Assembly: GCF_009796745.1 (NCBI RefSeq)
Contig: NZ_CP047024.1
Coordinates: forward strand, 2,108,001 to 2,172,000
Length of the DNA: 64,000 nt
From: Paraglaciecola sp. L1A13
Lineage (GTDB): Bacteria; Pseudomonadota; Gammaproteobacteria; Enterobacterales; Alteromonadaceae
Direction: 5' to 3'
Part shown: piece by piece, positions 1-64,000 of the stretch
Position numbering within the stretch: position 1 is the first letter of the stretch
How the letters are laid out: the number at the start of each line of letters is the position of its first letter
Program-made: the position numbers and the translations under genes
The notes under the pieces: model-generated
Seen by the model: the letters and a program-made list of their open reading frames with translations, nothing else
Told to the model about the DNA's origin: nothing
The model's database searches: none

Positions 1-1
1 G

Positions 2-862
2 CTTGATTGCACGGATAACTTTCCCGCCCGATTGCTGATTAACGATGCTTGCATAACGCATCGAACGCCTTGGATATACGCCAGTGTATTAGGACTAAGG
101 GGCCAGACGGCGCTTTTCTCGCCGAATACCGCGTGTTTTCGTTGTGTATTTCCAGTGCTCCCTCAAAATGTGCCCGACTGTAACGCCGCGGGTGTACTAT
201 GTACTACGGCAGGTTTAATGGGGATCTTGCAGGCAAATAATTGCGTGCATTATTTGCTAGGGCGCGAACACGCTTCTGTGGGTAAATTGCAGTTGTTTGA
301 CGGGGAACGCAATGAGTTTCGTTCTATTTCGCTTATCAAAAGTAGTCAATGCTTGTGCAGCCAACCTGTAACATGCCCAAGTAAACGTATTGATTTTCAA
401 CCGTATGCAAAACCATTTCAACACAGTGTTACAGGGCTTTTGCATGCTGATGTAAAGGTTAAGCCAAAGCAAATTGTAGCGGCTGTGTCTCAGATGAAAG
501 TAACAAAGGCCGGGGAGTTAAACCCTGATAAGTTTTTGCGTCAGCTTAGCGAGACTGAAACGGCGTTGTTGCTTGATGTGAGAAGTGAGGCTGAACATCG
601 AGGATTCAATATCGGTGGTCACTGCATCAGTCTATGTGCGGATTTTTCACAATTGGTCTTTGCTATCTGCTCTGATAAAAACCGGCCAATATTTTTGTAT
701 TGCCAATTAGGCATACGCAGTAAAAAAGCCTGCGAAGCGTTGAGGACGGCGGGTTATCTTGACGTTTATTGTTTAAAAGGAGGGTTAGGGACGTTACTTA
801 TGGACTATCCGTCAGATTATGCACATTTGCTTGAAACGTTCATATCCGATCCAAGCGTTTAA
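2..862 (+). CDS. ThiF/MoeB-type adenylyltransferase with C-terminal rhodanese domain (5' partial)
   Basis: An E1-like enzyme that would adenylate the C-terminal glycine of a small sulfur-carrier protein (ThiS or MoaD type) for thiamine or molybdopterin synthesis, fused to a sulfurtransferase domain. The frame is open to the left edge and the first visible residues, LDCTDNFPARLLINDAC, are the family motif after the adenylation site, so the gene starts outside the window and a TTG at 32 is not the real start. A CFRC pair is one half of the expected zinc site; the second half (CLCSQ..C) is less canonical. The last 110 residues are a rhodanese domain with LLDVRSEAEHRGF and the active-site loop YCQLGIRS (Cys then Arg). 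A separate moeB lies at 12.6 kb, so this one may be the thiamine-side paralogue (ThiF); the deciding neighbours are outside the window. Confidence 0.85.
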   Translation, partial: LDCTDNFPARLLINDACITHRTPWIYASVLGLRGQTALFSPNTACFRCVFPVLPQNVPDCNAAGVLCTTAGLMGILQANNCVHYLLGREHASVGKLQLFDGERNEFRSISLIKSSQCLCSQPVTCPSKRIDFQPYAKPFQHSVTGLLHADVKVKPKQIVAAVSQMKVTKAGELNPDKFLRQLSETETALLLDVRSEAEHRGFNIGGHCISLCADFSQLVFAICSDKNRPIFLYCQLGIRSKKACEALRTAGYLDVYCLKGGLGTLLMDYPSDYAHLLETFISDPSV

Positions 863-1093
863 TATAGCCCTAATAGATTGAGTAAATATATGCTCGTTAG
901 TGTTACAGATTTACCTCGATTCCATTTTTAAATAGCTACTACCATGGAATGTTTAGCGAGGTAAAAATGGCCGAACAGCCTCGTTTCGCTGGGTTAATGC
1001 GATGTTATTTGCTAAAGTATTTGTGCCCAAATTATTAGATGAAAGATACTGAAAGACTCAACGAAACAAGGCCATACAAGCGACGACGAAACG

Positions 1094-2536
1094 GTGTCAA
1101 TTGGTAAACTTGCCAATCCCCCGTTGCCTTTTAAGCCTATTAAATATCTATTTCAGCCTGGCCTGCCTCGCAATGCGGTGTTGTTATGGCTAGTAATATG
1201 TGTCATTACCATTCCATCTGGTGCGCTTACCTGGTATCTGGAATGGACGGGTATCAATCTCAACGTATTTGGACTGACGTTGCACATGACAACCTATATT
1301 CCAACCTTAATCTGTATCCCCCTTGTACTCTGGTACGGTTATTTCTGGGCCGCTATTTTGGCTTATTTGTCCAGTTTCACGGTGGCTTTATTAGGGGGCA
1401 TGCCGCTAAGTTGGGCGTTGGTTTTTGCATTTTCTAATCCGTTAGGATTAGTGATGTACTCTCTGTTTTATCGCGTATCTCAGCTTCGCACTGATGTGCG
1501 AGATGTTAACTCTGCCGTTGGCTTTGCCCTGATCTCACTATTGGCGTCATTGGCCGGCTCCACCGGTTCTTTTATCTGGACTTACACTAATCAAATTGGC
1601 ATCAATCAGACCTTTACCGTATGGCAAGGCTGGTGGTTGGGAGAGTGGCTTCATTCGCTATTATTTGTTTTACCATTATTATTTTTTTCAGGACCTTATG
1701 TGCAAGCTTGGTTGCAACCATTAAAAAACAAAGAAGCCGTTTTTACGATTAGCCGAAAAAGTATTACTGTGGCGGTATCTGCTTTATTGTTTGTGCTTGT
1801 AGGGTACGTTGTCATTGCCCGCATGTTCAGTGTTAAACAAGCCGAGGCAGCCAAGCAGCTAATATATGATCCAAACATCTCTGAGCTTATTACCAATGCC
1901 GTTGATGGCACGATATATCCCTTGTTTGTGCTAATCGTAGCGATGTTGGCAATGGCCTTTTTGGGGTACCAAGTTGTATTATATTTTAACCGCGTGTTAC
2001 TGGCGGCCAATCAAAAGTTGTCTGAGCAGAATATCACACTCGCATCGCAGGCCAATGTTGATGGTTTAACGGGTATGCTAAATCGCCGCAAAGTGATGGA
2101 ATTTTTTGAACTTGAATGTGTGAAATCGCAACGAACACAAAATTGGCTAAGTGTCATGATGCTCGACGTAGACAATTTTAAATCTATCAACGATACATAT
2201 GGTCATTTGGCGGGCGACGCTGTGCTTATTGATATTGCAAAACAAGTCAAAAATAGCTTGCGACCCTATGATTTAGCCGGGCGTTACGGCGGTGAAGAAT
2301 TCATATTAGTACTGCCAGAAACGTCTTTGCATGCTGCGGCTCTGATCGGTGAACGTATTCGCCAGACCATCAAAGATTCCACCATTGAAGTCAATGGTTT
2401 GGAAATCGCGGTCACGATTAGTATTGGTATTTCCTCTTACCAAAAAGATGACACGCTTCCCAGTCAACCGTTAACCAGAGCAGATGACGCGTTATTTAAA
2501 GCCAAGCGGTCGGGACGTGATTGTGTCGTGTTCTAA
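1094..2536 (+). CDS. membrane-bound diguanylate cyclase (GGDEF)
   Basis: Makes the second messenger cyclic di-GMP from two GTP. Residues 1-310 hold about eight hydrophobic segments resembling a MASE1-type sensor, with a long loop before the last membrane segment. The catalytic GGDEF domain occupies about 325-480, with DVDNFKSINDTYGH and the active-site signature GGEEF at 399-403. An RxxD motif (R390-P-Y-D393) lies exactly five residues before it, the position of the product-inhibition I-site, so feedback inhibition is likely. No EAL domain follows. The start used is GTG at 1094; no strong ribosome binding site is seen, and the frame is closed upstream by a stop at 1040, so little more sequence can be added. 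It stands alone, without operon partners; the environmental ligand cannot be read from the sequence. Confidence 0.88.
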   Translation: MSIGKLANPPLPFKPIKYLFQPGLPRNAVLLWLVICVITIPSGALTWYLEWTGINLNVFGLTLHMTTYIPTLICIPLVLWYGYFWAAILAYLSSFTVALLGGMPLSWALVFAFSNPLGLVMYSLFYRVSQLRTDVRDVNSAVGFALISLLASLAGSTGSFIWTYTNQIGINQTFTVWQGWWLGEWLHSLLFVLPLLFFSGPYVQAWLQPLKNKEAVFTISRKSITVAVSALLFVLVGYVVIARMFSVKQAEAAKQLIYDPNISELITNAVDGTIYPLFVLIVAMLAMAFLGYQVVLYFNRVLLAANQKLSEQNITLASQANVDGLTGMLNRRKVMEFFELECVKSQRTQNWLSVMMLDVDNFKSINDTYGHLAGDAVLIDIAKQVKNSLRPYDLAGRYGGEEFILVLPETSLHAAALIGERIRQTIKDSTIEVNGLEIAVTISIGISSYQKDDTLPSQPLTRADDALFKAKRSGRDCVVF

Positions 2537-2852
2537 TATCGATTGACCCTACGACAATGTGCATGCTGTAAAAAGCAATCATATAGCAACAGTAAAAATG
2601 TCCGCCTCATTTTAAGCAGTGTCCCGAGCCCGGTACACGCATATTCGCCAAAAGTAACGCAATAATAATCCCCAACCTCATTATTATGCAGAATTGATTA
2701 AATTCTCGAGCCCCATAAAATGCACTCACTTAGCATTTTTTAATGAGCAAATTATCTAGCTGATTTTATAGCGGCTCAATAAATTTGATCTCAGCGTATC
2801 GAATGCGTGGATTACTGTAGCCGTGCCCCCTAAAAAAGTGACATTCTAAAAA
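2537..2852. other. intergenic stretch without a recognised gene
   Basis: I see no supportable ORF, RNA gene or clear promoter here. It separates the diguanylate cyclase from a rhodanese remnant and may contain more decayed sequence of that gene, but nothing upstream of 2853 aligns convincingly with a rhodanese fold. Confidence 0.4.
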
Positions 2853-3065
2853 TTGTCCATTAGACCTGATGAAAACGAACCAATAACGCTGTATTGCCAG
2901 CCCGGCATACCCAGTAAACAAGCCAGTAAAGGGGTAATGTCCGTGGGTTACGCAAGTGAGTTAGCTAAGATTATTTATTCAATAATATTTCTGTTAAATG
3001 CGCTTGATAAATGCCCATGTACGGCCAAAACTTATTACGCAAATTTGGTGATTTTAAGAGGATAA
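2853..3065 (+). pseudogene. rhodanese-domain remnant
   Basis: The reading frame begins with DENEPITLYCQPGIPSKQAS and a following VGYA, which lines up with the active-site strand, Cys loop and next helix of a rhodanese (compare RPIFLYCQLGIRSKKAC near the end of the first gene). The Arg of the loop is replaced by Pro (GIPS for GIRS), only about 35 residues are recognisable, and the rest of the frame has no similarity. There is no usable ATG or ribosome binding site; the frame opens at a TTG. I read this as the decayed core of a single-domain sulfurtransferase just upstream of the VOC gene, or a fragmentary duplicate of the upstream domain. Unlikely to be functional. Confidence 0.55.
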
Positions 3066-3068
3066 ACT

Positions 3069-3446
3069 ATGAGTAATCCAGTGGGATGGTTTGAAATTTA
3101 CGTGGATGAAATGCCACGAGCGAAAGCGTTTTATGAAACGGTATTAGGGGTGGCCTTAGAGGCATTGAGTGATCCTACTGAGGGGCATGCCCAAATGTGG
3201 ATATTCCCCTGTGATATGGAAAATTACGGTTCATCCGGCGCGCTAGTGAAGATGGATGGCTTTTCAGCAGGTGGCAATAGCTCGTTGGTGTATTTTAATT
3301 GTGAAAACTGCGCCACTGAAGAAAGCCGCGTTGCCGCCGCCGGAGGAGAAATTGTAAGCACGAAAATGCCGCTCGGTGAGTACGGTTTTTGCACACTTGT
3401 AACAGATACTGAAGGCAATATGTTTGGTCTACATTCCCAGCAATAA
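3069..3446 (+). CDS. VOC-superfamily (glyoxalase/bleomycin-resistance fold) protein
   Basis: A 125-residue single-module protein of the vicinal oxygen chelate fold. It begins with GWFEIYVDEMPRAKAFYE, the typical first beta-alpha unit of the family, and ends with TDTEGNMFGLHSQ, the typical final strand with its acidic and His region. Members bind a divalent metal and small substrates; this subgroup (similar to YdcJ/PhnB-like stress proteins) has no defined reaction, so I give no substrate. The ATG at 3069 has an AAGAGGAT ribosome binding site just upstream. A strong terminator follows at 3468, so the gene is probably expressed alone or with the dead rhodanese frame before it. Confidence 0.85.
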   Translation: MSNPVGWFEIYVDEMPRAKAFYETVLGVALEALSDPTEGHAQMWIFPCDMENYGSSGALVKMDGFSAGGNSSLVYFNCENCATEESRVAAAGGEIVSTKMPLGEYGFCTLVTDTEGNMFGLHSQQ

Positions 3447-3467
3447 ATGAATACTTAAGTAAGCTTG

Positions 3468-3506
3468 AAAAAAAGCGTAACACCTATGATGCTACGCCTT
3501 TTTTTT
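3468..3506 (+). terminator. rho-independent terminator after the VOC gene
   Basis: A GCGTA-type stem preceded by an A run and followed by eight Ts (stem AAAGCGTA...TACGCCTTT) lies 22 bases after the VOC stop. The A run on one side and T run on the other could let it work in both directions. Confidence 0.8.
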
Positions 3507-3739
3507 ATCTGGGTGATCAATGTTAGCGCGGGTCATGGTTGTCGTTAGTTTACCTACCGTAAATAACGCTAAAAGCCGTTGACGTGACAAAATTTCTAGA
3601 TTGAATTCCCGTGTATAGCTACCTTCATTAAATACAAAAGTCAGGTTAATCTCTATTAATTGTTAATTGATAAATTGCACAGATAGACCTCAGAATAGAT
3701 TCTGGCTAATGTTTGATGTACTCAGCGAGCAAAGCTAAT

Positions 3740-5458
3740 CTAGTTTGTTGGCTGATATTTCACCAGCACCGACTTTAACGCGTCGATGTCGATTGGTTTG
3801 GTGAGATATTCGTTCATGCCTGCGTCAAGGCACTTTATCCGCTCGCTGTCCATAACGTTGGCAGTAAGTGCGGCAATGGGAACAGATTCAAATATTTTTC
3901 CAGCATCGCCTGCTCGTATGCGGCGCGTTGCCTCGTAGCCATCCATATTCGGCATCTGACAATCCATGAGTATCAGGTCAAATGGTGTTGTCTGAGAGCA
4001 TGAGAGCAACGAAAGCGCCTCAAGCCCATCATCTGCAACAAAGACAGTCACTTCCAACCCTTTTAGGATGGCAAGCATCACCTCTTGATTGATGAAATTA
4101 TCTTCAACTAAGAGAATGCGTAGATTGGTAAAAGACAGAGGTATATCAGGTTTTTCTTGTACCGTCAGAGTTTCGGTGGGGGCAGCAAGCATTACTGAGA
4201 ATTCGAAGGTTGAACCTTTTCCTACTATACTTTTTACGGTTATGTCTCCGTCCATTAACTCACAAAGCTGCTTAGTGATGGACAGTCCAAGGCCAGTGCC
4301 GCCAAACTTTCTCGTTGTCGACGTGTCAGCTTGAGAGAATGAGTCGAAAAGAAAAGGTAATGCCGATTCACTGACACCCATGCCAGTGTCGGTCACCTGC
4401 ACGCTTAAGCGCAAATCATCGCCGATTGCCATCAAATCGTAGCGCACCACAATATTGCCTGATCCTGTAAACTTGATTGCATTGGACAAAAGATTATTCA
4501 TAATTTGGGTGATTCGGTAAGGATCGCCTACTACTTTTGTTTGCAATACGTGGCCCTTCAGAAGTTCAAGTTTCAAGCCCTTATTATTTGCTTGAAAATG
4601 CTGATCATGGATCAATTCCGCAAAAAACTGTTTAACATCAAACTCCACTAATTCGATCGTTAGTTCGCCAACCTCTATCTTCGAAAAATCTAGAATGTCG
4701 TTGATAATAATCAATAGTGACTCGGCACTGCGCTTGGCGGTGGCAATGAAATCTTTTTGTTCTGTATCTAACTTTGTTTGGGATATCAGCCCGATCATAC
4801 CAATGACGCCGTTCATTGGTGTTCGAATTTCGTGACTCATGTTGGCCAAAAATGCGCTTTTTGCTTCAGTTGCGGCCTTTGCTTCATGCTCATGTTGTAA
4901 CGCAAGGTCTCTCTCAAGCTCAAGCTCAAGTTGTTTTTCTACGAGTTTTTTTCGCGCTAGGTGGGCAAACCAACTAAGTAAGGTGCTCATTGCCATAGCA
5001 AAGAAAAAGTGTTGGATTAATGCCATTTCAAGTTTGACGCTGATGGCTATCCATCCAATCCAATTGAACAGTATTGACGCTACCCAATGTGGGCGGTTCG
5101 ACAATACTATGCCAGATGCGATAATCGTCACGAATATATTGGTGGTTTGTTCAGGGGCTGCAGACAACCATAAATGTAGAAAGCTGTTTGCGCTTGCCAA
5201 CATCAATAGTAATAGAATAATCAAGCTTTGCCGGGTAGGTGAAATCTTAGGTGTGCTAAGTGCTACTGCAAAATTTATTGTCGCGGTTAATAATGTCATT
5301 GAACACAAAACCCACTTAAAGGGTGCTTGCAGAATAAAAAAATGTGCCAACGTCAGTATAAAATAGAGAAAAGCAAAGAAATAGGCTACAGGCTTAAGCA
5401 AGCTAATCGTTTCGTTAGTATGTTTGCTGGCGGATTTTTGTCGGTTCAAAAGGGACAA
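3740..5458 (-). CDS. hybrid sensor histidine kinase/response regulator
   Basis: A membrane sensor kinase with its own receiver. About residues 20-165 form five or six hydrophobic segments without a periplasmic domain, followed by a short coiled coil rich in Leu/Glu ([16 protein letters not shown]). The HisKA box SHEIRTPMN places the phospho-accepting His at residue 209. The HATPase domain follows, with the DTGMGV and [12 protein letters not shown]-lid motifs. The receiver at about 445-565 has LLVEDN at its start and the phospho-acceptor Asp at 499 in [13 protein letters not shown]. It has no Hpt domain or DNA-binding output, so it must pass phosphate to another protein. The receiver belongs to the BarA/ArcB-like group. 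Nothing adjacent tells its signal; the decayed integron region lies directly upstream. Confidence 0.9.
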
Positions 5459-5787
5459 TCACTTACTTCTATCAATTGCGGTTAATATTATAATAATGTC
5501 CACTTATTGTTTGCATATACTTAAGTCGTAATCTGACATTGGCGTATCGGATTATTAATCAGGTAAAAGCCATATAAAGGTAGAGTCTAAAGCGCGAGGA
5601 TAAGCATCTTGAGATCTAAAATTTTTACTTAGATCGAATAATCATCACTTAACCAGAACAGTATTAATACTCGTCCTTTTCGTGCCAATACCTGTAATTG
5701 AACTTTCGTTAGTTATTGCGATAAGAAAAAGCGATAGCGGACACTTGAATAGAGTGGCAGGATAAGAGTTCTACTACAGGTAATATT
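5459..5787. other. intergenic, no gene recognised
   Basis: No ORF or RNA gene is supported. It lies between the start of the hybrid kinase (which would be promoted from here, on the minus strand) and the 3' end of the integron integrase remnant. No attI or attC-like site was recognised. Confidence 0.4.
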
Positions 5788-6036
5788 TCAGCACACGTCC
5801 ATCGGGCTTATCGCGCCAGATTTATGCTTACCCAACACGTAGGTATAACTCTGAGTGGTTTTTATATCATAATGCCCCAATAATTCTTGCACTACTCTGA
5901 CGTCAAGCCCTCTTTAAATCAATCACGTTGCGAAACTATGGCGAAAGGTGTGTGATATAACCCGCTTCAAAACGCTAGCTTCGCCAACTGCCTTTTTTAA
6001 CGCCTTACGGAACGCTGTTTGGTGAAGGTGATGACG
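5788..6036 (-). pseudogene. intI: integron integrase (intI) 3' remnant with two in-frame stops
   Basis: Translated on the minus strand in a single frame, this gives the C-terminal catalytic part of an integron-type tyrosine recombinase: HHLHQTAFRKALKKAVGEA, then ISHTFRHSFAT, then RGLDVRVVQELLGH, then TTQSYTYVL and a terminal KSGAISPMDV. These carry the conserved HxxR, the second His (LLGH) and the nucleophilic Tyr. Two stop codons break the frame: TGA at 5925-5923 and TAA at 5916-5914, between SFAT and RGLDV, where a working integrase reads HLIERG or similar. The N-terminal two thirds are missing; the frame is lost at about 6040, where IS110-type sequence begins. No frameshift is needed, so decay is by point mutation plus truncation. 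It points left, the orientation expected if its cassettes lay to its right. Confidence 0.85.
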
Positions 6037-6040
6037 GCAT

Positions 6041-6185
6041 AACAATTAAATATGATGTCAATCATTGAATTTTAGCCATATTCGTATCCCACATAACACC
6101 GTCTCTTACCATTGAGTTTAAGATAACAATCATCTTTCTGTTAGACGTAACAATAGCCACTTTCTCGATTGGTAGGGAGTAGTCA
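6041..6185 (-). mobile_element. IS110-family transposase 3' end, degraded remnant
   Basis: On the minus strand a short frame reads KVAIVTSNRKMIVILNSMVRDGVMW and stops by 6062, matching the end of the IS110-type fragment at 37.8-38.1 kb ([25 protein letters not shown]). The non-coding stretch beyond the stop also aligns without gaps with the right-hand copy, down to a shared TAACAA at 6040 and 37812. Just upstream of the frame the sequence AATCGAGAAAGTGG equals the NRESG segment of the other copy, which lies about 45 codons earlier there; the two are joined at a repeated AAAGTGG, so an internal deletion by microhomology is likely. Non-functional. Confidence 0.7.
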
Positions 6186-6405
6186 TGCACTGTTTATTTC
6201 ATTGACTTATCGGTGCGCCGAGTGAGGGGAAACGGACTTTATTACGCCATGATCTTATTTAATAAATGCTCACAGTAGTTTTGATGCAATAACTTAACGG
6301 CATATAAGTCATGGTGATCATCGTCAACATGTTGCCCTTAAAGCACTATTCTCTCTTTCTTCAACATGAGAAGATAATCGCTTATTTAACTCGGCAAGTA
6401 AAATT

Positions 6406-6816
6406 ATGAACATATTTATCAAGTTTGTTTTAATCACTGCATTATGCTTTATTGGCTTCACTCACGTTGCAAAAGCGGATGAAGATTACACTATTGATGA
6501 TGATAAAATACTGATTACGATAGTCCTCAAACATCAACAAGATAAAAACCTAACTGAGCTGCAAGCAAAGATGGATGAGAATCGATTTTGGCAGTCTTTT
6601 CCTCCCAAGGGTATGGAAGTTGATTCATGGTATGTCATGATGGGACTAGGGCAGGTGATCACCGTCAAGGTTCATCCAAAAGATTTGCGAACACTTAACC
6701 TGGCCGTTGAAAAATCGGCTTGGGGTATTTTTGAAACAGATATTTATCCTACCTATGAATTTAAAGCGATAGCTGAATCGATTAAAGAGAAAAAAGCCGC
6801 AGAAGAAAGCAAATAA
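6406..6816 (+). CDS. small exported protein of unknown function
   Basis: A 136-residue protein I do not recognise. It has a clear signal peptide (Lys at 6, hydrophobic core, cleavage after THVAKA near residue 24), so the mature protein of about 110 residues should be periplasmic. The mature part starts with an acidic DEDYTIDDD, contains FPPKGMEVDSWYVMMGLGQ and a beta-alpha pattern reminiscent of small ferredoxin-like folds, and ends in a charged helix (IKEKKAAEESK). No cysteines or metal motif. Start ATG at 6406 follows a GGCAAG/TAAAATT region with only a weak ribosome binding site. It lies alone between the mobile-element scar and a convergent kinase, with a perfect hairpin after it. Confidence 0.65.
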   Translation: MNIFIKFVLITALCFIGFTHVAKADEDYTIDDDKILITIVLKHQQDKNLTELQAKMDENRFWQSFPPKGMEVDSWYVMMGLGQVITVKVHPKDLRTLNLAVEKSAWGIFETDIYPTYEFKAIAESIKEKKAAEESK

Positions 6817-6829
6817 CGTTGAGTTGATT

Positions 6830-6855
6830 CCCAGCAAGTCAGCTAACTTGCTGGG
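6830..6855 (+). terminator. 10-bp perfect hairpin after the exported protein
   Basis: CCCAGCAAGT and ACTTGCTGGG pair around a six-base loop, 13 bases after the stop codon at 6816. The T tract that follows is short (GCATGTTTTG), so it may be a weak terminator or an mRNA 3'-end stabiliser. Confidence 0.6.
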
Positions 6856-6928
6856 GCATGTTTTGCTCGGCGTTTGTTCATATAGTTATCACTGTGCTGA
6901 TTCTTTTATAGTCAGCTACCGTCTTGCG

Positions 6929-8431
6929 TTAATCGCAGAGGTGATTGATAAGCGCGATAAGCTTATCTGGATCGACTGGCTTTTGTAGCACGTTACAATT
7001 GCTCGGATTGTTGTTGTCAATTTCCTCTGTTGAGGCTTCTCCAGTGACAAGTATAGCGGGTAGATCAGTCCCCGTTGCTATCCGCACTCGGTTAATGACC
7101 TCGATACCATTGTACTTAGGCAAACGGTAGTCTGAAAGGATGACATCTGGGCGAACACCGGCGTCTACTATGGCGAGAGCGTCATCGCCAGATAAAGCAC
7201 TGTGTACTTTCACACCATATACGCTTAATAACATAGTCGTTGCATCTAAAACTGCCGGATCATCGTCAACAAACAGGACTACGGGATCGTGCTCACTAAG
7301 CTGTATTTTCTTGAGCACCTCTGCCTTAGTGCTCGTATCCAGTTGACCAAGAGGAACTGCTACTGAGAAGGTTGACCCATCATTTGGCACAGAGGTAACA
7401 TCGAGTGAGTGATCAAGTATTTGGCTTATTTGTTTAACGATTGACAAACCCAAGCCCAGACCTTTGCGCCTATCTCGCACTTGATTATTAACTTGGTAGT
7501 ACTCTTCAAACACACTCTTAATATGATTTTCTGGTATTCCAATACCTGTATCGCTTATCGCTACTCGCACCGAGTCTCGCTCACGCAGACAATTGATCCG
7601 CACATGACCCTGTTCGGTATATCGGATCGCGTTTGTTACCAAATTTTCGATAAGGCGCTCTAGCAATCTAGGATCCGTGTGCACGACAAAATCTACTGTA
7701 TCGCACTCAAGTTGAAGCCCCTTACTCTGGGCCTGTTGAATGTTGTTAATAACAACGCGCTCAAGTAACTCTTGTAAGTTGACGTCGCATAGATCTGCGG
7801 TGATCGACCCACTATCGAGCTTGGAAATATTCAGAAGTGAATCAATTAGTTCTCCCATTGTACTAAGCGATTGACGCATTTTATAGATTATATTTTCCTG
7901 TTCTGATTGAACCGACAGTTTTGATAATGCCGCCAAATATAACCCTAATGATTGTAAAGGTTGTCGTAAATCATGGCTCGCTGCGGCTAAGAAACGTGTT
8001 TTTGTTTCCGAGGCTGCTATTGCAATTTTTTTAGACTTGTCTAACTCTGCGGCGATAGCGGTGCGTTCGGTCACATCAAAGCCAGTGCACAACATACCTG
8101 TGATCTGGCCATTCGCTTTACCCAGCGTTTTGGAGTGCCACTCTATAATGCGTTGCTCGCCATCCTTAGTTAGGATCGAATTGGTATATCCGTCATTAAG
8201 ACCTTCACCCATGACTTTTTTAAAAAACTCACGAATGGCTACTCTGTCGTTTACCGGAATAAATGTCTCAAACCAATCCCTGCCTATTATCTCGCTCGCG
8301 ACATAACCTGTTAGGTTTTCGAAGTAAGAATTAGATTGGGTGACTTGCCCCTTAGAATTTAGAATGACAACAATTCCGCGGATCATTTCAAAGGCATCTT
8401 TAAAAATAATACTGTTTTCTTGTAAGGGCAT
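6929..8431 (-). CDS. PAS-domain hybrid histidine kinase with C-terminal receiver
   Basis: A cytoplasmic sensor kinase without membrane segments. A PAS/PAC domain spans about residues 10-130 (GQVTQSNSYFENLTGYVASEIIGRDW; a C-terminal GFDVTER linker). The dimerisation box is AASHDLRQPLQSLGLYL with the phospho-His at 153, the form typical of orphan hybrid kinases in which HDLRQP replaces HELRTP. The ATPase domain has DTGIGIPE and GLGLGLSIVK. The receiver (about 380-500) has FVDDDP and the phospho-Asp at 434 in VILSDYRLP. The architecture matches NahK/ErcS-like kinases that feed a separate Hpt protein or LuxR-type regulator, but no partner is nearby. It is the second hybrid kinase in 5 kb and is not a close copy of the first. 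Confidence 0.88.
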   Translation of the reverse strand: MPLQENSIIFKDAFEMIRGIVVILNSKGQVTQSNSYFENLTGYVASEIIGRDWFETFIPVNDRVAIREFFKKVMGEGLNDGYTNSILTKDGEQRIIEWHSKTLGKANGQITGMLCTGFDVTERTAIAAELDKSKKIAIAASETKTRFLAAASHDLRQPLQSLGLYLAALSKLSVQSEQENIIYKMRQSLSTMGELIDSLLNISKLDSGSITADLCDVNLQELLERVVINNIQQAQSKGLQLECDTVDFVVHTDPRLLERLIENLVTNAIRYTEQGHVRINCLRERDSVRVAISDTGIGIPENHIKSVFEEYYQVNNQVRDRRKGLGLGLSIVKQISQILDHSLDVTSVPNDGSTFSVAVPLGQLDTSTKAEVLKKIQLSEHDPVVLFVDDDPAVLDATTMLLSVYGVKVHSALSGDDALAIVDAGVRPDVILSDYRLPKYNGIEVINRVRIATGTDLPAILVTGEASTEEIDNNNPSNCNVLQKPVDPDKLIALINHLCD

Positions 8432-8685
8432 TAGTGCTTAGTCATTGAATAGAATAATCAATATATGCAACATAACAGTTTGTGTAATTAATGTCGTGTT
8501 AGATAAGAGACTTGCTTTTTCATTTGGGGGATGTCCAAATTTATCTTATAAACTTGGTAGCAAAAATATATGGATAACGAATAAATAGAGTAAGTGGAGG
8601 TTGGCATGCTAGAAAGTGGTTTTTTACTATTGGCTTAAGCTCTGCTGTAGGTAATAATATATCACTGTCTTTTATTGGTTTAGTT

Positions 8686-9414
8686 ATGCGATTTCACATC
8701 CTGATTTTCTCTGTAGTCTTAGGTTTTTTCTCAGCTTTTTCGTCTGGGCAGGAGGTCATACGAAGCTCTGTATCCAAAGAGTTTATCAATGGCCTACAAG
8801 TCAAATACCTTAAAAATATTGCCAAACATATGAACATGGAAATTGACATTATTCCGATGCCTTTTGCAAGACGTATTAGGGAATTTCGCCAAGGCAATTT
8901 AGATCTGTTGGTTGGATTGCAACGTGAGAGTGACAAACAAGACGAAGTGCTTTACATCACCCCAAGTTACGAAACATTGAGACATACGTTTTTTGTTCTT
9001 AAAAAGAATATGGGTACTTTACAGACCTTTGCTGATTTAAAGAGCTTGAACATTGGCGTTACTCGCAATGCAAAATATTTTGAAAAATTTAACCAAGAAA
9101 CAAACCTGATAATGCTTCCTGTATCGACACTAAGACAAAAGATAGAGTTATTAATGAAAGGAAGAATTAATACTTTTGTTCATTTTCAAGAGAGTGCGCA
9201 GCCACTGATTATTGAGATGGGTTTGCAAAATGAGATTGTTTTAGCAAAATATCAACCCATAGAAGTGAACAATTATTATGTAACTATCAGTCAAAACTCC
9301 CCGCTTATTGGGAAAAAACATCTGTTTGAATCCGCCGTTAGAGATGCTATCGCCAATAATGAATTTGCCACTATTCGTCGTGAGCACTATGCGTCACATC
9401 CTATCTCAAATTGA
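8686..9414 (+). CDS. periplasmic solute-binding-like protein (SBP_bac_3 fold)
   Basis: A 242-residue exported protein with a signal peptide ending near FSSGQ. The mature part has the two-lobed plan of amino-acid-type substrate-binding proteins: IDIIPMPFARRIREFRQGNLDLLVGL (first lobe and hinge), then SLNIGVTRNAKYFEKF and a return to ITPSYE-type strands. There are no permease or ATPase genes next to it, so it is one of the orphan members that often serve as sensors or partners of two-component or GGDEF proteins rather than transport. The ATG at 8686 has a poor ribosome binding site (TTGGTTTAGTT). The function is otherwise unknown. Confidence 0.75.
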   Translation: MRFHILIFSVVLGFFSAFSSGQEVIRSSVSKEFINGLQVKYLKNIAKHMNMEIDIIPMPFARRIREFRQGNLDLLVGLQRESDKQDEVLYITPSYETLRHTFFVLKKNMGTLQTFADLKSLNIGVTRNAKYFEKFNQETNLIMLPVSTLRQKIELLMKGRINTFVHFQESAQPLIIEMGLQNEIVLAKYQPIEVNNYYVTISQNSPLIGKKHLFESAVRDAIANNEFATIRREHYASHPISN

Positions 9415-9780
9415 TTAGCAACATAGCGCATTAGCAGCTGTAAAAAGCATCAATTCTGCCATATATAGTCGTCAACTAACGCTGTATTCTATCAATTTCA
9501 CCTGTTGCTAAGCGTATATTTGCCTTTACTAATTTTATTAAACCTAAATTGAAATTAGAATCATATAATCATTTTTGCTATTTCAATTGCTAACCAGTCG
9601 ATGGTGAACCAGAGTTATCTTTTATTAGCAAAAATTAGCGTAATAGGCGTAACTCGAATAGCGCCTTTTAACTGTAAGTGCGACCATTCGACGCGACGTT
9701 GTATTTGGCCAAAATGTCAGCCATGGATTTCCTAAAGCACAGCAGTTAACGATGCTTTCGCTAAGCAACTATATAGAGCA
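9415..9780. other. intergenic region between convergent genes
   Basis: No gene seen. A weak hairpin (AGGCG...CGCCT followed by TTTT) at about 9648-9672 could serve as a terminator for the binding-protein gene. The rest is AT-rich and without recognised motifs. Confidence 0.4.
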
Positions 9781-11145
9781 TTAAATACTAATCTCTACCG
9801 GCATATTTTCTTGTTTACGCTGAATATGGCGCAGGCGCAACCCAAGTAATATTGCCGCTGAAGTTAATCCGCAGATAAAGCCAACCCAGAAACCGGCCGC
9901 TGCCATACGCGGCACAATCCAGTCAGTTAATGCTAAAATACAGCCTATTGTCATGCCTATTACCCAATAGGAAATAAAGCTTAAATAAAACATGGCTGCG
10001 GTGTCTTTATAACCGCGCAGTGCAGTAGCTGATACGACTTGAATTGCATCTGAAAATTGAAATATTGCGGCTAGCATCATTAGTCCGGCAGCCATATTAA
10101 TAACGTCGCTATTATTACTATAAAGCTCGCCAATGTGGACCCTGGCAAGATAGGTCATGGTTGCGGTTAATGTAGCTGTGGTTAAGCCCATAAGTAAAGC
10201 CGCTCGGGTGGCCATCTTTGCTTGCAGCGGCTTGCTCTCGCCTAATAAGTGACTAACACGAATACTAGTTGCCATGCCGAGACTAAGAGGCAACATAAAC
10301 ATCAGCGATGAGAAGTTCAGGGCAATCTGATGGGCCGCCACTATGGTAGAGCCAAAAGGGGCAAGCAGAACAGCCACAACAGTGAACAGTGTCACTTCAA
10401 ACAATATGGTTAACGCGATAGGTAAGCCCAATTTTAAGCTAGCCCAAATGTCATGCATATTGGGCGCAAAAATACGGGTGTATAAGGCGTATTGTTGCAG
10501 TTTTTTAGAATTAAGCGTGTAAATCCACGTAGCAAACATCATCGCTACAAACACTAGGCCTGTTGCGATACCACAACCAGCTCCGCCGAATGCAGGCACG
10601 CCAAATTTACCGTAAATAAACACATAGTTAGCCGGTATATTCACCAGTAAACCAATGATCATAATAATCATGCTGGGCTTTGTGATTGATAAACCTTCAC
10701 AGACATTTCTAAGTACCTGATACAAAGCGAAGGCTGGCATGGAATAAAGTACATAGCGAACGTAGTCGATTGTTATGGTGCGTAGCTCGGACTCCATTTC
10801 TATCATCGAAAAGAAAAATGTTAGAAAGGTACTCAGCACTAGCGCGAGTAAAGCAAAAAATAGCGTCAACCACATAACCTGATAACTGGCATTTGCAACC
10901 CTATCAACTTGTTTTGCCCCATTAAAGCGAGAAATAATTGGCGGTAAAGCAAGGGTGAGCCCTTGGATAAAAACCAACATCGGCATGGTAAAGCTAAAGC
11001 CAATGGCAACAGCCGCCATGTCAGTGGCAGAGAAACGTCCAGCCATAATGGTGTCAGACACGCCCATTAATGTTTGGGTTACTTGAGCAATCAATAAAGG
11101 CCACGCCAGATGGGCTAAGGCTTTGAATTCTATTTTTAGGGTCAC
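9781..11145 (-). CDS. MATE-family multidrug efflux transporter
   Basis: A 454-residue inner-membrane antiporter of the MATE family (NorM-like), which exports cationic drugs or metabolites against Na+ or H+. Twelve hydrophobic segments are visible, in two halves with internal similarity; the N-terminal LAWPLLIAQVTQTLMGVSDTIMAGRFSATDMAAVAIG is the family's first-helix signature with the conserved MAGR. Start is a GTG whose last base abuts the moeA stop codon, so the two are translationally coupled. Co-transcription with moeA is conserved-looking but functionally unexplained. Substrate cannot be assigned from sequence. Confidence 0.9.
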   Translation of the reverse strand: MTLKIEFKALAHLAWPLLIAQVTQTLMGVSDTIMAGRFSATDMAAVAIGFSFTMPMLVFIQGLTLALPPIISRFNGAKQVDRVANASYQVMWLTLFFALLALVLSTFLTFFFSMIEMESELRTITIDYVRYVLYSMPAFALYQVLRNVCEGLSITKPSMIIMIIGLLVNIPANYVFIYGKFGVPAFGGAGCGIATGLVFVAMMFATWIYTLNSKKLQQYALYTRIFAPNMHDIWASLKLGLPIALTILFEVTLFTVVAVLLAPFGSTIVAAHQIALNFSSLMFMLPLSLGMATSIRVSHLLGESKPLQAKMATRAALLMGLTTATLTATMTYLARVHIGELYSNNSDVINMAAGLMMLAAIFQFSDAIQVVSATALRGYKDTAAMFYLSFISYWVIGMTIGCILALTDWIVPRMAAAGFWVGFICGLTSAAILLGLRLRHIQRKQENMPVEISI

Positions 11146-12420
11146 TTAATATGCCAATGAAGTAAAAGGTTGTATTTGCACTGTGCTGCCTTGTTCTATG
11201 CTGCCAGTGTCTTGGGGAAGAACGATATAACAATTAGCGTGGGCAATGCTGCTCATCACACCTGAGCCTTGCTTTCCATTTGGGCTAACAAACAGCTCGC
11301 CATTGCTATCAAGCCGGTAGATGCCGCGCTGATAATCGGCCCGTCCGGGCGCTTTGCGTATGTCACAATCGGCTGTGGCATTGAGTAACAGGGTAGGGCG
11401 GCGCGTTTGGCCACTTAAGGTCTCAAGTACCGGTTTGACTAACTGCTCAAACGTCACGTAAGACGATACTGGATTGCCTGGCAACCCACAAAACCATGCT
11501 TGACTGAGCTTACCAAAGGCAAAAGGTTTGCCCGGTTTAATAGCTACTTTCCAAAAATTAACGCTGCCCAGTGCTTGTAATACGTCTTTAACGTAGTCTG
11601 CGTCGCCCACGGATACGCCGCCACATGACAGTACGATATCGCACCGCCTGTCAGCATCTGCGAAAGTTTGTTTTAAACTATTAAGCTTGTCTTCAACAAT
11701 ACCAAAATCGATTACGTTAGCGCCAAATTCTTGCAACATTGCGTGCAGCGCATAACGATTGCTCTCGTAAATTTGTCCTGCTTTTAGCGGTTCACCCGGT
11801 GATACCAATTCGTCACCGGTGGCAATTAAACCCACGTTTAATTTGCGTACCACCAGTACATTGGCAATACCAACTGACGCCAGTAACGACAAATGTGATG
11901 GTAGTAAGCGTGTACCTTTTCTCAGCACAACCGCGCCCTGGGAGATATCTTCACCTGCTCTGCGTACGCTGTTACCTAATTTAGGACGCTGGGTAAATTG
12001 GATTATTTTTGCGTGCGGCTCGTTAGTCTTGTTTGTGCCTGTTGGTGATTTACATTCAGTGGTGTTTTCTTGCATCACGACAGCGTCTGCACCAGCAGGA
12101 ATGATGGCGCCAGTCATAATACGCACACACTGACCTTTGCTGACGGCTCCTTCAAATGGAATACCCGCAAAAGCGCTGCCGACCAATTCCAAGGTATCGT
12201 TTTCTTCTAAGTCAGCTGCAACCATGGCGTAACCATCCATGGCAGAGTTGTCACTAGGGGGAACATTTACCCGTGAAATAACATCTTCGGCCAAAATTCG
12301 TCCACGTCCGTGCATAAGGCTGCATTGTTCATGTTCTTTAACGGCAGAAATTGCACTGCGCATAGCATTTAGCGCTTGTGATATAGGTAACAAACCAGGC
12401 GTGTCGCAACTTACTATCAT
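11146..12420 (-). CDS. moeA: molybdopterin molybdenumtransferase MoeA
   Basis: Inserts molybdate into adenylylated molybdopterin, the last step before guanylation to the bis-MGD used by the nitrate reductase encoded at 18-21 kb. The 424-residue length and four-domain order fit the family. It has PPSDNSAMDGYA (substrate-site loop), GASIMTGA-like VRIMTGAIIPAGADAVVMQE, the MoCF-binding domain with GLIATGDELV, SCGGVSVGDADYVKDVL and KPGKPFAFG, and FCGLPGNPVSS near the end. It lies 142 bases downstream of moeB on the same strand and is coupled to the MATE gene. A molybdenum-cofactor pair beside the nas cluster makes functional sense. Confidence 0.96.
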   Translation of the reverse strand: MIVSCDTPGLLPISQALNAMRSAISAVKEHEQCSLMHGRGRILAEDVISRVNVPPSDNSAMDGYAMVAADLEENDTLELVGSAFAGIPFEGAVSKGQCVRIMTGAIIPAGADAVVMQENTTECKSPTGTNKTNEPHAKIIQFTQRPKLGNSVRRAGEDISQGAVVLRKGTRLLPSHLSLLASVGIANVLVVRKLNVGLIATGDELVSPGEPLKAGQIYESNRYALHAMLQEFGANVIDFGIVEDKLNSLKQTFADADRRCDIVLSCGGVSVGDADYVKDVLQALGSVNFWKVAIKPGKPFAFGKLSQAWFCGLPGNPVSSYVTFEQLVKPVLETLSGQTRRPTLLLNATADCDIRKAPGRADYQRGIYRLDSNGELFVSPNGKQGSGVMSSIAHANCYIVLPQDTGSIEQGSTVQIQPFTSLAY

Positions 12421-12561
12421 AAAATCAGACTACTTAATCGAAAAATAACTTAGCTGCCCAATGTTACTGACATGGAGCATGCAACGAAAGTCTAAATGTG
12501 AAATAAATACCGTGTTATTGGCATTAAAAATCATTGTGTACGCGAGACGCAGGGAATTTAT

Positions 12562-13320
12562 TTAGTGGGCGTTAGCGCAAACACTACATTGTGGGTTTTT
12601 AGGAATTGAGAAACGTTGAAATTGAGCTGAATTTGCGTCGAACAGTAATAATATACCGTTAAGTAGTTCGCCCGTGCCGGTTAACAGTTTAATGGCTTCT
12701 AATGCCTGCATGCTGCCGATAACACCGACTAATGGCGGAATAACGCCAGCTTCAATGCAGCTTAGTTGCTGTTCAGGGAATACATAGCTTAGGCATTGAT
12801 AGCAAGGACCATTTTGATCCATTAGGTATGTGCTTATCTGCCCTTCAAATCGAATGGCGGCGCCGCTAATAAGGGGCACTTTATGGGTAAAACACAAGGC
12901 ATTAATTTGTTGGCGTGTGGCTAGATTATCGGTGCAGTCTAGTACAATGTTATGCTGAGCGATTTGCTGACCCAATGCGGTATCGTCTAAACGTTGGGCA
13001 ATTGTATTAATTACGCACTGACCATTATTGCTATTAAGCGTTGCTTTAGCGGATTCAACTTTTTTCATGCCCACATCTTGCTCGTGATGCAATACTTGTC
13101 TGTGTAAGTTAGATAACTCAACCACATCGTTGTCTACTAACGTTACTTCACCAATACCTGCACTGACAACATACTGCGCTGCAGCGCAGCCCAATCCCCC
13201 TACACCTATGATCAACACTTTTGCTGCCATAAGAGCCTCTTGACCATCAAGATCAATACCTGGCAGTAAGATCTGCCGTGCATAACGCAAAGCAAGTTCT
13301 TTGGTAATGGTAGGGGTCAT
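12562..13320 (-). CDS. moeB: molybdopterin-synthase adenylyltransferase MoeB
   Basis: Activates the C-terminal glycine of MoaD by adenylation so that it can be thiocarboxylated for molybdopterin synthesis. The 252-residue protein has the E1-type nucleotide loop GVGGLGCAAAQYV, the metal/ATP-site DNDVVELSNLHRQ, CTDNLATRQQINALC, and two zinc CxxC pairs (CYQC and CSVC). It has no rhodanese tail, unlike the gene at the left edge of the window. Between it and moeA lies 141 bases without a clear terminator, so one transcript is possible; the TraB-like gene is 38 bases upstream, also on the same strand. Confidence 0.95.
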   Translation of the reverse strand: MTPTITKELALRYARQILLPGIDLDGQEALMAAKVLIIGVGGLGCAAAQYVVSAGIGEVTLVDNDVVELSNLHRQVLHHEQDVGMKKVESAKATLNSNNGQCVINTIAQRLDDTALGQQIAQHNIVLDCTDNLATRQQINALCFTHKVPLISGAAIRFEGQISTYLMDQNGPCYQCLSYVFPEQQLSCIEAGVIPPLVGVIGSMQALEAIKLLTGTGELLNGILLLFDANSAQFQRFSIPKNPQCSVCANAH

Positions 13321-13358
13321 AATATCCTGTCAGTTTTTCTGGAATTATATCGCTTCAG

Positions 13359-14228
13359 TTATAGCTTTTCGATGCTATAGCCTTGGGCTTTTAGTTGCGT
13401 AAGTACGCTGTCTTCCCCAGCTAGATGCATCGCGCCGACCATAATGAATTCTACCTCAGAGGTTTTTAACATATCTTCAATTTGTGGCATCCAGTTTGCG
13501 TTTCGTGTGACCAGTAAATCTTGGTATATTTGCCCGTAATCGGCTTTAAACGGCGCGATGCTGATTTCCGCCATTTTTTGCATATCACCTTCGCGCCAAC
13601 TTGTGCGCATATCACCAATTATGGCTGGCATTTTTGTAATATCTCGTAGGGTATAATCTATTAACGCATCGTTATCGTTGCCGCCCATATTTGCCAAAAA
13701 ACCTAGTTGTTCGTCTGGGGTTTCAAGCCACTTAATCGCTTTGCTGTCTTGTGTTCCTCTATCTGCGTAAAACTGATCAACGCCCTCGCTGGTAAAACCA
13801 AGACCTTGTAGTTCGATCACGCTCAACGTAATGCTGATAAGACTCGGCTTCATCGCTGCCATTTGTGCAATAGGAATTCCGCGCTCGCTAAGATGCGCTT
13901 CAAGTTTTGCGTAACTGTCAGCCGATAGATCGTCTTTTAATGTGCGACCATCGGTATACGTCATCATTGACAGCATTTTTTGCTGAAATTCGACACCTTT
14001 TAGGGCTGACATGTCTGTTTCGAATACAAGGGTTGATGACTTTTGATACGCGATGCTGTATTCATCGGGTAGTGGGTAATCTTCGGGCGCTAGAATATGA
14101 ATGGTACCGCCTATGTATAAGCTATTTTCACCCGATGTGACTTTCCATACGGAAGCGGCATCAACGGTTGCTGTGAGCATGGATGCGGCAGCGATTAATG
14201 GCAGCGAAAATGAGCGAAATAGTGACAT
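13359..14228 (-). CDS. TraB/GumN-family exported protein
   Basis: A 289-residue protein of the TraB/GumN (PF01963-type) family. A signal peptide ends at VDAAS near residue 25. The family's paired motifs are present: SLYIGGTIHIL near the N-terminus and FIMVGAMHLAGEDSVLTQL near the C-terminus, where the two GxxH-containing elements form the putative metal/hydrolase site related to the Tiki proteases. The biological role in bacteria is not established. It is the first gene of the leftward group TraB-moeB-moeA-MATE, and shares its upstream region with the divergent nir operon. Confidence 0.88.
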   Translation of the reverse strand: MSLFRSFSLPLIAAASMLTATVDAASVWKVTSGENSLYIGGTIHILAPEDYPLPDEYSIAYQKSSTLVFETDMSALKGVEFQQKMLSMMTYTDGRTLKDDLSADSYAKLEAHLSERGIPIAQMAAMKPSLISITLSVIELQGLGFTSEGVDQFYADRGTQDSKAIKWLETPDEQLGFLANMGGNDNDALIDYTLRDITKMPAIIGDMRTSWREGDMQKMAEISIAPFKADYGQIYQDLLVTRNANWMPQIEDMLKTSEVEFIMVGAMHLAGEDSVLTQLKAQGYSIEKL

Positions 14229-14581
14229 AATGAGATGTCTTCCTTTGCATGATTGTGGATAGATGTTGTTGAGTACTACCCGTTAAATCAGTGGAGGTAG
14301 ACAGATGTAACAAGTTCGTGTATCGGCCAGTGTGCCGCTTTTGGCAACACAAGGGAAACAAAAATGTTGGCTTGTGTGCTGTTTGTTCAAACAAGCAGCA
14401 TTTTTTGCGGTGAAACGACAAATTTTGCACTTGCCTTTACTGCTGGAAACGCTTTGATAAAACGTTTGTTACTGCTCTCACCACTATTATACTCACCACC
14501 GTAATAAGCACTATATATCTTTATATTTATAATATTTATCGCCTATGCACATGACTACGCTTTGCTCCAATTTCGACTTTT
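14229..14581. other. divergent intergenic region, upstream half
   Basis: Between the TraB-like gene (leftward) and the nir operon control region. No gene seen. It should hold the TraB promoter; AT-rich runs around 14500-14550 could contribute to bending between an NtrC site and the sigma-54 promoter downstream. Confidence 0.4.
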
Positions 14582-14598
14582 TGCACCAATGTAATGCA
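14582..14598 (+). promoter_or_regulatory. putative NtrC-binding dyad upstream of nirB
   Basis: TGCACCAATGTAATGCA is a 17-base dyad with the TGCAC...TGCA half-sites and spacing of NtrC sites (one base off in the right half). It lies about 65 bases upstream of the sigma-54 promoter, on the closer side for an enhancer. Inference by similarity to the known consensus. Confidence 0.6.
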
Positions 14599-14658
14599 CA
14601 GTGTTTTAATTAATATAATTTTTTATTTATAACATTATGATTAATAAGGATTAAATTT

Positions 14659-14676
14659 TTGGCAAAAATCCTGCAT
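14659..14676 (+). promoter_or_regulatory. sigma-54 promoter of the nir-nas operon
   Basis: TTGGCAAAAATCCTGCAT has the invariant GG (14661-14662) and GC (14673-14674) separated by exactly ten bases, as in -24/-12 promoters. Transcription should begin near 14686, leaving a leader of about 165 bases before nirB. Confidence 0.75.
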
Positions 14677-14685
14677 TAGTTTTAA

Positions 14686-14807
14686 TACACCACCCGGATG
14701 TTATCCGTGTTTTAAAATTTATGTGCCGTGTTAGCAATAGCGTTAAACACAGAACAGGCAAAGAAGCCCACTTTGATTGAATTCATCAGTCTCGTGGGCT
14801 TTTTTTA
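14686..14807 (+). promoter_or_regulatory. nirB leader with tandem hairpins and terminator (likely NasT antitermination target)
   Basis: The leader has three structures in order: a short hairpin CGGAT/ATCCG (14695-14707); a longer one in which TGCC-GTGTT (14724-14732) pairs with AACAC...GGCA (14746-14760); and a terminator, AAGCCCAC (14764-14771) with GTGGGCTT then a T run (14794-14807), whose long loop contains TGAT/ATCA. A terminator inside the leader, 45 bases before the nirB start, means transcription must be antiterminated. ANTAR regulators such as NasT, encoded downstream, act this way by binding a two-hairpin RNA just before a terminator. The hairpin loops do not clearly show the A1/G4 hexaloop of the consensus, so the exact binding element is unproven. 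Confidence 0.7.
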
Positions 14808-14851
14808 TGAGCAAAATTTAGTTGAGAAAATTCATCGACCAGGGGATCAAC

Positions 14852-17431
14852 ATGTCAGCAAATACAATAAACATAGTCGTGGTAGGAAATGGAATGGTAG
14901 GGCACCATTTTGTGGAACAAATCACCAGCCATGGAGAAACCGACAGTGCAGTAACCTATAACGTGACTGTGTTATCTGCAGAGCCACGATTAGCGTATGA
15001 CAGGGTGCACCTTTCTGAATATTTTTCAGGCAAGACAGCTAATGATTTAGCGTTAACGACCCCTAAACAATATGAAGCTCTTGGCGTTGATTTTCATCTT
15101 GATGCTGCAGTGGTGGATATTGATAAGCAAGCTAAATTGGTTAAAACCAAGTCTGGGCAGACCTTTGCTTATGACAAATTGATTATGGCTACTGGCTCGT
15201 ACCCGTTTGTCCCACCCATTGAAGGCAATGATCAGCCTCATTGTTTGGTCTACCGAACTATCGAAGATTTAGAAGATATTAGCGCCTCATCCAAAGTCAG
15301 TAAAACGGGTGTTGTAGTGGGCGGCGGTTTATTGGGCTTAGAAGCGGCAAATGCTCTTCGCGAAGCCGGTCTTGAAACCCATGTGGTCGAATTTGCCCCA
15401 CAGTTGATGGCAGTGCAAGTTGATACGGGGGGCGGGCGCTTATTAAAAGATAAAATTGAATCACTTGGGGTGAAAGTTCATACCCAAAAAGCTACCCAAC
15501 GTATTGAAGCCGGTCAAACGAGTCGATACCGCATGTGTTTTGCTGATGGTGACTTCCTTGAAACAGATATGATTTTATTCTCAGCGGGTATTCGTCCTCA
15601 AGACACCTTGGCACGCCAATATGATTTAACCATTGGTGAACGCGGTGGCATTGTGGTGAATAATCATTGTTTAACCTCTGACCCAGATATTTATGCCATA
15701 GGCGAATGTGCTCTGTGGAATAACTTTATATTCGGTTTGGTTGCCCCTGGTTACACTATGGCCCGTGCCGCTGCAAGTCATATTACCGGTGGAGACGTCG
15801 AATTTTTAGGCGCTGACATGAGTACAAAACTTAAGTTGATGGGCGTTGAAGTGGGGTCAATCGGTGATGCTCACGGACGTATACCAGGCGCTCAGACATA
15901 TATTTATGAAAACCAACCAGATGGCGTGTATAAAAAAATAGTCGTGAATCATGAGCAAAGTGTATTACTTGGCGCCGTATTAGTGGGTGACACGAGTGAC
16001 TACGACACGTTATTACAGTATGCCCTAAATGGTATTGATTTACCTGAGCACCCTGAAAGTCTTATTTTACCTGCATCTGGCGATGCACCTGCCGGTTTAG
16101 GGGCCGATGCCTTGCCTGACACCGCGACTATTTGTTCATGCCACAACGTATCAAAAGGCGACATCATTGCAGCCTTCGATGGTGGCGCGTGCGACTTATC
16201 CGCTATTAAATCATGCACTAAAGCGAGCACAGGATGTGGTGGTTGTTCTGCTTTATTAAAAACTGTAGTAGACAGCGAGCTAAGTAAGCGCGGTGTTGAA
16301 GTCAAAAAAGATATCTGTGAACACTTTGCCTATTCGCGCCAAGAGCTTTATCACATGGTTAAGGTTGGAAAAATCAAAACGTTTGACGCGTTAATCGAAA
16401 AACACGGTCACGGTTTAGGATGCGAAATTTGTAAACCTGCAGTGGGCTCTATAATGGCGTCGGTGTGGAATGACTTTGTATTAGAAAAACCGCATGTAGC
16501 CTTGCAAGACACCAATGATACCTACCTTGGCAATATGCAGAAAAATGGTACGTATTCTGTTGTACCGCGTATCGCTGGCGGCGAAATTACCCCAGATAAA
16601 TTAATCGTGCTTGGCCAAGTGGCTAAAAAATACAACTTGTATACCAAAGTCACAGGTGGTCAGCGTATCGATTTATTCGGTGCTCGAGTTGAACAGTTAC
16701 CCCCTATTTGGGAAGCACTTATTGCAGCCGGATTTGAAACTGGTCATGCCTATGCGAAATCGTTACGTACCGTGAAATCATGTGTGGGCAGTACTTGGTG
16801 TCGTTATGGCGTACAAGATTCTGTAGGCAAAGCGATTGATCTAGAGAATCGTTATAAAGGTCTTCGCGCACCGCATAAAATAAAATTTGGCGTTTCAGGT
16901 TGTACCCGGGAATGTGCTGAGGCGCAAAGTAAAGACATTGGTATTATCGCTACGGAAAACGGCTGGAACTTATACGTGTGTGGTAATGGTGGTATGAAAC
17001 CGCGCCACGGAGATTTATTTGCTACCGATTTAGATGACGCGACCTTAGTGAAGTATATCGACCGAGTGCTGATGTTCTACGTGGCAACCGCAGACCGTTT
17101 GCAACGTACCTCAGTATGGCTGGAAAATCTCGAGGGTGGTTTAGCATATTTACAGGACGTAGTGATCAATGATTCGCTGGGTTTAGCCGAAGAATTAGAA
17201 CAGCAAATGCAGCACATTGAAGATACTTACCAATGTGAATGGAAAACAGCTATTGAAAGTGAATCATCACGTAAGCGGTTCCGTCAGTTTGTAAACAGTG
17301 ACGAAAGTGACAAACAAGTTGTGTTTGTGCAAGAACGTGAGCAAATTCGCCCAGCCACAGAATCTGAGCTTGAAGCATTAGACGCTGGCGTAAAAGGCCC
17401 GCAAGAAATAATCGATGTTGAGTTGGTGTAA
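14852..17431 (+). CDS. nirB: assimilatory nitrite reductase (NADH), large subunit
   Basis: Reduces nitrite to ammonium with six electrons from NAD(P)H in the cytoplasm. Domains: pyridine nucleotide-disulfide oxidoreductase part (about 5-300; VVVGNGMVGHHF FAD loop, GGGLLGLEAANALREAGLETHVVE NAD loop, IYAIGECA); two BFD-like [2Fe-2S] segments (CSCHNVSKGD with CGGC; then GLGCEICKP); ferredoxin half domain; and sulfite/nitrite reductase core with siroheme-[4Fe-4S] ligands C644, C650, C684 and C688 (SCVGSTWCR and SGCTRECAE). The start chosen is the ATG at 14852 with AGGGGA ribosome binding site; a TTG 30 bases earlier is unlikely. It is the first gene of nirB-nirD-nasA-cobA-trpD2, with NtrC/sigma-54 and antitermination control upstream. 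Confidence 0.97.
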   Translation: MSANTINIVVVGNGMVGHHFVEQITSHGETDSAVTYNVTVLSAEPRLAYDRVHLSEYFSGKTANDLALTTPKQYEALGVDFHLDAAVVDIDKQAKLVKTKSGQTFAYDKLIMATGSYPFVPPIEGNDQPHCLVYRTIEDLEDISASSKVSKTGVVVGGGLLGLEAANALREAGLETHVVEFAPQLMAVQVDTGGGRLLKDKIESLGVKVHTQKATQRIEAGQTSRYRMCFADGDFLETDMILFSAGIRPQDTLARQYDLTIGERGGIVVNNHCLTSDPDIYAIGECALWNNFIFGLVAPGYTMARAAASHITGGDVEFLGADMSTKLKLMGVEVGSIGDAHGRIPGAQTYIYENQPDGVYKKIVVNHEQSVLLGAVLVGDTSDYDTLLQYALNGIDLPEHPESLILPASGDAPAGLGADALPDTATICSCHNVSKGDIIAAFDGGACDLSAIKSCTKASTGCGGCSALLKTVVDSELSKRGVEVKKDICEHFAYSRQELYHMVKVGKIKTFDALIEKHGHGLGCEICKPAVGSIMASVWNDFVLEKPHVALQDTNDTYLGNMQKNGTYSVVPRIAGGEITPDKLIVLGQVAKKYNLYTKVTGGQRIDLFGARVEQLPPIWEALIAAGFETGHAYAKSLRTVKSCVGSTWCRYGVQDSVGKAIDLENRYKGLRAPHKIKFGVSGCTRECAEAQSKDIGIIATENGWNLYVCGNGGMKPRHGDLFATDLDDATLVKYIDRVLMFYVATADRLQRTSVWLENLEGGLAYLQDVVINDSLGLAEELEQQMQHIEDTYQCEWKTAIESESSRKRFRQFVNSDESDKQVVFVQEREQIRPATESELEALDAGVKGPQEIIDVELV

Positions 17432-17441
17432 GGAGTAATTT

Positions 17442-17786
17442 ATGAGCGAAGCTAAAAATTGGACTGATATTTGTAATCTCGATGATTTAGTCGATAACTC
17501 CGGCGTTTGTGCACTCATAAACGGTGAACAGGTCGCTATTTTCAAAATTAACCAACAAGGCGAATCACACTTTTATGCCATAAGCAACTGGGATCCTATT
17601 GGAAAAGCGAACGTACTTTATCGTGGATTAGTCGGCTCAGTTGCAGATAAAACAGTGGTGATTTCTCCTTTGTATAAACAGCGTTATTGTTTAACAAGCG
17701 GAGAATGTTTGGATGACGAGCAGCGTCATGTGGATGTGTATGGTGTGCGCGTTGAAGGAAGTAAGGTACAACTGGCTGTTGCTTAA
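17442..17786 (+). CDS. nirD: assimilatory nitrite reductase small subunit (Rieske-like fold)
   Basis: A 114-residue partner of NirB, starting 10 bases after its stop with a GGAG ribosome binding site. It has the Rieske fold, with ISNWDPIGKANVLYRGLVG and SPLYKQRYCLTSGECLDDE, but as usual for proteobacterial NirD the Cys/His cluster ligands are absent (the corresponding loops carry no CxH pair), so it binds no iron-sulfur centre and acts as a structural or assembly partner. Confidence 0.95.
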   Translation: MSEAKNWTDICNLDDLVDNSGVCALINGEQVAIFKINQQGESHFYAISNWDPIGKANVLYRGLVGSVADKTVVISPLYKQRYCLTSGECLDDEQRHVDVYGVRVEGSKVQLAVA

Positions 17787-17805
17787 TATTCATACCACCG
17801 CTGGT

Positions 17806-17857
17806 TAATACATTTAGCCGATAGCGCAATGTTGCGCTATCAACCCTCGATGTATTA
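17806..17857 (+). repeat. nested perfect inverted repeat between nirD and nasA
   Basis: An inner ten-base palindrome (GATAGCGCAA at 17820-17829 with TTGCGCTATC at 17832-17841, two-base loop) sits within an outer pair TAATACAT (17806-17813) and ATGTATTA (17850-17857). There is no T tract, so it is probably not a terminator; a role in RNA processing or in stabilising the nirBD message relative to nasA is possible. Confidence 0.75.
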
Positions 17858-17944
17858 CGCCAAGGCCATTAAGTTTTGATATTAAATTTGGCTCTCGTCA
17901 GCCCAGCAAACCCACGTTATTCAAATATGCATAAGGCCATCGCC

Positions 17945-20884
17945 ATGACAGACAAAATGCCTCCATCTCAGCTTGTTCGCGCCGTAAAAGCCAAGCCTGA
18001 TAGCCATGGAACATGTTCACAACTTAGCACGACTACTTGTCCGTATTGCGGGGTAGGTTGTGGTGTGGACGTGACCACTGAAATACGTGGTGCGGCCCCA
18101 ACGTTGGTAAGTGTACAAGGCACCGCTAGTCACCCAGCAAACTTTGGTCGTTTATGTGTTAAAGGCAGTAAACTTGCTGAAACCAATGGGCTTGATGGGC
18201 GTTTACTAAAGCCACAGATTAAAGGCCGCGCGGTTACCTGGCCTGAAGCCATCCATACAGTGGCGGATAAATTTGCCGATGTGATCAAACAACATGGCCC
18301 AGATTCGGTAGCTTTTTATGTCTCTGGTCAGTTATTGACCGAAGATTATTATGTGGCAAACAAGTTGATGAAAGGCTATATCGGTAGTGCGAATATCGAT
18401 ACTAATTCGCGTCTTTGTATGTCATCTGCTGTTGCTGGATATAAGCGGGCATTTGGCACAGATACAGTGCCATGCTGTTATGAAGACTTAGAACAAACAG
18501 AATTATTGGTGCTAGTGGGTTCAAATGCCGCGTGGACCCACCCGGTATTATTTCAACGCATTGAACGGGCTAAAAAGATAAACCCGAATATGCGTTTAGT
18601 GTTTATCGATCCGCGTCGCACGGCAAGTTGCGAAGCAGGCGATTTACATTTAGCCATTAAACCAGGCACAGACGTTGCCTTATTTAACGGTCTAGTACGT
18701 TACTTGGCTCACAATAATGGCCTCGATAGTGAATACGTCAGTACTTTTACCGAAGGTTTTGAAAGTACACTTGTCGCCTGTGAACAATGGTCGCTTGAGG
18801 CCGTTGCTCAGTATTGTGATTTAGATATCTTTGATGTTGAGCAATTCTATCAATTGTTTACCAGTTGCAGCTCTGCCCTAAGTTTTTATTCAATGGGTGT
18901 GAATCAATCAACTAGTGGTGTCGATAAAACTAACGCGATTATTAACTGTCATTTAGCCAGCGGAAAAATCGGACGCGAAGGGTGTGGTCCGTTTTCAATT
19001 ACGGGACAGCCTAATGCGATGGGCGGAAGAGAAGTGGGTGGCTTAGCCAATATGCTGGCATGTCACATGGATATAGACAACGTGGAGCACCGCACGTTGG
19101 TGCAAAACTATTGGCAGTCCCCCAGTATTCCTACTCAGGTAGGGCTAAAAGCAGTGGATCTTTTTGATGCTATCGACCAAGGCAAAATAAAAGCCGTGTG
19201 GATCATGGCGACTAATCCTATGGTCAGTATGCCAAATCGCCATAAAATTAAAGCAGCACTGGCGAAATGTGAAATGGTGGTGGTATCAGATTGTGTGGCC
19301 AACAACGATACAATTGCTATGGCGGATGTAGTGTTACCGGCCACAGGGTGGTCAGAAAAAAATGGTACGGTGACCAATTCAGAGCGCAGAATATCTCGCC
19401 AACGTGGTTTTTTGCCGCCAGCAGGTGAAGCGCGTCATGACTGGAGAATCATGTGTGATGTGGCAATCGCGATGGGCTTTAATACCGGCTTTAACTTTAC
19501 CGACCCCAGTGAAATATTTGCAGAATATTGCGGTTTAACCGCCGAAAAAAATATCAATACACGAGATTTAGATTTATCGGGTTTGTGTGGATTGACTCAA
19601 ACCCAGTACGACAACTTATTACCCGTGCAATGGCCGGTAAACGCGGCGAACCCAGGCGGCGTTAAACGTATGTTTAGCGATGGCCGTTATTTTACTGCTA
19701 GTAAAAAAGCACAATTTATTGCCCTTGAATCTCGCGCTCCTGAGCAATTGACAAATAGCGATTTTCCTTTTGTGTTGAACAGCGGTCGCATACGTGACCA
19801 GTGGCATACCATGACCCGTACGGGTAATAGTTCCGATTTAACCAGCCATATTGGTTACGCCACGTTAAGTATGCACTCAAAAGATGCGACTAAGCTGAGC
19901 GTTAAAAATGGTGACTTGTTGGCGCTTTCATCTGCGCTAAGTAGTAGCTTGAGTCAAGTGATGTTGCCTGTACAGATTGATGATGGTCAACGTCCAGGGG
20001 ATTTCTTTGCCCCCATCCACTGGAGTGAGCTAAATACGTCATCAGCGAATATCAGTCACTTGTATACGGATGCAAATGATTGCATTTCAGGTCAACCCGA
20101 ATTAAAACATGCCGCCATTAACGCAACGAAAGCGTTATTTTTGCATCACGGCCAAGTTTTTATCGCTAATGATGTTAAAGAGCGCGCGTTAGTTATCGCT
20201 ACTATATGTGCCGAATTGGACTATTGGCGGCTGAACAAAATTGCGGGTGGCGAGATGTTAACTTTTGCCAGCGGTCGCATTAAACAGTCACAGCAGGGGA
20301 CTAATTGCGACAGCACTGTGGGCGCAGCTGAAGACGATATTCCCGTATTAATCTTGAAAGATCTTATGCAACAGGTAAGCAAAGAACAATATAGTTGGGC
20401 TGTACATCAGTCTGGCGCGCAACAAGGCTTATATGCTTTGCACAATGACGCGTTACAGTTAGCGGCGTTTTGTGCTCATCAACCCATTGATATAAACACC
20501 TTATGGCTCAGTTCCCTACTTGAAGAAGATAACCTGAGTACAGAGCAAAAAACCGCATTATTACGCGCACAGCCTGATGAGCAATTTAATCAGGGTCGCT
20601 TGATATGTAGCTGTTTCAAAGTAGGTATTAACCCTATTGTGGCTCAGATTGAGCAAGGGTGTAACAGCGTTGATGCCTTGGGCGAAAAATTAAAATGTGG
20701 GACCAATTGCGGCTCATGCAAAAGTGAGTTGCAACAACTGATCAATGAGCATGACCGGATCGACGCTGGCAACATAAATACGATTGACGTTCAGGTCGAC
20801 CCTTTAAATAGCTCGGCGCAAAATAAAATAGACAAATCCAGTAAACATAGCGGCGAGCGTATTGCCGTGGAGACCCTACTATGA
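17945..20884 (+). CDS. nasA: assimilatory nitrate reductase catalytic subunit
   Basis: Cytoplasmic molybdenum bis-MGD enzyme reducing nitrate to nitrite, the substrate of NirBD. An N-terminal [4Fe-4S] cluster is bound by C32, C35, C39 and C71 (CPYCGVGCG and GRLCVKG). The Mo-cofactor fold follows (NSRLCMSSAVAGYKRAFG with the Mo-ligand Cys; SMGVNQSTSGVDKTNAI; GRIRDQWHTMTRTG). The C-terminus carries an extra BFD-like [2Fe-2S] domain (ICSCFKVG starting near 888, then CGTNCGSC), as in Klebsiella-type NasA, which lets it accept electrons directly. Start: the open frame reaches a TTG at 17876, but ATG 17945 has AAGG eight bases before it and gives the usual N-terminus. The stop overlaps the cobA start (ATGA). 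No nitrate transporter gene lies in the cluster. Confidence 0.96.
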   Translation: MTDKMPPSQLVRAVKAKPDSHGTCSQLSTTTCPYCGVGCGVDVTTEIRGAAPTLVSVQGTASHPANFGRLCVKGSKLAETNGLDGRLLKPQIKGRAVTWPEAIHTVADKFADVIKQHGPDSVAFYVSGQLLTEDYYVANKLMKGYIGSANIDTNSRLCMSSAVAGYKRAFGTDTVPCCYEDLEQTELLVLVGSNAAWTHPVLFQRIERAKKINPNMRLVFIDPRRTASCEAGDLHLAIKPGTDVALFNGLVRYLAHNNGLDSEYVSTFTEGFESTLVACEQWSLEAVAQYCDLDIFDVEQFYQLFTSCSSALSFYSMGVNQSTSGVDKTNAIINCHLASGKIGREGCGPFSITGQPNAMGGREVGGLANMLACHMDIDNVEHRTLVQNYWQSPSIPTQVGLKAVDLFDAIDQGKIKAVWIMATNPMVSMPNRHKIKAALAKCEMVVVSDCVANNDTIAMADVVLPATGWSEKNGTVTNSERRISRQRGFLPPAGEARHDWRIMCDVAIAMGFNTGFNFTDPSEIFAEYCGLTAEKNINTRDLDLSGLCGLTQTQYDNLLPVQWPVNAANPGGVKRMFSDGRYFTASKKAQFIALESRAPEQLTNSDFPFVLNSGRIRDQWHTMTRTGNSSDLTSHIGYATLSMHSKDATKLSVKNGDLLALSSALSSSLSQVMLPVQIDDGQRPGDFFAPIHWSELNTSSANISHLYTDANDCISGQPELKHAAINATKALFLHHGQVFIANDVKERALVIATICAELDYWRLNKIAGGEMLTFASGRIKQSQQGTNCDSTVGAAEDDIPVLILKDLMQQVSKEQYSWAVHQSGAQQGLYALHNDALQLAAFCAHQPIDINTLWLSSLLEEDNLSTEQKTALLRAQPDEQFNQGRLICSCFKVGINPIVAQIEQGCNSVDALGEKLKCGTNCGSCKSELQQLINEHDRIDAGNINTIDVQVDPLNSSAQNKIDKSSKHSGERIAVETLL

Positions 20885-21888
20885 GCTTATCATTAAGTGT
20901 TTTTTCTCCTCTCAATTTTTTAGTACCACAAGGGTTAAGTCAGTTTGTAAGCCATGTACTGAAATTCAGCATCAAAGACGATGGTGTAAATCATAATCAG
21001 TTAAATGGGCTAAATCAGGTGACACGTCAAAACAAACACCGTCGCCAACAACATCAAGGTTATAAAGGTGCCCAAAACGGCCATGTGCACTTAATTGGTT
21101 CAGGACCAGGTGATGCAGAGTTACTTACCCTAAAGGCTTATCGCTTATTACAGAGTGTTGATGTGGTGATGTACGACTGGTTAGTTAACCCAGAAATACT
21201 CGATATGATCCCGTCTCATGTGGAACGTCGCTTTGTGGGTAAAAAGTGTGGTGAGCACAGCATGACACAAGTACAAATAAGTGAGCTGCTGGTCAGCGTG
21301 GCCAAACAAGGAAAGTCGATTGCGCGTTTAAAAGGTGGCGACCCCGCTATATTTGCTCGGGCCGCTGAAGAATGTGAAATGCTTACGCAGCATCACATAC
21401 CGTTTAGCATCGTACCGGGTATCACCGCAGCATCAGGCGCATCGGCATATGCTGGGATCCCGTTAACCCATAGAGATTGTGCCCAATCAGTACGCTTTAT
21501 TACCGCCCATTTAAAAGATCCCGCTTTACAGCCGGATTGGCAAAGCTTAGTTAGTGGTGCGATGCCTGATGAGCAAGGCAAAAACGCTGAAACGTTGGTA
21601 TTTTATATGGGACTAAGACGTATTAAATCGATTATGCAACAGTTACAACAACACGGTTTACCTACAGATATGCCAGTAGCGATTATTGATAAAGCGACCA
21701 GTACTGAACAGCAAGTGTGTATTGGCCAAGTGAAAAATATTGCTCAGCGATTAGAAAATCGTCAATTTACCGGTCCTGCGCTCATTATTGTGGGAGAAGT
21801 AGTAAGTAAGCGCCAGCGAGTGGTTTCGTATCACCAGCAAGACAGTTTACAATGCTCAGCAAATTATTTAGCGACGCGCTCTGCTTAG
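20881..21888 (+). CDS. cobA: uroporphyrinogen-III C-methyltransferase
   Basis: Methylates uroporphyrinogen III twice with S-adenosylmethionine to precorrin-2, the precursor of the siroheme used by NirB. It has the family elements GSGPGDAELLTLKAYRLL, GKKCGEHSMTQ, RLKGGDPAIFARAAEE, PGITAASGASAYAGIPLTHR and FYMGL. At 335 residues it is longer than the ~260-residue core: about 65 extra residues precede the catalytic domain, ending in a His/Gln/Arg-rich stretch (KHRRQQHQGYKG), with no known domain; an internal start could remove them, but the ATGA overlap with nasA favours the long form. There is no CysG dehydrogenase/ferrochelatase part, so siroheme is completed elsewhere. Confidence 0.95.
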   Translation: MSLSLSVFSPLNFLVPQGLSQFVSHVLKFSIKDDGVNHNQLNGLNQVTRQNKHRRQQHQGYKGAQNGHVHLIGSGPGDAELLTLKAYRLLQSVDVVMYDWLVNPEILDMIPSHVERRFVGKKCGEHSMTQVQISELLVSVAKQGKSIARLKGGDPAIFARAAEECEMLTQHHIPFSIVPGITAASGASAYAGIPLTHRDCAQSVRFITAHLKDPALQPDWQSLVSGAMPDEQGKNAETLVFYMGLRRIKSIMQQLQQHGLPTDMPVAIIDKATSTEQQVCIGQVKNIAQRLENRQFTGPALIIVGEVVSKRQRVVSYHQQDSLQCSANYLATRSA

Positions 21889-21971
21889 GGACACTTTTTA
21901 CTCAGGTCAGCCTATTGTGTTTTGCGCCGTATTATTGATGGCCAATGTAGCCTGTAGGCAATGTAATATAT

Positions 21972-23063
21972 ATGACAGAAAATCGTGGCAATACATCAGT
22001 TAGCCAAGCTGAATTTAAAGAGTTTATTCGTATTATCGGACGCGGACAACGAGCGGGAGGCACATTAACCCAAGTTCAGGCATATAAAGCAATGGGCATG
22101 TTAATTAACGATGAAATTACGCCTGAGCAAAAGGGCGCCTTTTTAATGTTGCTTCGGGTTCGTGAAGAAACAGCCGAAGAACTTGCCGGTTTTATTCAGG
22201 CATTTCGTGAGGTAAATCATCCCCAATTAGCGGCGTTACCTATTGATATTGATTTAGGATGCTATGCGGGTAAACGGCGGCATTTACCGTGGTTTCTGCT
22301 GGCGGTGGTTGCTATCGCACAAGCGGGTAAAAAAGTTTTTTTACACGGTACCCATGAGCCCGATTCAAACCGCTTATACTTAAAAGACGTATTACCGCAA
22401 TTAGGTATTAATGTGGCTAAAAATGCGCTTGAGGCCACAAAACAGCTAGATTTGGTCGGATTTAGCTATATGGACTTGGCAGATATTAATCCAAAGCTTG
22501 ATGCCATGATCCAGCTGCGTAGCCAATTTGGTTTGCGCTCATGCGCGAATACCTTGGCGCGCATGTTAAATGCTAGCCATGCGCCCTGCAGTTTACAAGG
22601 TGTATTTCATCGTGATGTAGACCGTAAACATAGCCATTGTGCGGTCTTAGTCAATCAGCAAACACCCAACAAAAATAACACAATTTTGTGTTTTCGCGGG
22701 GAAGGGGGTGAAGTCGAGTATAACCCTGAGCGTGACGTAACCTTGCATTTAGCACATGGCGATATTGAATCCACCGTTGATGTGCCAGCATCGCTGTCCC
22801 ATTGGGTAACGAAACCCAGAACCTTAGAGGTGAGCCAGTTAGTTACCGTTTGGCAAGGGGGGGAAACCAACGAATACGCTACTCACACCATTATCGGTAG
22901 CCTAAGCTTGATGTACCTCTTAATTGACAATATTTCACTGGCAGAAGCGCAAGTTAAAGCGCAGCAATGTTGGCAAGCACGCAATAAAAACTGGCCTTTT
23001 ATTATATCTACCCAGGATGATGCATCTACCTTTGACACCAGCGGAAGCCACCAAGCACATTAG
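21972..23063 (+). CDS. TrpD2-like glycosyltransferase-family-3 protein (YbiB type)
   Basis: A 363-residue member of the anthranilate phosphoribosyltransferase fold of the TrpD2/YbiB group. It has an N-terminal helical bundle (QVQAYKAMGMLINDEITPEQKGAFLMLLRVREETAEELAGFIQA) and an alpha/beta C-terminal domain, but the phosphoribosyl diphosphate loop of true TrpD is altered (CYAGKRRHLPW in place of GTGGD), so it is not a tryptophan enzyme. TrpD2 proteins bind nucleic acids in vitro. Genes of this group are often found in nitrate-assimilation clusters, with no explained role. It is the last gene of the operon, 83 bases after cobA. Confidence 0.85.
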   Translation: MTENRGNTSVSQAEFKEFIRIIGRGQRAGGTLTQVQAYKAMGMLINDEITPEQKGAFLMLLRVREETAEELAGFIQAFREVNHPQLAALPIDIDLGCYAGKRRHLPWFLLAVVAIAQAGKKVFLHGTHEPDSNRLYLKDVLPQLGINVAKNALEATKQLDLVGFSYMDLADINPKLDAMIQLRSQFGLRSCANTLARMLNASHAPCSLQGVFHRDVDRKHSHCAVLVNQQTPNKNNTILCFRGEGGEVEYNPERDVTLHLAHGDIESTVDVPASLSHWVTKPRTLEVSQLVTVWQGGETNEYATHTIIGSLSLMYLLIDNISLAEAQVKAQQCWQARNKNWPFIISTQDDASTFDTSGSHQAH

Positions 23064-23206
23064 TAGCTTGCTAATAGCCTAATATAGCGTTCACGTTTAT
23101 GCGCTGAAGACCCTTTACACCGTGTATTAAATGGGGATACAACGTCACGTGATACAGTGCTCTTTTTAGGTTAATAAATTCCACGGTTAAATTTCGTGCA
23201 ACTTAA

Positions 23207-23223
23207 TGCACTTTTCTGGTGCG
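23207..23223 (+). promoter_or_regulatory. putative NtrC-binding dyad upstream of nasT
   Basis: TGCACTTTTCTGGTGCG has the two half-sites TGCAC and GGTGC at the spacing of NtrC sites, 80 bases upstream of a sigma-54-like promoter. An overlapping second dyad (GTGCA...TGCAC) lies just before it, at 23196-23211. Confidence 0.6.
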
Positions 23224-23302
23224 CTTGCACAATGGTATACAAATAAATGCAATCTAATATTTATTTATAAAGTTAACTTGTTGTTTTTGTTGGGATAATC
23301 TT

Positions 23303-23320
23303 TTGGCTTGAGCTTTGCAC
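23303..23320 (+). promoter_or_regulatory. sigma-54 promoter of nasT-nasS
   Basis: TTGGCTTGAGCTTTGCAC has the GG (23305-23306) and GC (23317-23318) dinucleotides ten bases apart, with a perfect TTTGCA -12 element. The nasT start lies about 36 bases after the expected transcription start. Confidence 0.72.
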
Positions 23321-23366
23321 TTGTGACGCTCAAGACATATAGAGATTATTAATCTGGAAACATCCA

Positions 23367-24005
23367 TTGATATCCATAGCGAAAACTCAATCCAATTCAG
23401 CTGCCTCGGCACAACTGAATATTTTGCTCATTGATGAAAATGTTCAGCGCGCTGAGTCGATAGTCACTGCCCTGGATAAAACTCGTTACAAGGTGAGCCA
23501 TTTAGCCTCTAGCCAGATCGGACTGTTGAAGCAGGTTGATAACATTCAACCCGATATTATTGTTATCGATATTGAGTCGCCGAACCGAGATATGTTAGAA
23601 AGCTTGCATACCATTTCGCACCACAATCCCAAACCCGTGGTTATGTTCTCTTCACAACAAGATACCGAAACGATAAACCTCTCAGTGCAGTCTGGCGTTA
23701 GCGCCTATGTGGTAGGTGATATCGATCCTGAGCGGGTAAAACCCATACTCGATGCTGCAGTGGCACGCTTTAAAGAATTTCATAAATTAAAAGACGAATT
23801 AAATGATACCAAACATGAACTTGCATCAAGAAAGAACATCGACTTGGCTAAACGTTTACTCATGAAAACCAATAAAATGAGTGAAGAACAGGCATTTCAC
23901 AGTATGCGTAAAACCGCAATGGACACTGGTCAGAAGCTTGAAAACGTTGCGAAGACGATCGTTTCTATGTTGCGTTCGTTGGAAAAAGGAAATGAACATG
24001 ATTAA
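23367..24005 (+). CDS. nasT: nitrate-responsive antiterminator, ANTAR response regulator
   Basis: A 212-residue protein with an N-terminal receiver-like domain (LNILLIDENVQRAESIVTAL, then DIIVIDIESPNRDM in place of the usual phospho-Asp strand and GVSAYVVGDI) and a C-terminal ANTAR RNA-binding domain (RKNIDLAKRLLMKTNKMSEEQAFHSMRKTAMDTGQKLENVA). In known systems NasT is held by NasS and released when nitrate binds NasS, then prevents termination in nas leaders. The start is a TTG at 23367 with GGAAA six bases upstream; no ATG is available before the receiver. The nirB leader in this window is its expected target. Confidence 0.9.
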   Translation: MISIAKTQSNSAASAQLNILLIDENVQRAESIVTALDKTRYKVSHLASSQIGLLKQVDNIQPDIIVIDIESPNRDMLESLHTISHHNPKPVVMFSSQQDTETINLSVQSGVSAYVVGDIDPERVKPILDAAVARFKEFHKLKDELNDTKHELASRKNIDLAKRLLMKTNKMSEEQAFHSMRKTAMDTGQKLENVAKTIVSMLRSLEKGNEHD

Positions 24006-25110
24006 ACCAGAGCAATCGGATATTACCCTTGGCTTTATTCCCCTTACCGATTCAGCGCCCTTAATTGTCGCCAAGGAGTTAGGTTTCTTTGAGCAGTGGG
24101 GTTTAAATGTCACATTACAAAAGCAGAATTCTTGGGCCACACTACGAGACAAATTACACGTTGGCATATTAGACGCAGCGCAAATGCTCGCACCCATGCC
24201 AATAGCTAGTGCGCTTGGGTTAGGTGCTGCGCCAGCTAACGTCATTACGCCATTGGTGCTTAGCCTAAATGGTAATGCTATTACGATTTCTGAAGCCTTG
24301 CTGCAAGAGGTGCTCAAGGAAAACAATATCGCGAATGTCACGCTACCCATGGCGGGTTATTTACTACAAAAAGTCGTCGATAAACGCAGAAATAGAGGCT
24401 TACCTAAGCTTAAATTTGCCACGGTATTCCCTTATAGCTGCCATTACTATCAATTAAGAGATTGGCTTAAAGCGGCGAAAGTTGATTTAGACAGTGTAGA
24501 AATGCTGGTTGTGCCGCCTGTTAGTATGGTGGAGTGTTTAGAAAGTGGCGAAATTGACGGTTTTTGTGTTGGAGGGCCGTGGAATGCTAAGGCGGTACGT
24601 GCTGGTATAGGAATGACTGCACTAACGTCATTTGATATATGGCAAGACTCTCCTGAAAAAGTACTAGGCTTATTGGAGAATTTTCATCAGAAAAACCCAA
24701 ACACAGTTTTGCTTTTATGTGCGGCGCTAAAACAAGCCTGCACGTGGCTTGAGTCTGTACCCAATCGCTTTGAAGCTGCAAGGTTATTGTGTCAGCCAGC
24801 GTATTTAGACGCAGCATTAGATGTGATTGCACCATCGTTGTTAGGGAGTTGTTTAACCCATAAGTCACTGCCACCGCGCAGTATTCCGTCTTACAATCAG
24901 TTTTCGGTGAGTAATAATGGCTGTATTAATCAGCCTGAGTTGGTGCGCGGTGAATGGTTAATTAAGCACATGGTCAGTGCTGGGCAAATCCCACCCGATG
25001 TGACTATTCCGTTAGATTTAGTGGCGAGGGTCTTCCGTCCAGATATATACCAAAAAATGCGTTTATTGATTGCAGATCAGGCTGAGCAATTTTATCGTCG
25101 GTCAGGTTAG
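23998..25110 (+). CDS. nasS: nitrate sensor, NrtA-like protein that restrains NasT
   Basis: A 371-residue cytoplasmic homologue of the nitrate-binding protein NrtA (LGFIPLTDSAPLIVAKELGFFEQWGLNVTLQKQNSWATLRDKL, the ligand pocket region; GFCVGGPWNAKAVRAG). It lacks a signal peptide, as expected for NasS, which binds nitrate in the cytoplasm. The frame extends further upstream in the nasT region, but ATG 23998 has AAGGA at the right distance and overlaps the nasT stop by 8 bases, so the two are coupled. Confidence 0.9.
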   Translation: MIKPEQSDITLGFIPLTDSAPLIVAKELGFFEQWGLNVTLQKQNSWATLRDKLHVGILDAAQMLAPMPIASALGLGAAPANVITPLVLSLNGNAITISEALLQEVLKENNIANVTLPMAGYLLQKVVDKRRNRGLPKLKFATVFPYSCHYYQLRDWLKAAKVDLDSVEMLVVPPVSMVECLESGEIDGFCVGGPWNAKAVRAGIGMTALTSFDIWQDSPEKVLGLLENFHQKNPNTVLLLCAALKQACTWLESVPNRFEAARLLCQPAYLDAALDVIAPSLLGSCLTHKSLPPRSIPSYNQFSVSNNGCINQPELVRGEWLIKHMVSAGQIPPDVTIPLDLVARVFRPDIYQKMRLLIADQAEQFYRRSG

Positions 25111-25168
25111 CGAAAGTTTGTTTTATTCTAATAAATAGAATGTTTATTGCTATTTAATGTGATTTTCG

Positions 25169-25197
25169 TTCGGTTAAATTTGTTTATACTGACCGAA
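25169..25197 (+). promoter_or_regulatory. azoR promoter with operator-like inverted repeat
   Basis: TTCGGT and ACCGAA (25169-25174, 25192-25197) form a six-base inverted repeat separated by 17 bases that straddles a TATACT -10 box (25185-25190), 30 bases before azoR. A repressor or LysR/TetR-type regulator binding here would control the azoreductase; none is adjacent. Confidence 0.45.
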
Positions 25198-25228
25198 ATT
25201 CGACCACATTTGATAGAGGAATATTGAC

Positions 25229-25837
25229 ATGAAAAACCTATTATTGTTGAACGCCAGTCTACAGGGTGATAGCGGTAATTCGAGTAAGTTAGCTGCCCAT
25301 TTCGTTGAGAAATGGCAAGAAGGCGAGGCGATTCATGTCGTTAAGGTCGACCTGAATGATCTGAACCTACCGCATTTAAGTGCTCAGGAAATGCAAACCT
25401 GGAGCATGGTCAGTGACAACATGAGCCCAGAACAAGTTAAATTAGCAGCGTACTCAAATAACTTGTTGGCTCAGCTAGAACGCAGCGATGCCATTGTAAT
25501 CGGTATGCCAATGTACAACTTTACCGTACCAACGACTTTCAAAGCGTGGATTGACAGAGTTGCACGGGCAGGGCGCACGTTCAGCTATACCAGTGAAGGC
25601 CCCAAGGGACACTTAGTGGGCAAAACCGTCTATGTGATGGCTGCTCGAGGGGGAATTTATCAAGGCACGGAGAACGATACGCAAACGCCTTATTTACGCT
25701 TAGTATTAGGCCTGCTAGGGATAACCGACGTGCATTTTGTTTATTTGGAAGGGCTAAATATGGGGGATGAATTTGCACAACATTCTTGGCAACAGGCCCG
25801 CGAGGAAATCAATGAATTGTTACCGGCAATAGTCTAG
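25229..25837 (+). CDS. azoR: FMN-dependent NADH:quinone/azo reductase AzoR
   Basis: A 202-residue flavodoxin-fold enzyme that reduces quinones and azo compounds with NADH, thought to protect against thiol-specific and quinone stress. It has NASLQGDSGNSSKLAAHFVEKW (FMN phosphate loop), VIGMPMYNFTVPTTFKAWIDRVARAGRTFSYT, and AARGGIYQGT, in order and at the usual length. The ATG follows GAGGAAT. It has its own promoter-like region and a terminator after it, so it is monocistronic. Confidence 0.94.
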   Translation: MKNLLLLNASLQGDSGNSSKLAAHFVEKWQEGEAIHVVKVDLNDLNLPHLSAQEMQTWSMVSDNMSPEQVKLAAYSNNLLAQLERSDAIVIGMPMYNFTVPTTFKAWIDRVARAGRTFSYTSEGPKGHLVGKTVYVMAARGGIYQGTENDTQTPYLRLVLGLLGITDVHFVYLEGLNMGDEFAQHSWQQAREEINELLPAIV

Positions 25838-25861
25838 CTTTTAGCTGAAGTTAACCTAAAT

Positions 25862-25888
25862 AAAAGCCCGGTTTAAATCGGGCTTTTT
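25862..25888. terminator. terminator between azoR and the glutathione peroxidase
   Basis: AAAAGCCCG and CGGGCTTTTT pair around a short loop, with A and T runs on both sides. It lies between two converging genes and probably serves both. Confidence 0.85.
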
Positions 25889-25917
25889 CACTGTATTTGC
25901 GTAGCTAGTCAGTTTGC

Positions 25918-26469
25918 CTATTGCACCTGAACCGTTAATGTACGTTCAATTGTGTTGATAAAATCTTGATCCGTTGGCTTAGTCGATGACGCGAAGGTGT
26001 TTACTAAGTTGCCATTTTTATCCATTAAGTACTTATAGAAATTCCATTTCACCGTGGTGCCTGATTTTTTCGCTAACATCTTATAAAGCTGATCAGCATC
26101 TTGCCCGCGCACTGGCATAGCCTCAAACATGGGAAACTCTACCCCATATGTTAATTCGCATAACTCAGCAGTTTTACCTTCGTCTTTGTCTTCTTGGTTA
26201 AAATCGTGAGAAGGGAAGCCTAATACCACCAGACCTTGGTCTTTGTATTTACTATATAGAGACTCTAAACCTTTAAACTGGGGTGTAAATCCACAATAGC
26301 TAGCGGTGTTTACGAACAGTACGGTTTTGCCTGCGTAAGCATCACACATGTTAACGGTGTCCTGAGAATTAAGCTTACGCTTCACAAATTTAAGTAAGTC
26401 TGGACATTCAGCGCTGTAGGCCATGTTGCTCATAAACATCAGGCAAACAATAGCGAGTAATTTTTTCAT
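25918..26469 (-). CDS. exported glutathione-peroxidase-family protein
   Basis: A 183-residue peroxidase with a signal peptide (cleavage after NMAYSA), so it acts in the periplasm on hydroperoxides, probably with thioredoxin-type reductants. The active-site Cys is in NTASYCGFTPQ, and the family's WNFYKYLMDKNG gives the Trp/Asn of the catalytic tetrad. The middle FPSHDFNQ replaces the usual FPCNQFG, so the conventional second Cys is missing there; a later Cys in AELCELTYG may be the resolving one. This variant, with an exported leader, is common in marine gammaproteobacteria. Confidence 0.9.
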   Translation of the reverse strand: MKKLLAIVCLMFMSNMAYSAECPDLLKFVKRKLNSQDTVNMCDAYAGKTVLFVNTASYCGFTPQFKGLESLYSKYKDQGLVVLGFPSHDFNQEDKDEGKTAELCELTYGVEFPMFEAMPVRGQDADQLYKMLAKKSGTTVKWNFYKYLMDKNGNLVNTFASSTKPTDQDFINTIERTLTVQVQ

Positions 26470-26630
26470 AGCAACCTCGGCTTTCTTTGGTAAATAAAAT
26501 CAGCTTGTTTTGTCATTATAGCGCTGACTATTTTGTAAGTGTGTTTGTGTAGGTATTTAATCTGATTGATTTTACGTTTAAAGTAAATTGTTATTCAAAA
26601 TAATTTACAAAATCCGCTGGGAAAACAACA

Positions 26631-29210
26631 ATGTATAACTATTCTAAAAAAGTACTTGTGGTACTTATTTCTACCAGTCTGTTCGCTTGTAGCGCTACGC
26701 ACACCGCTGATTCGTCCCCAAGCCAGAATATAAGTACTGTCCCAACTAGCGCTATTGCAGCTAAAACTGATCCCGCAGTTGCACGACAGATGCAGACCAT
26801 TGAAGGTAAGCAAATTGCTACTTCATACGGCGCAAAGCTTACTTTGGAGCAAATAATGGCGGATCCAGATTGGATAGGTCGTCAGCCGCTAAATAGTTAT
26901 TGGGGAGATGATAATCAAACGGTGTATTACCAGCGCAAAGAGAAAGGGTCACCGTTAACGCATTTATGGCGGCTTGACAGCGCACTAGCCAAAAACACCG
27001 CATCCGCATCCAATAATGACATCGAAGACAATGATCACGTTAGCATGGTGGCGTTAAATCAACTGCAAAGTGAATCTTATGCAAACCGAGTAAGTGACAC
27101 TTTGCGCACGCACAGTGCATGGGTGTTCGAAGGTAATATATTTATTAAGAATGTTGCGAATGATCAAGTTCGTCAATTGACACAAGACGGTGAAGCACCA
27201 CGGAATATACAATTTTTAAATGATGGCAGATTGGCGTATCAGCGTGGCAATGCCATTTACAGCCTTAACCCAACAACGGGTTTCTCTCAAAAGTTAGCAT
27301 CATGGCAATTTGCTAAGGCACCTGAAGCGAATGCCGCACCAGCTGATTACATCGCTGAACAGCAGATTGACTTAATTAACTACGTGGCTAAAAAACGCCA
27401 CGATCGTGAATTACGCTTTAATCAACAGCAGATTTTGTTAAAACAAAACACCAGTCTGGCGCCTGATGCGTTCTATTTCGATGAAAAAGATGAGCTGGTG
27501 CAAAGTAGTGTGTCGCCGGATGGAAAATGGTTAGTGCTGGCAACGACTAAAAGCCAAAAAGATCGCAGCGACGAAGATTTAATGCCTGCTTATATCGGTG
27601 AAGATGGCCGTATTGAACACAAAGAAGTGCGCCAACGCGTGGCCGATGCTAAATCGGTTAATCACCAGTTATGGTTACTCGATTTAGTCACCCATAAAAA
27701 ATATCCGTTAAGTTACCAAACGTTACCGGGCTACAACGAAGACGTATTGGCTGACGTGAAGCGCGAAAATGCCGAGGCCAATGGCAAAACCTATCAAACT
27801 AATAGGTTACCGCGCGATATCTTGTTAATGACTGACTGGTATTGGTCTCAAGGAGCGATTCAATGGCACAACGACGCTGGACAGGTTGCTGTGATGCTAG
27901 AAGCGTGGGACAACAAAGACCGCTGGTTAGCGACGGTCGATTTAAAGCAGCATAAATTGGTTAATCAACATCGCTTACACGATGATGCTTGGGTGAACTA
28001 TCAATTTAATAGTTTTGGTTGGCTCAATAATACTGAGCAGCTTTATTATTTGTCAGAAGAGTCTGGCTACGCTCATCTTTACAAAAAACCGCTAAAGGCA
28101 AAAGCGATGGCGTTAACGTCAGGACATTTCGAAGTAGACAATTTAACGTTAACCCATAACGACGAATACATGTATTTCAAAGCAAATCAAAAACACCCGG
28201 GAATTTATGAAGTTTACCGAGTGAAGTTAGACACTGGCGAAATTGAAGCATTAACAGACCTAAACGGCATGACAGACTACGCGTTAAGCCCGAACGAGAA
28301 CAAGTTACTGCTGACGCATTCGTCGCTGACTGTGCCTCCTGAGCTTTATTTGCAGGACGCAGAGCCAGATTCAACCGTCACTCGTTTAACACATACCATC
28401 AGCCCTGAATTTTTAGCGTTGAAGTTAGCCGCGCCGGATATCGTCCCTGTTGAATCAAGCCACACGGTGCAGCCGGTTTTTTCGAGGGTATATAAACCCA
28501 GTGACGTTGAAAACAACGACGGTGAAAAACGCCGCGCCGTCATTTTTAACCACGGGGCAGGGTATTTGCAAAACGCCCATTTGGGCTGGTCAGGTTATTT
28601 CCGTGAGTTTATGTTTCATAACATGTTAGCTCAACAAGGTTATGTAGTGATGGACATGGATTACCGTGCGTCTGCAGGTTATGGACGTGATTGGCGCACG
28701 GCTATTTATCGCCATATGGGCAAACCAGAAATTGACGATTTACGTGATGGTGTAAACTGGTTGGTGGAAAACGCAAATGTGGATCGAGATCGTATTGGGA
28801 CCTATGGCGGATCTTACGGCGGATTTATGACTTTTATGGCATTATTTACCCAACCTGACTTGTTTCAGTCTGGGGCGGCTTTACGACCCGTTAGTGACTG
28901 GGCCCATTACAATTTTGGGTACACCTCGAATATTTTGAATATGCCGGACGTTGACCCTATTGCTTACGAGCGCAGTTCACCTTTGTACTTTGCACAAGGC
29001 TTGGAAAAACCGCTGTTGATTAATGCACCTATGGTGGACTCGAATGTGTTTTTTCAAGATACTGTGCGCCTTGTTCAGCGTTTAATTGAGCTTGAAAAGC
29101 AAGATTTCGAAACCGCTATTTACCCAGTGGAATCCCACGGTTTTGTGCAACCAAGCTCTTGGTTAGATGAATATCGACGTATTTATAAGTTGTTTGAAAC
29201 GACGCTGTAG
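26631..29210 (+). CDS. lipoprotein S9-family prolyl oligopeptidase (dipeptidyl-peptidase-like)
   Basis: An 859-residue peptidase anchored by a lipobox (SLFAC, with Cys at 20). The middle region is a long beta-propeller with many blades (residues about 120-600; motifs such as SPDGKWLVLATTKSQKD and MYFKANQKHPGIYEVYRV) and the C-terminal 250 residues are an alpha/beta hydrolase. The nucleophile Ser is in GTYGGSYGGFM, preceded by the MDMDYRASAGYGRDW oxyanion region; the catalytic Asp is in APMVDSNVFF and the His in ESHGF. The protein should release dipeptides or short peptides outside the inner membrane. It stands alone, with its own terminator. Confidence 0.92.
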   Translation: MYNYSKKVLVVLISTSLFACSATHTADSSPSQNISTVPTSAIAAKTDPAVARQMQTIEGKQIATSYGAKLTLEQIMADPDWIGRQPLNSYWGDDNQTVYYQRKEKGSPLTHLWRLDSALAKNTASASNNDIEDNDHVSMVALNQLQSESYANRVSDTLRTHSAWVFEGNIFIKNVANDQVRQLTQDGEAPRNIQFLNDGRLAYQRGNAIYSLNPTTGFSQKLASWQFAKAPEANAAPADYIAEQQIDLINYVAKKRHDRELRFNQQQILLKQNTSLAPDAFYFDEKDELVQSSVSPDGKWLVLATTKSQKDRSDEDLMPAYIGEDGRIEHKEVRQRVADAKSVNHQLWLLDLVTHKKYPLSYQTLPGYNEDVLADVKRENAEANGKTYQTNRLPRDILLMTDWYWSQGAIQWHNDAGQVAVMLEAWDNKDRWLATVDLKQHKLVNQHRLHDDAWVNYQFNSFGWLNNTEQLYYLSEESGYAHLYKKPLKAKAMALTSGHFEVDNLTLTHNDEYMYFKANQKHPGIYEVYRVKLDTGEIEALTDLNGMTDYALSPNENKLLLTHSSLTVPPELYLQDAEPDSTVTRLTHTISPEFLALKLAAPDIVPVESSHTVQPVFSRVYKPSDVENNDGEKRRAVIFNHGAGYLQNAHLGWSGYFREFMFHNMLAQQGYVVMDMDYRASAGYGRDWRTAIYRHMGKPEIDDLRDGVNWLVENANVDRDRIGTYGGSYGGFMTFMALFTQPDLFQSGAALRPVSDWAHYNFGYTSNILNMPDVDPIAYERSSPLYFAQGLEKPLLINAPMVDSNVFFQDTVRLVQRLIELEKQDFETAIYPVESHGFVQPSSWLDEYRRIYKLFETTL

Positions 29211-29272
29211 TCATTTTACAGTAATGCATCAAGTGAAACCGTTGGAAATAGTATGTTCCACCGATAAGGACC

Positions 29273-29305
29273 AAGCCCAGCTATTAACGCTGGGCTTTTT
29301 TATAG
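29273..29305 (+). terminator. terminator after the S9 peptidase
   Basis: AAGCCCAGC and GCTGGGCTT pair around TATTAAC and are followed by a T run, 62 bases after the stop. Confidence 0.88.
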
Positions 29306-29422
29306 ACGGTACATGAGCCATGAAAAAGATGAATCTACTTGCCTTAAATTCGCTTTCTGGTAATTTCGTAGCGAAATTTATTTTGAAAGCTCGCAAGAGA
29401 ATAACGTCAGAGACGAAATACA

Positions 29423-29995
29423 ATGCCAAAAGCAAGTGAAGTAAAAAAGAACGCTGCCATCGAACATAACGATAAAGTGTATGTAGTAAAAGAAATAAAC
29501 AAACTTACTCCAAGTGGCCGCGCAGGCGCTAGCTTATACCGTATGCGCTTATACGAAGTGACCACAGGCGCAAAAGCCGATGAAAGCTTCAAAGCGGATG
29601 AGATGATAAAAACCGCCGATTTTGTACGCCAACCTGTCACGTTTTCATATATCGACGGTGACGAATATGTGTTTATGAATTCAGAAGACTACACGCCGTA
29701 CAATCTGAATAAAGAAACCATTGAAGAAGAATTGCTGTTTATAGCGGAAGATACCACCGGTCTACAAGTGATGATAGTCAACGGCTCAGCAGTGGGTATC
29801 GAATTACCGCCTAATGTTGAATTAGTCATAACCGAAACTGATCCATCAATTAAAGGCGCATCAGCCAGTGCTCGCACCAAACCTGCTACGTTAAGCACAG
29901 GGTTAACGGTACAAGTGCCAGAATATATTTCCAGCGGTGAGCGTATTAAGGTCAGCACTAGCGAGCATAAATTTGTTAGCCGAGCAGATAAATAG
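29423..29995 (+). CDS. efpL: elongation factor P-like protein EfpL (YeiP)
   Basis: A 190-residue EF-P paralogue that helps ribosomes through difficult peptide-bond steps. It has the three beta-barrel plan and the N-terminal loop [20 protein letters not shown], in which the modified Lys of EF-P is replaced by an Arg-containing loop (SGRAG), the mark of the EfpL subgroup. Downstream parts include [10 protein letters not shown] and the C-terminal OB region with [13 protein letters not shown]. The start ATG follows an AATAACGT/CAGAGACG region. The gene marks the left border of the accessory island. Confidence 0.9.
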
Positions 29996-30051
29996 TTAAC
30001 GTATAACACCTATTTCACAAGACGAAAAAGCCCGCTGAGTTAAATGAAGTG

Positions 30052-30092
30052 ACCCCCAATAGTTGGACATACCAATTACTGGGGGTTTTTTT
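30052..30092 (+). terminator. strong terminator after efpL
   Basis: ACCCCCAATAGTTGG (30052-30066) pairs with CCAATTACTGGGGGT (30072-30086) with three mismatches around ACATA, followed by seven Ts. The 5' arm also resembles the end of some IS3-family elements (see rejected list). Confidence 0.7.
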
Positions 30093-30449
30093 ATGGGAGA
30101 GTTGAATTACTTTATTGTTTCTGTATATACCTAATATGTCAGTGTATATCTTTAGTAAGGGCCGATAATGCTCGCTGCAAAAGAGCGATCAGTTAATTGA
30201 GAGCTTAGTACCGTTAAGTGTATTTTAGATATATTTCATAACGTTGATTAATCTTAGTAACAACTTAAAGAATATTTTTCTTGTTAATTATTTAAGTTGC
30301 CGAAACCTCCAATTTGCTTGGTATGTTCGAAGTATAGAGTACGGATGATGCTAAATAAAAAGATTGACTTTATGAGAAACGCTACTAAACCTAAGTCTTG
30401 AGGTAAGTTTACTTGCCATTTAAAACGTAAAGCAAAGGAATGAAATGCG
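30093..30449. other. start of the accessory island, no gene
   Basis: An AT-rich stretch with no supportable gene. A short in-frame MGELNYFIVSVYT following the terminator is too short to call. The promoter of the next gene should lie near its right end. Confidence 0.4.
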
Positions 30450-30851
30450 ATGCAAAGGAATACGCTGCACTTATTGAATTTTTTCAGATTCAAGCCCGCT
30501 CAATTCAAACCGCCAAAAGCATTATTTATTGTCATTCTATTGATGATTAGCGGTGTTTCGCTGATCTTTTCATCCACTACGTACGCAAAAAAACAAAATG
30601 AAGACACAATCAAGGTCAACATACTTGAAAATAACGAGTACAACGAGTGTCTGTTTGTCGATGAGGTGGTTATTGGCGTTAAGTATAGGTTAAAGACGGA
30701 GGATTATGGCTCGCTCATAACTGAAATCACTACTGATGGTGTTAGTTATTATGAAGTAACAGCTATAGATATAGAGCGTGGAAAAGGCGAAGTTATCATG
30801 ACTTTTGATGCGGGAGACTGTGCTATTGATATGCGTGTAGTCTTTAGATAA
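30450..30851 (+). CDS. small exported or membrane-anchored protein, unknown
   Basis: I do not recognise this 133-residue protein. An arginine-rich start is followed by a single hydrophobic helix (about 28-47, LFIVILLMISGVSLIFSS) and an Ala-Tyr-Ala-Lys that could be a cleavage point; the rest is an acidic, beta-rich domain with two cysteines (NECLFVDEV and AGDCAIDM) that could form a disulfide. The ATG follows AAAGGAATGAAATG. It lies between efpL and the SpvB-like fragment and has an AT-rich composition like the rest of the island, so it was probably acquired with it. Confidence 0.5.
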   Translation: MQRNTLHLLNFFRFKPAQFKPPKALFIVILLMISGVSLIFSSTTYAKKQNEDTIKVNILENNEYNECLFVDEVVIGVKYRLKTEDYGSLITEITTDGVSYYEVTAIDIERGKGEVIMTFDAGDCAIDMRVVFR

Positions 30852-30952
30852 TGAGTAAAGGATATTATTTTAAAAGCATAAATTTGGACACGATTTAAAC
30901 TGCGCTTTCAATGGACTGTGTCATGGATACAGATACTAAAGAGGGATTTTCT

Positions 30953-31948
30953 ATGGAGTTTCATAGCAGTTTAAGATTGGCTATATGTTTAATTAGTGTT
31001 TCAAGCATGGTTAAGGCGGAAGTGGTTGGACTGACAGATGGTCTATTTAGAGTTGACGAGTCGGGAGCGGCTACATACACGATACCCATATTAACGCCTG
31101 CTGGTAGAGCAGGGGTAACGCCAACCATTGCATTGTCTTATTCCAGTAATAATATGTCCGAAGGACCGCTCGGTGTGGGTTGGTCAGTTAATGGCATGTC
31201 ATCTATTACTCGCTGTCCTTCCACACCTATTTATGACAACAAAATCCAAGCAGTAAAATACAATAAACAGGATAAAATTTGTCTTGATGGACGGCGGCTC
31301 ATTCTTAGGTCTGGTACCTATTTGACCCCAAACAGTACTTATCGTTTTGCGGTGGATGATTTTAGTAAAGTTATTGCGCGAGGTGGCTCGAGCACAAATG
31401 GTCCTAAGTATTTTGAGGTTCATAATAAAGCCGGAGAAGTTCACTATTATGGTGACTCTGACCCAATCAATTCGATGTTTAATAACCACAATGATGCATT
31501 TATTGAGCCTGGAGGATTTCCCTCAGGTCTAAAAGCTAAAACCTGGATGTTGAAGGTTGTCAAAGATATAAAAAGTAATTTCATTCTTTATAATTACTCA
31601 AAGAATACGTCCAAAGGCTCTGTTTACCTCAACAATATACAATATTCAGGCAATATGGCGCGGAGTAAGCAACCGTTTGCAAAGATTCAGTTTGTTTACC
31701 GCACCTATGATAAGGGTTTTAAAGGTTATTATGCTGGCGGACATACGTTTCATGACCAAATTCTTGAGCGCGTAGATACATCAATCGACAATGATCTTCA
31801 TCGATCCTACTTCCTGCAATACGAGGAGTCTGACGTGATTGAAGAACGTACATTGCTTAAGTCTATTCAGGAATGTCCGGATAACGATAGCGTTATGAAT
31901 AATTGCCGTTATCCCCAGAGCTATATTTTCATGGGGAAACCCATTTAA
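30953..31948 (+). pseudogene. truncated SpvB / Tc-toxin (TcdB N-terminal)-like gene
   Basis: The start chosen is ATG 30953, with AGAGGGA upstream, giving a signal peptide (SSLRLAICLISVSSMVKA). The rest is the N-terminal module of SpvB/TcdB/RHS-type secreted toxins: FRVDESGAATYTIPILTPAGRAGVTPTIALSYSS and GPLGVGWSVNGMSSITRCP, then DGRRLIL and GPKYFEVHNKAGEVHYYGDSDP. Full-length family members run on for more than a thousand residues into FG-GAP and RHS repeats and a toxic tip; here the frame stops after QSYIFMGKPI at 331 residues and no continuation was recognised downstream in any frame. Likely a broken 5' fragment. It could alternatively be a short secreted relative, but such a short form is not usual. 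Confidence 0.65.
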
Positions 31949-32445
31949 TAGCACAATCAAGGTGAAGAAAAATCTTAAGGTTCACTTCTGGATATAAATC
32001 AATGTTTCAGCCCGCATCATCGTTTTATGTTTCTACGTGTTATCAGTTGTTTGGGCATGACTAACGAAATACAGCGTAATAATTGATGGGCCTTATTCTA
32101 TGAAATGACATTCCGCTTATGCTGGCTTATTCGCCATGTATGGATGGGGTAAATACACCTACGCATTAACGAATAGGCGCAAAAAAAGCTAGGCCACTTC
32201 AAATCACAGCGGATTTTTTATGGGAACGTTGGTGCCATAAGCAGACCTTCTCCATTGCCTTCGTATGCATCATAAGTTCCCATTTAAACGGATTGCAAAT
32301 TAGCTGAATCGCCAAATATCTCGTATTTAATGGCCTGTATATAAAATCAGGTATAATGAGATTTGGTGAATAATGCCTATGTCCCTTCCTATTATGTAAT
32401 TTTGTCTGGTCTCATTTTGTTTTTCTAGAAAACACTAAGTTACTA
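31949..32445. other. island non-coding stretch
   Basis: No gene recognised. This would be the place for the missing remainder of the SpvB-like gene, but no similarity is seen in six frames. A GTATAATG -10-like box lies near 32350, without a convincing -35, and could drive the cassettes downstream. Confidence 0.35.
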
Positions 32446-32508
32446 ATTTAACCGTGGAAAATATTTTTCACATAGCTTTTAATAGGAAGCAGAAAAGTCG
32501 CGTTATGT
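32446..32508. other. candidate attC-like site
   Basis: Bounded by ATTTAAC (32446-32452) and GTTATGT (32502-32508), complementary-type core sites as found at attC ends, and containing an imperfect dyad GTGGAAAA/TTTTTCAC in between. At 63 bases it is near the short limit for attC. It does not resemble the two clear attC sites to the right. The minus-strand ORF ends with TAA inside the GTTATGT core, as cassette genes often do. A weak call. Confidence 0.35.
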
Positions 32509-32703
32509 ATTGGCCGCCTTTAGTTTTTTCAATTCTTTGAGGTTTTGATCCCTTAGTAGTGAGAAATACTCAGTAAAATCATAGGGTAAATGCTGATAAT
32601 GACGAGAATTAAAATCAATTCGAGAAGTTACATATGCGGCATTCTCGATAATAAGCGTTATGTGTAAATGGAAGTTAGGTGAATGAATTCTAGTTTTGAC
32701 CAA
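32503..32703 (-). pseudogene. minus-strand ORF fragment ending in a cassette core site
   Basis: A 66-codon frame whose C-terminal half looks protein-like (DFNSRHYQHLPYDFTEYFSLLRD and a charged Lys/Leu-rich tail), ending in TAA within the core site at 32502. Its upstream part runs across a second core (32657) and into the next cassette, so it is probably the surviving 3' end of a gene in a cassette inserted or recombined in the opposite direction. No family is recognised and the start is not meaningful. Confidence 0.3.
32657..32663 (+). other. cassette boundary core (GTTATGT)
   Basis: AAGCGTTATGT marks the start of the next cassette, identical to the core at 32502. The stretch before it has a short stem (CGAGAA/TTCTCG) but no recognisable opposite core, so the preceding attC is incomplete. 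Confidence 0.45.
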
Positions 32704-33129
32704 TATATTTCTAATCTAAATTCAAATAAGGATATTTATCCACATGAATTATTTGAATTCGCTTCAAATAGTGAGCGATATGAATTAAACCACCCTCAAT
32801 CTCTTCATGATTCGTGGGTAACATCGATTACTATCGCTGAAAATAGAAATAAAATCCGCCCATTTGAACCATCATTATCTATTGTTTTAAATTTACTCGG
32901 TCAGCAACATGATCGTGATATTGTACTTAACTATTTTAATGTTAAGTCATATGAAATCTTGGGTTCTGAAAACCCATTTAATTATGGTGACACATTTCAT
33001 GGTGATGTATTAACACATGAAATATCTATTGTTGACGGTTCATTCCAACATGTTTTAGAACTTCGTTCAGGCTCTACTTTTAAAGTTATCTTTAGTGAAT
33101 TCAGCTGTTTGGAGCAAGTTTACACATAA
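32683..33129 (+). CDS. integron cassette gene, immunity-like protein of unknown function
   Basis: A 148-residue cytoplasmic protein. The core LHDSWVTSITIAENRN...EPSLSIVLNLLGQQHDRDIVLNYFNVKSYEI and HEISIVDGSFQHVLELRSGSTFKVIFSEFSC is the kind of small beta-rich fold seen in contact-inhibition and polymorphic-toxin immunity proteins, but no family can be named. The ATG lies 26 bases after the cassette core, with AGG upstream, and its TAA is inside the attC site that follows, a classic cassette arrangement. Function is unknown. Confidence 0.7.
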   Translation: MNSSFDQYISNLNSNKDIYPHELFEFASNSERYELNHPQSLHDSWVTSITIAENRNKIRPFEPSLSIVLNLLGQQHDRDIVLNYFNVKSYEILGSENPFNYGDTFHGDVLTHEISIVDGSFQHVLELRSGSTFKVIFSEFSCLEQVYT

Positions 33130-33219
33130 CAAGAAAATCAACAGGACTAAAAACAGCTGGTTTTGCTCCTGCGTCGCTATTTTACCAGCAATTTTTAGCC
33201 CGTTATTTGGGCGTTAAGT
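33124..33219 (+). repeat. attC site 1
   Basis: A 96-base integron recombination site. The left core is ACATAAC (overlapping the TAA of the preceding gene) and the right core is GTTAAGT, a full match to GTTRRRY. Inside, CTAAAAACAGCTGG pairs with CCAGCAATTTTTAG, and the central TTTGCTCCTGCGTCGCTA is shared nearly base for base with the attC at 37403. Such homogeneous attC sites are typical of chromosomal integron arrays. Confidence 0.9.
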
Positions 33220-33252
33220 AGCTATACGGAGTATCAGGCTATCCAACACGAA

Positions 33253-33837
33253 ATGTTTAAATGGATGATGGAAAATAACCTTAATTGGTCTGCTATTTTT
33301 CACAATCACATTGATGTAATTTTAAAAGAAAAGGTCAAAGAGATTCCCGAGATAGAAACTTTATCTGATAAAGATAAGGTTTATTGGAAGAATATCTATG
33401 AAAACAACTTTCCTAAGCAATTACGGAATACAACCTTTCTAATGATGTTTGGACATTTTGAGGAAATGCTTTATCTCCTATGGAAACAATACAACCCTTC
33501 AAACATTGAATTGGACAAAAAAGGTTTTGGAATTACAAAATTCAAAACTTTTATTAAAACAACACTGAAAACAGACATCGGGCAGCATCATGCATATCAA
33601 CAAATATCTGATGCGCAAAAAATTAGAAACTCTTTGCTTCATATTGCGGGGCGAGTGTCGCTGTCAAAGGATACTCAAGCATTAAACGAGTTAATTGCCC
33701 GAAAGCCTGAAATGTATAGTATCCATCTAGATAGAGTGCAATTAAGTTATGATGGCGTCTTAAATTTTCAAAAAGCAGTTCGAAGTATCACTGAAGAGCT
33801 ACTTAACAAGGCGCTGGTGGATCCCCTCATAGAATAG
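33253..33837 (+). CDS. HEPN-like protein, C-terminus overwritten by an IS end
   Basis: A largely helical 194-residue protein. The stretch AQKIRNSLLHIAGR contains R125-N-S-L-L-H130, the Rx4H motif with a polar residue after the Arg that is the RNase signature of HEPN toxins. The N-terminal half (YENNFPKQLRNTTFLMMFGHFEEMLYLLW) fits the preceding helices of the fold. The last eight codons (LVDPLIE and stop) are read from the IS10-like inverted repeat; without it the frame would run from NKA into leucine and TAG, so only two or three residues differ in effect. Start ATG at 33253 lies 34 bases after attC 1, though a second Met (at 33265 or 33268) is equally good. Likely a cassette-borne toxin or abortive-infection component paired with the ATPase downstream. 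Confidence 0.65.
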   Translation: MFKWMMENNLNWSAIFHNHIDVILKEKVKEIPEIETLSDKDKVYWKNIYENNFPKQLRNTTFLMMFGHFEEMLYLLWKQYNPSNIELDKKGFGITKFKTFIKTTLKTDIGQHHAYQQISDAQKIRNSLLHIAGRVSLSKDTQALNELIARKPEMYSIHLDRVQLSYDGVLNFQKAVRSITEELLNKALVDPLIE

Positions 33838-35138
33838 GCCTCCCTTCTTTGTGAACCCAGCCAATATAATGTCCAATAGCCCACCTTATTTGAGCTTCAC
33901 TTATCTTGTCATCCGAGGCCCTTTTTCTGACCTCTCTGCCTAATCTTATGATTGATAACACGCGCCGATGGCGAGTGGTATTGGCTTGAAATGCGCGCTC
34001 CCAATGTTGCTGCTGAGCGATGAGGCCGAGCAGTCTTAACAACCATTCAGCAAGCATCGCAATCAGTAGTAATATATCGAATCTTTTGGTGCAGCAACTA
34101 TTGCTGTGGCGCAGTCCCATTCCATATTGTGGACTTTTAATATCGCGGAAGGTTTCCTCTATTTGTATCCGTCTGGCGTATAAAGTGACAAGCTGTTTAG
34201 AATTGAATTTAACGTGTTCCGGCAAGTTGGTAGCGAGTAACCAAGGCTCTTTACTCCCTGCAATATAGCTCTGCTGAGCGGTATGATTTCGGCCTGCTTT
34301 TGAAGAGCGTTTATCTTTGCGATGCTTGGGTTTTGCTCTGTATAAATGAAGATGTGCATGAAGCGGATTTTTGCGTCCTAATTCGCCGCAGCCTAGGTAC
34401 TTAGCCCGAGAATTCGCATCGGGGTAAAACGACTTATTGCTTCGCCAAAGCGCTTGCCCATCACGCTTGAATCCCACATCGCCACGCACGCGGCCCAACC
34501 AGAACCAGCCATGTTTTTCTACTTTACGAAACCAAGGGTTACGATAGCCCGCATCGGTCACAATTAACGGACAACAACCTGGTGGTAAGATACTCGCTAG
34601 CTCTTTTAAAAAGGGATTGTGGCTAACGGGGCAGTTGTATTCAGCGTAAGAAAACACCCGTTCATACAACGTCACAGAACGCCCTTGCACGCTGACCGAT
34701 GCACGTAAGGTTAGGTGGCGGAGCTTCTCCCGTACATCAGACCAATCCACAAGTACAACGGGCATGGGGTTCGCACCGCAGAGCAACCGTGCGTGCCAGC
34801 GATAGATATCCAATCGTTCGTTGTGCAGTTGTCAATTACCGAGCAGTCTGTCGATGCGTTTTATGTTGTGTTTTGGCGCAACAGAGCCTGCAATGTTGCG
34901 GCCTAATTCGGTTAGCGACAGTTGTTGTCCATCCAGTAAAGATTGTGTAGCAACCATAAGAGAGGAAAGACGTTTTGCATGTAGATTGGGGCATTGCTTT
35001 TTAAGCAAATCGTGTAAGATATCAATATCACGCATGGAGTTGTTATCTGGTTGGTTTTTGGCGAAATTTATTAGATCAAATAGCATCATGCGTGTCTATA
35101 TTATTGTTTCCGCTTAATATTATGAGGGGATTCGTTAG
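33814..35138 (-). mobile_element. IS10-like insertion sequence (IS4 family), 1325 bp
   Basis: The element is bounded by CTGGTGGATCCCCTCATAG at the left and the inverse of CTAACGAATCCCCTCATAA at the right, both close to the IS10 outside end. The length is that of IS10. The flanking nine bases are AACAAGGCG on the left and AACGCGGCG on the right, a degenerate 7 of 9 match for the nine-base duplication IS10 makes, so the insertion may be old. Its transposase carries a nonsense codon. It sits exactly between the HEPN-like gene and the ATPase gene. Confidence 0.88.
33827..35035 (-). pseudogene. IS10-like transposase broken by an in-frame TGA
   Basis: From the ATG at 35035 the frame would be 402 codons, the length of the IS10 transposase, starting MRDIDILHD (IS10: MCELDILHD). 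Codon 68 is TGA (plus-strand 34832-34834) in DRLLGN-stop-QLHNERLDIYRW, where the family has Arg, so one CGA to TGA change explains it; no frameshift exists. The rest keeps the DDE set: Asp in VLVDWSDVR, Asp in VTDAGYRNPW, and Glu in the Y(2)R(3)E(6)K signature YARRIQIEETFRDIK. The open frame above 35035 (to 35089) is not needed. Unless the stop is read through, no full transposase is made. Confidence 0.9.
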
Positions 35139-35153
35139 AACGCGGCGTTATAG
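35139..35153 (+). other. right flank of the IS with a cassette-core-like motif
   Basis: AACGCGGCGTTATAG follows the IS directly. GTTATAG resembles a cassette core but, joined to the left flank (CTTAACAAGGCG), it would leave no inner attC stem, so no intact attC separates the HEPN-like gene from the ATPase. The TAG serves as the in-silico stop of the HEPN-like gene after IS removal. Confidence 0.6.
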
Positions 35154-35200
35154 GGCTAGGTGATGAATCTGCCCTCGGTGAATAATTAAAAGGATGAGTT

Positions 35201-37408
35201 ATGGATAACCTTAAAGTACGTTTTGAAAACTGTTACGGAATTTCATCATTAGATGAAACTTTTGATTTATCGAATGTCCGAGGAAAAGCTAAAGCTTACG
35301 CAATCTATGCCCCAAACGGACTGATGAAAACATCCTTTTCTAGAACTTTTGATGACTTATCAAAAGGTAACCAACCTAAAGAAGAACGTTTTAATCGGCA
35401 ATCAACTTGTGTTATTGAAGCTGATAATGTCGAAATTCAGCAAGAACAAATATACGTGCTTAAATCTGAAATAGAAATCAATTCTGACAATGATGCTGTT
35501 ACCAATATCCTTATTAATCAGGAAAGTAAGGCTAGATATGACTCATTGATCTCAAATATCAATAAGTTGAAATCAAAGCTTCAAACTTCTCTTCATAAAC
35601 AGTCCAAATTTAAAAAAGATGATGTCGAAAAAAAACTGATAAATGACTTTCTAACAGATGATTTTGTTAAGGCTCTAGAGTTAGCAAAAGAAATTGTTGT
35701 TGGTGATGATCTAGGTAGCTTTATTTATAATGAAATATTCGACCCAAAAGCTATTTCAATACTTGAAAGTCCTGAATTTTTATCAAAATCCAATGAATTC
35801 AATCAGCGATATCAAGACCTTTTTAATCAAGCGGGTACGATATACACTCGCGGTGTTTTTAACCCTACAAAAGCAGATACGTCTTTTAGTACTTTAAATA
35901 AGCAAGGATACTTTGCTGGTGGACATAAAGTTCATTTACAAGGTGATGATTCTTCGATTGATTACGAAGAATTACAAGAAAAGATGAGAGTTGTACATGA
36001 ATCAATTGACAGTGATGCTGAGCTTAAAAAATTAAGAGGGAATTTAGCTAAAAATGCACAAACTCAAGTATTGATTGAACTCTTGGAGAACATTTCTGCA
36101 ACAGAAGTAGATTTTCTTTTGCATCAAGTAAAACCTGAAAACCAAGCAGAATTCAAACGGAGTTTATGGGCTTTTTATATTCAAAATTGTCCAGATACTG
36201 ACGTATTCCTACAAGCTTTTTCCGCCAATCAGGCTGAGTTACGACAAATTGAATTAGCAGCGGCAACAGAAGCCCCTAACTGGTCTATGGCTATAGATCT
36301 TTTTAATAATCGTTTTGTCGATATGCCATTTACTTTGTCATTATTCAATCAGGCTGATGCTGCCTTAGGAAAAGATAAAGCAAAATTAAAGTTTACGTTT
36401 AAAGATGGTGATGATCTTCTAGATTGTACTAGAAGTGAGATTAAGTCTTTGAGTCAAGGAGAAAAACGAGCACTCTATCTTCTTAATTTTATCTTTGAAG
36501 TCGAAGATAGAAAAAGAAAATCAGCGGAAACTCTTTTTATTATTGACGACGTTGCAGATTCTTTCGACTACAAGAATAAACATGCAATTGTTCAATATCT
36601 TGAAGATATATCAAAAATAGAGTACTTTTCACAATTAATTTTGACTCACAATTTTGATTTCTTTAGAACGTTATCTAATAGCTTTGTACGTTATGAGAGA
36701 TGTCTAATGGCTAGTAGAACGGCTGATGGCATAAAGCTATCAAAAGCAGAAGGCATAAAAAATTATTTTATTGGTAAGTGGAAAGAACATATATCAAGCA
36801 GTGACTTCATTTTGTGTGCAACTGTACCTTTTACAAGAAACCTACTTGAGTACATAAAAGGTGAAAATGATCCAGACTACTTGAAGCTCACCAGTCTACT
36901 GCACTGGAAAGAAGATACAGCCCAAATTACCATTGGGAAATATTATGAAATTTATAATAGATTGTTTGGTACAACGTACGGGACTACCAATACAAATTCA
37001 TTTAAAGAATTACTATTTACTAAAGCTGACGAGATCAAAAGTAGAGATAATCACGATGGACTTAACTTAGAAGATAAAGTCCTTTTATCAATCGCTATTA
37101 GAATGAGATCTGAAATTTTCCTTATCGAGGAAATGCGTAAAATAAAAGAAGACGATACTTATTGGTGTCAATCAAATAATCAATTTGGCGCATTAATAAA
37201 GTCATACGTAAAGGAATTACCAAACAGTAATGCTATCAAAACCCTTGAGAAAGTTAGCATTACCGTTAGCTCAAATATTCACCTAAACTCTTTCATGTAC
37301 GAACCGATTTTAGATTTAACTATTGAACACCTAATCACATTGTATTCGGAAATTTTAGAACTAGAGTCTGCTGTGCCTGTTCCTCAAGAAACTGAGCCAG
37401 CCCTATAA
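35201..37408 (+). CDS. SMC/ABC-type ATPase (RloC/PrrC-like architecture), candidate defence gene
   Basis: A 735-residue cytoplasmic ATPase of the AAA_13/ABC-fold group. It has a Walker A variant YAPNGLMKTS (K43) near the N-terminus, a long helical and partly coiled middle (about 105-400), an ABC signature LSQGEK (S418-K422), Walker B FIIDDVADS (D449, D450) and an H-loop LTHNFDFF (H483). Beyond this ATPase core is a 250-residue helical C-terminal domain with RNLLE (R546, E550) and a later His (H568). That pattern loosely recalls the catalytic residues of anticodon nucleases but is not at their spacing, so a nuclease role is not shown. The gene starts 50 bases after the restored HEPN stop (AAAAGGATG ribosome site) and its TAA lies inside attC 2. 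Probably a phage-defence or toxin-regulating ATPase carried as a cassette. Confidence 0.75.
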   Translation: MDNLKVRFENCYGISSLDETFDLSNVRGKAKAYAIYAPNGLMKTSFSRTFDDLSKGNQPKEERFNRQSTCVIEADNVEIQQEQIYVLKSEIEINSDNDAVTNILINQESKARYDSLISNINKLKSKLQTSLHKQSKFKKDDVEKKLINDFLTDDFVKALELAKEIVVGDDLGSFIYNEIFDPKAISILESPEFLSKSNEFNQRYQDLFNQAGTIYTRGVFNPTKADTSFSTLNKQGYFAGGHKVHLQGDDSSIDYEELQEKMRVVHESIDSDAELKKLRGNLAKNAQTQVLIELLENISATEVDFLLHQVKPENQAEFKRSLWAFYIQNCPDTDVFLQAFSANQAELRQIELAAATEAPNWSMAIDLFNNRFVDMPFTLSLFNQADAALGKDKAKLKFTFKDGDDLLDCTRSEIKSLSQGEKRALYLLNFIFEVEDRKRKSAETLFIIDDVADSFDYKNKHAIVQYLEDISKIEYFSQLILTHNFDFFRTLSNSFVRYERCLMASRTADGIKLSKAEGIKNYFIGKWKEHISSSDFILCATVPFTRNLLEYIKGENDPDYLKLTSLLHWKEDTAQITIGKYYEIYNRLFGTTYGTTNTNSFKELLFTKADEIKSRDNHDGLNLEDKVLLSIAIRMRSEIFLIEEMRKIKEDDTYWCQSNNQFGALIKSYVKELPNSNAIKTLEKVSITVSSNIHLNSFMYEPILDLTIEHLITLYSEILELESAVPVPQETEPAL

Positions 37409-37501
37409 CAAGTCATTTCAGCAGGACAAATAACAGTTGCCTTTGCTCCTGCGTCGCTAATTTTAGCCAACAATTATTTGCCTCTGAATGAGGCGTTAGT
37501 T
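37403..37501 (+). repeat. attC site 2
   Basis: A 99-base site with left core CTATAAC (overlapping the ATPase TAA) and right core GTTAGTT. TAAC...TCATTTCAG pairs with CTGAATGAGGCGTTA, and the centre is the same TTTGCTCCTGCGTCGCTAA.TTTTAGCCA as in attC 1. The two are about 95 bases each and clearly related, which excludes coincidence. Confidence 0.9.
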
Positions 37502-37522
37502 TAATTGGAGTAATACTTAATT

Positions 37523-37804
37523 ATGGATGATGTATCTGAGCAATTTAAACCGATACAGAAACGGTTTTATGTCATCTTGGTATTATCCGTTATATTCTTT
37601 GCGAGTTGCTTTATTCTCCAATATTTTGTTATCGAATTTCTTAATCCTTTTTATGGTGCATTAATTGGAGTATTAATTTTTAATATTGGTATTTGGCTGT
37701 ATTACAGGTGTCCAAAGTGTCATTCTGTACCATTTGCATTAGGCAGTGATGGTGTAGAAATTAGGCCTAAATCCTGCCATAAATGTGGTACCAAGTTCAG
37801 GTAA
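37523..37804 (+). CDS. cassette gene: small membrane protein with C-terminal zinc ribbon
   Basis: A 93-residue protein of unknown role. Two hydrophobic helices (about 15-35 and 42-62; FYVILVLSVIFFASCFILQYF and YGALIGVLIFNIGIWLYY) are followed by a soluble tail with CPKCHSV and CHKCGTKF, two CxxC pairs about 20 residues apart that should bind one zinc. The ATG is 21 bases after the attC 2 core, with TTGGAG upstream. It is followed by TCTAACAAGAG (37810), the beginning of its own attC, cut by IS110-type sequence. Confidence 0.7.
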   Translation: MDDVSEQFKPIQKRFYVILVLSVIFFASCFILQYFVIEFLNPFYGALIGVLIFNIGIWLYYRCPKCHSVPFALGSDGVEIRPKSCHKCGTKFR

Positions 37805-37811
37805 AGTAATC

Positions 37812-38128
<317 letters not shown>

Positions 38129-38264
38129 TTGGTTATATAAACTGACGCTATTCAACCTGAATTAACCTAATCACTAGACTCCAGCATAGACAGCGTCTTT
38201 AAGGTTGATTACCATGCGCTTTTTAAAGTCTTGCACTCATTAACAAGCGTTTTAACGCGTTTGT

Positions 38265-38513
38265 TTGATAACAGAGAGAATAGCGTTGATAAGCGAATTA
38301 CAGTTTCAATTTAGCAGTGGCCAGTTGGCTAATCGCTTCCTGAATGAACTTACCCATTGGACATCGTCATCTGGCAATGTTGCTGTTAAAGCTAAATTGG
38401 CAAAGGGGTCAGATACCGTGAGTGTGCGCTATTTTTTTGATGGGAAGGGGTTTGATTATACCTGTTCAGAGTTAGACGATTTAGCCGGGCGCTACGGTGG
38501 GGAAGAGGTGTAA
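38265..38513 (+). CDS. small protein, unknown
   Basis: An 82-codon frame without an ATG; TTG at 38265 or 38286 is the only option, the second having AGAGAGAA upstream. The product (LQFQFSSGQLANRFLNELTHW, ARVRYFF-type strands and a terminal LDDLAGRYGGEEV) looks like a compact alpha/beta protein and is not a cassette gene by flanks. I do not recognise a family. It may belong to the chromosome at the right border of the island. Confidence 0.4.
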   Translation: MITERIALISELQFQFSSGQLANRFLNELTHWTSSSGNVAVKAKLAKGSDTVSVRYFFDGKGFDYTCSELDDLAGRYGGEEV

Positions 38514-38566
38514 ATAAGCCGCTAGTGCTTTTTTCGACAGACCTTTTTGTTCTAAAATTTTATATA

Positions 38567-38600
38567 CCCCTATGCAATCTATTTACATATTGCAGAGGGG
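38567..38600. terminator. hairpin between the small gene and the LysR gene
   Basis: CCCC-TATGCAAT (38567-38578) pairs with ATTGCAG-AGGGG (38589-38600). T-poor on one side (CGTTTTGTC), AT-rich on the other; probably a modest bidirectional terminator between convergent genes. Confidence 0.5.
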
Positions 38601-38616
38601 CGTTTTGTCTTCGTTT

Positions 38617-39534
38617 TTAATCTCTTGTGGTACTTGGGTGAAAGGTGGTGACCACGTCCGCTATTTGCTCTCTGAGCCAGATATGAGCATGATCGTTATC
38701 TGCACTCAAATGCCAATATAGGAAGTATTCTACTGGTGCCAACTCAAACGGCATCTCGTATATTGAACAGTCATAGTGTTTTGCCAGATGATAAGGCATA
38801 CAAGCGATCAAATCGGTCTTAACGATAACCGATGGTACGGTTAGAAAGTGTTGACCACGCATAACAACGCGACGTTTCAAATTCAATTTATTAAGCGCTA
38901 CATCAATAGGGCCTGCGCCTGTGCGACGCTGCGAAATGTTAATGTGCCCAAGTTGCAAGAAGGTATCTAAATTTAAACCTTGGCTAAGGGCAGGGTGGTT
39001 GCGACGGGCAATAACGACAAATCTATCTTCAGCTATTTTTTGTTTACATAGATGTGGGTCCACAAAGGCAGACGAGGCATCAGCGTAAAAATCTAAGCTG
39101 CCGCTGGCCATTGCTGACACTATGTTGCTGCGGGATATGTCGTAGTTGGTCAAGGTGATATTCGGCGCCACACTTTGAAGCTTTGCTGCCAGTCTAGGCA
39201 TAATGCTGGCTTCCAACAGATCTCGTGCGGCGAAGTTATAACTAATTTCTGCTGTGGTAGGGTCAAAGGTATGACTTTCCTGAACGCTTTTGCGCAATAA
39301 TCCTAGCGCTTCTCGTGCTGGCCCAATAATGTTTTGTGCCGCTGGTGTGGGGGTCATACTGTGCCCAGTGCGCACGAATAACGGGTCGTTTAACATTTCA
39401 CGTAAACGCGCCAGTGAGTTACTGACTGCCGGTTGCGTAATACACAATACGTCTGCTGCCTTAGTTAAACTGCCTGCGGTGTAAATGGCGTCAAAAACGG
39501 CAAAAAGATTAAGATCAATTCTATTTAAGTTCAT
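38617..39534 (-). CDS. LysR-family transcriptional regulator
   Basis: A 305-residue one-component regulator. The N-terminal winged helix-turn-helix (LNLFAVFDAIYTAGSLTKAADVLCITQPAVSNSLARLREMLNDPLFVR) is canonical, of the NodD/SyrM-like branch (also PcaQ/LeuO-like, with FVRTGHSMTPTPAAQNI). The C-terminal co-inducer domain follows. No divergent target gene is present: upstream lies the terminator of asnS on the same strand, so the regulated operon is elsewhere. Effector unknown. Confidence 0.92.
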   Translation of the reverse strand: MNLNRIDLNLFAVFDAIYTAGSLTKAADVLCITQPAVSNSLARLREMLNDPLFVRTGHSMTPTPAAQNIIGPAREALGLLRKSVQESHTFDPTTAEISYNFAARDLLEASIMPRLAAKLQSVAPNITLTNYDISRSNIVSAMASGSLDFYADASSAFVDPHLCKQKIAEDRFVVIARRNHPALSQGLNLDTFLQLGHINISQRRTGAGPIDVALNKLNLKRRVVMRGQHFLTVPSVIVKTDLIACMPYHLAKHYDCSIYEMPFELAPVEYFLYWHLSADNDHAHIWLREQIADVVTTFHPSTTRD

Positions 39535-39729
39535 AGTGGTTTCACTTTACGCTTTGATTAGGCCTAGAGTAGCCTAAATATTCCATCATTTTAGGTAATG
39601 TTTTATTATACAGAACATTCATTTAAATGATAGATGGGGGCGATAATTGGAATGTAAAAAATTGTAATAAAGTTTTTTATTTCAAGCGCATAGCCCGAAA
39701 TATAAGCATTTGCATGCTAATTAACAGAT

Positions 39730-39759
39730 AAAAAAAAGCCACCTTTCGGTGGCTTTTTT
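39730..39759. terminator. bidirectional terminator after asnS
   Basis: AAAAAAAGCCACC and GGTGGCTTTTTT pair around TTTC, 15 bases beyond the asnS stop. An unambiguous rho-independent terminator. Confidence 0.92.
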
Positions 39760-39773
39760 ACTCGTTATTCACA

Positions 39774-41171
39774 TTAGTAATTTGCATTACCTGGTGTGCG
39801 AGGGAAGGCAATAACGTCTCTTACGTTTTGCATGCCGGTAACATATGCTACCAATCGCTCAAAGCCCAAACCGAAACCAGCGTGCGGCACGCTGCCATAG
39901 CGACGCAAGTCACGGTACCAACTGTAGTCTTCTTTATTCAAGCCCATTTCTTCTAGGCGGCGGTCAAATACATCTAGGCGCTCTTCACGCTGAGAGCCAC
40001 CAATGATTTCTCCTATACCTGGTGCAAGCACATCCATAGCGGCAACGGTTTTGTTGTCATCATTAATGCGCATATAGAAGGCTTTGATGTCTTTCGGATA
40101 ATTTTGCATGATGATCGGGGCACCCACATGCTCTTCAGCCAAATAACGTTCGTGCTCAGATGATAAGTCAACGCCCCAAGACACTGGGAACTCAAACTTC
40201 TTGCCGCAATTTTGCAAAATTTCTATGGCGTCTGTGTAGTCCATCCGCACGAAGTCTTGCTCAATCACTTTTTCAAGACGACTGATAGCTTCTTTATTAA
40301 TGCGTTGCGCAAAAAAGGCCATATCATCAGCGCGTTCAGCTAACACCGCTTTAAATACATACTTAAGTAAGTCTTCAGACAACTGAGCAATATCACTTAA
40401 ATCGGCAAACGCGACTTCAGGCTCTATCATCCAAAACTCTGCAAGATGGCGGCTCGTATTTGAATTCTCTGCCCGGAAGGTCGGGCCAAAAGTGTAGATT
40501 TTTGACATGGCAGTGGCATACGTTTCACCATTTAACTGACCAGATACCGTTAGGAAGGTCTCTTTGCCGAAAAAGTCCTGACTGTAATCCACTTGGCCTT
40601 GTTCTGTCGTCGGGGTATTCATCATATCCAACGTGGTTACTCTGAACATTTCACCTGCACCTTCGGTATCACTGGCGGTTAGAATCGGTGTACTGACCCA
40701 GCAATATCCATTTTCATGAAAGAAACGGTGTATAGCCTGTGACAAGCAGTTACGCACGCGTGTTACCGCGCCAATAACGTTCGTTCTCGGACGCAAGTGG
40801 GCGTGCTCACGTAAATACTCTAAACTATGGCGTTTAGGGGCCATAGGGTAGGTGTCTGGATTCTCAACCCAACCAACTACTTCAACATCACTGGCTTCAA
40901 TTTCAAGGGATTGCCCTTGGCCTTGAGATTCTTTGAGAACACCTGTGGCAATAATGGAGCAACTAGTGGTCAACCGTTGAATGTCGGCATAATTATTCAG
41001 GGTATTCAGAGCAATGACCTGAATGGGATCAAAGCAACTACCATCATGCAAAGCAATGAAGGACAAACCAGCTTTTGAGTCACGGCGGGTGCGTACCCAC
41101 CCTTTTACTGTGACTTGCTGACCAACTGAATATTTACCGGCAAAAATATCTGCCACTGGGGCTTGCGCCAT
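39774..41171 (-). CDS. asnS: asparaginyl-tRNA synthetase
   Basis: A class II synthetase of 465 residues that charges tRNA-Asn. It has the N-terminal OB-fold anticodon-binding domain ([26 protein letters not shown]) and the class II motifs, including [21 protein letters not shown] (motif 2) and [30 protein letters not shown] (motif 3 with the terminal signature). Start ATG 41171 precedes [14 protein letters not shown]. Housekeeping gene, single transcription unit with a strong terminator. Confidence 0.97.
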
Positions 41172-41428
41172 GTTCTATCTCCAAACCACTTTGGGTATTA
41201 ATAAAATTCGGACTAAACCAAATTATGTCATTTTTTTAGGGGGAAGTGCCACGATAACGCTGCTAAATTACGTAAATCAGCAAGCGTTTTATCTATAACA
41301 AGACAATTTGTGTGAAAAACACGCTGATAAGGCCAAAATTATGCGTCCGTTTCTTGGCTAATTTCACAAGGTGTGTAATCTTACTCAGGTGGCGCTTAGA
41401 CTCAAGAAAAATCGGAAGTAAGCAGACA

Positions 41429-41815
41429 ATGGAACGTAATAAACAAGATTGGCAGGGCAAAAACCGCCGTAAAACGCGTATAGAGAACGATAAATTATTT
41501 CAAATCATGGTTGGGGTCAATGTTTTCGGGTGGGTGGTGTTTGTTGCTGCCTTAATTGTATTTCATTATGCCCGGCCTGAATTTATCACTGGTGCCCAAG
41601 AGTTTTGGGGGGTAACTGGACGTGAGCAATGGTCAGCGTCCTTAAGTACTTATTTAGTGGGGTTATTGTTTGCTTGCGTTGGCTTGAGTCTGGCGGTTTT
41701 GATATTGAAGCGGAAACGTACTCGTCGTAAAAGTGATAATTTTGGTCTAAGTGGTTTTGTATTGCTGTTAGTCGCCCTAGTTAGTTTATCTATTTTATAT
41801 TTCGAGTTTAATTAA
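41429..41815 (+). CDS. small inner-membrane protein, unknown
   Basis: The start taken is ATG 41429 (GGAAGTAAGCAGAC upstream); the frame is open further to 41312, but that stretch is Arg-rich and unlike coding sequence. The 128-residue product has a basic cytoplasmic head (RNKQDWQGKNRRKTRIEND) and three membrane helices with a KRKRTRRKSD loop between the second and third. Conserved-looking layout in Alteromonadales; no functional assignment. Confidence 0.7.
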   Translation: MERNKQDWQGKNRRKTRIENDKLFQIMVGVNVFGWVVFVAALIVFHYARPEFITGAQEFWGVTGREQWSASLSTYLVGLLFACVGLSLAVLILKRKRTRRKSDNFGLSGFVLLLVALVSLSILYFEFN

Positions 41816-42004
41816 CTCGATATCGCTGCTTAAGTTTGCAGAGAGCTTTATTTACCGCCAAATTATACCGACTTAAATAAACATTAAAATTGGCTTAAAA
41901 TCGGTTTGATAGGACGAGGTTTGGTGACTATATTGAAACAGTCTTGCACATGTATGTGCGTAGTATAGTCAGCTCATAAATGGAATTTATTAAAGGAATT
42001 TATA

Positions 42005-42313
42005 ATGTCTAATAATAAAACACTTATTTCACTACTATTCGTCGTTGCCGTTATCGCCCTCATCCTTGCTGTTTCTTCCCCTATGCCGTACTTACCCACA
42101 GAAACGACTACTTCAGTATTTTTTATGGTTGCCATTTTATTGTTTAAAATAGGTGGAGCGATCGCTGCAGGCATTTTATTAATGTTGTTTTTAAGCGACA
42201 GGCCATGGCGTAAGCTTCGTCACGTTGACGATATCACGTTCGATGGTTATCAACCGAACGCCATTAAGCAAGAGTCTTTCAAACACGTGTATAACGGTCA
42301 CCTGCCAAAATAA
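42005..42313 (+). CDS. small membrane protein, unknown
   Basis: A 102-residue protein with two hydrophobic helices (LISLLFVVAVIALILAV and FFMVAILLFKIGGAIAAGILLML) and a short soluble C-terminal tail (DDITFDGYQPNAIKQESFKHVYNG). The ATG is preceded by TAAAGGAATTTATA, a good ribosome binding site. No family recognised; a role in envelope stress or as a modulator of a larger complex is possible but unsupported. Confidence 0.65.
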   Translation: MSNNKTLISLLFVVAVIALILAVSSPMPYLPTETTTSVFFMVAILLFKIGGAIAAGILLMLFLSDRPWRKLRHVDDITFDGYQPNAIKQESFKHVYNGHLPK

Positions 42314-42423
42314 AGATTAACCGATGAATGAAAGTAGGCGCTCATTTATAAAGCACCCTGATAATTATTTTCATTTAGCTTGGGTTAACTATATGCCCGT
42401 CTTATGTAAGTATCGACGAACAG

Positions 42424-43449
42424 TTAAATCCCCTCATCTTGCGCAAATAATTCCGTACTGAAATAACGCTCCGCTGTGTCCGCTAAAATAGTGACAATAT
42501 TCTTGCCAGCGTATTCAGGGCGCTTGGCAATATTTATTGCCGCACACGCCGCGGCGCCAGACGATATCCCCACTGGTAGACTTTCAACACGCGCTAGCTC
42601 ACGGGCATAGATGATAGAATCCTCGTTACTTACAGTGATTATTTCGTCCAACAAGCTGACATCTAATACATCCGGCACATGACCTGAGCTTAACCCTTGG
42701 ATCTTATGAACTCCAGTGCGGCCTTCACTTAATACAGGACAGGAAGCTGGTTCCACTGCGATGATTTTGATATTCGGATTGCGAATTTTCAAGGCCTTAG
42801 CAATGCCAGTGATGGTGCCACCAGTACCAACTCCCGCCACCAGAACATCGACTGTGCCATTGGTGTCACGCCAAATTTCTTGTGCTGTGCTATTAAAATG
42901 CATATCTGGGTTGGCTTGATTGCCAAATTGATCGAGCATCACAGCACCTTCTGTGCTTTGAACTAATTGCTTGGCTTTGTCGATAGCGCCTTTAGTACCG
43001 AGTTCTTTAGCTGTGGTAATGACTTTTGCGCCATAGTGCTTGATCAGCTTTTGGCGCTCTATCGACATATGCTCGGGGATGACAATAGTCAATGGGATCG
43101 CTTTCATGGCACATATCCATGCGCACGCGACGCCATTGTTGCCAGATGTGGCTTCGATAATCTGTGTATTGTCATTGAATGAGTCCGATTGCATCAATGC
43201 ATTTATCATCGCCAGGGCAGGGCGATCTTTAATTGATCCTGCAGGGTTAAAGTATTCGACTTTGGCTAATATTTCTGCACGTGCATGATACTTCTTAGCA
43301 AGACGACTTAAACGCACCAAAGGCGTATTACCTATGGTTTGCGTAATATCATCGTAAATACGTCCTTTGGGCGCTGAGATAGAAGATGAGTTGACGCTGC
43401 CTTTATTCGTTTCGTTATTTACAGCAAGTGACAAGGCTTCAGTAGACAT
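42424..43449 (-). CDS. cysteine synthase family PLP enzyme
   Basis: A 341-residue pyridoxal-phosphate enzyme of the CysK/CysM/CBS group. The Schiff-base Lys is in FNPAGSIKDRPALAMI, the phosphate cup in ATSGNNGVACAW and GVGTGGTITGIAKAL, and SSGAAACAA ends the active site. Its normal reaction is O-acetylserine plus sulfide to cysteine. The N-terminal 30-odd residues (ALSLAVNNETNKGSVNSS) before the catalytic core are unusual for CysK. It faces a DecR-like regulator, whose E. coli counterpart controls cysteine detoxification, so the enzyme may act in cysteine or homocysteine turnover. Confidence 0.9.
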   Translation of the reverse strand: MSTEALSLAVNNETNKGSVNSSSISAPKGRIYDDITQTIGNTPLVRLSRLAKKYHARAEILAKVEYFNPAGSIKDRPALAMINALMQSDSFNDNTQIIEATSGNNGVACAWICAMKAIPLTIVIPEHMSIERQKLIKHYGAKVITTAKELGTKGAIDKAKQLVQSTEGAVMLDQFGNQANPDMHFNSTAQEIWRDTNGTVDVLVAGVGTGGTITGIAKALKIRNPNIKIIAVEPASCPVLSEGRTGVHKIQGLSSGHVPDVLDVSLLDEIITVSNEDSIIYARELARVESLPVGISSGAAACAAINIAKRPEYAGKNIVTILADTAERYFSTELFAQDEGI

Positions 43450-43506
43450 AATGTAGGTACCGTCGATAAAGATTAAATCAGTTAAATACTATGCCATACG
43501 AAAGCC

Positions 43507-43519
43507 AGAATAATATTCT
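43507..43519. promoter_or_regulatory. palindrome in the divergent cysK-decR control region
   Basis: AGAATAATATTCT is a 13-base perfect palindrome lying midway between the two divergent starts, with further AT-rich half-similar repeats (ATTCTTAATATAG, ATTATAGAATTATA) on the decR side. Lrp-type regulators bind such AT-rich dyads. Likely operator for both genes; inference. Confidence 0.5.
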
Positions 43520-43590
43520 AAGTATTGCGCTTGTTTTCGCTAAATTAAAAAATTATTCTTAATATAGTTTAAATTATAGAATTATATTTT

Positions 43591-44043
43591 ATGGATAAGT
43601 TAGACAGAGAAATATTAAAATTGCTGCAAGAAGATGCGACCTTGTCTGTTAACGAGATGGCAGAAGCCGTTGGACTGAGTACAACACCGTGCTGGCGACG
43701 CATTCAGAATCTTGAGAAACAAGGCATTATTAAAAAACGAGTGGCACTGCTAGACGCGGAAAAACTCAATTTAGGCATGACTGTATTTGTGCAAGTAAAG
43801 GCCGCTCAGCATGACATTAATTGGTTAAGTCGATTCGCAGAGCACGCCGCAGGCATTGAACAGATAGTTGAGTTTTATCGCATGAGCGGTGAATATGACT
43901 ACATGCTTAAAGTAGTGGTATCAGATATGAAAGCGTTTGATGTATTTTACAAAAAACTAGTGGGGGGGATTGAACTATCGGATGTTACGTCGAGTTTCGC
44001 CATGGAACAGATTAAGTACACCACCGCGCTGGCCATTCTGTAG
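43591..44043 (+). CDS. decR: Lrp/AsnC-family regulator, DecR (YbaO)-like
   Basis: A 150-residue Lrp-type regulator: winged helix (LDREILKLLQEDATLSVNEMAEAVGLSTTPCWRRIQNLEKQG) followed by the RAM ligand-binding domain (MSGEYDYMLKVVVSDMKAFDVFYKKL) and the characteristic end SDVTSSFAMEQIKYTTALAI. This C-terminal wording and the STTPCW recognition helix match E. coli DecR, which senses cysteine and controls its detoxification. The cysteine-synthase gene 141 bases away on the opposite strand supports that role. Confidence 0.9.
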   Translation: MDKLDREILKLLQEDATLSVNEMAEAVGLSTTPCWRRIQNLEKQGIIKKRVALLDAEKLNLGMTVFVQVKAAQHDINWLSRFAEHAAGIEQIVEFYRMSGEYDYMLKVVVSDMKAFDVFYKKLVGGIELSDVTSSFAMEQIKYTTALAIL

Positions 44044-44402
44044 TGAACTTGTTTATTAAGGGACAGGAACATCACAATATTCTACGTACATCAAACACAC
44101 TTTGTTAACGCTTTTATATCGTTTTGAATGCTTTGATAATACCTATATTACCCCACTAGTTGTGAAAAATTTAACTCTGTCGGCAGGGTTTACTATTACG
44201 GGTGAAGCGTAAAGTTTGGCTTGCAACGACTATATCTATTTAAAACCTTAAGAAAAATAGTGTAATGTTGCTGACGAGCACCTCATATGCGTGATAATTT
44301 ATTCTAATATTTTCGCTAAAGCAGCAAATATTTATTTGAGACTCACACTCCAAGTTCAATACACAATAATAATAGCGCATTGGCGCATATATAAGGTTCT
44401 AT
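44044..44402. other. intergenic between decR and nhaC
   Basis: No gene. A short DNA stretch with some AT-rich -10-like boxes near 44250-44290 and the likely antiporter promoter; no terminator with a clear T tract was found. Confidence 0.35.
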
Positions 44403-45776
44403 ATGGAATGGTATTCTATTCTTCCGCCTATCATCGCAATTGTGGTGGTCTTTTGGCGTAAAGAAGTTATTTTGGCGCTTATTCTCGCCATTTTCTCAGC
44501 TGAAGCATTACTTGCCTATCGAGGAGGTGGAGAGTTTATATTTCATGGTGTTATTGGTTCAGTTGAACGGGTAATCGAAATAGCCAGTTCATCAGGTAAT
44601 ACTCGCATACTAATTTTCAGCATGTTAATTGGAGCATTACTCGCCTATATACGTAACTCAGGTGGGGTTACGGCCACAGTTGAAATGCTTATCAATAAAG
44701 GCGTAGCAAAAAGTAAACGTCAGGTGGGGTTACTCACCATGTTTACCGGTATTGTTGTGTTTATAGAGTCCAATTTAAGTGTATTGGCATCGGGGATATT
44801 GTCTCGAGGTCTATATGATAAATTTAAAATGAGCCGTGCACGTTTGGCTTATGTTATCGACAGCACCAGTGCGCCAGTGTGTATATTGATATTGCTTAAC
44901 GGCTGGGGAGCATTTGTTCTAGGTTTGTTGAGTAATTATGAACTGGAAGAATCTCCAGTGTCCATTTTGTGGGGCACGATACCGTTTAACTTCTACGCCA
45001 TTATTGCTCTGCTGATTGTGCTGTATACCATAGTGACCGATCGAGTTCACGGCCCCATGCGTGAAGCTGAGCGAGAAATGCAGCACAATAATGACGCGAG
45101 TCTACCTATTCCTGCCAGTAAAGCGCGTTTTATGCTAATTCCTTTAGGCACCATGATTTTCGGTATGATTGGCTTTATGTTATGGACCGGCGATGGTGAT
45201 ATAGCGGCTGGAAGTGGCAGCAAATCAGTTCTTTATGCCACAGTATTGGCCTGCATGGTGGCTTATTTTTTATTGATCAGCGCTAAAAAATACAGCCATA
45301 AAGAGTTGGTAGATGAAGGGTTCAAAGGAATGGGCGAAATTTTACCTTTAGTTACCATCGTGCTGTTTTCACTGACGTTAGGTGGCAGCTTAAAAGAATT
45401 AGGCACTGGTATATTTGTGGCTAATTTAGTGGGTGATTACTTGCCGCTATCATTGATAGTACCTGTTTTGTTCTTAGCGGGCGGTATTATGTCGTTTACC
45501 ACAGGAACTTCTTGGGGCACTTTTGCGATTCTTATTCCAATTGGCGTACCCTTGATCCAAACACTAGGTCTGCCGCCCTCATTAGTGCTTGCCGCTATTT
45601 TAGGAGGCGGGGTATTTGGGGATCATTGCTCGCCGATATCGGATACCACAGCGGTGTCTTCTATTGCATCGGGTTGTGACTTATTAACCCACGTACGTAC
45701 GCAAATGCCATATGCTTTATTTGGCGGTGCTCTCGCATTTATCGGTTACTTTATTGCGAGTTTAATTATGCTTTAA
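44403..45776 (+). CDS. nhaC: Na+/H+ antiporter, NhaC family
   Basis: A 457-residue inner-membrane antiporter with about eleven helices. NhaC-type features include ILIFSMLIGALLAYIRNSGGVTATVE, ESNLSVLASGILSRGLYDK, IDSTSAPVCILILLNGWGAF and GIMSFTTGTSWGTFAILIPIGVPLIQ, ending with GDHCSPISDTTAVSS. Members exchange sodium (or other cations, or malate/lactate in MleN-like forms) for protons. Next to it lies gamma-glutamyltransferase, 97 bases later; a shared transcript is possible. Confidence 0.9.
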   Translation: MEWYSILPPIIAIVVVFWRKEVILALILAIFSAEALLAYRGGGEFIFHGVIGSVERVIEIASSSGNTRILIFSMLIGALLAYIRNSGGVTATVEMLINKGVAKSKRQVGLLTMFTGIVVFIESNLSVLASGILSRGLYDKFKMSRARLAYVIDSTSAPVCILILLNGWGAFVLGLLSNYELEESPVSILWGTIPFNFYAIIALLIVLYTIVTDRVHGPMREAEREMQHNNDASLPIPASKARFMLIPLGTMIFGMIGFMLWTGDGDIAAGSGSKSVLYATVLACMVAYFLLISAKKYSHKELVDEGFKGMGEILPLVTIVLFSLTLGGSLKELGTGIFVANLVGDYLPLSLIVPVLFLAGGIMSFTTGTSWGTFAILIPIGVPLIQTLGLPPSLVLAAILGGGVFGDHCSPISDTTAVSSIASGCDLLTHVRTQMPYALFGGALAFIGYFIASLIML

Positions 45777-45873
45777 GCACCGAGTTTACGCCTGCTGCAT
45801 CATCCATATAATGTTAATAATTGAATCGGGTGATGCCATTAAATTGTAAATATAACAACTAAAAGGAAGTTTG

Positions 45874-47553
45874 ATGAAGTATTCATTCATAGTCGTGTTA
45901 TCGGTATTTGTGCTGAGTGCCTGCAACGCGCCGGCACAGAAAAAACAGCAACAACAAAACTATACTCAACAATCTGCTGTTGCCATGCCAGATGCTTTTA
46001 GTGCTGATGTGGCTAAGCAAATTATGCTAGATGGGGGGAATGCAGTTGATGCCGCTATTGCAGCGCAGTTTGTGTTAGCTGTTACGCTACCTGAAGCCGG
46101 TAATATTGGCGGTGGCGGTTTTATGTTGGTTTACAAGGATCAAAAAGCCGATTTTATTGATTACCGAGAACAAGCTCCGTTAAATGCTCACAGAGATATG
46201 TATCTAGATGAACAGGGTAATGTCGTGCCGTATCAGTCTGTTATCGGTATTTTATCATCAGGCGTACCGGGCACTGTTGCCGGTATGTGGTTAGCACATG
46301 AAAAGTACGGCACTTTGCCATGGAAAGATTTAGTTGAGCCCGCGGTAAGGCTCGCCATTGACGGGTTTGTGATGCCAGAAAAATTAGCTGGGTATATTAG
46401 TCGTTACAGTCAACGCTTAAAAGACAAAGGCTTTGAGGTTAATTTTGATGACTACTTTGCCTCAGCAAAAACAGGTGACGTATTTAAGCAGCCTGAACTT
46501 GGGGCAACGTTAATGCTGATCCGCGATCAAGGCCGTGATGGATTTTATAAGGGAAAAACGGCTAAAACCATTGCTGACTTTATGGCACATCACAAAGGTT
46601 TGATTAATGAAGAGGATCTTGCTCAGTACGAAGCTAAATCTCGCGCACCTATTATCGCCAAATGGCGTGATTATGAAGTCGTAACCTCTCCGCCTCCTAG
46701 CTCTGGTGGCATAGCCATTATTCAGTGGTTAACCTTTTACGACCAATTGACGGCAGGTAAAGCCAAACTTGAACATAACTCAGCCCCTTATGTACATTTA
46801 TTAGCTGAGGCAGGTAAGCGCGTTTTTGCTGATAGGGCTGAGTATTTGGGCGATCCTGATTTTGTCGACGTGCCAGTCGAAGAACTCATTGACCCAGCAT
46901 ATATTGCTAAACGTGGTGCTGATATCAGCATGGATCGTATCTCGGTGACCGAGTTGATTAAGCCCGGTTTAAAAGAAAGCGAAGAAACCACACATTTTTC
47001 GATTGTTGATAAATGGGGTAATGCGGTGTCGAATACCACTACCATTAACCTAGGTTTTGGCAGCGGCGTTGTGGTAGAAGGTGCGGGCTTTTTATTGAAT
47101 GATGAAATGGATGATTTTAGTGCTAAGCCAGGTGTCGCAAACGTGTTTGGTGCGGTAGGCGGCGAAGCGAATGAAATACAACCTAAGAAACGCATGTTGT
47201 CCTCAATGACGCCGACTATCGTACTTAAAGACGGAAAAATCAGTGTGGTGACTGGCTCGCCAGGCGGAACGACCATTATTAGCTCTGTGTACACGTCGAT
47301 ATTGAACGCACTTGAATTTAATATGAGTGCCCAAGAAGCTGTGGATGCACCACGTTTTCATCACCAGTTGTTGCCTAAGGACACCATTCGATATCACGAC
47401 GGGTTAACGCCTGACACCGTTAGTGCGTTAGAGAAAATGGGTTATATTATGGATAATGAGCGCTTTGGTGACCTGCACACTATCGTCAATAGAGAGGGTA
47501 AACTTGAGGCCGGCTCTGAATCTAGCGGTCGGGGTAAATCGATAGTGTTCTAG
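45874..47553 (+). CDS. ggt: gamma-glutamyltransferase, lipoprotein precursor
   Basis: A 559-residue self-processing hydrolase that removes or transfers the gamma-glutamyl group of glutathione in the periplasm. A lipobox (LSAC) anchors it. The nucleophile of autoprocessing and catalysis is Thr373 in TTHFSIVDKWGNAVSNTTTINLGFGSG; the N-terminal half has DAFSADVAKQIMLDGGNAVDAAIAAQFVLAV and NIGGGGFMLV, and the second half ends in VGGEANEIQPKKRMLSSMTPTIVLKDGK and PGGTTI. The start is ATG 45874 (AAGGAAG upstream), not the TTG three bases before. Confidence 0.95.
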   Translation: MKYSFIVVLSVFVLSACNAPAQKKQQQQNYTQQSAVAMPDAFSADVAKQIMLDGGNAVDAAIAAQFVLAVTLPEAGNIGGGGFMLVYKDQKADFIDYREQAPLNAHRDMYLDEQGNVVPYQSVIGILSSGVPGTVAGMWLAHEKYGTLPWKDLVEPAVRLAIDGFVMPEKLAGYISRYSQRLKDKGFEVNFDDYFASAKTGDVFKQPELGATLMLIRDQGRDGFYKGKTAKTIADFMAHHKGLINEEDLAQYEAKSRAPIIAKWRDYEVVTSPPPSSGGIAIIQWLTFYDQLTAGKAKLEHNSAPYVHLLAEAGKRVFADRAEYLGDPDFVDVPVEELIDPAYIAKRGADISMDRISVTELIKPGLKESEETTHFSIVDKWGNAVSNTTTINLGFGSGVVVEGAGFLLNDEMDDFSAKPGVANVFGAVGGEANEIQPKKRMLSSMTPTIVLKDGKISVVTGSPGGTTIISSVYTSILNALEFNMSAQEAVDAPRFHHQLLPKDTIRYHDGLTPDTVSALEKMGYIMDNERFGDLHTIVNREGKLEAGSESSGRGKSIVF

Positions 47554-47582
47554 TTTATAATCTGAAAAATACCGAAACAACG

Positions 47583-47616
47583 AAAAATGGTTGCTAATTA
47601 GGCAACCATTTTTTAT
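47583..47616. terminator. terminator after ggt
   Basis: AAAAATGGTTGC and GCAACCATTTTTT pair around TAATTAG, 30 bases after the ggt stop and before a convergent gene. Likely works in both directions. Confidence 0.9.
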
Positions 47617-47637
47617 TAAAGAACAGGTAGATTGGCG

Positions 47638-48360
47638 TTATTCATGATGATGACCACCATCCAGTGCGTTGCCTTGGTCGTCATAGAAGCCAGACGCCCC
47701 CTTTTCGATGAAGCCTAACGTAACCATTTTATTCAAGAATGGGTCACTATGGTCATCGCCAATATCAGCAAAATCTGTCGTTTGATAATTCCCTAAGTGG
47801 GCAAAGAAATCACTGATTTGCTTATCATCATGGTTCACCTTTTGTAATGTCCATGTTTCATGCTTAGCACCTTTTGTCCAGCTGTAATAGCTTGGCAATG
47901 CTTGCCCTACTAGCCATTTAACGTTGATTTGTGTGCCACCAATCGTCTTGCTATAAAACTGGGTACGCTCACACCCAGTACCTGTTTCTTTAATGATATC
48001 TAACTGGGAAAGTAATGAATTCGAAATAAGTTGGTTGCGGTAGTCCCAATCAGATTCTGCTTTACCGTGCACCTTTTCACCTGGCTGGTACTCAATGGCG
48101 CGCTGCTGTGTATCAAAATAACGCGTCGGTTTAATTTGTTGGTTTGAAGACAAATACCAGCTTTCTGTAATGTGCGTTTGCAGATATTGATGGGCAACGG
48201 TTCTACCGTTTCGCCATAGTACTAAATCACTTGCGTGCTGATGTAAGCCGTTTGTTGACTCGAGTTGATACGATGCCGATAGCGTTGATGATGAAACATC
48301 ACATTGGGCAAAGCTCTGCGCAGCGTATAAGCAAAGAATAAAAATTAGCGATTTGTACAT
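47638..48360 (-). CDS. exported protein of unknown function (His-rich tail)
   Basis: A 240-residue periplasmic protein, signal peptide ending at QSFAQ. The mature part has strands rich in Tyr/Trp/Gln (VLWRNGRTVAHQYLQTHITESWYL; WLVGQALPSYYSWTKGAKHETWTL), as in lipid- or cell-envelope-related beta-barrel families, and two cysteines. The terminal GGHHHE could bind metal. No family named. It lies just right of two alkaline-phosphatase genes on the same strand. Confidence 0.7.
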   Translation of the reverse strand: MYKSLIFILCLYAAQSFAQCDVSSSTLSASYQLESTNGLHQHASDLVLWRNGRTVAHQYLQTHITESWYLSSNQQIKPTRYFDTQQRAIEYQPGEKVHGKAESDWDYRNQLISNSLLSQLDIIKETGTGCERTQFYSKTIGGTQINVKWLVGQALPSYYSWTKGAKHETWTLQKVNHDDKQISDFFAHLGNYQTTDFADIGDDHSDPFLNKMVTLGFIEKGASGFYDDQGNALDGGHHHE

Positions 48361-48500
48361 GATTGATTCCTAAAATGGGGGGCGCTTAATTGCAATACCA
48401 TTTACATGGGTACTTTTTGTTGGTGTTTCATGGCAAGGCGGTTCCTTACTGGCGTGTTGAAGTAAGTCGTAACTTGACCAAAAGCAATATAAAAACAAGT

Positions 48501-48531
48501 AAAAAGAGTAGGGCACATGTTGCGCCCTACT
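48501..48531 (-). terminator. terminator after the lipoprotein alkaline phosphatase
   Basis: Reading leftwards, AGTAGGGC and GCCCTACT pair around a nine-base loop and are followed by CTTTTT, 15 bases past the stop at 48546. Confidence 0.88.
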
Positions 48532-48545
48532 ACATATTTGCTCGA

Positions 48546-50429
48546 TTACTCTATCGTTTGTGCGCTATTCGCCTTGTTGGTCAAATCCGCGGCGAAATCC
48601 ATGATGTGATACAACATGCTTTGCTCGTTGGTACCGTTAACCAATAATGCACCTGGGCCACTAGCGAATATACCTACGTCTTCACCCGAATGAGTTTCAG
48701 ATGAAAGTGGTACTAGGGCTTCTTGGTGGTAGCCTGGTGTTGTGGTGTCAATGTCTGTTAAATTTTGACGACCAGCAGCAATGTCAACGTTATAACCTTC
48801 GTCAGCGTCCGTTTCTGCACCTAGATTTCGAAACCCTCCGCCATTGGTGTAACCCAAAGTGGTGTAAGGCATATCATCTGCAGCGAGTGCTGGTTCTTCT
48901 GCACCGACATTGACCACTTTCCCTAGAATAGGATTACCCCGTTTAGGATACCCGGCAATGGTGAACACATGACCGTGATCAGCGGTGACAATAATTAACG
49001 TCTCCTCTGGGTCGGTCATGTCGACAGCTCTTTGCACCGCATTAGCGAATTCGATAGTGTCAGTGAGTGCATTGTATGCACTACCAGCATGATGACCGTG
49101 ATCGATGCGACCTGATTCAACCATTAAGAAAAAACCGTCATCGTTGTTATCCAAAATCTGAATTGCCTTTTCTGTCATTTGACTAACAGAAGGCTCACCC
49201 GCCACATCGTTTTCACGATCCGCTTCATATTGCATATGGGATTCATTAAACAAACCAAAAACGCGCTCAGTGGTTTCAGTATTGATACCATCAAAACCCG
49301 TTTCGTCAGTGACATATACACCGTTGGTGTACTTCGCCTGCCATTCTGCCGTTAGGTCGCGCCCATCGGTGCGATCACCTTCGATTGCACTAACTGCATC
49401 AGTACTGTTAAATGCAGCGTCTTTGGGTAAAAAGTGACGACGACCGCCACCAAATGCTACTTCAATACCGTCAACATCAATACCGTCTATGCGGGCCTCA
49501 AGCATGCTTTCAAAGTTAACCAGCTGGTCAGCAATGTCAAGACACCCCGCTGTAACTGCCGTTTCTGGCATATCTGAGATATCTTCCCAGTTACGATCAG
49601 CTGACTTAGCATACGTTGCTGCTGGTGTCGCATGGGTGATTCGGGCGGTTGAAATAATACCGGTAGACTTGCCTGCAATTTCGGCAAGTTCAAGTACGGT
49701 TATCAATTCATTGCCGGTGGTCGTTGCGCAATCTCCGCGCTCGATATCTTCATCGACACCGATAACACCTACGTCTGTTTTAACACCGCTCATCATCGCG
49801 GTCATTGTGCCCGCTGAATCAGGGGTCTGGGCATCAACATTATAGGTTTTTGCAAGACCAGAGAACGCGAATTTATCGAAACTCAATTGATTTTCTTCAC
49901 CCGGGTTGCCTTTTAATTGCCCATCTAAAATACGGGCGGCGGTGACAGTGGATATCCCCATTCCGTCGCCGACGAAGAGAATAACGTTTTTCGCTTTTCC
50001 GCGCAGGCCGCTAATGCTTTTGGCTGCTAATGCTGGTGCCGTTTCAGCGGTGCTTTTTGCCGCTGTTGTGTTGGTCGCATCCAACCACGTTTGACGAGCA
50101 GCAGATACAACCTGCTGTCCATCGACAAACCACTCGTTGTTAACATTTGTTAGTAGGGCACTGCTGCTAACGGTGGTGACACCCGGTGAACAGACATATT
50201 CTGTTGCGTTAATTTCAGTCGATTCTAACGTACCGCTAGCATCTGCATCGATACCCGAATCAATTTTCACCCCACTATTGGGACAATTGACATCACCTGT
50301 AAGCAAAGGAGATTGCACAATTAAACTGCTTGAACCGTTAGTACCATTTGTACCATCATCGCCGTCGTCAACACAGGCAGATAAGCCCATTACTGCTAGC
50401 GCTATCAGGGTTAAATTTAATTTTTTCAT
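48546..50429 (-). CDS. alkaline phosphatase (PhoA superfamily), lipoprotein with N-terminal Gly/Thr-rich domain
   Basis: A 627-residue phosphatase, so phosphate can be released from organic phosphate outside the inner membrane. Lipobox MGLSAC anchors it; next comes DDGDDGTNGTNG and a small disulfide-like domain with DSGIDADASGTLESTEINATEYVC, seen at the N-terminus of other Alteromonadales lipoproteins, then the catalytic domain. The nucleophile is Ser205 in DSAGTMTAMM; VGDGMGISTVTAARIL starts the fold (metal Asp), and VESGRIDHGHHAG, TADHGH give zinc ligands. It is 12 bases downstream of a shorter paralogue and closely resembles it. Confidence 0.92.
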   Translation of the reverse strand: MKKLNLTLIALAVMGLSACVDDGDDGTNGTNGSSSLIVQSPLLTGDVNCPNSGVKIDSGIDADASGTLESTEINATEYVCSPGVTTVSSSALLTNVNNEWFVDGQQVVSAARQTWLDATNTTAAKSTAETAPALAAKSISGLRGKAKNVILFVGDGMGISTVTAARILDGQLKGNPGEENQLSFDKFAFSGLAKTYNVDAQTPDSAGTMTAMMSGVKTDVGVIGVDEDIERGDCATTTGNELITVLELAEIAGKSTGIISTARITHATPAATYAKSADRNWEDISDMPETAVTAGCLDIADQLVNFESMLEARIDGIDVDGIEVAFGGGRRHFLPKDAAFNSTDAVSAIEGDRTDGRDLTAEWQAKYTNGVYVTDETGFDGINTETTERVFGLFNESHMQYEADRENDVAGEPSVSQMTEKAIQILDNNDDGFFLMVESGRIDHGHHAGSAYNALTDTIEFANAVQRAVDMTDPEETLIIVTADHGHVFTIAGYPKRGNPILGKVVNVGAEEPALAADDMPYTTLGYTNGGGFRNLGAETDADEGYNVDIAAGRQNLTDIDTTTPGYHQEALVPLSSETHSGEDVGIFASGPGALLVNGTNEQSMLYHIMDFAADLTNKANSAQTIE

Positions 50430-50441
50430 TTTTTTTCCTAC

Positions 50442-52025
50442 CTATTCCTGAATTAAATCAAGTGCTTGCTCGATGATGTGAAATACAACGCTTTGCTCTA
50501 CTACCCCTTGCACGAGTTGCGAACCCGGGCCATTGGCATGCAAGGCAACATCTTCTCCAGAGTGGGTTTCAGAGCTAAGGGGGATAAGCGCCTCTTGGTG
50601 ATAGCCAGACGTGGTGGTGTCTATGGCAGAAATGTCCATACGACCTGCAGCAATGTCTTCGTTGTAACTCGCATCACCGTCAGTTTCAGTGCCTAAATCA
50701 TGGAAACCAATACCGTTGGTGTAGCCTACAGTAGTGTATGGCATGTCATCTGCTGCCATTGATGGCTCAGTTTCGCCTACGGCAACTACCTTGCCCAGAA
50801 TGGGATTACCGCGTTTAGGGTAGCCAGCGATAGTGAACACGTGACCATGGTCGGCAGTGACCAATATAAGGGTTTCATCAGGGTCGGTGCTGTCAATCGC
50901 CGTTTGAATGGCATTCGATAACTCGATAGCGTCAGTCAGCGCGTTATAGGCACTGCCTGCATGGTGGCCATGATCGATTCGACCAGATTCAACCATCAGG
51001 AAAAAACCCTTTGCATTGTTATCCAGCACGTCGATGGCTTTGCTGGTCATCTCGGTTAGAGAAGGTTCACCTGCAACATCGTTACTACGGTCAGCCTCGT
51101 ATTGCATATGTGATTCGTTAAAAAGGCCAAATAAGTGTGTGGTATTGGCAGCGTCAACGGCATCAAAGCCTGTTTTATCCATCACGTATGTGCCGTTAGT
51201 GTATAGGTCTTGCCATTCTTGGGTCAGGTCACGAGAATCTGTGCGATCACCTTCTATTTCACTCACTGCATCTGCACTGTTAAACGAGGCATCTTTAGGT
51301 AAGAAGTGCCGGCGACCGCCCCCCATAACGACTTCCAAACCGTCAACATCGACGCCCTCGAAACGCGCTTCAAGATTAGCTTCAAAATGTACCAGTTGAT
51401 CAGCAATATCTACGCAACCTTCTGCTATTGCGGCTTCTGGGATGTCTGAAATATCTTCCCAGTTACGGTCGGCCGATTTTGCATAGGTTGCAGCGGGCGT
51501 GGCGTGGGTAATACGGGCGGTAGAAATGATCCCCGTCGCCATGCCTTTAATTTCAGCAAGCTCCAATGCGGTGGATACTTCATTACCCGCAACGGTTGAG
51601 CATTCGCCGCGTTCAATCTTTTCGTTTACACCGATGACACCTACATCTGTTTTAAGACCGGACATCATGGCGGTCATAGTGCCCGCAGAGTCTGGGGTCT
51701 GGGCGTCAACGTTGTATGTTTTCACTAACGCGGTGTGAGGAAACGATTCGAAGCTTAAATATCCTTCTTCACCTAGATTACCAGCTTGTTGGCCTTGTAA
51801 TATACGTGCTGCAGTTAGGGTAGAGACACCCATGCCATCTCCCACGAACAAAATCACATTTTTAGCTTTGAATTGATTGTTTGTTTGCAATTTTGCCGCG
51901 AGTTTGATTTGTGCATCAGCATACCAGTCACTGTCAGTTTGATAGCTAGGTAAAACGTCAGCGTGCAGCGCAGTTGATACAGCGAATGCAAGTGCACTGG
52001 CTGTAGCGATCCAGTTTATTTTCAT
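50442..52025 (-). CDS. alkaline phosphatase (PhoA superfamily), exported
   Basis: A 527-residue soluble paralogue of the gene downstream, with a type I signal peptide ending at TALHA. The nucleophile is Ser113 in DSAGTMTAMM, again with VESGRIDHGHHAG and VTADHGHVFT. Over the catalytic domain the two are alike in almost every motif, so the pair is a tandem duplication in which the second copy gained a lipid anchor and N-terminal domain. They read as a small two-gene operon, probably part of a phosphate-scavenging response; no Pho box was identified with confidence. Confidence 0.94.
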   Translation of the reverse strand: MKINWIATASALAFAVSTALHADVLPSYQTDSDWYADAQIKLAAKLQTNNQFKAKNVILFVGDGMGVSTLTAARILQGQQAGNLGEEGYLSFESFPHTALVKTYNVDAQTPDSAGTMTAMMSGLKTDVGVIGVNEKIERGECSTVAGNEVSTALELAEIKGMATGIISTARITHATPAATYAKSADRNWEDISDIPEAAIAEGCVDIADQLVHFEANLEARFEGVDVDGLEVVMGGGRRHFLPKDASFNSADAVSEIEGDRTDSRDLTQEWQDLYTNGTYVMDKTGFDAVDAANTTHLFGLFNESHMQYEADRSNDVAGEPSLTEMTSKAIDVLDNNAKGFFLMVESGRIDHGHHAGSAYNALTDAIELSNAIQTAIDSTDPDETLILVTADHGHVFTIAGYPKRGNPILGKVVAVGETEPSMAADDMPYTTVGYTNGIGFHDLGTETDGDASYNEDIAAGRMDISAIDTTTSGYHQEALIPLSSETHSGEDVALHANGPGSQLVQGVVEQSVVFHIIEQALDLIQE

Positions 52026-52273
52026 GTTTATTATCCCGAATTTGATGTGCTTTGGTTGTTTCAGTTACCAGTGAGTCCAGTAATCGCGCTGCTAGCCTAA
52101 AGGAGTAATATGAATAATTGCTGACACTTTGTTGACGGTTCAATGACGTTAAGATGGCATTATCGTGGCAGATTTTTTACTAAATTATGACGGGCTGCAG
52201 GTGATGTTGATGAATGTGAGTTGTGCTTCGACGGGAGAATAAAAGAGGAGTTTGGTTATTTATGTTTAACGAT

Positions 52274-53014
52274 TTATTGCGCGGGTTTAAAAAAGGGATG
52301 TTCAGTAAGTAACAATGTATCTTCTGAGACTTTAAGGATGCTACCTTGATCGTACCAATCACCTAAAACAATACGCTGTGCAGGAAGGCCATTGACTTCA
52401 AAGTCATGAATGTCAGGACGGTGAGTGTGTCCATGGATAAGTCGTTGCACATTAAAATGTGCCATGGTGTTTATGACTTCTTGTTGGGTAACATCCATAA
52501 TTTCAGTGGTTAACTGCTTTTGGTTTTCTTTGCTGGCAGCTCGACCATTGTCGGCAATTTTCTGCCGAGTGGATAAAGGCAAACACAATACTAATCTTGG
52601 CCACCACCAGCCACGTGCTTTTCGCCGAAATTTTTGGTAAGCCACATCTCGGGTACATAACTCATCCCCGTGGGATATTAATGTTGGCGTACCGTATAAA
52701 TCTACTACGACTTGTTCAGGTAACAAGGTGAACCCAGCTTGCTTAGCGAAGCGCTGGCGGATCAAAAAGTCACGATTACCATGGATAAAATAAATGTTAA
52801 CGCCGCTGTCGGCAACTTGCTTAAATTCATGGGCCACTTTTTGATTAAACGGGGTTTGATTATCATCGCCTATCCATGCTTCAAATAGGTCACCTAATAC
52901 ATATAAAGCATCTGCTTGACGGGCGTTGTGTTGCAAAAATTGGAACAGACATTGACTAATGTCTTCACGCTCAGGAGACAAATGTAAATCGGCGATAAAA
53001 TAGGTAAATGACAT
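52274..53014 (-). CDS. lpxH: UDP-2,3-diacylglucosamine diphosphatase
   Basis: A 246-residue metallophosphoesterase that makes lipid X in lipid A synthesis. The five metal-binding motifs are all present in order: IADLHL (D, H), GDLFEAWIGDD, HGNRDFL, SHGDEL and IHGHTHRP. The length and TRQKIADNGRAASKENQ cap region fit the family. Adjacent to ppiB and divergent cysS, the usual arrangement in gammaproteobacteria. Confidence 0.95.
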   Translation of the reverse strand: MSFTYFIADLHLSPEREDISQCLFQFLQHNARQADALYVLGDLFEAWIGDDNQTPFNQKVAHEFKQVADSGVNIYFIHGNRDFLIRQRFAKQAGFTLLPEQVVVDLYGTPTLISHGDELCTRDVAYQKFRRKARGWWWPRLVLCLPLSTRQKIADNGRAASKENQKQLTTEIMDVTQQEVINTMAHFNVQRLIHGHTHRPDIHDFEVNGLPAQRIVLGDWYDQGSILKVSEDTLLLTEHPFFKPAQ

Positions 53015-53031
53015 ACTAAAAGGCTCTTTAT

Positions 53032-53058
53032 GAGGCTTATTCAGAACGAATAAGCCTC
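53032..53058. repeat. 11-bp perfect inverted repeat between ppiB and lpxH
   Basis: GAGGCTTATTC (53032-53042) and GAATAAGCCTC (53048-53058) flank a five-base loop. No T tract on either side, so it may be an mRNA-end stabiliser or a partial terminator between the two same-strand genes. Confidence 0.6.
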
Positions 53059-53069
53059 GATAATTTGGA

Positions 53070-53564
53070 TTATTCGTCTATTTCAACTTTTTGAATAACC
53101 ACGTCTTCCACGGGGACATCCTGATGATAGCCAGAATTACCTGTTTTAACGTCTTTGATTTTATTGACTACGTCCATACCGTCAGTCACTTTTGCGAACA
53201 CGCAATAACCCCAACCGTCGCCAGATTCGCTACGGAAGTTTAAGAAGCTGTTGTTTGCAACGTTAATGAAAAATTGTGAGCTGGCTGAATGTGGTTCATT
53301 AGTTCGTGCCATCGCTAATGTACCAATTTCATTGATCAAGCCATTGTTCGCTTCATTTTTGATGGTCGCTTTCGTTGTTTTTTGTTCCATACCTGGCTCA
53401 AAACCACCGCCTTGAACCATGAAGCCATCAATAACACGGTGGAAAATCGTGTTGTCATAGAAACCTTCTTTAGCATAACTTAGAAAGTTAGCAACGGTTT
53501 CAGGCGCTTTGTCTTCGAAAAGCTCGATGCTAACCACACCGTAATTAGTATGAATTTTGACCAT
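53070..53564 (-). CDS. ppiB: peptidyl-prolyl cis-trans isomerase B (cyclophilin)
   Basis: A 164-residue cytoplasmic cyclophilin that speeds proline isomerisation during folding. It has [45 protein letters not shown], with the catalytic Arg in FHRVI, and the [17 protein letters not shown] strand. The open frame extends 14 codons further, but ATG 53564 has GAGGG upstream and gives the typical MVKIHTNYG start. Confidence 0.95.
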
Positions 53565-53751
53565 TTTAATGCCCTCAGATAAACCAGATAAATAAAAGTA
53601 CGCCATTCTAACGTAAAGCGCAGCGCTTTTTAAGCAGTTGATTCATATTGATTAATGCGAGGGGGGTGACTCGGTGATAGAATCGTCTTTTCGGTACGCA
53701 TTCGCGCACCAATTTTGTTAACACAATTAATTATTTATAGGAATACGGTTA

Positions 53752-55146
53752 ATGCTACACATATACAATACCCTGACTCGACAAAAAGAGCTCTTTACGC
53801 CTTTACATGAATCAAAGGTGGGTTTGTACGTGTGCGGTATCACAGTATATGACCTATCCCATATGGGCCACGCGCGGACTTATTTAAGTTTTGATTTAAT
53901 GGTGCGTTACTTGCGTCACAGAGGTTACGACGTGAACTACGTGCGCAATATCACTGATATCGACGACAAAATTATTCAACGAGCCAATGAAAACAATGAA
54001 ACCACAAGTGAGTTGACCGAGCGCACTATCGCCATGATGCATGAAGATTTCGCGGCGATAAATTTACTGCCACCGGATATTGAGCCTCGTGTTACCACCC
54101 ATATGCCTGAAATTATCGCAATCATCGAGCGCCTTATTAACAATGGCCATGCGTATCAGGCGAAATCTGGCGACGTATTGTTCGATGTCAGTTCGTATAA
54201 CGATTATGGCAAGTTGAGCAAGCAAGATTTAGAACAGCTCAACATGGGCTCTCGCGTAGACGTCGGCAGTGACAAAGATGATCCAATGGATTTTGTTTTG
54301 TGGAAATCAGCTAAGCCTGGTGAACCTAGCTGGACTTCGCCTTGGGGAGACGGGCGTCCGGGTTGGCACATAGAGTGTTCGGCTATGAACCATAAGCATC
54401 TCGGCGATCATTTTGATATTCATGGTGGAGGCTCTGATTTGATTTTTCCTCACCACGAAAATGAAGTTGCCCAGTCATGTTGCGCATTTAACACCCCTTA
54501 CGTTAATTACTGGGTGCATACTGGGATGGTGCAGGTTGATAGCGAGAAAATGTCTAAATCACTCGGTAACTTTTTCACGTTACGGGATGTATTAAAGCAA
54601 CATGATTCAGAGACCTTGCGCTACTTCTTAATGTCTGCACATTACCGCAGCCAGTTGAGTTATTCTGAAGGTAATATTACTCAGGCACGCAGCGCACTAG
54701 AACGCTTGTACACTGCATTGCGTGATGTGGTTGCGGATCGTAACGTTGATATGCAAACGGACGATTATCTTACACGCTTTAATAAAGCAATGGATGACGA
54801 CTTCAATACACCTGAAGCAATGGCTGTGTTGTTCGATTTATCCCGCGAAATTAATAAAGCCAAAGCAGAAGGTGAAAGCGGGGCAGAGCGTGCAACTAAA
54901 TTAGCGGGAATACTGCTTAAGTTAGGACAGGTATTAGGAATTTTGCAAAGTAACCCAAATGAATATCTTCAAGGTGATGAGCAAGGTAGTGATGAGAGTG
55001 CACAAGTCGAAGCGCTGATTAAAGCACGAAACGATGCTCGCTCGGCCAAAGATTGGCCAGCAGCAGATGCCGCGCGTGATGCGCTAAATGCTTTAAATAT
55101 TGTGTTAGAAGATGGGCCAAATGGCACCACTTGGCGCAAAGGTTAA
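53752..55146 (+). CDS. cysS: cysteinyl-tRNA synthetase
   Basis: A class I synthetase of 464 residues. It has the HIGH motif as HMGH in [26 protein letters not shown], the zinc-binding Cys at 28 in the same segment, [11 protein letters not shown] and [12 protein letters not shown] for the remaining zinc ligands, and KMSKS in [11 protein letters not shown]. Start ATG 53752. Housekeeping; divergent from ppiB. Confidence 0.97.
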
Positions 55147-55190
55147 GACAAAATTTATAATGTGAGCTTCATATTATTATAGATATCCTC

Positions 55191-55225
55191 AAAGGGTGAA
55201 CAGAGAACTGTTCACCCTTTTTAGG
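55191..55225 (+). terminator. terminator after cysS
   Basis: AAAGGGTGAACAG (55191-55203) pairs perfectly with CTGTTCACCCTTT (55208-55220), four-base loop, followed by TTTTT. Confidence 0.92.
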
Positions 55226-55375
55226 TTTTATTTATGGTGCAAGCAGAAGATTTGCTGTGCAGATAACAGTTTCAAATAGTCATTATTTGAGGTGAATAAT
55301 TGACACGGAATGCGGTGCATTGGCTTGGCTATTAGCCATTTCAGGGCTATCAAAATAGCGTCAAAGTTCATAATT

Positions 55376-55400
55376 ATCATATCCTTCCCAAGGATATGAT
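55376..55400. repeat. perfect 11-bp inverted repeat near a lactonase remnant
   Basis: ATCATATCCTT and AAGGATATGAT flank CCC. It lies at the very end of the decayed lactonase frame. It might be a protein-binding site or the end of a transcript of the intact ancestor; no T tract follows. Confidence 0.6.
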
Positions 55401-55640
55401 TTTCGATGCGATATCAATTTCATCTGTTGCACCGTTGATATCACCATTTTGTTCAATCAATATGCGGTTACCCCGCGTGTCAATACGATATATGGGGTTA
55501 GCAAACAGGTCAGTTACATACAGACTCTTTGTGCGCTTATCTCATTATATGCCGTCAGTGGCGCGCATACTTTCGTTGAATAAGGTCGTCTCAATTGTGG
55601 TTGCAGTTTTACATGTGAGCTTGCGTGATGGTGATTAAAT
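55396..55640 (-). pseudogene. SMP-30/gluconolactonase-type remnant
   Basis: Minus-strand reading in one frame gives ETTLFNESMRATDGI, two stop codons, then DKRTKSLYVTDLFANPIYRIDTRGNRILIEQNGDINGATDEIDIA, which looks like the last blades of an SMP-30/Gluconolactonase beta-propeller (DGIALDERTGSLYVTDL... pattern). No start is seen and the frame is closed by a stop upstream near 55640. It is the 3' leftover of a gene that would have been transcribed in the same direction as the catabolic operon to its right, so it may have been a member of that operon. Confidence 0.6.
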
Positions 55641-55667
55641 TACGCTATCTGAGGCTGAGTACCGATT

Positions 55668-55695
55668 GAAAAAGGGCTAACGGATAGCCCTTTAT
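55668..55695 (-). terminator. terminator at the end of the catabolic operon
   Basis: AAAGGGCTA and TAGCCCTTT pair around ACGGA; read leftwards it is followed by a T run. It lies 21 bases after the leuD-like stop. Confidence 0.85.
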
Positions 55696-55715
55696 TATTA
55701 AAGTGAATGCTAATC

Positions 55716-56318
55716 TTAGACTAACCAACTTTGTATGTTGTTTTCATGCTTGACGATAAGCGGCGTAAACTCCAAAGATTGATCTATCATATCTCTGCCT
55801 GAGATAAGATTTTTTTTGTGATGTTCTTCGATGCTAAACAGATAGGTTTTGTCGCACACCGTTACTGATTGTGCGGGTAAATCAACCCGTATTTGCGTAT
55901 CCGATTTTGCTTCAACCATTTGCGCTACGTATTTGATGTCGTCTTTGTTTAATACAATTGGCACGATCAAATTATTAATGCAGTTCGCATAGAATATATC
56001 AGCAAAGCTCGGAGCAATTATCACGTGAAATCCATAATCTGCTAAAGCCCAAGGCGCGTGTTCTCTACTCGAACCGCAGCCAAAATTTTCCCCAGCCAAT
56101 AGAATTTGAGCACCTTTATATTGAGGTTTGTTGAAGACGAAATCTGCAGCCAGTTGCGTGCCTTGTGCATCGGTATAGCGCCAGTCATGAAATAGGTGTT
56201 TTCCGTAGCCAGTTCGAGTAACGCCCGTTAGAAACTGCTTAGGCAGTAACTGGTCGGTGTCGACGTTGGCTTTTAAAAAAGGAATGGCTTTAGCGCTTAA
56301 AACTGAAAAACCTGACAT
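55716..56318 (-). CDS. LeuD-like hydro-lyase small subunit
   Basis: A 200-residue swivel-domain subunit of an aconitase-family hydro-lyase, partner of the gene upstream. It has NVDTDQLLPKQFLT, FHDWRY, LLAGENFGCGSSREHAPWALADYGFHVIIAPSFADIFYANCINNLIVPI, all standard for LeuD. Start ATG 56318 has AGGAG at seven bases and follows the leuC stop by 10; the longer frame from 56363 overlaps leuC and is not needed. No other leucine genes are nearby and the operon has a catabolic setting, so a role in substituted-maleate hydration is more likely than leucine synthesis. Confidence 0.88.
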   Translation of the reverse strand: MSGFSVLSAKAIPFLKANVDTDQLLPKQFLTGVTRTGYGKHLFHDWRYTDAQGTQLAADFVFNKPQYKGAQILLAGENFGCGSSREHAPWALADYGFHVIIAPSFADIFYANCINNLIVPIVLNKDDIKYVAQMVEAKSDTQIRVDLPAQSVTVCDKTYLFSIEEHHKKNLISGRDMIDQSLEFTPLIVKHENNIQSWLV

Positions 56319-56328
56319 TTTTATACTC

Positions 56329-57759
56329 CTATATAAATGTTCTGACATCGGCGAACTTACCAACTATGGCAGCAGCTGCAGCCATTTCGGGACTCACTAA
56401 ATGCGTAAATGCCCCACGCCCTTGACGGCCGACAAAATTACGATTACTGGTTGATGCGCAGCGCTGTCCTGCCGTTAATACATCGTCATTCATGCCCAAA
56501 CACATTGAACAGCCAGGTAAACGCCATTCAAAACCAGCTTGTAAAAATATTTTATCTAGACCTTCTTGCTCAGCCTGATATTTAACTGCCGCAGAGCCAG
56601 GCACGACAATGGCGCTGACGGTAGGAGAAATTTTATGATTGCCTATTACACTGGCAGCTCTGCGTAAGTCCTCAATGCGGCTATTGGTGCATGAGCCTAT
56701 AAATACGTGGCTAATTGGCACGTCACTGAGCATTTGTCCAGGGGTCAGTTGCATATAAGCCAAGGCTTGAACAGCAGCTTCTTTTTCAACTGAATTGCTC
56801 ACTAATTCAGGGCAAGGTATGGGTTTATCAATAGCGACTACTTGCCCCGGATTTGTGCCCCAAGTAACTTGTGGTGCAATGTCATTTGCAAAAAGCACTA
56901 TCTCTTGATCAAATTTTGCTCCGTCGTCACTTTTTAGGGTATGCCAGTGAGCTAACGCCTCGTCCCATTCACTGCCTTTGGGGCTGTGTTGACGGGTTTG
57001 CAGATAGCCAAACGTGACATCGTCTGGGGCTATGATCCCTGCTTTGGCACCAGCTTCTATACTCATATTACATATGGTCATACGTTGCTCCATGGTCATT
57101 TTTTCAATGACTTGGCCGCAATATTCAATAACATGTCCGGTCGCACCTGCATGACTTATATGGCCGATAACTGCCAGTATAATGTCTTTGGCAGTCACGC
57201 CTGTTCCTAATGCGCCGTCAATGCGAATGCGCATACTTTTTGCCTTACTTTGACGTAATGTCTGGGTGGCAAGCACATGCTCAACCTCCGACGTGCCAAT
57301 ACCGAATGCGAGAGCACCGAATGCTCCGTGAGTAGCAGTATGGGAGTCACCGCATACCACTGTCATACCGGGTAATATTAGGCCCATTTCAGGTGCCATA
57401 ACATGCACGATACCTTGCTCTTTGCTTCCGACAGGGTAAAGCACAATATCGTGATATTGGCAGTTACGGATTAAAGTAGTCAGTTGCAATGCGTTTAATG
57501 GGCCACACGCATCAAGTGCTAGGGATCGTGTCGATACGCTGTGATCCATCGTAGCGATGGTTTTATGGGGGCAACGTACACGGCGTTTTTTTTGATTTAG
57601 CCCATCAAACGCTTGCGGTGAGGTCACCTCGTGTATCAGGTGGCGGTCGATATAGAGCAGTTGTTGACTACTATCTTGTTGTTGTTGAGTAGTGTTATTT
57701 GCGGGATCAGCGGAAATAGCATGGGCTTCCCACAATTTATCGTAGAGGGTTTTAGACAC
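56329..57759 (-). CDS. LeuC-like hydro-lyase large subunit
   Basis: A 476-residue [4Fe-4S] hydro-lyase subunit. Cluster Cys are seen in [12 protein letters not shown] and [11 protein letters not shown]; substrate region TMDHSVSTR and [29 protein letters not shown]. It resembles true LeuC closely ([29 protein letters not shown]), but has an insertion rich in Gln/Asn ([13 protein letters not shown]) after the first helix, not usual for LeuC. GTG at 57759 with AAGG upstream gives [10 protein letters not shown], the family start; a second GTG nine bases earlier is possible. Without leuA/leuB nearby it is probably a paralogue for another substrate such as citraconate. Confidence 0.88.
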
Positions 57760-57782
57760 GTTTGTCACCTTGTATCAATATT

Positions 57783-58406
57783 TTATGTTTGCAGCTGAGT
57801 CAGGGCATGACACAACTCTGTTAGAGATAACACCACACCATATTTAGCGTTTATGTCGTGTAAACTGGCATTGTGTGCAGTCAGATTTCTATCTCCGCAG
57901 CCCTGAGGTACCACAAAAACGGGATAATCGTGTTGTAAACCGTCTACCGCGGTTGCTCTAACGCAGCCACTGGTGGTCAATCCAACAACCACAATAGAAT
58001 CCGCTTTTTTTGTCTGTAACTGTGCGAGTAAATCGGTTTGAAAAAAACCGCTAGCCCAACATTTTTCGACAATGGGTTCATTTGTTCTTGGCATAAGTCT
58101 TGGGTCAATCTGTACCCACTTACTGTTGGCTTGTAATATGTTTAAGTCCGGCAGGCGGGTACGAAATACGCTAGCTTGATGCTCATTGTGGTACACCACA
58201 GTGGTGTATAAAATAGGCAACTCTCGGGCTCTGAATTGCTCAAGCAGATGCTTAATATTGTCGACTTCAGCTGAGAAGTTTCCTCCTAATGGGCTATCGG
58301 GTTGGGTAAATCCCAATGACATGTCGATGATCACCAACGCTGGGCGTGAGCCAAGCGTCAGTGAACCAACGGATAAATCATGATCGTTAGTGGTCTTTTC
58401 GTTCAC
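57783..58406 (-). CDS. isochorismatase-family amidohydrolase
   Basis: A 207-residue cysteine hydrolase of the N-carbamoylsarcosine amidase/maleamate amidase group. The triad is visible as Asp in LVIIDMSLGF, Lys in VEKCWASGFFQTDL and Cys in TTSGCVRATAVDGLQHDYPVFVVPQGCGDR. It hydrolyses C-N bonds of short amides or carbamoyl groups. GTG 58406 with AAGGAA is the likely start; a GTG 18 bases upstream overlaps the hyuB end region. The family includes maleamate amidase NicF of nicotinate breakdown, which fits the proposed imide pathway. Confidence 0.85.
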   Translation of the reverse strand: MNEKTTNDHDLSVGSLTLGSRPALVIIDMSLGFTQPDSPLGGNFSAEVDNIKHLLEQFRARELPILYTTVVYHNEHQASVFRTRLPDLNILQANSKWVQIDPRLMPRTNEPIVEKCWASGFFQTDLLAQLQTKKADSIVVVGLTTSGCVRATAVDGLQHDYPVFVVPQGCGDRNLTAHNASLHDINAKYGVVLSLTELCHALTQLQT

Positions 58407-58426
58407 ATGATTTCCTTTATCCACGA

Positions 58427-60292
58427 TTAGGCTCGTGCTCGAACAAAGCGCGGTGTTTCAGGTGCTGGAAGGCCAGTTTCTTCTAAGCAGCGGGCTTTTA
58501 TTTCTTCAATAGTGCCGCCAAAGTCGAATAACTGCGTCTCGCCGCGAGCATTACTGAGTTGTTCTCGTAATGTTACGGTTTTTGTCAACTCAACGTGGCC
58601 ATTTTCTATTATTACGCCATAACGTTTCGCCCCTTCAATGGACACTAAACCGCGATTTACATCGTCCAAAACATGAGCCGGTTCACGCAAGTACGGGTCA
58701 CCCCAACCACCACCACCCCAAGTGTTAAAGTACAATACGTCGCCTTTTTTAACTTCGATGCCATCACATTTTGCGGGTAAGGTTTGCTGTGTACCATCTG
58801 CTCTGTGTATTACTTTTGTTGAACGTCTACCGGGTGTACCGCCATTTACCCCCCAAGGGTATGTTAACCAACGATCATCATGGATAGCGATTGAGCCATC
58901 GTTTAAGAATCGATAGGCAACCGACAACCCGTTTCCACCTCGGTACTGTCCTGCACCACCTGAGTCGACGATGGTTTCGTATTTATCAACCTGTAGTGGA
59001 AAATAAGCTTCGATGAATTCATTCGGAACATTGGTAAAGCCTGGCCATAACGAGTGGCCATCTGGGCCGTCTCCAACAGGGCGACCTGGGATCCCGCCAA
59101 AACCAATCTGAAATAATTGGAACCATTCGCCGTTATCGTCGTAGCCCGAATAAAACAGGTGAGGAGAGTCAGAAAATCCTGCTGCGTTCATCGCTTCTGG
59201 TGCACCTTGACCGAGTAACCCACCCATTACGTCAAAAATACGTCCTAGGGCGTGAGTTCTGCCAGACAATGCTGCAGGAAAATGCGGTTTAAGCAGGCTA
59301 CCTGCTGGAATGTGCACATCCACTAAATCGTAAAATCCATCGTTGAATAGAATTTGTGGGTCGACTAAATTAATAGTGAAAGAGCCAAAGAACATTTTGA
59401 ACATGTCTTCGTTTAGATAGAAATTGATCGAGCTTTGGGCTTGCGGATCGGTTCCTTCGAAGTCAAAAAATGCGCGGTCACCTTCGCGCCACATTTTACA
59501 CTGTATTTTATACGGGCCCATGCCCACGCCATCGTCACAGACATAGTCCACAAAGGTTCTTGGCTCTTCTGGAACCAACATATTTATAATGGCACTCATG
59601 GCTACACGGTTACGTTCAAGCATGATTTCCATGGTGGAATAAAACACGTCGTCACCAAAGCGTTCTGATATTTCAATGCAACGTTTGGCCGCGGTATTGC
59701 AGGCTGCAACTAAGGCATTAAGGTCGAATTTATTCCATTGAGGGGTACGCACGTTGTGTAAAATTAAATCTAACAAGTCAGATTGTAACTCACCTTTTTT
59801 ATATAGCTTGGTAGGGGGGATCCTAATCCCTTCTTGGAAAATGCTTTCAGCTTTTATGGGGATTGATCCGGGCACCATACCGCCGTTATCAGACATATGC
59901 CCAAACATTGCTGACCAAGCGATATGACGGCCTTCTCTAAAAATAGGCACCAATACAATCCAATCTGGAAGATGAGAAACCGCCGCATTGGTCATATAAG
60001 GATCGTTAGTCAAAATGATATCGCCTTCTTCAAGCTCCCCTTCATATGCTTCCATGAAGCCGTGAATGAATGAGCCGAATTGACCTACTACCATTTTGCC
60101 ATCTTTATTAGCAATCATTGGGAAGCAGTCACCTTGCTCCCGTATGCCGGGGCTCATGGCTGTTCTGAATAACACTGCGTCCATTTCTTCCCGTGCGTTG
60201 CTTAGGGCATTTTCAATGATATCTACGGTTACCGTGTCAACATCGACACGGCCCAGAGGCGACATATTGCTTTGTTTTATTTTATTATTCAT
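58427..60292 (-). CDS. hyuB: hydantoinase/oxoprolinase B subunit
   Basis: A 621-residue subunit of the ATP-dependent N-methylhydantoinase/5-oxoprolinase/acetone carboxylase group. It starts with VDIIENALSNAREEMDAVLFRTAMSPGIREQGDCF and carries DIILTNDPYMTNAAVSHLPD with metal-ligand positions, NPPL-like FDFEGTDPQAQSSINF, and GGPPGGNGLSVAYRF-type end segments. With HyuA it would hydrolyse a cyclic imide, hydantoin or lactam at the cost of ATP. Ribosome site TAGGAG and start ATG 60292, 10 bases after the HyuA stop, mark a coupled pair. Confidence 0.93.
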   Translation of the reverse strand: MNNKIKQSNMSPLGRVDVDTVTVDIIENALSNAREEMDAVLFRTAMSPGIREQGDCFPMIANKDGKMVVGQFGSFIHGFMEAYEGELEEGDIILTNDPYMTNAAVSHLPDWIVLVPIFREGRHIAWSAMFGHMSDNGGMVPGSIPIKAESIFQEGIRIPPTKLYKKGELQSDLLDLILHNVRTPQWNKFDLNALVAACNTAAKRCIEISERFGDDVFYSTMEIMLERNRVAMSAIINMLVPEEPRTFVDYVCDDGVGMGPYKIQCKMWREGDRAFFDFEGTDPQAQSSINFYLNEDMFKMFFGSFTINLVDPQILFNDGFYDLVDVHIPAGSLLKPHFPAALSGRTHALGRIFDVMGGLLGQGAPEAMNAAGFSDSPHLFYSGYDDNGEWFQLFQIGFGGIPGRPVGDGPDGHSLWPGFTNVPNEFIEAYFPLQVDKYETIVDSGGAGQYRGGNGLSVAYRFLNDGSIAIHDDRWLTYPWGVNGGTPGRRSTKVIHRADGTQQTLPAKCDGIEVKKGDVLYFNTWGGGGWGDPYLREPAHVLDDVNRGLVSIEGAKRYGVIIENGHVELTKTVTLREQLSNARGETQLFDFGGTIEEIKARCLEETGLPAPETPRFVRARA

Positions 60293-60301
60293 GTTCGTCT
60301 C

Positions 60302-62365
60302 CTAAAATTTTATTGGGTGGATGAGAATGTTACCGACAACGTCCACTGAGGCTTCATAGCCAGGCAGAATGACGGACGTTGAATCCATTTCACAAATTAT
60401 GGCAGGGCCATGAAGCGAAATGCCTTGATGCATCTTATTTCTGTCGTATATAGGAGTGGTGTGATACTCACCTTCATAATAAATTTTGCTGTGGGCGATA
60501 GTACAATCTGCAAGCGTAGCGCCTGCGGTTCCACGAGGCATGGTTGGTAGCTCGCCGCTACTGGCGGTGGCAATTGCACGGATCATAACGATTTCGTGTC
60601 CGTCTTCTAAGGCAAAGGTAAAGAGCTGAGTATGCTCTTTATCAAATTGTGCTTTTAATACATCCAATCCTTTGGCTTGAAGTTCGCTTAGAGTGAACTC
60701 AACTGACAGCTGAAAGGCTTGTCCTGTGTATCGCACATCTGCTTGAAAGGTAAGGTCTTGTGCGTCAGCGGGGATCCCGTCCGCTAGAAGTGTGGAACAG
60801 GCTTTCTCTTGCAACTCAGTCAGCGCACTAATGAGTTGTTCTTTAGTGGCGTTTTTGAGTAATTTCACATAGGTGCGCGATGCCTCATTTCGCACCTGCG
60901 TGGTGGCATCACCGTAGGCACACAAAACGCCAGGACCAGGAGGAATGATTGTCGGCCAAGCTTGGGTTAGAATACCCAGTGCATTGGCATGCAAAGGGCC
61001 CGCACCACCAAACCCCACTAAGGCGAAGTCTCTTGGGTCGAACCCTTGCTCAACAGAAACTAAACGCAGGGCACCAAACATGGCTTCGTTAGCAATTTTG
61101 ATAATACCTTCAGCGGCTTCTTCAACGGATATACCCATCGCATCGGCAACTTTTTTTACGGCGGCTACTGCGGCGCTCTTATCGATCGCCATAGCACCCC
61201 CTAGTTGAACGTCAGAAGGTAGGTAACCCAGTACAACGTTTGCGTCACATACTGTTGGTTCTGTTCCGCCTTTCATGTAAGCGGCAGGTCCGGGTTTGGC
61301 GCCAGCTGATTCGGGACCTACTCGCAGGGCTTTGGTTAGCTCAGGTACAAAAGCGATAGAGCCACCGCCTGCTCCAACGGTTCGTACATCAACAGAAGGT
61401 GCGCGTACCGTTACATCGCCAACACGCGTTTCGCGACGAACGCGCGCTTTAGCGTTTTGAATCAGGGCTACATCTGTAGAAGTCCCGCCCATATCGAAGG
61501 TCAGTATGTCGTTGAATCCGGCTTTACTACAAAAATGTATTGCACCGGATACCCCGCCAGCGGGTCCAGACATTAATAAATTCACCGGGCTTTCGGCTGA
61601 TGAACGAGCAGACGCTAAACCACCGTCAGAGCGCAAAATAGATAAATGTAAATCGTTGCCCATTTTACTCATAAGTGACTGACTTAAATTATCAACATAT
61701 CGTGCGACTTCAGGTCTAACGTAGCTATTGACTACCGTGGTTTCGGTGCGCTCATACTCTTGCATTTCAGGCACAACATCACTGGAAATAGAGATGGGAA
61801 TATCTGTAAAAATCTCGCTTGCAATGTTCTTCGCTTGTTGCTCGTGGGCGCCGTTTAAATAAGAATTTATAAAACAAATCGTTAGTGCTTCGACTTGCCC
61901 AGTATTTTTTAGTTGATGCAATTGTTCTCGTAAGGCAACTTCATCTAATTCGGTGACCGTTTGTCCTTTTGCATTCATGCGCTCGTCTGCTTCTATGGTC
62001 AATTCGAGCGGGGCGAGTAGAGGTTTTTTGACAAAGCTTACCCAACCACCTAAGCCACCAGGGCAAAAAGACCTTGCCACTTGCAGCACTTGCTTATAGC
62101 CCTTTGTGGTCACTAAACCCACTTTTGCCCCTTTGCCGGTCAGTACTGCATTGGTCGCGACAGTAGTACCATGCATGACCCTGCCGATTTTACTTACGTC
62201 AACGCCTGACTCTTGGCAAATACGGGCAATGCCATTGAGTACGCCGACAGATGAATCTTCTGGCGTAGAGGGAACCTTCGCCGTGTGTGTTTCACCCGTT
62301 ATTTCATTTATCAACAGTAAGTCAGTGAACGTACCGCCTACATCTACACCTAATCGATAACTCAT
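60302..62365 (-). CDS. hyuA: hydantoinase/oxoprolinase A subunit
   Basis: A 687-residue ATP-binding subunit of the same complex. The N-terminus LGVDVGGTFTDLLLINEITGETHTAKVPSTPEDSSVG is the actin-fold phosphate loop of the family; VMHGTTVATNAVLTGKGAKVGLVTTKGYKQVLQ, RSDGGLASARSSAESPVNLLMSGPAGGVSGA and FDMGGTSTDVALI follow in order. Start ATG has GGAGAG upstream. This subunit carries the ATPase, HyuB the hydrolase. In 5-oxoprolinase and N-methylhydantoinase the pair opens a ring amide; the exact substrate here is unknown. Confidence 0.94.
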   Translation of the reverse strand: MSYRLGVDVGGTFTDLLLINEITGETHTAKVPSTPEDSSVGVLNGIARICQESGVDVSKIGRVMHGTTVATNAVLTGKGAKVGLVTTKGYKQVLQVARSFCPGGLGGWVSFVKKPLLAPLELTIEADERMNAKGQTVTELDEVALREQLHQLKNTGQVEALTICFINSYLNGAHEQQAKNIASEIFTDIPISISSDVVPEMQEYERTETTVVNSYVRPEVARYVDNLSQSLMSKMGNDLHLSILRSDGGLASARSSAESPVNLLMSGPAGGVSGAIHFCSKAGFNDILTFDMGGTSTDVALIQNAKARVRRETRVGDVTVRAPSVDVRTVGAGGGSIAFVPELTKALRVGPESAGAKPGPAAYMKGGTEPTVCDANVVLGYLPSDVQLGGAMAIDKSAAVAAVKKVADAMGISVEEAAEGIIKIANEAMFGALRLVSVEQGFDPRDFALVGFGGAGPLHANALGILTQAWPTIIPPGPGVLCAYGDATTQVRNEASRTYVKLLKNATKEQLISALTELQEKACSTLLADGIPADAQDLTFQADVRYTGQAFQLSVEFTLSELQAKGLDVLKAQFDKEHTQLFTFALEDGHEIVMIRAIATASSGELPTMPRGTAGATLADCTIAHSKIYYEGEYHTTPIYDRNKMHQGISLHGPAIICEMDSTSVILPGYEASVDVVGNILIHPIKF

Positions 62366-62397
62366 ATTGCTCTCCGATGTGGGGCTAAATTAGCCTC

Positions 62398-63300
62398 TTA
62401 ATTGTTATAATATTTTTCCATCCAGGATTTCGCTTTACCGCCGGTCGCGGTGCCCGTTAAGGCAATGGCTACATTAGATGCTTCTAACAGCAAAGGGATA
62501 TTGATACCGGTATCAAAACCCATTTGTTCAAGCATCATGACGACATCCTCAGTCGCCACATTTCCGCTGGCGCCAGGGGCAAATGGACAGCCCCCTAAAC
62601 CCGCTATTGAGGCATCGAATTTGCGAATACCAGCTTCAATTGCAGCGTATGTATTGGCAAGTCCCATGGCTCTAGTATCATGAAAATGGCACGACAATAT
62701 GTTGCTGTCGAATCGACTCACCAGACCGCTCATCAAGCTTTGTACCTGGGCGGGATCCGCTGCACCAATAGTATCGGCGATAACAATAGCGCTGGCACCT
62801 GCTTCGATAAGTTGTTCCGTTATCCGGTACACCTCATCGGGCGCTATTTTCCCCTCGAACGGGCAGGCCCATGCCGTGGCTACGTAGGCTTGCACATTTG
62901 CCCCTTTTGACTTTGCTAAACTCAGTACTTCTTGACTGACTTTGATACTCTGCTGGGTTGTCATGTGAATGTTTTTTTCATTCATGGTGTTCGAGGCAGC
63001 TACCACCAGGGACGTCAAAGGCACTTTTGCGTCAAGGGCTAACTCGAATCCTTTCATGTTTGGGATAAGGGCTGAATACCGCGCACTTCCCTTAGGTAAC
63101 ATGGCAAATAAGTCCGCGGTACCCGCCATTGCCGGAACCGCTTTAGGAGACACAAACGCGCCCACTTCTATTTCAGGTATGCCTGCCGCCTCAAGGGCCA
63201 TAATCAGTGTTAAACGTTGTTCTAAATTGAGTACCCTGGGTTGGTTTTGTAAACCATCTCGAGGACCCACATCATTAATGATGACTTTATTTGATGCCAT
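62398..63300 (-). CDS. HMG-CoA-lyase-type enzyme
   Basis: A 300-residue TIM-barrel lyase. Active-site motifs are NDVGPRDGLQNQP (metal Asp and catalytic Arg), IEVGAFVSPKAVPAMAGT, HFHDTRAMGLANTY (metal His pair) and the Cys loop in GLGGCPFAPGASGNVATED. It cleaves a 3-hydroxy-3-methyl-branched acyl-CoA (HMG-CoA or a close relative such as citramalyl-CoA) into acetyl-CoA and a keto acid. Its ATG overlaps the stop of the CoA-transferase gene by one base (TAATG). In a leucine pathway it would be next to carboxylases; none is here, so citramalyl-CoA is the more fitting substrate in context. Confidence 0.9.
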   Translation of the reverse strand: MASNKVIINDVGPRDGLQNQPRVLNLEQRLTLIMALEAAGIPEIEVGAFVSPKAVPAMAGTADLFAMLPKGSARYSALIPNMKGFELALDAKVPLTSLVVAASNTMNEKNIHMTTQQSIKVSQEVLSLAKSKGANVQAYVATAWACPFEGKIAPDEVYRITEQLIEAGASAIVIADTIGAADPAQVQSLMSGLVSRFDSNILSCHFHDTRAMGLANTYAAIEAGIRKFDASIAGLGGCPFAPGASGNVATEDVVMMLEQMGFDTGINIPLLLEASNVAIALTGTATGGKAKSWMEKYYNN

Positions 63301-64000
63301 TAGCCGATTACCTTTGCTGTTTTCAACCGTTTAACTTCTTGTGCATCCATACCTAATAATTCGTTCAGCACTTGGTCGGTATGTTGACCTAGCCCAGGGG
63401 CGGCAGTGAAGGTTTCTTCGTTGGTTCGTGAGAACTTAATAGGATTGCCTGGCCCCTTGGTTTTATATCCTTCAGGGTCTGATAACTCCACAACCATATT
63501 ACGGTGCAGCACTTGCTCGTCGTTCAGGGCTTGGGAGAACTTATTAACTGGCGCACAAGGGATACGCGCTTTTTCAAGTAGGTTTATCCAGTGCGCTGAG
63601 GTGTTTTTAGACAGCACTTTGTTGAGTGTTTCGTTGATGAAATCTTGATCTTTCCAGCGTCCGGGTTGCGTGTCGTATTCTGGTTTATCGAATTCGGCTA
63701 CCTTTAATAAATCTTTCAAATTTTGCCAGAAATTATCGGTGATAACGGCAATGACAATGTGCCCATCAGCCGTGGTAAAGGTATTGTATGGCACGTGTAC
63801 GAAGTGCGAGTTGCCGATTGGATAGGGGTCTTTACCTGATATAAAATGCATCGTTGCCATATAATTCAATAAAGAAATTTGGCAATCGAGCATTGACACA
63901 TCAACGTCCTGTCCTTCACCACTGCGCTCCCGCTCCAATAAAGCAGCTTGAATACCCATAACGGCGAACATGCCACCGCCCAAATCACCAATAGGGATAC
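63300..64000 (-). CDS. CaiB/BaiF-family CoA-transferase (5' part outside the window)
   Basis: The 233 visible residues are the C-terminal half of a type III CoA-transferase, running off the right edge (upstream frame IPIGDLGGGMFAVMGIQAALLERERSG continues past the TTG at 63983 and is open to the edge). Motifs: LDCQISLLNYMATMHFISG, TFTTADGHIVIAVITDNFWQNL, DFINETLNKVLSKNTSAHWINLLEKARIPCAPVNKFSQALNDEQV and the final GLGQHTDQVL. It moves CoA from one acyl-CoA to a carboxylate, here probably the acid made by the LeuCD-like hydratase. It is the first visible gene of the operon, with the lyase next. Confidence 0.88.
   Translation of the reverse strand, partial: IPIGDLGGGMFAVMGIQAALLERERSGEGQDVDVSMLDCQISLLNYMATMHFISGKDPYPIGNSHFVHVPYNTFTTADGHIVIAVITDNFWQNLKDLLKVAEFDKPEYDTQPGRWKDQDFINETLNKVLSKNTSAHWINLLEKARIPCAPVNKFSQALNDEQVLHRNMVVELSDPEGYKTKGPGNPIKFSRTNEETFTAAPGLGQHTDQVLNELLGMDAQEVKRLKTAKVIG

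Follow-up and report, generated by a model that had tools for sequence, protein, structure and literature searches.

Several described systems bear on the locus presented here. Integrons carry anti-phage genes as cassettes (Darracq 2025; Kieffer 2025; both as cited in the corresponding part of PMC12409362), and the sections of PMC12409362 devoted to integron defence systems describe them as streamlined to small size. For PrrC and RloC, the motif R-x3-E-x36-52-H is given in the part of PMC2610378 that deals with it. PADLOC furthermore contains PDC-S46, a candidate phage defence family consisting of a single gene, for whose name a full-text search retrieved no paper.

Here we analyse a 64,000-nucleotide stretch of the Paraglaciecola sp. 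L1A13 genome (NZ_CP047024.1, positions 2,108,001 to 2,172,000), referred to as the window, in which a gene for a HEPN-like protein and a gene for an ABC/SMC-type ATPase lie on either side of an IS10-like element. Our overall reading, held with good though not high confidence, is that these genes represent two unrelated single-gene cassettes, one for a putative HEPN RNase and the other for a stand-alone ATPase with a putative C-terminal RNase.

Organisation of the cassette array

Both genes belong to a short array of four cassettes that is not adjoined by an integrase gene; an intact integron integrase is located approx. 414 kb from the array. The array contains the following features:

32657..33212, plus strand: cassette 1
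32683-33129: open reading frame of 148 amino acids, the sole one of cassette 1
33124..33219, plus strand: complete attC at the boundary between cassette 1 and the HEPN cassette (attC scan)
33213..33813, plus strand: preserved part of the HEPN cassette
33253..33837, plus strand: HEPN-like open reading frame, 194 amino acids
33814..35138, minus strand: IS10-like element, 1325 bases, with an IS4 family transposase (DDE_Tnp_1)
35028..35098, plus strand: RNA-OUT-like antisense RNA (Rfam RF00240)
35139..35153, plus strand: right-hand attC remnant and start of the ATPase cassette, aligned with locus L030
35147..37494, plus strand: ATPase cassette, 2348 bases, one gene
35201..37408, plus strand: ABC/SMC-type ATPase, 735 amino acids, PADLOC PDC-S46
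37403..37501, plus strand: complete attC of the ATPase cassette (attC scan)
37495..37815, plus strand: cassette 4, the last recognised cassette
37523-37804: open reading frame of cassette 4, 93 amino acids with two CxxC pairs

The reading frame of cassette 1 has no match in Pfam, PADLOC or NCBIfam at E values up to 1, and that of cassette 4 has none in PADLOC. The start of each cassette is complementary to its own end at 7/7 positions in cassette 1 (GTTATGT and ACATAAC), in the HEPN cassette (GTTAAGT at 33213; ACTTAAC at 33801-33807, the start of its own attC, which is followed by AAGGCG up to the IS) and in the ATPase cassette (GTTATAG at 35147-35153; CTATAAC), and at 6/7 positions in cassette 4. 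When the HEPN start is paired with the ATPase end, as in a single cassette spanning both genes, the agreement drops to 4/7. With complementary ends and attC sites as their borders, both the HEPN and the ATPase gene are integron gene cassettes, which bears out the cassette setting proposed in the initial annotation.

Relatives in other genomes point in the same direction. In L030, where the ATPase is 92% identical, the intact ATPase cassette starts with GTTATAGGGCTAGGTGAT at the same base as in the window, has identical boundaries and lacks a HEPN gene; it is directly preceded by a complete attC, along with an unrelated gene for a reverse transcriptase. In L002, the HEPN relative forms a single-gene cassette whose final codons lie inside its attC and whose own start and end agree at just 5/7 positions. 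The HEPN relative in L004 shares the start motif and has a coded tail resembling an attC, and a second cassette is not evident there; such tails terminate several of the 21 HEPN relatives. Thus, HEPN and ATPase almost certainly are separate cassettes.

Within the array, the simple attC scan reports two sites and, in addition, a nested alternative. It misses the sites adjoining HEPN in L002 and the ATPase in L030, both of which were read by eye, and its silence elsewhere is therefore uninformative. An attC-core pattern yields 17 sites at up to two mismatches compared with 10 in a reversed control, and therefore only the six sites with 0 or 1 mismatch were used; the attC type of the HEPN cassette gave no pattern match in the host genome.

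The IS10-like element occupies the separating attC

The initial annotation had joined the IS flanks and seen no attC between the two genes. The attC scan indeed finds no complete site there, but the flanks are themselves attC parts. The left flank is the start of the HEPN attC, and the right flank is an attC end followed by the start of the ATPase cassette; the two cassettes were thus formerly separated by an attC in which the IS10-like element, an old insertion, now sits and whose middle is lost. The nine bases on either side (33805-33813 and 35139-35147) are identical at 7/9 positions, which would also be compatible with a target duplication at a junction from which most of the attC had already disappeared.

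The identity of the element agrees with the initial annotation. Its transposase matches NF033591 (IS4 family) with 336.9 bits at a cut-off of 152, and the RF00240 match spans the full length of the RNA-OUT model with 38 bits (E 8.4e-5), under the gathering score of 41. The inverted repeat at its ends was compared by eye. The transposase is broken into two minus-strand reading frames (34832-35089 and 33827-34813) and the element is probably inactive; one full-length and two partial copies were found in the host genome.

The HEPN-like protein

The HEPN-like reading frame with its R125-N-x3-H130 motif was recognised correctly at the outset. Residues 1-187 are native, and the last seven codons plus the stop are supplied by the IS end. 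A native C-terminus ending in NKAL and a stop, as deduced earlier by joining the flanks, assumes a perfect duplication, which the 7/9 flanks do not provide, and close relatives run past NKAL (NKALESDS in a 97% relative, NKALKSDS in a 93% relative).

R125, N126 and H130 as well as E70 and E71 are invariant across 50 aligned HEPN sequences, and R125-N-S-L-L-H130 corresponds to the Rx4-6H motif of the HEPN superfamily. The two alignments used, A1 and A4, comprise 17 of 21 and 46 of 52 relatives, with four and six fragments omitted, respectively. The AlphaFold2 model (pLDDT 89.4) shows the HEPN arrangement, so that the expected four-helix fold is confirmed at the level of prediction: it contains four main helices and an insert between helices 2 and 3, and helix 3 ends with the motif, in agreement with the description in PMC3710099; HEPN structures rank top in a structure search. 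Because the RNx3H motif is invariant and the fold is HEPN-like, the protein is a good RNase candidate, and it quite probably is an RNase.

Profiles from A1 and A4 find no known family among PDB sequences. The best PDB sequence match, ELG1 (E 0.03), appears chance-like and was dismissed, as was PADLOC RTasHEPN, which is too weak at E 0.0049. A plasmid search with the HEPN gene gave no match, and none was confirmed in viral contigs. The initial statement that no family could be named for the pair is superseded, as PADLOC assigns the ATPase to PDC-S46.

The ATPase and its C-terminus

PDC-S46 (PDLC05023) matches residues 1-721 of the 735-residue ATPase over profile positions 1-718 of 719 with 755.7 bits, and likewise matches all 62 aligned ATPases over their full length; this alignment (A2) was hand-picked from all sequences in hand and includes the window protein. 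Walker A, signature, Walker B and H-loop are conserved. The motifs assigned in the initial annotation, K43, S418-K422 and H483, are present in the window protein, and K43, S418 and H483 are invariant in 62/62 sequences, which is not the case for K422. SMC_N is matched by 59/62 and RecF by 41/62 of the ATPases, whereas PDB sequences contain no match to the window ATPase at E values up to 1. At least 5365 database proteins match it at E up to 0.001, some of them perhaps related via the ATPase part alone. The ATPase is likely to serve in anti-phage defence.

The C-terminal 240 residues of the ATPase resemble an active site because they contain many invariant polar residues, including R634, E638, N692, H694, N696, E701 and D705. 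Against a unique role of the triad discussed next, this region contains a second set of such residues, R546 and H568 (both invariant) and E550 (near-invariant). R634-x3-E638-x55-H694 recalls the PrrC/RloC motif, and R-x3-E-x52-55-H is present in 62/62 ATPases, with spacings of 55 (42 sequences), 53 (17), 54 (2) and 52 (1). In 61/62, the E-to-H spacing of 53-55 is just outside the published 36-52. When the near-invariant polar residues are placed at random, such a motif arises by chance with a frequency of 0.0035 (0.0027 if the published spacing is required), in a test that was devised after the motif had been seen. No nuclease family was detected in the ATPase, and a profile comparison of the C-terminus with the HEPN family found nothing; inspection of the sequence around H694 and H568 revealed no canonical HEPN Rx4-6H. 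The PADLOC PrrC model is not listed for the window ATPase at E up to 1 and matches one of the 62 ATPases, in the ATPase part only. The window protein also lacks the CxxC of the RloC zinc hook, which in RloC belongs to a coiled-coil insert; CxxC is present in 10/62 ATPases, at residue 536 or later and thus C-terminal to the ATPase motifs. The nuclease step is read from the motif, and we consider the chances even that this C-terminus is a PrrC/RloC-like nuclease. The ATPase would then likely be a self-contained ATPase-plus-RNase shut-down protein, of which we infer the nuclease part.

Neighbourhoods and distribution

The proposed toxin-ATPase pair can be checked by searching for the two genes as neighbours elsewhere. 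Among the loci sampled, a HEPN relative is found in 0/34 ATPase loci and an ATPase in 0/12 HEPN loci, 7 of which match weakly (E 2.5e-4 to 2.9e-11) and some of which (L090-L093) have short flanks. These counts omit copies from the own genome and duplicates (L022 and L094 are one contig), whereas the near-duplicates L098 and L099 are counted separately. In other genomes, taken from overlapping samples, 16 contain the ATPase and 10 HEPN; one contains both, on different contigs.

No neighbour families other than restriction-modification (R-M) genes recur in three ATPase loci. In 5/34 loci, R-M genes share the strand of the ATPase gene and are no more than 2.5 kb away from it, belonging to type I in L035 and L097 and to type III in L065, L066 and L096; in L035, the ATPase relative comes directly after hsdS, and the two genes overlap by 4 bases. 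The remaining 29/34 loci show no recurring R-M neighbour, and the window ATPase is not adjoined by R-M genes. ATPase relatives are present in one phage record and in 27 of 72,556 plasmid records, and nine plasmid neighbourhoods inspected by eye revealed no shared partner. On individual plasmids, an AbaSI-type restriction endonuclease is encoded just upstream of the ATPase (L083) and a PIN-domain gene near it (L082).

Alternative explanations and proposed mechanism

The initial annotation explained the locus as a two-gene operon within one cassette, split later by the IS, in which the ATPase regulates the HEPN RNase. The genes are indeed adjacent and on the same strand without a complete attC between them, the 7/9 flanks are what a decayed target duplication would give, and joining the flanks leaves small space for an attC. 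Yet the ends of each single-gene cassette agree with one another, whereas those of the presumed two-gene cassette do not, the intact L030 cassette begins at the same base after the attC of another cassette, the L002 HEPN relative is a single-gene cassette, and none of the 34 and 12 loci repeats the neighbourhood. We therefore rejected the operon, which is extremely improbable, and with it the toxin-ATPase pair. A different question is whether either gene acts in this strain. Both cassettes may be silent cargo, a possibility we rate as real though below even, considering the distant integrase and the replacement of the HEPN end by the IS. Against inertness, both reading frames are open, with HEPN intact through nearly its whole folded length (the last model helix ends at residue 189 and the native sequence at 187), and the ATPase retains the residues that are invariant in its family; decay is therefore recent or selection persists.

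For the ATPase itself, the matches to SMC_N and RecF, the confinement of the PrrC model to the ATPase part and the undetected nuclease family would also suit an SMC/RecF-type sensor of DNA ends or replication stress that has no nuclease and works via host proteins or a linked R-M enzyme. This appears less likely than not in view of the active site-like C-terminus and of the many loci that offer no recurring R-M gene as possible effector. In the preferred reading of two unrelated cassettes, each with its own start and attC end, HEPN and ATPase would be neighbours by happenstance and act independently. The HEPN protein would be a small, metal-independent RNase that halts growth by cutting RNA. 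The SMC/ABC head of the ATPase may sense a signal of infection, which could be DNA ends or the failure of restriction, and turn on a C-terminal RNase around R634, E638 and H694 that would cut tRNA much as PrrC and RloC do.

Implications and comparison with known systems

PDC-S46 could represent an additional lineage of ABC-ATPases resembling anticodon nucleases, occurring in type I and III R-M operons and in R-M-free, unusually long single-gene integron cassettes, a proposal that we regard as tentative. If this holds true, a complete suicide enzyme that cuts tRNA is mobile within integrons as a single unit. A real C-terminal nuclease would mean that integrons have access to a defence of the anticodon-nuclease type in the form of one cassette. 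A widespread defence candidate is now placed both in R-M loci and in integron arrays, two settings of note, and three of its residues, R634, E638 and H694, are singled out. The correction of the false pair also illustrates that an IS within an attC can give independent cassettes the appearance of an operon, for which a simple test exists: the start of a cassette is expected to match the attC end of that same cassette.

The IS10-like element shares the transposase family, the end repeats and the RNA-OUT-like antisense RNA with IS10 and IS4 elements, and differs by its broken transposase frame and by flanks that are not a perfect 9-base duplication. The HEPN protein is comparable to Vpc_cass2 (PDB 3JRT), since both are cassette-borne HEPN RNase candidates and, as far as the pertinent sections of PMC3710099 and PMC3548836 describe it, both have an extra helix ahead of helix 4. 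The A1 and A4 profiles do not match 3JRT at E up to 10, and its absence from the 50 structure matches listed for the HEPN model excludes nothing. Unlike in HEPN-MNT toxin-antitoxin systems (MntA-HepT, 6M6U; di-AMPylated HEPN toxin, 7AE6), no nucleotidyltransferase antitoxin was recognised beside the window HEPN gene: the upstream gene lies in its own cassette and has no family match, and downstream is the IS.

Like the anti-phage integron cassettes in the portion of PMC12409362 that covers them, the window carries defence-like genes as cassettes; the ATPase cassette is long compared with the small systems described there. With PrrC, RloC and other ABC-HEPN fusions (APECO1_4465), the ATPase shares the N-terminal ABC ATPase and the C-terminal R-x3-E...H pattern, and some PDC-S46 relatives likewise adjoin type I or type III R-M genes. 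The window ATPase differs from PrrC and RloC by its longer E-to-H spacing and by having neither a zinc hook nor adjoining R-M genes, and similarity to the PrrC model is limited to the ATPase part of one relative. PDC-S46, in contrast, is matched over the full length, and the window ATPase stands apart from it in that it travels as an integron cassette.

Two adjacent cassettes and the insertion between them

The initial annotation had read the HEPN-like gene and the neighbouring SMC/ABC-type ATPase gene as a single two-gene toxin-ATPase cassette that was split by an IS10-like element. Its description of the individual parts holds, as the HEPN motif R125-N-x3-H130 and the ATPase residues K43, S418-K422 and H483 are present as described and an insertion sequence does lie between the genes.

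Features of the window
5797-6042 (-): integron integrase remnant with stops, 104.7 bits, about 27 kb from the array
32657-37815: short run of four integron cassettes, all in the same orientation, in the order 148-aa ORF, HEPN-like ORF, ATPase, 93-aa ORF
33124-33219: complete attC (attC scan)
33253-33837: HEPN-like ORF, 194 aa
33814-35138: IS10-like element, between the HEPN-like ORF and the ATPase
35201-37408: ABC/SMC-type ATPase, 735 aa
37403-37501: complete attC (attC scan)

The transposase of the IS10-like element matches the IS4-family model NF033591 (336.9 bits) and is broken into two ORFs. The ends of the element form an inverted repeat when compared by eye, and positions 35028-35098 resemble the antisense RNA RNA-OUT, with a score below the Rfam gathering score. 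A search of the host genome for other copies gave two partial ones and no full one.

A circular cassette forms its attC from its own end and its own start, and therefore the first seven bases of a cassette (GTTnnnn) tend to complement its last seven (nnnnAAC). This complementarity is 7/7 for the HEPN cassette (start GTTAAGT at 33213, end ACTTAAC at 33801), 7/7 for the ATPase cassette (start GTTATAG at 35147, end CTATAAC at 37403), and 7/7 and 6/7 for the outer cassettes 1 and 4, respectively. If both genes had formed one cassette, the HEPN start should match the ATPase end, but only 4/7 positions do so, which lies within the 4 to 6 seen for mismatched pairs of starts and ends in the array. The end matches thus place the start of the HEPN attC to the left of the insertion sequence and the start of the ATPase cassette to its right. 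The insertion sequence occupies the attC that separated the two genes, and the middle of this attC is missing. The proposed two-gene cassette is explained away.

No integrase gene adjoins the array. An intact integron integrase, scoring 389.6 bits against TIGR02249, is encoded about 414 kb away in the host genome, with a perfect copy of the attC core nearby; a second, broken integrase lies about 30 kb from the intact one. Upstream of the array, a seemingly truncated 345-aa ORF (30911-31948) has no PADLOC match, and a short ORF beside the array (37837-38103, minus strand) resembles by eye the tail of an IS110-type transposase.

Relatives in other genomes

The check on neighbouring homologues gave no HEPN relative by profile search in 34 ATPase loci of other records (26 + 8; flanks mostly 5-7 kb per side, in some loci shortened by the end of the contig) and no ATPase in 12 HEPN loci (8 + 4 short; five strong and seven weak HEPN matches). 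In overlapping genome samples (n = 369, 394 and 226), the ATPase (E up to 1e-30 or 1e-50) occurs in 16 genomes besides the host and HEPN (E up to 0.001) in 10. Both are found only in genome G463, where the HEPN match is weak (2.8e-5) and located on a different contig. Profile search yielded 52 HEPN relatives, versus at least 5365 for the ATPase. Two weak HEPN relatives lie close together in one locus of another genome (L093, G772).

An intact example, locus L030 of genome G948, supports the reading as separate cassettes. Its ATPase, which we infer to be Thalassotalea psychrophila RGQ13_18165, is 92% identical to that of the window and preceded by the same leader, GTTATAGGGCTAGGTGAT. Similarity ends approximately at this leader, upstream of which L030 carries a gene for a reverse transcriptase as well as a complete attC. 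PADLOC assigns this gene to the defence reverse transcriptase family Drt9 (L030:7427-8947, 720.8 bits), and it lies directly upstream of the ATPase cassette. As the gene is followed by the complete attC, DRT9 appears here as an integron cassette; a literature search combining integron and DRT9 found no paper.

The HEPN relatives agree with a single-gene cassette. In Aliidiomarina shirensis (L002), the relative is alone in its cassette behind a complete attC, its last codons lie within its own attC and its own ends match 5/7. The relative in L004, from a Desulfococcaceae MAG, shares the start motif, its coded tail is attC-like (6/7) and a second cassette is not evident; attC-like coded tails also occur at the end of several further relatives. 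Those of Porticoccus (L003) and L032 lie outside any evident array.

The ATPase family

The window ATPase matches PADLOC PDC-S46 over its whole length, as do 62 of 62 sequences in an alignment of hand-picked ATPases that includes it. PDC denotes a phage defence candidate (PMC11514479), and no paper turned up in a literature search for PDC-S46. Within 5 kb in the 34 loci, the families recurring in three loci are those of the type I and type III methylases and of the type III restriction subunit (named by Pfam, for a subset). The remaining recurrent families are each shared by two loci: L065/L066 have two more genes of their type III locus in common, L083/L100 a tyrosine recombinase and the near-duplicates L098/L099 seven genes; the test detects only families common to at least two loci. 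In 5/34 loci, restriction-modification genes are found on the ATPase strand no more than 2.5 kb away. This count leaves out L100, the third locus of the type I methylase cluster, which has only a fragment on the opposite strand, about 5 kb off. In L035 (6824-16833), the ATPase is the last gene of a type I operon and overlaps hsdS by four bases.

Comparison with known systems

That integron cassettes can carry anti-phage genes is already established (PMC12409362, which cites Darracq 2025 and Kieffer 2025). New here are a HEPN cassette family for which we found no link to a named one and a long (2348-base) cassette that encodes a complete ATPase from a candidate defence family. In L030, such an ATPase cassette also adjoins a DRT9 reverse-transcriptase cassette, which is likewise new.

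PrrC and RloC combine an ABC ATPase with a C-terminal RNase bearing the triad R-x3-E-x36-52-H (PMC2610378, PMC3710099). A linked restriction-modification enzyme keeps PrrC silent, and for RloC a response to DNA damage has been proposed. R634-x3-E638 and H694 are present in all 62 aligned ATPases, with an E-to-H spacing of 52-55, which exceeds the published range in 61 of them. Random placement of near-invariant polar residues would give R-x3-E-x36-55-H with a probability of 0.0035, in a test devised after the motif had been seen. This spacing and a second R-x3-E (546-550) count against the nuclease reading, as do the absence of the RloC zinc hook and the fact that the PADLOC PrrC model matches one relative only, in its ATPase part only. 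We do not file the ATPase as a PrrC/RloC member, and put the chances that it would work like these enzymes at about even.
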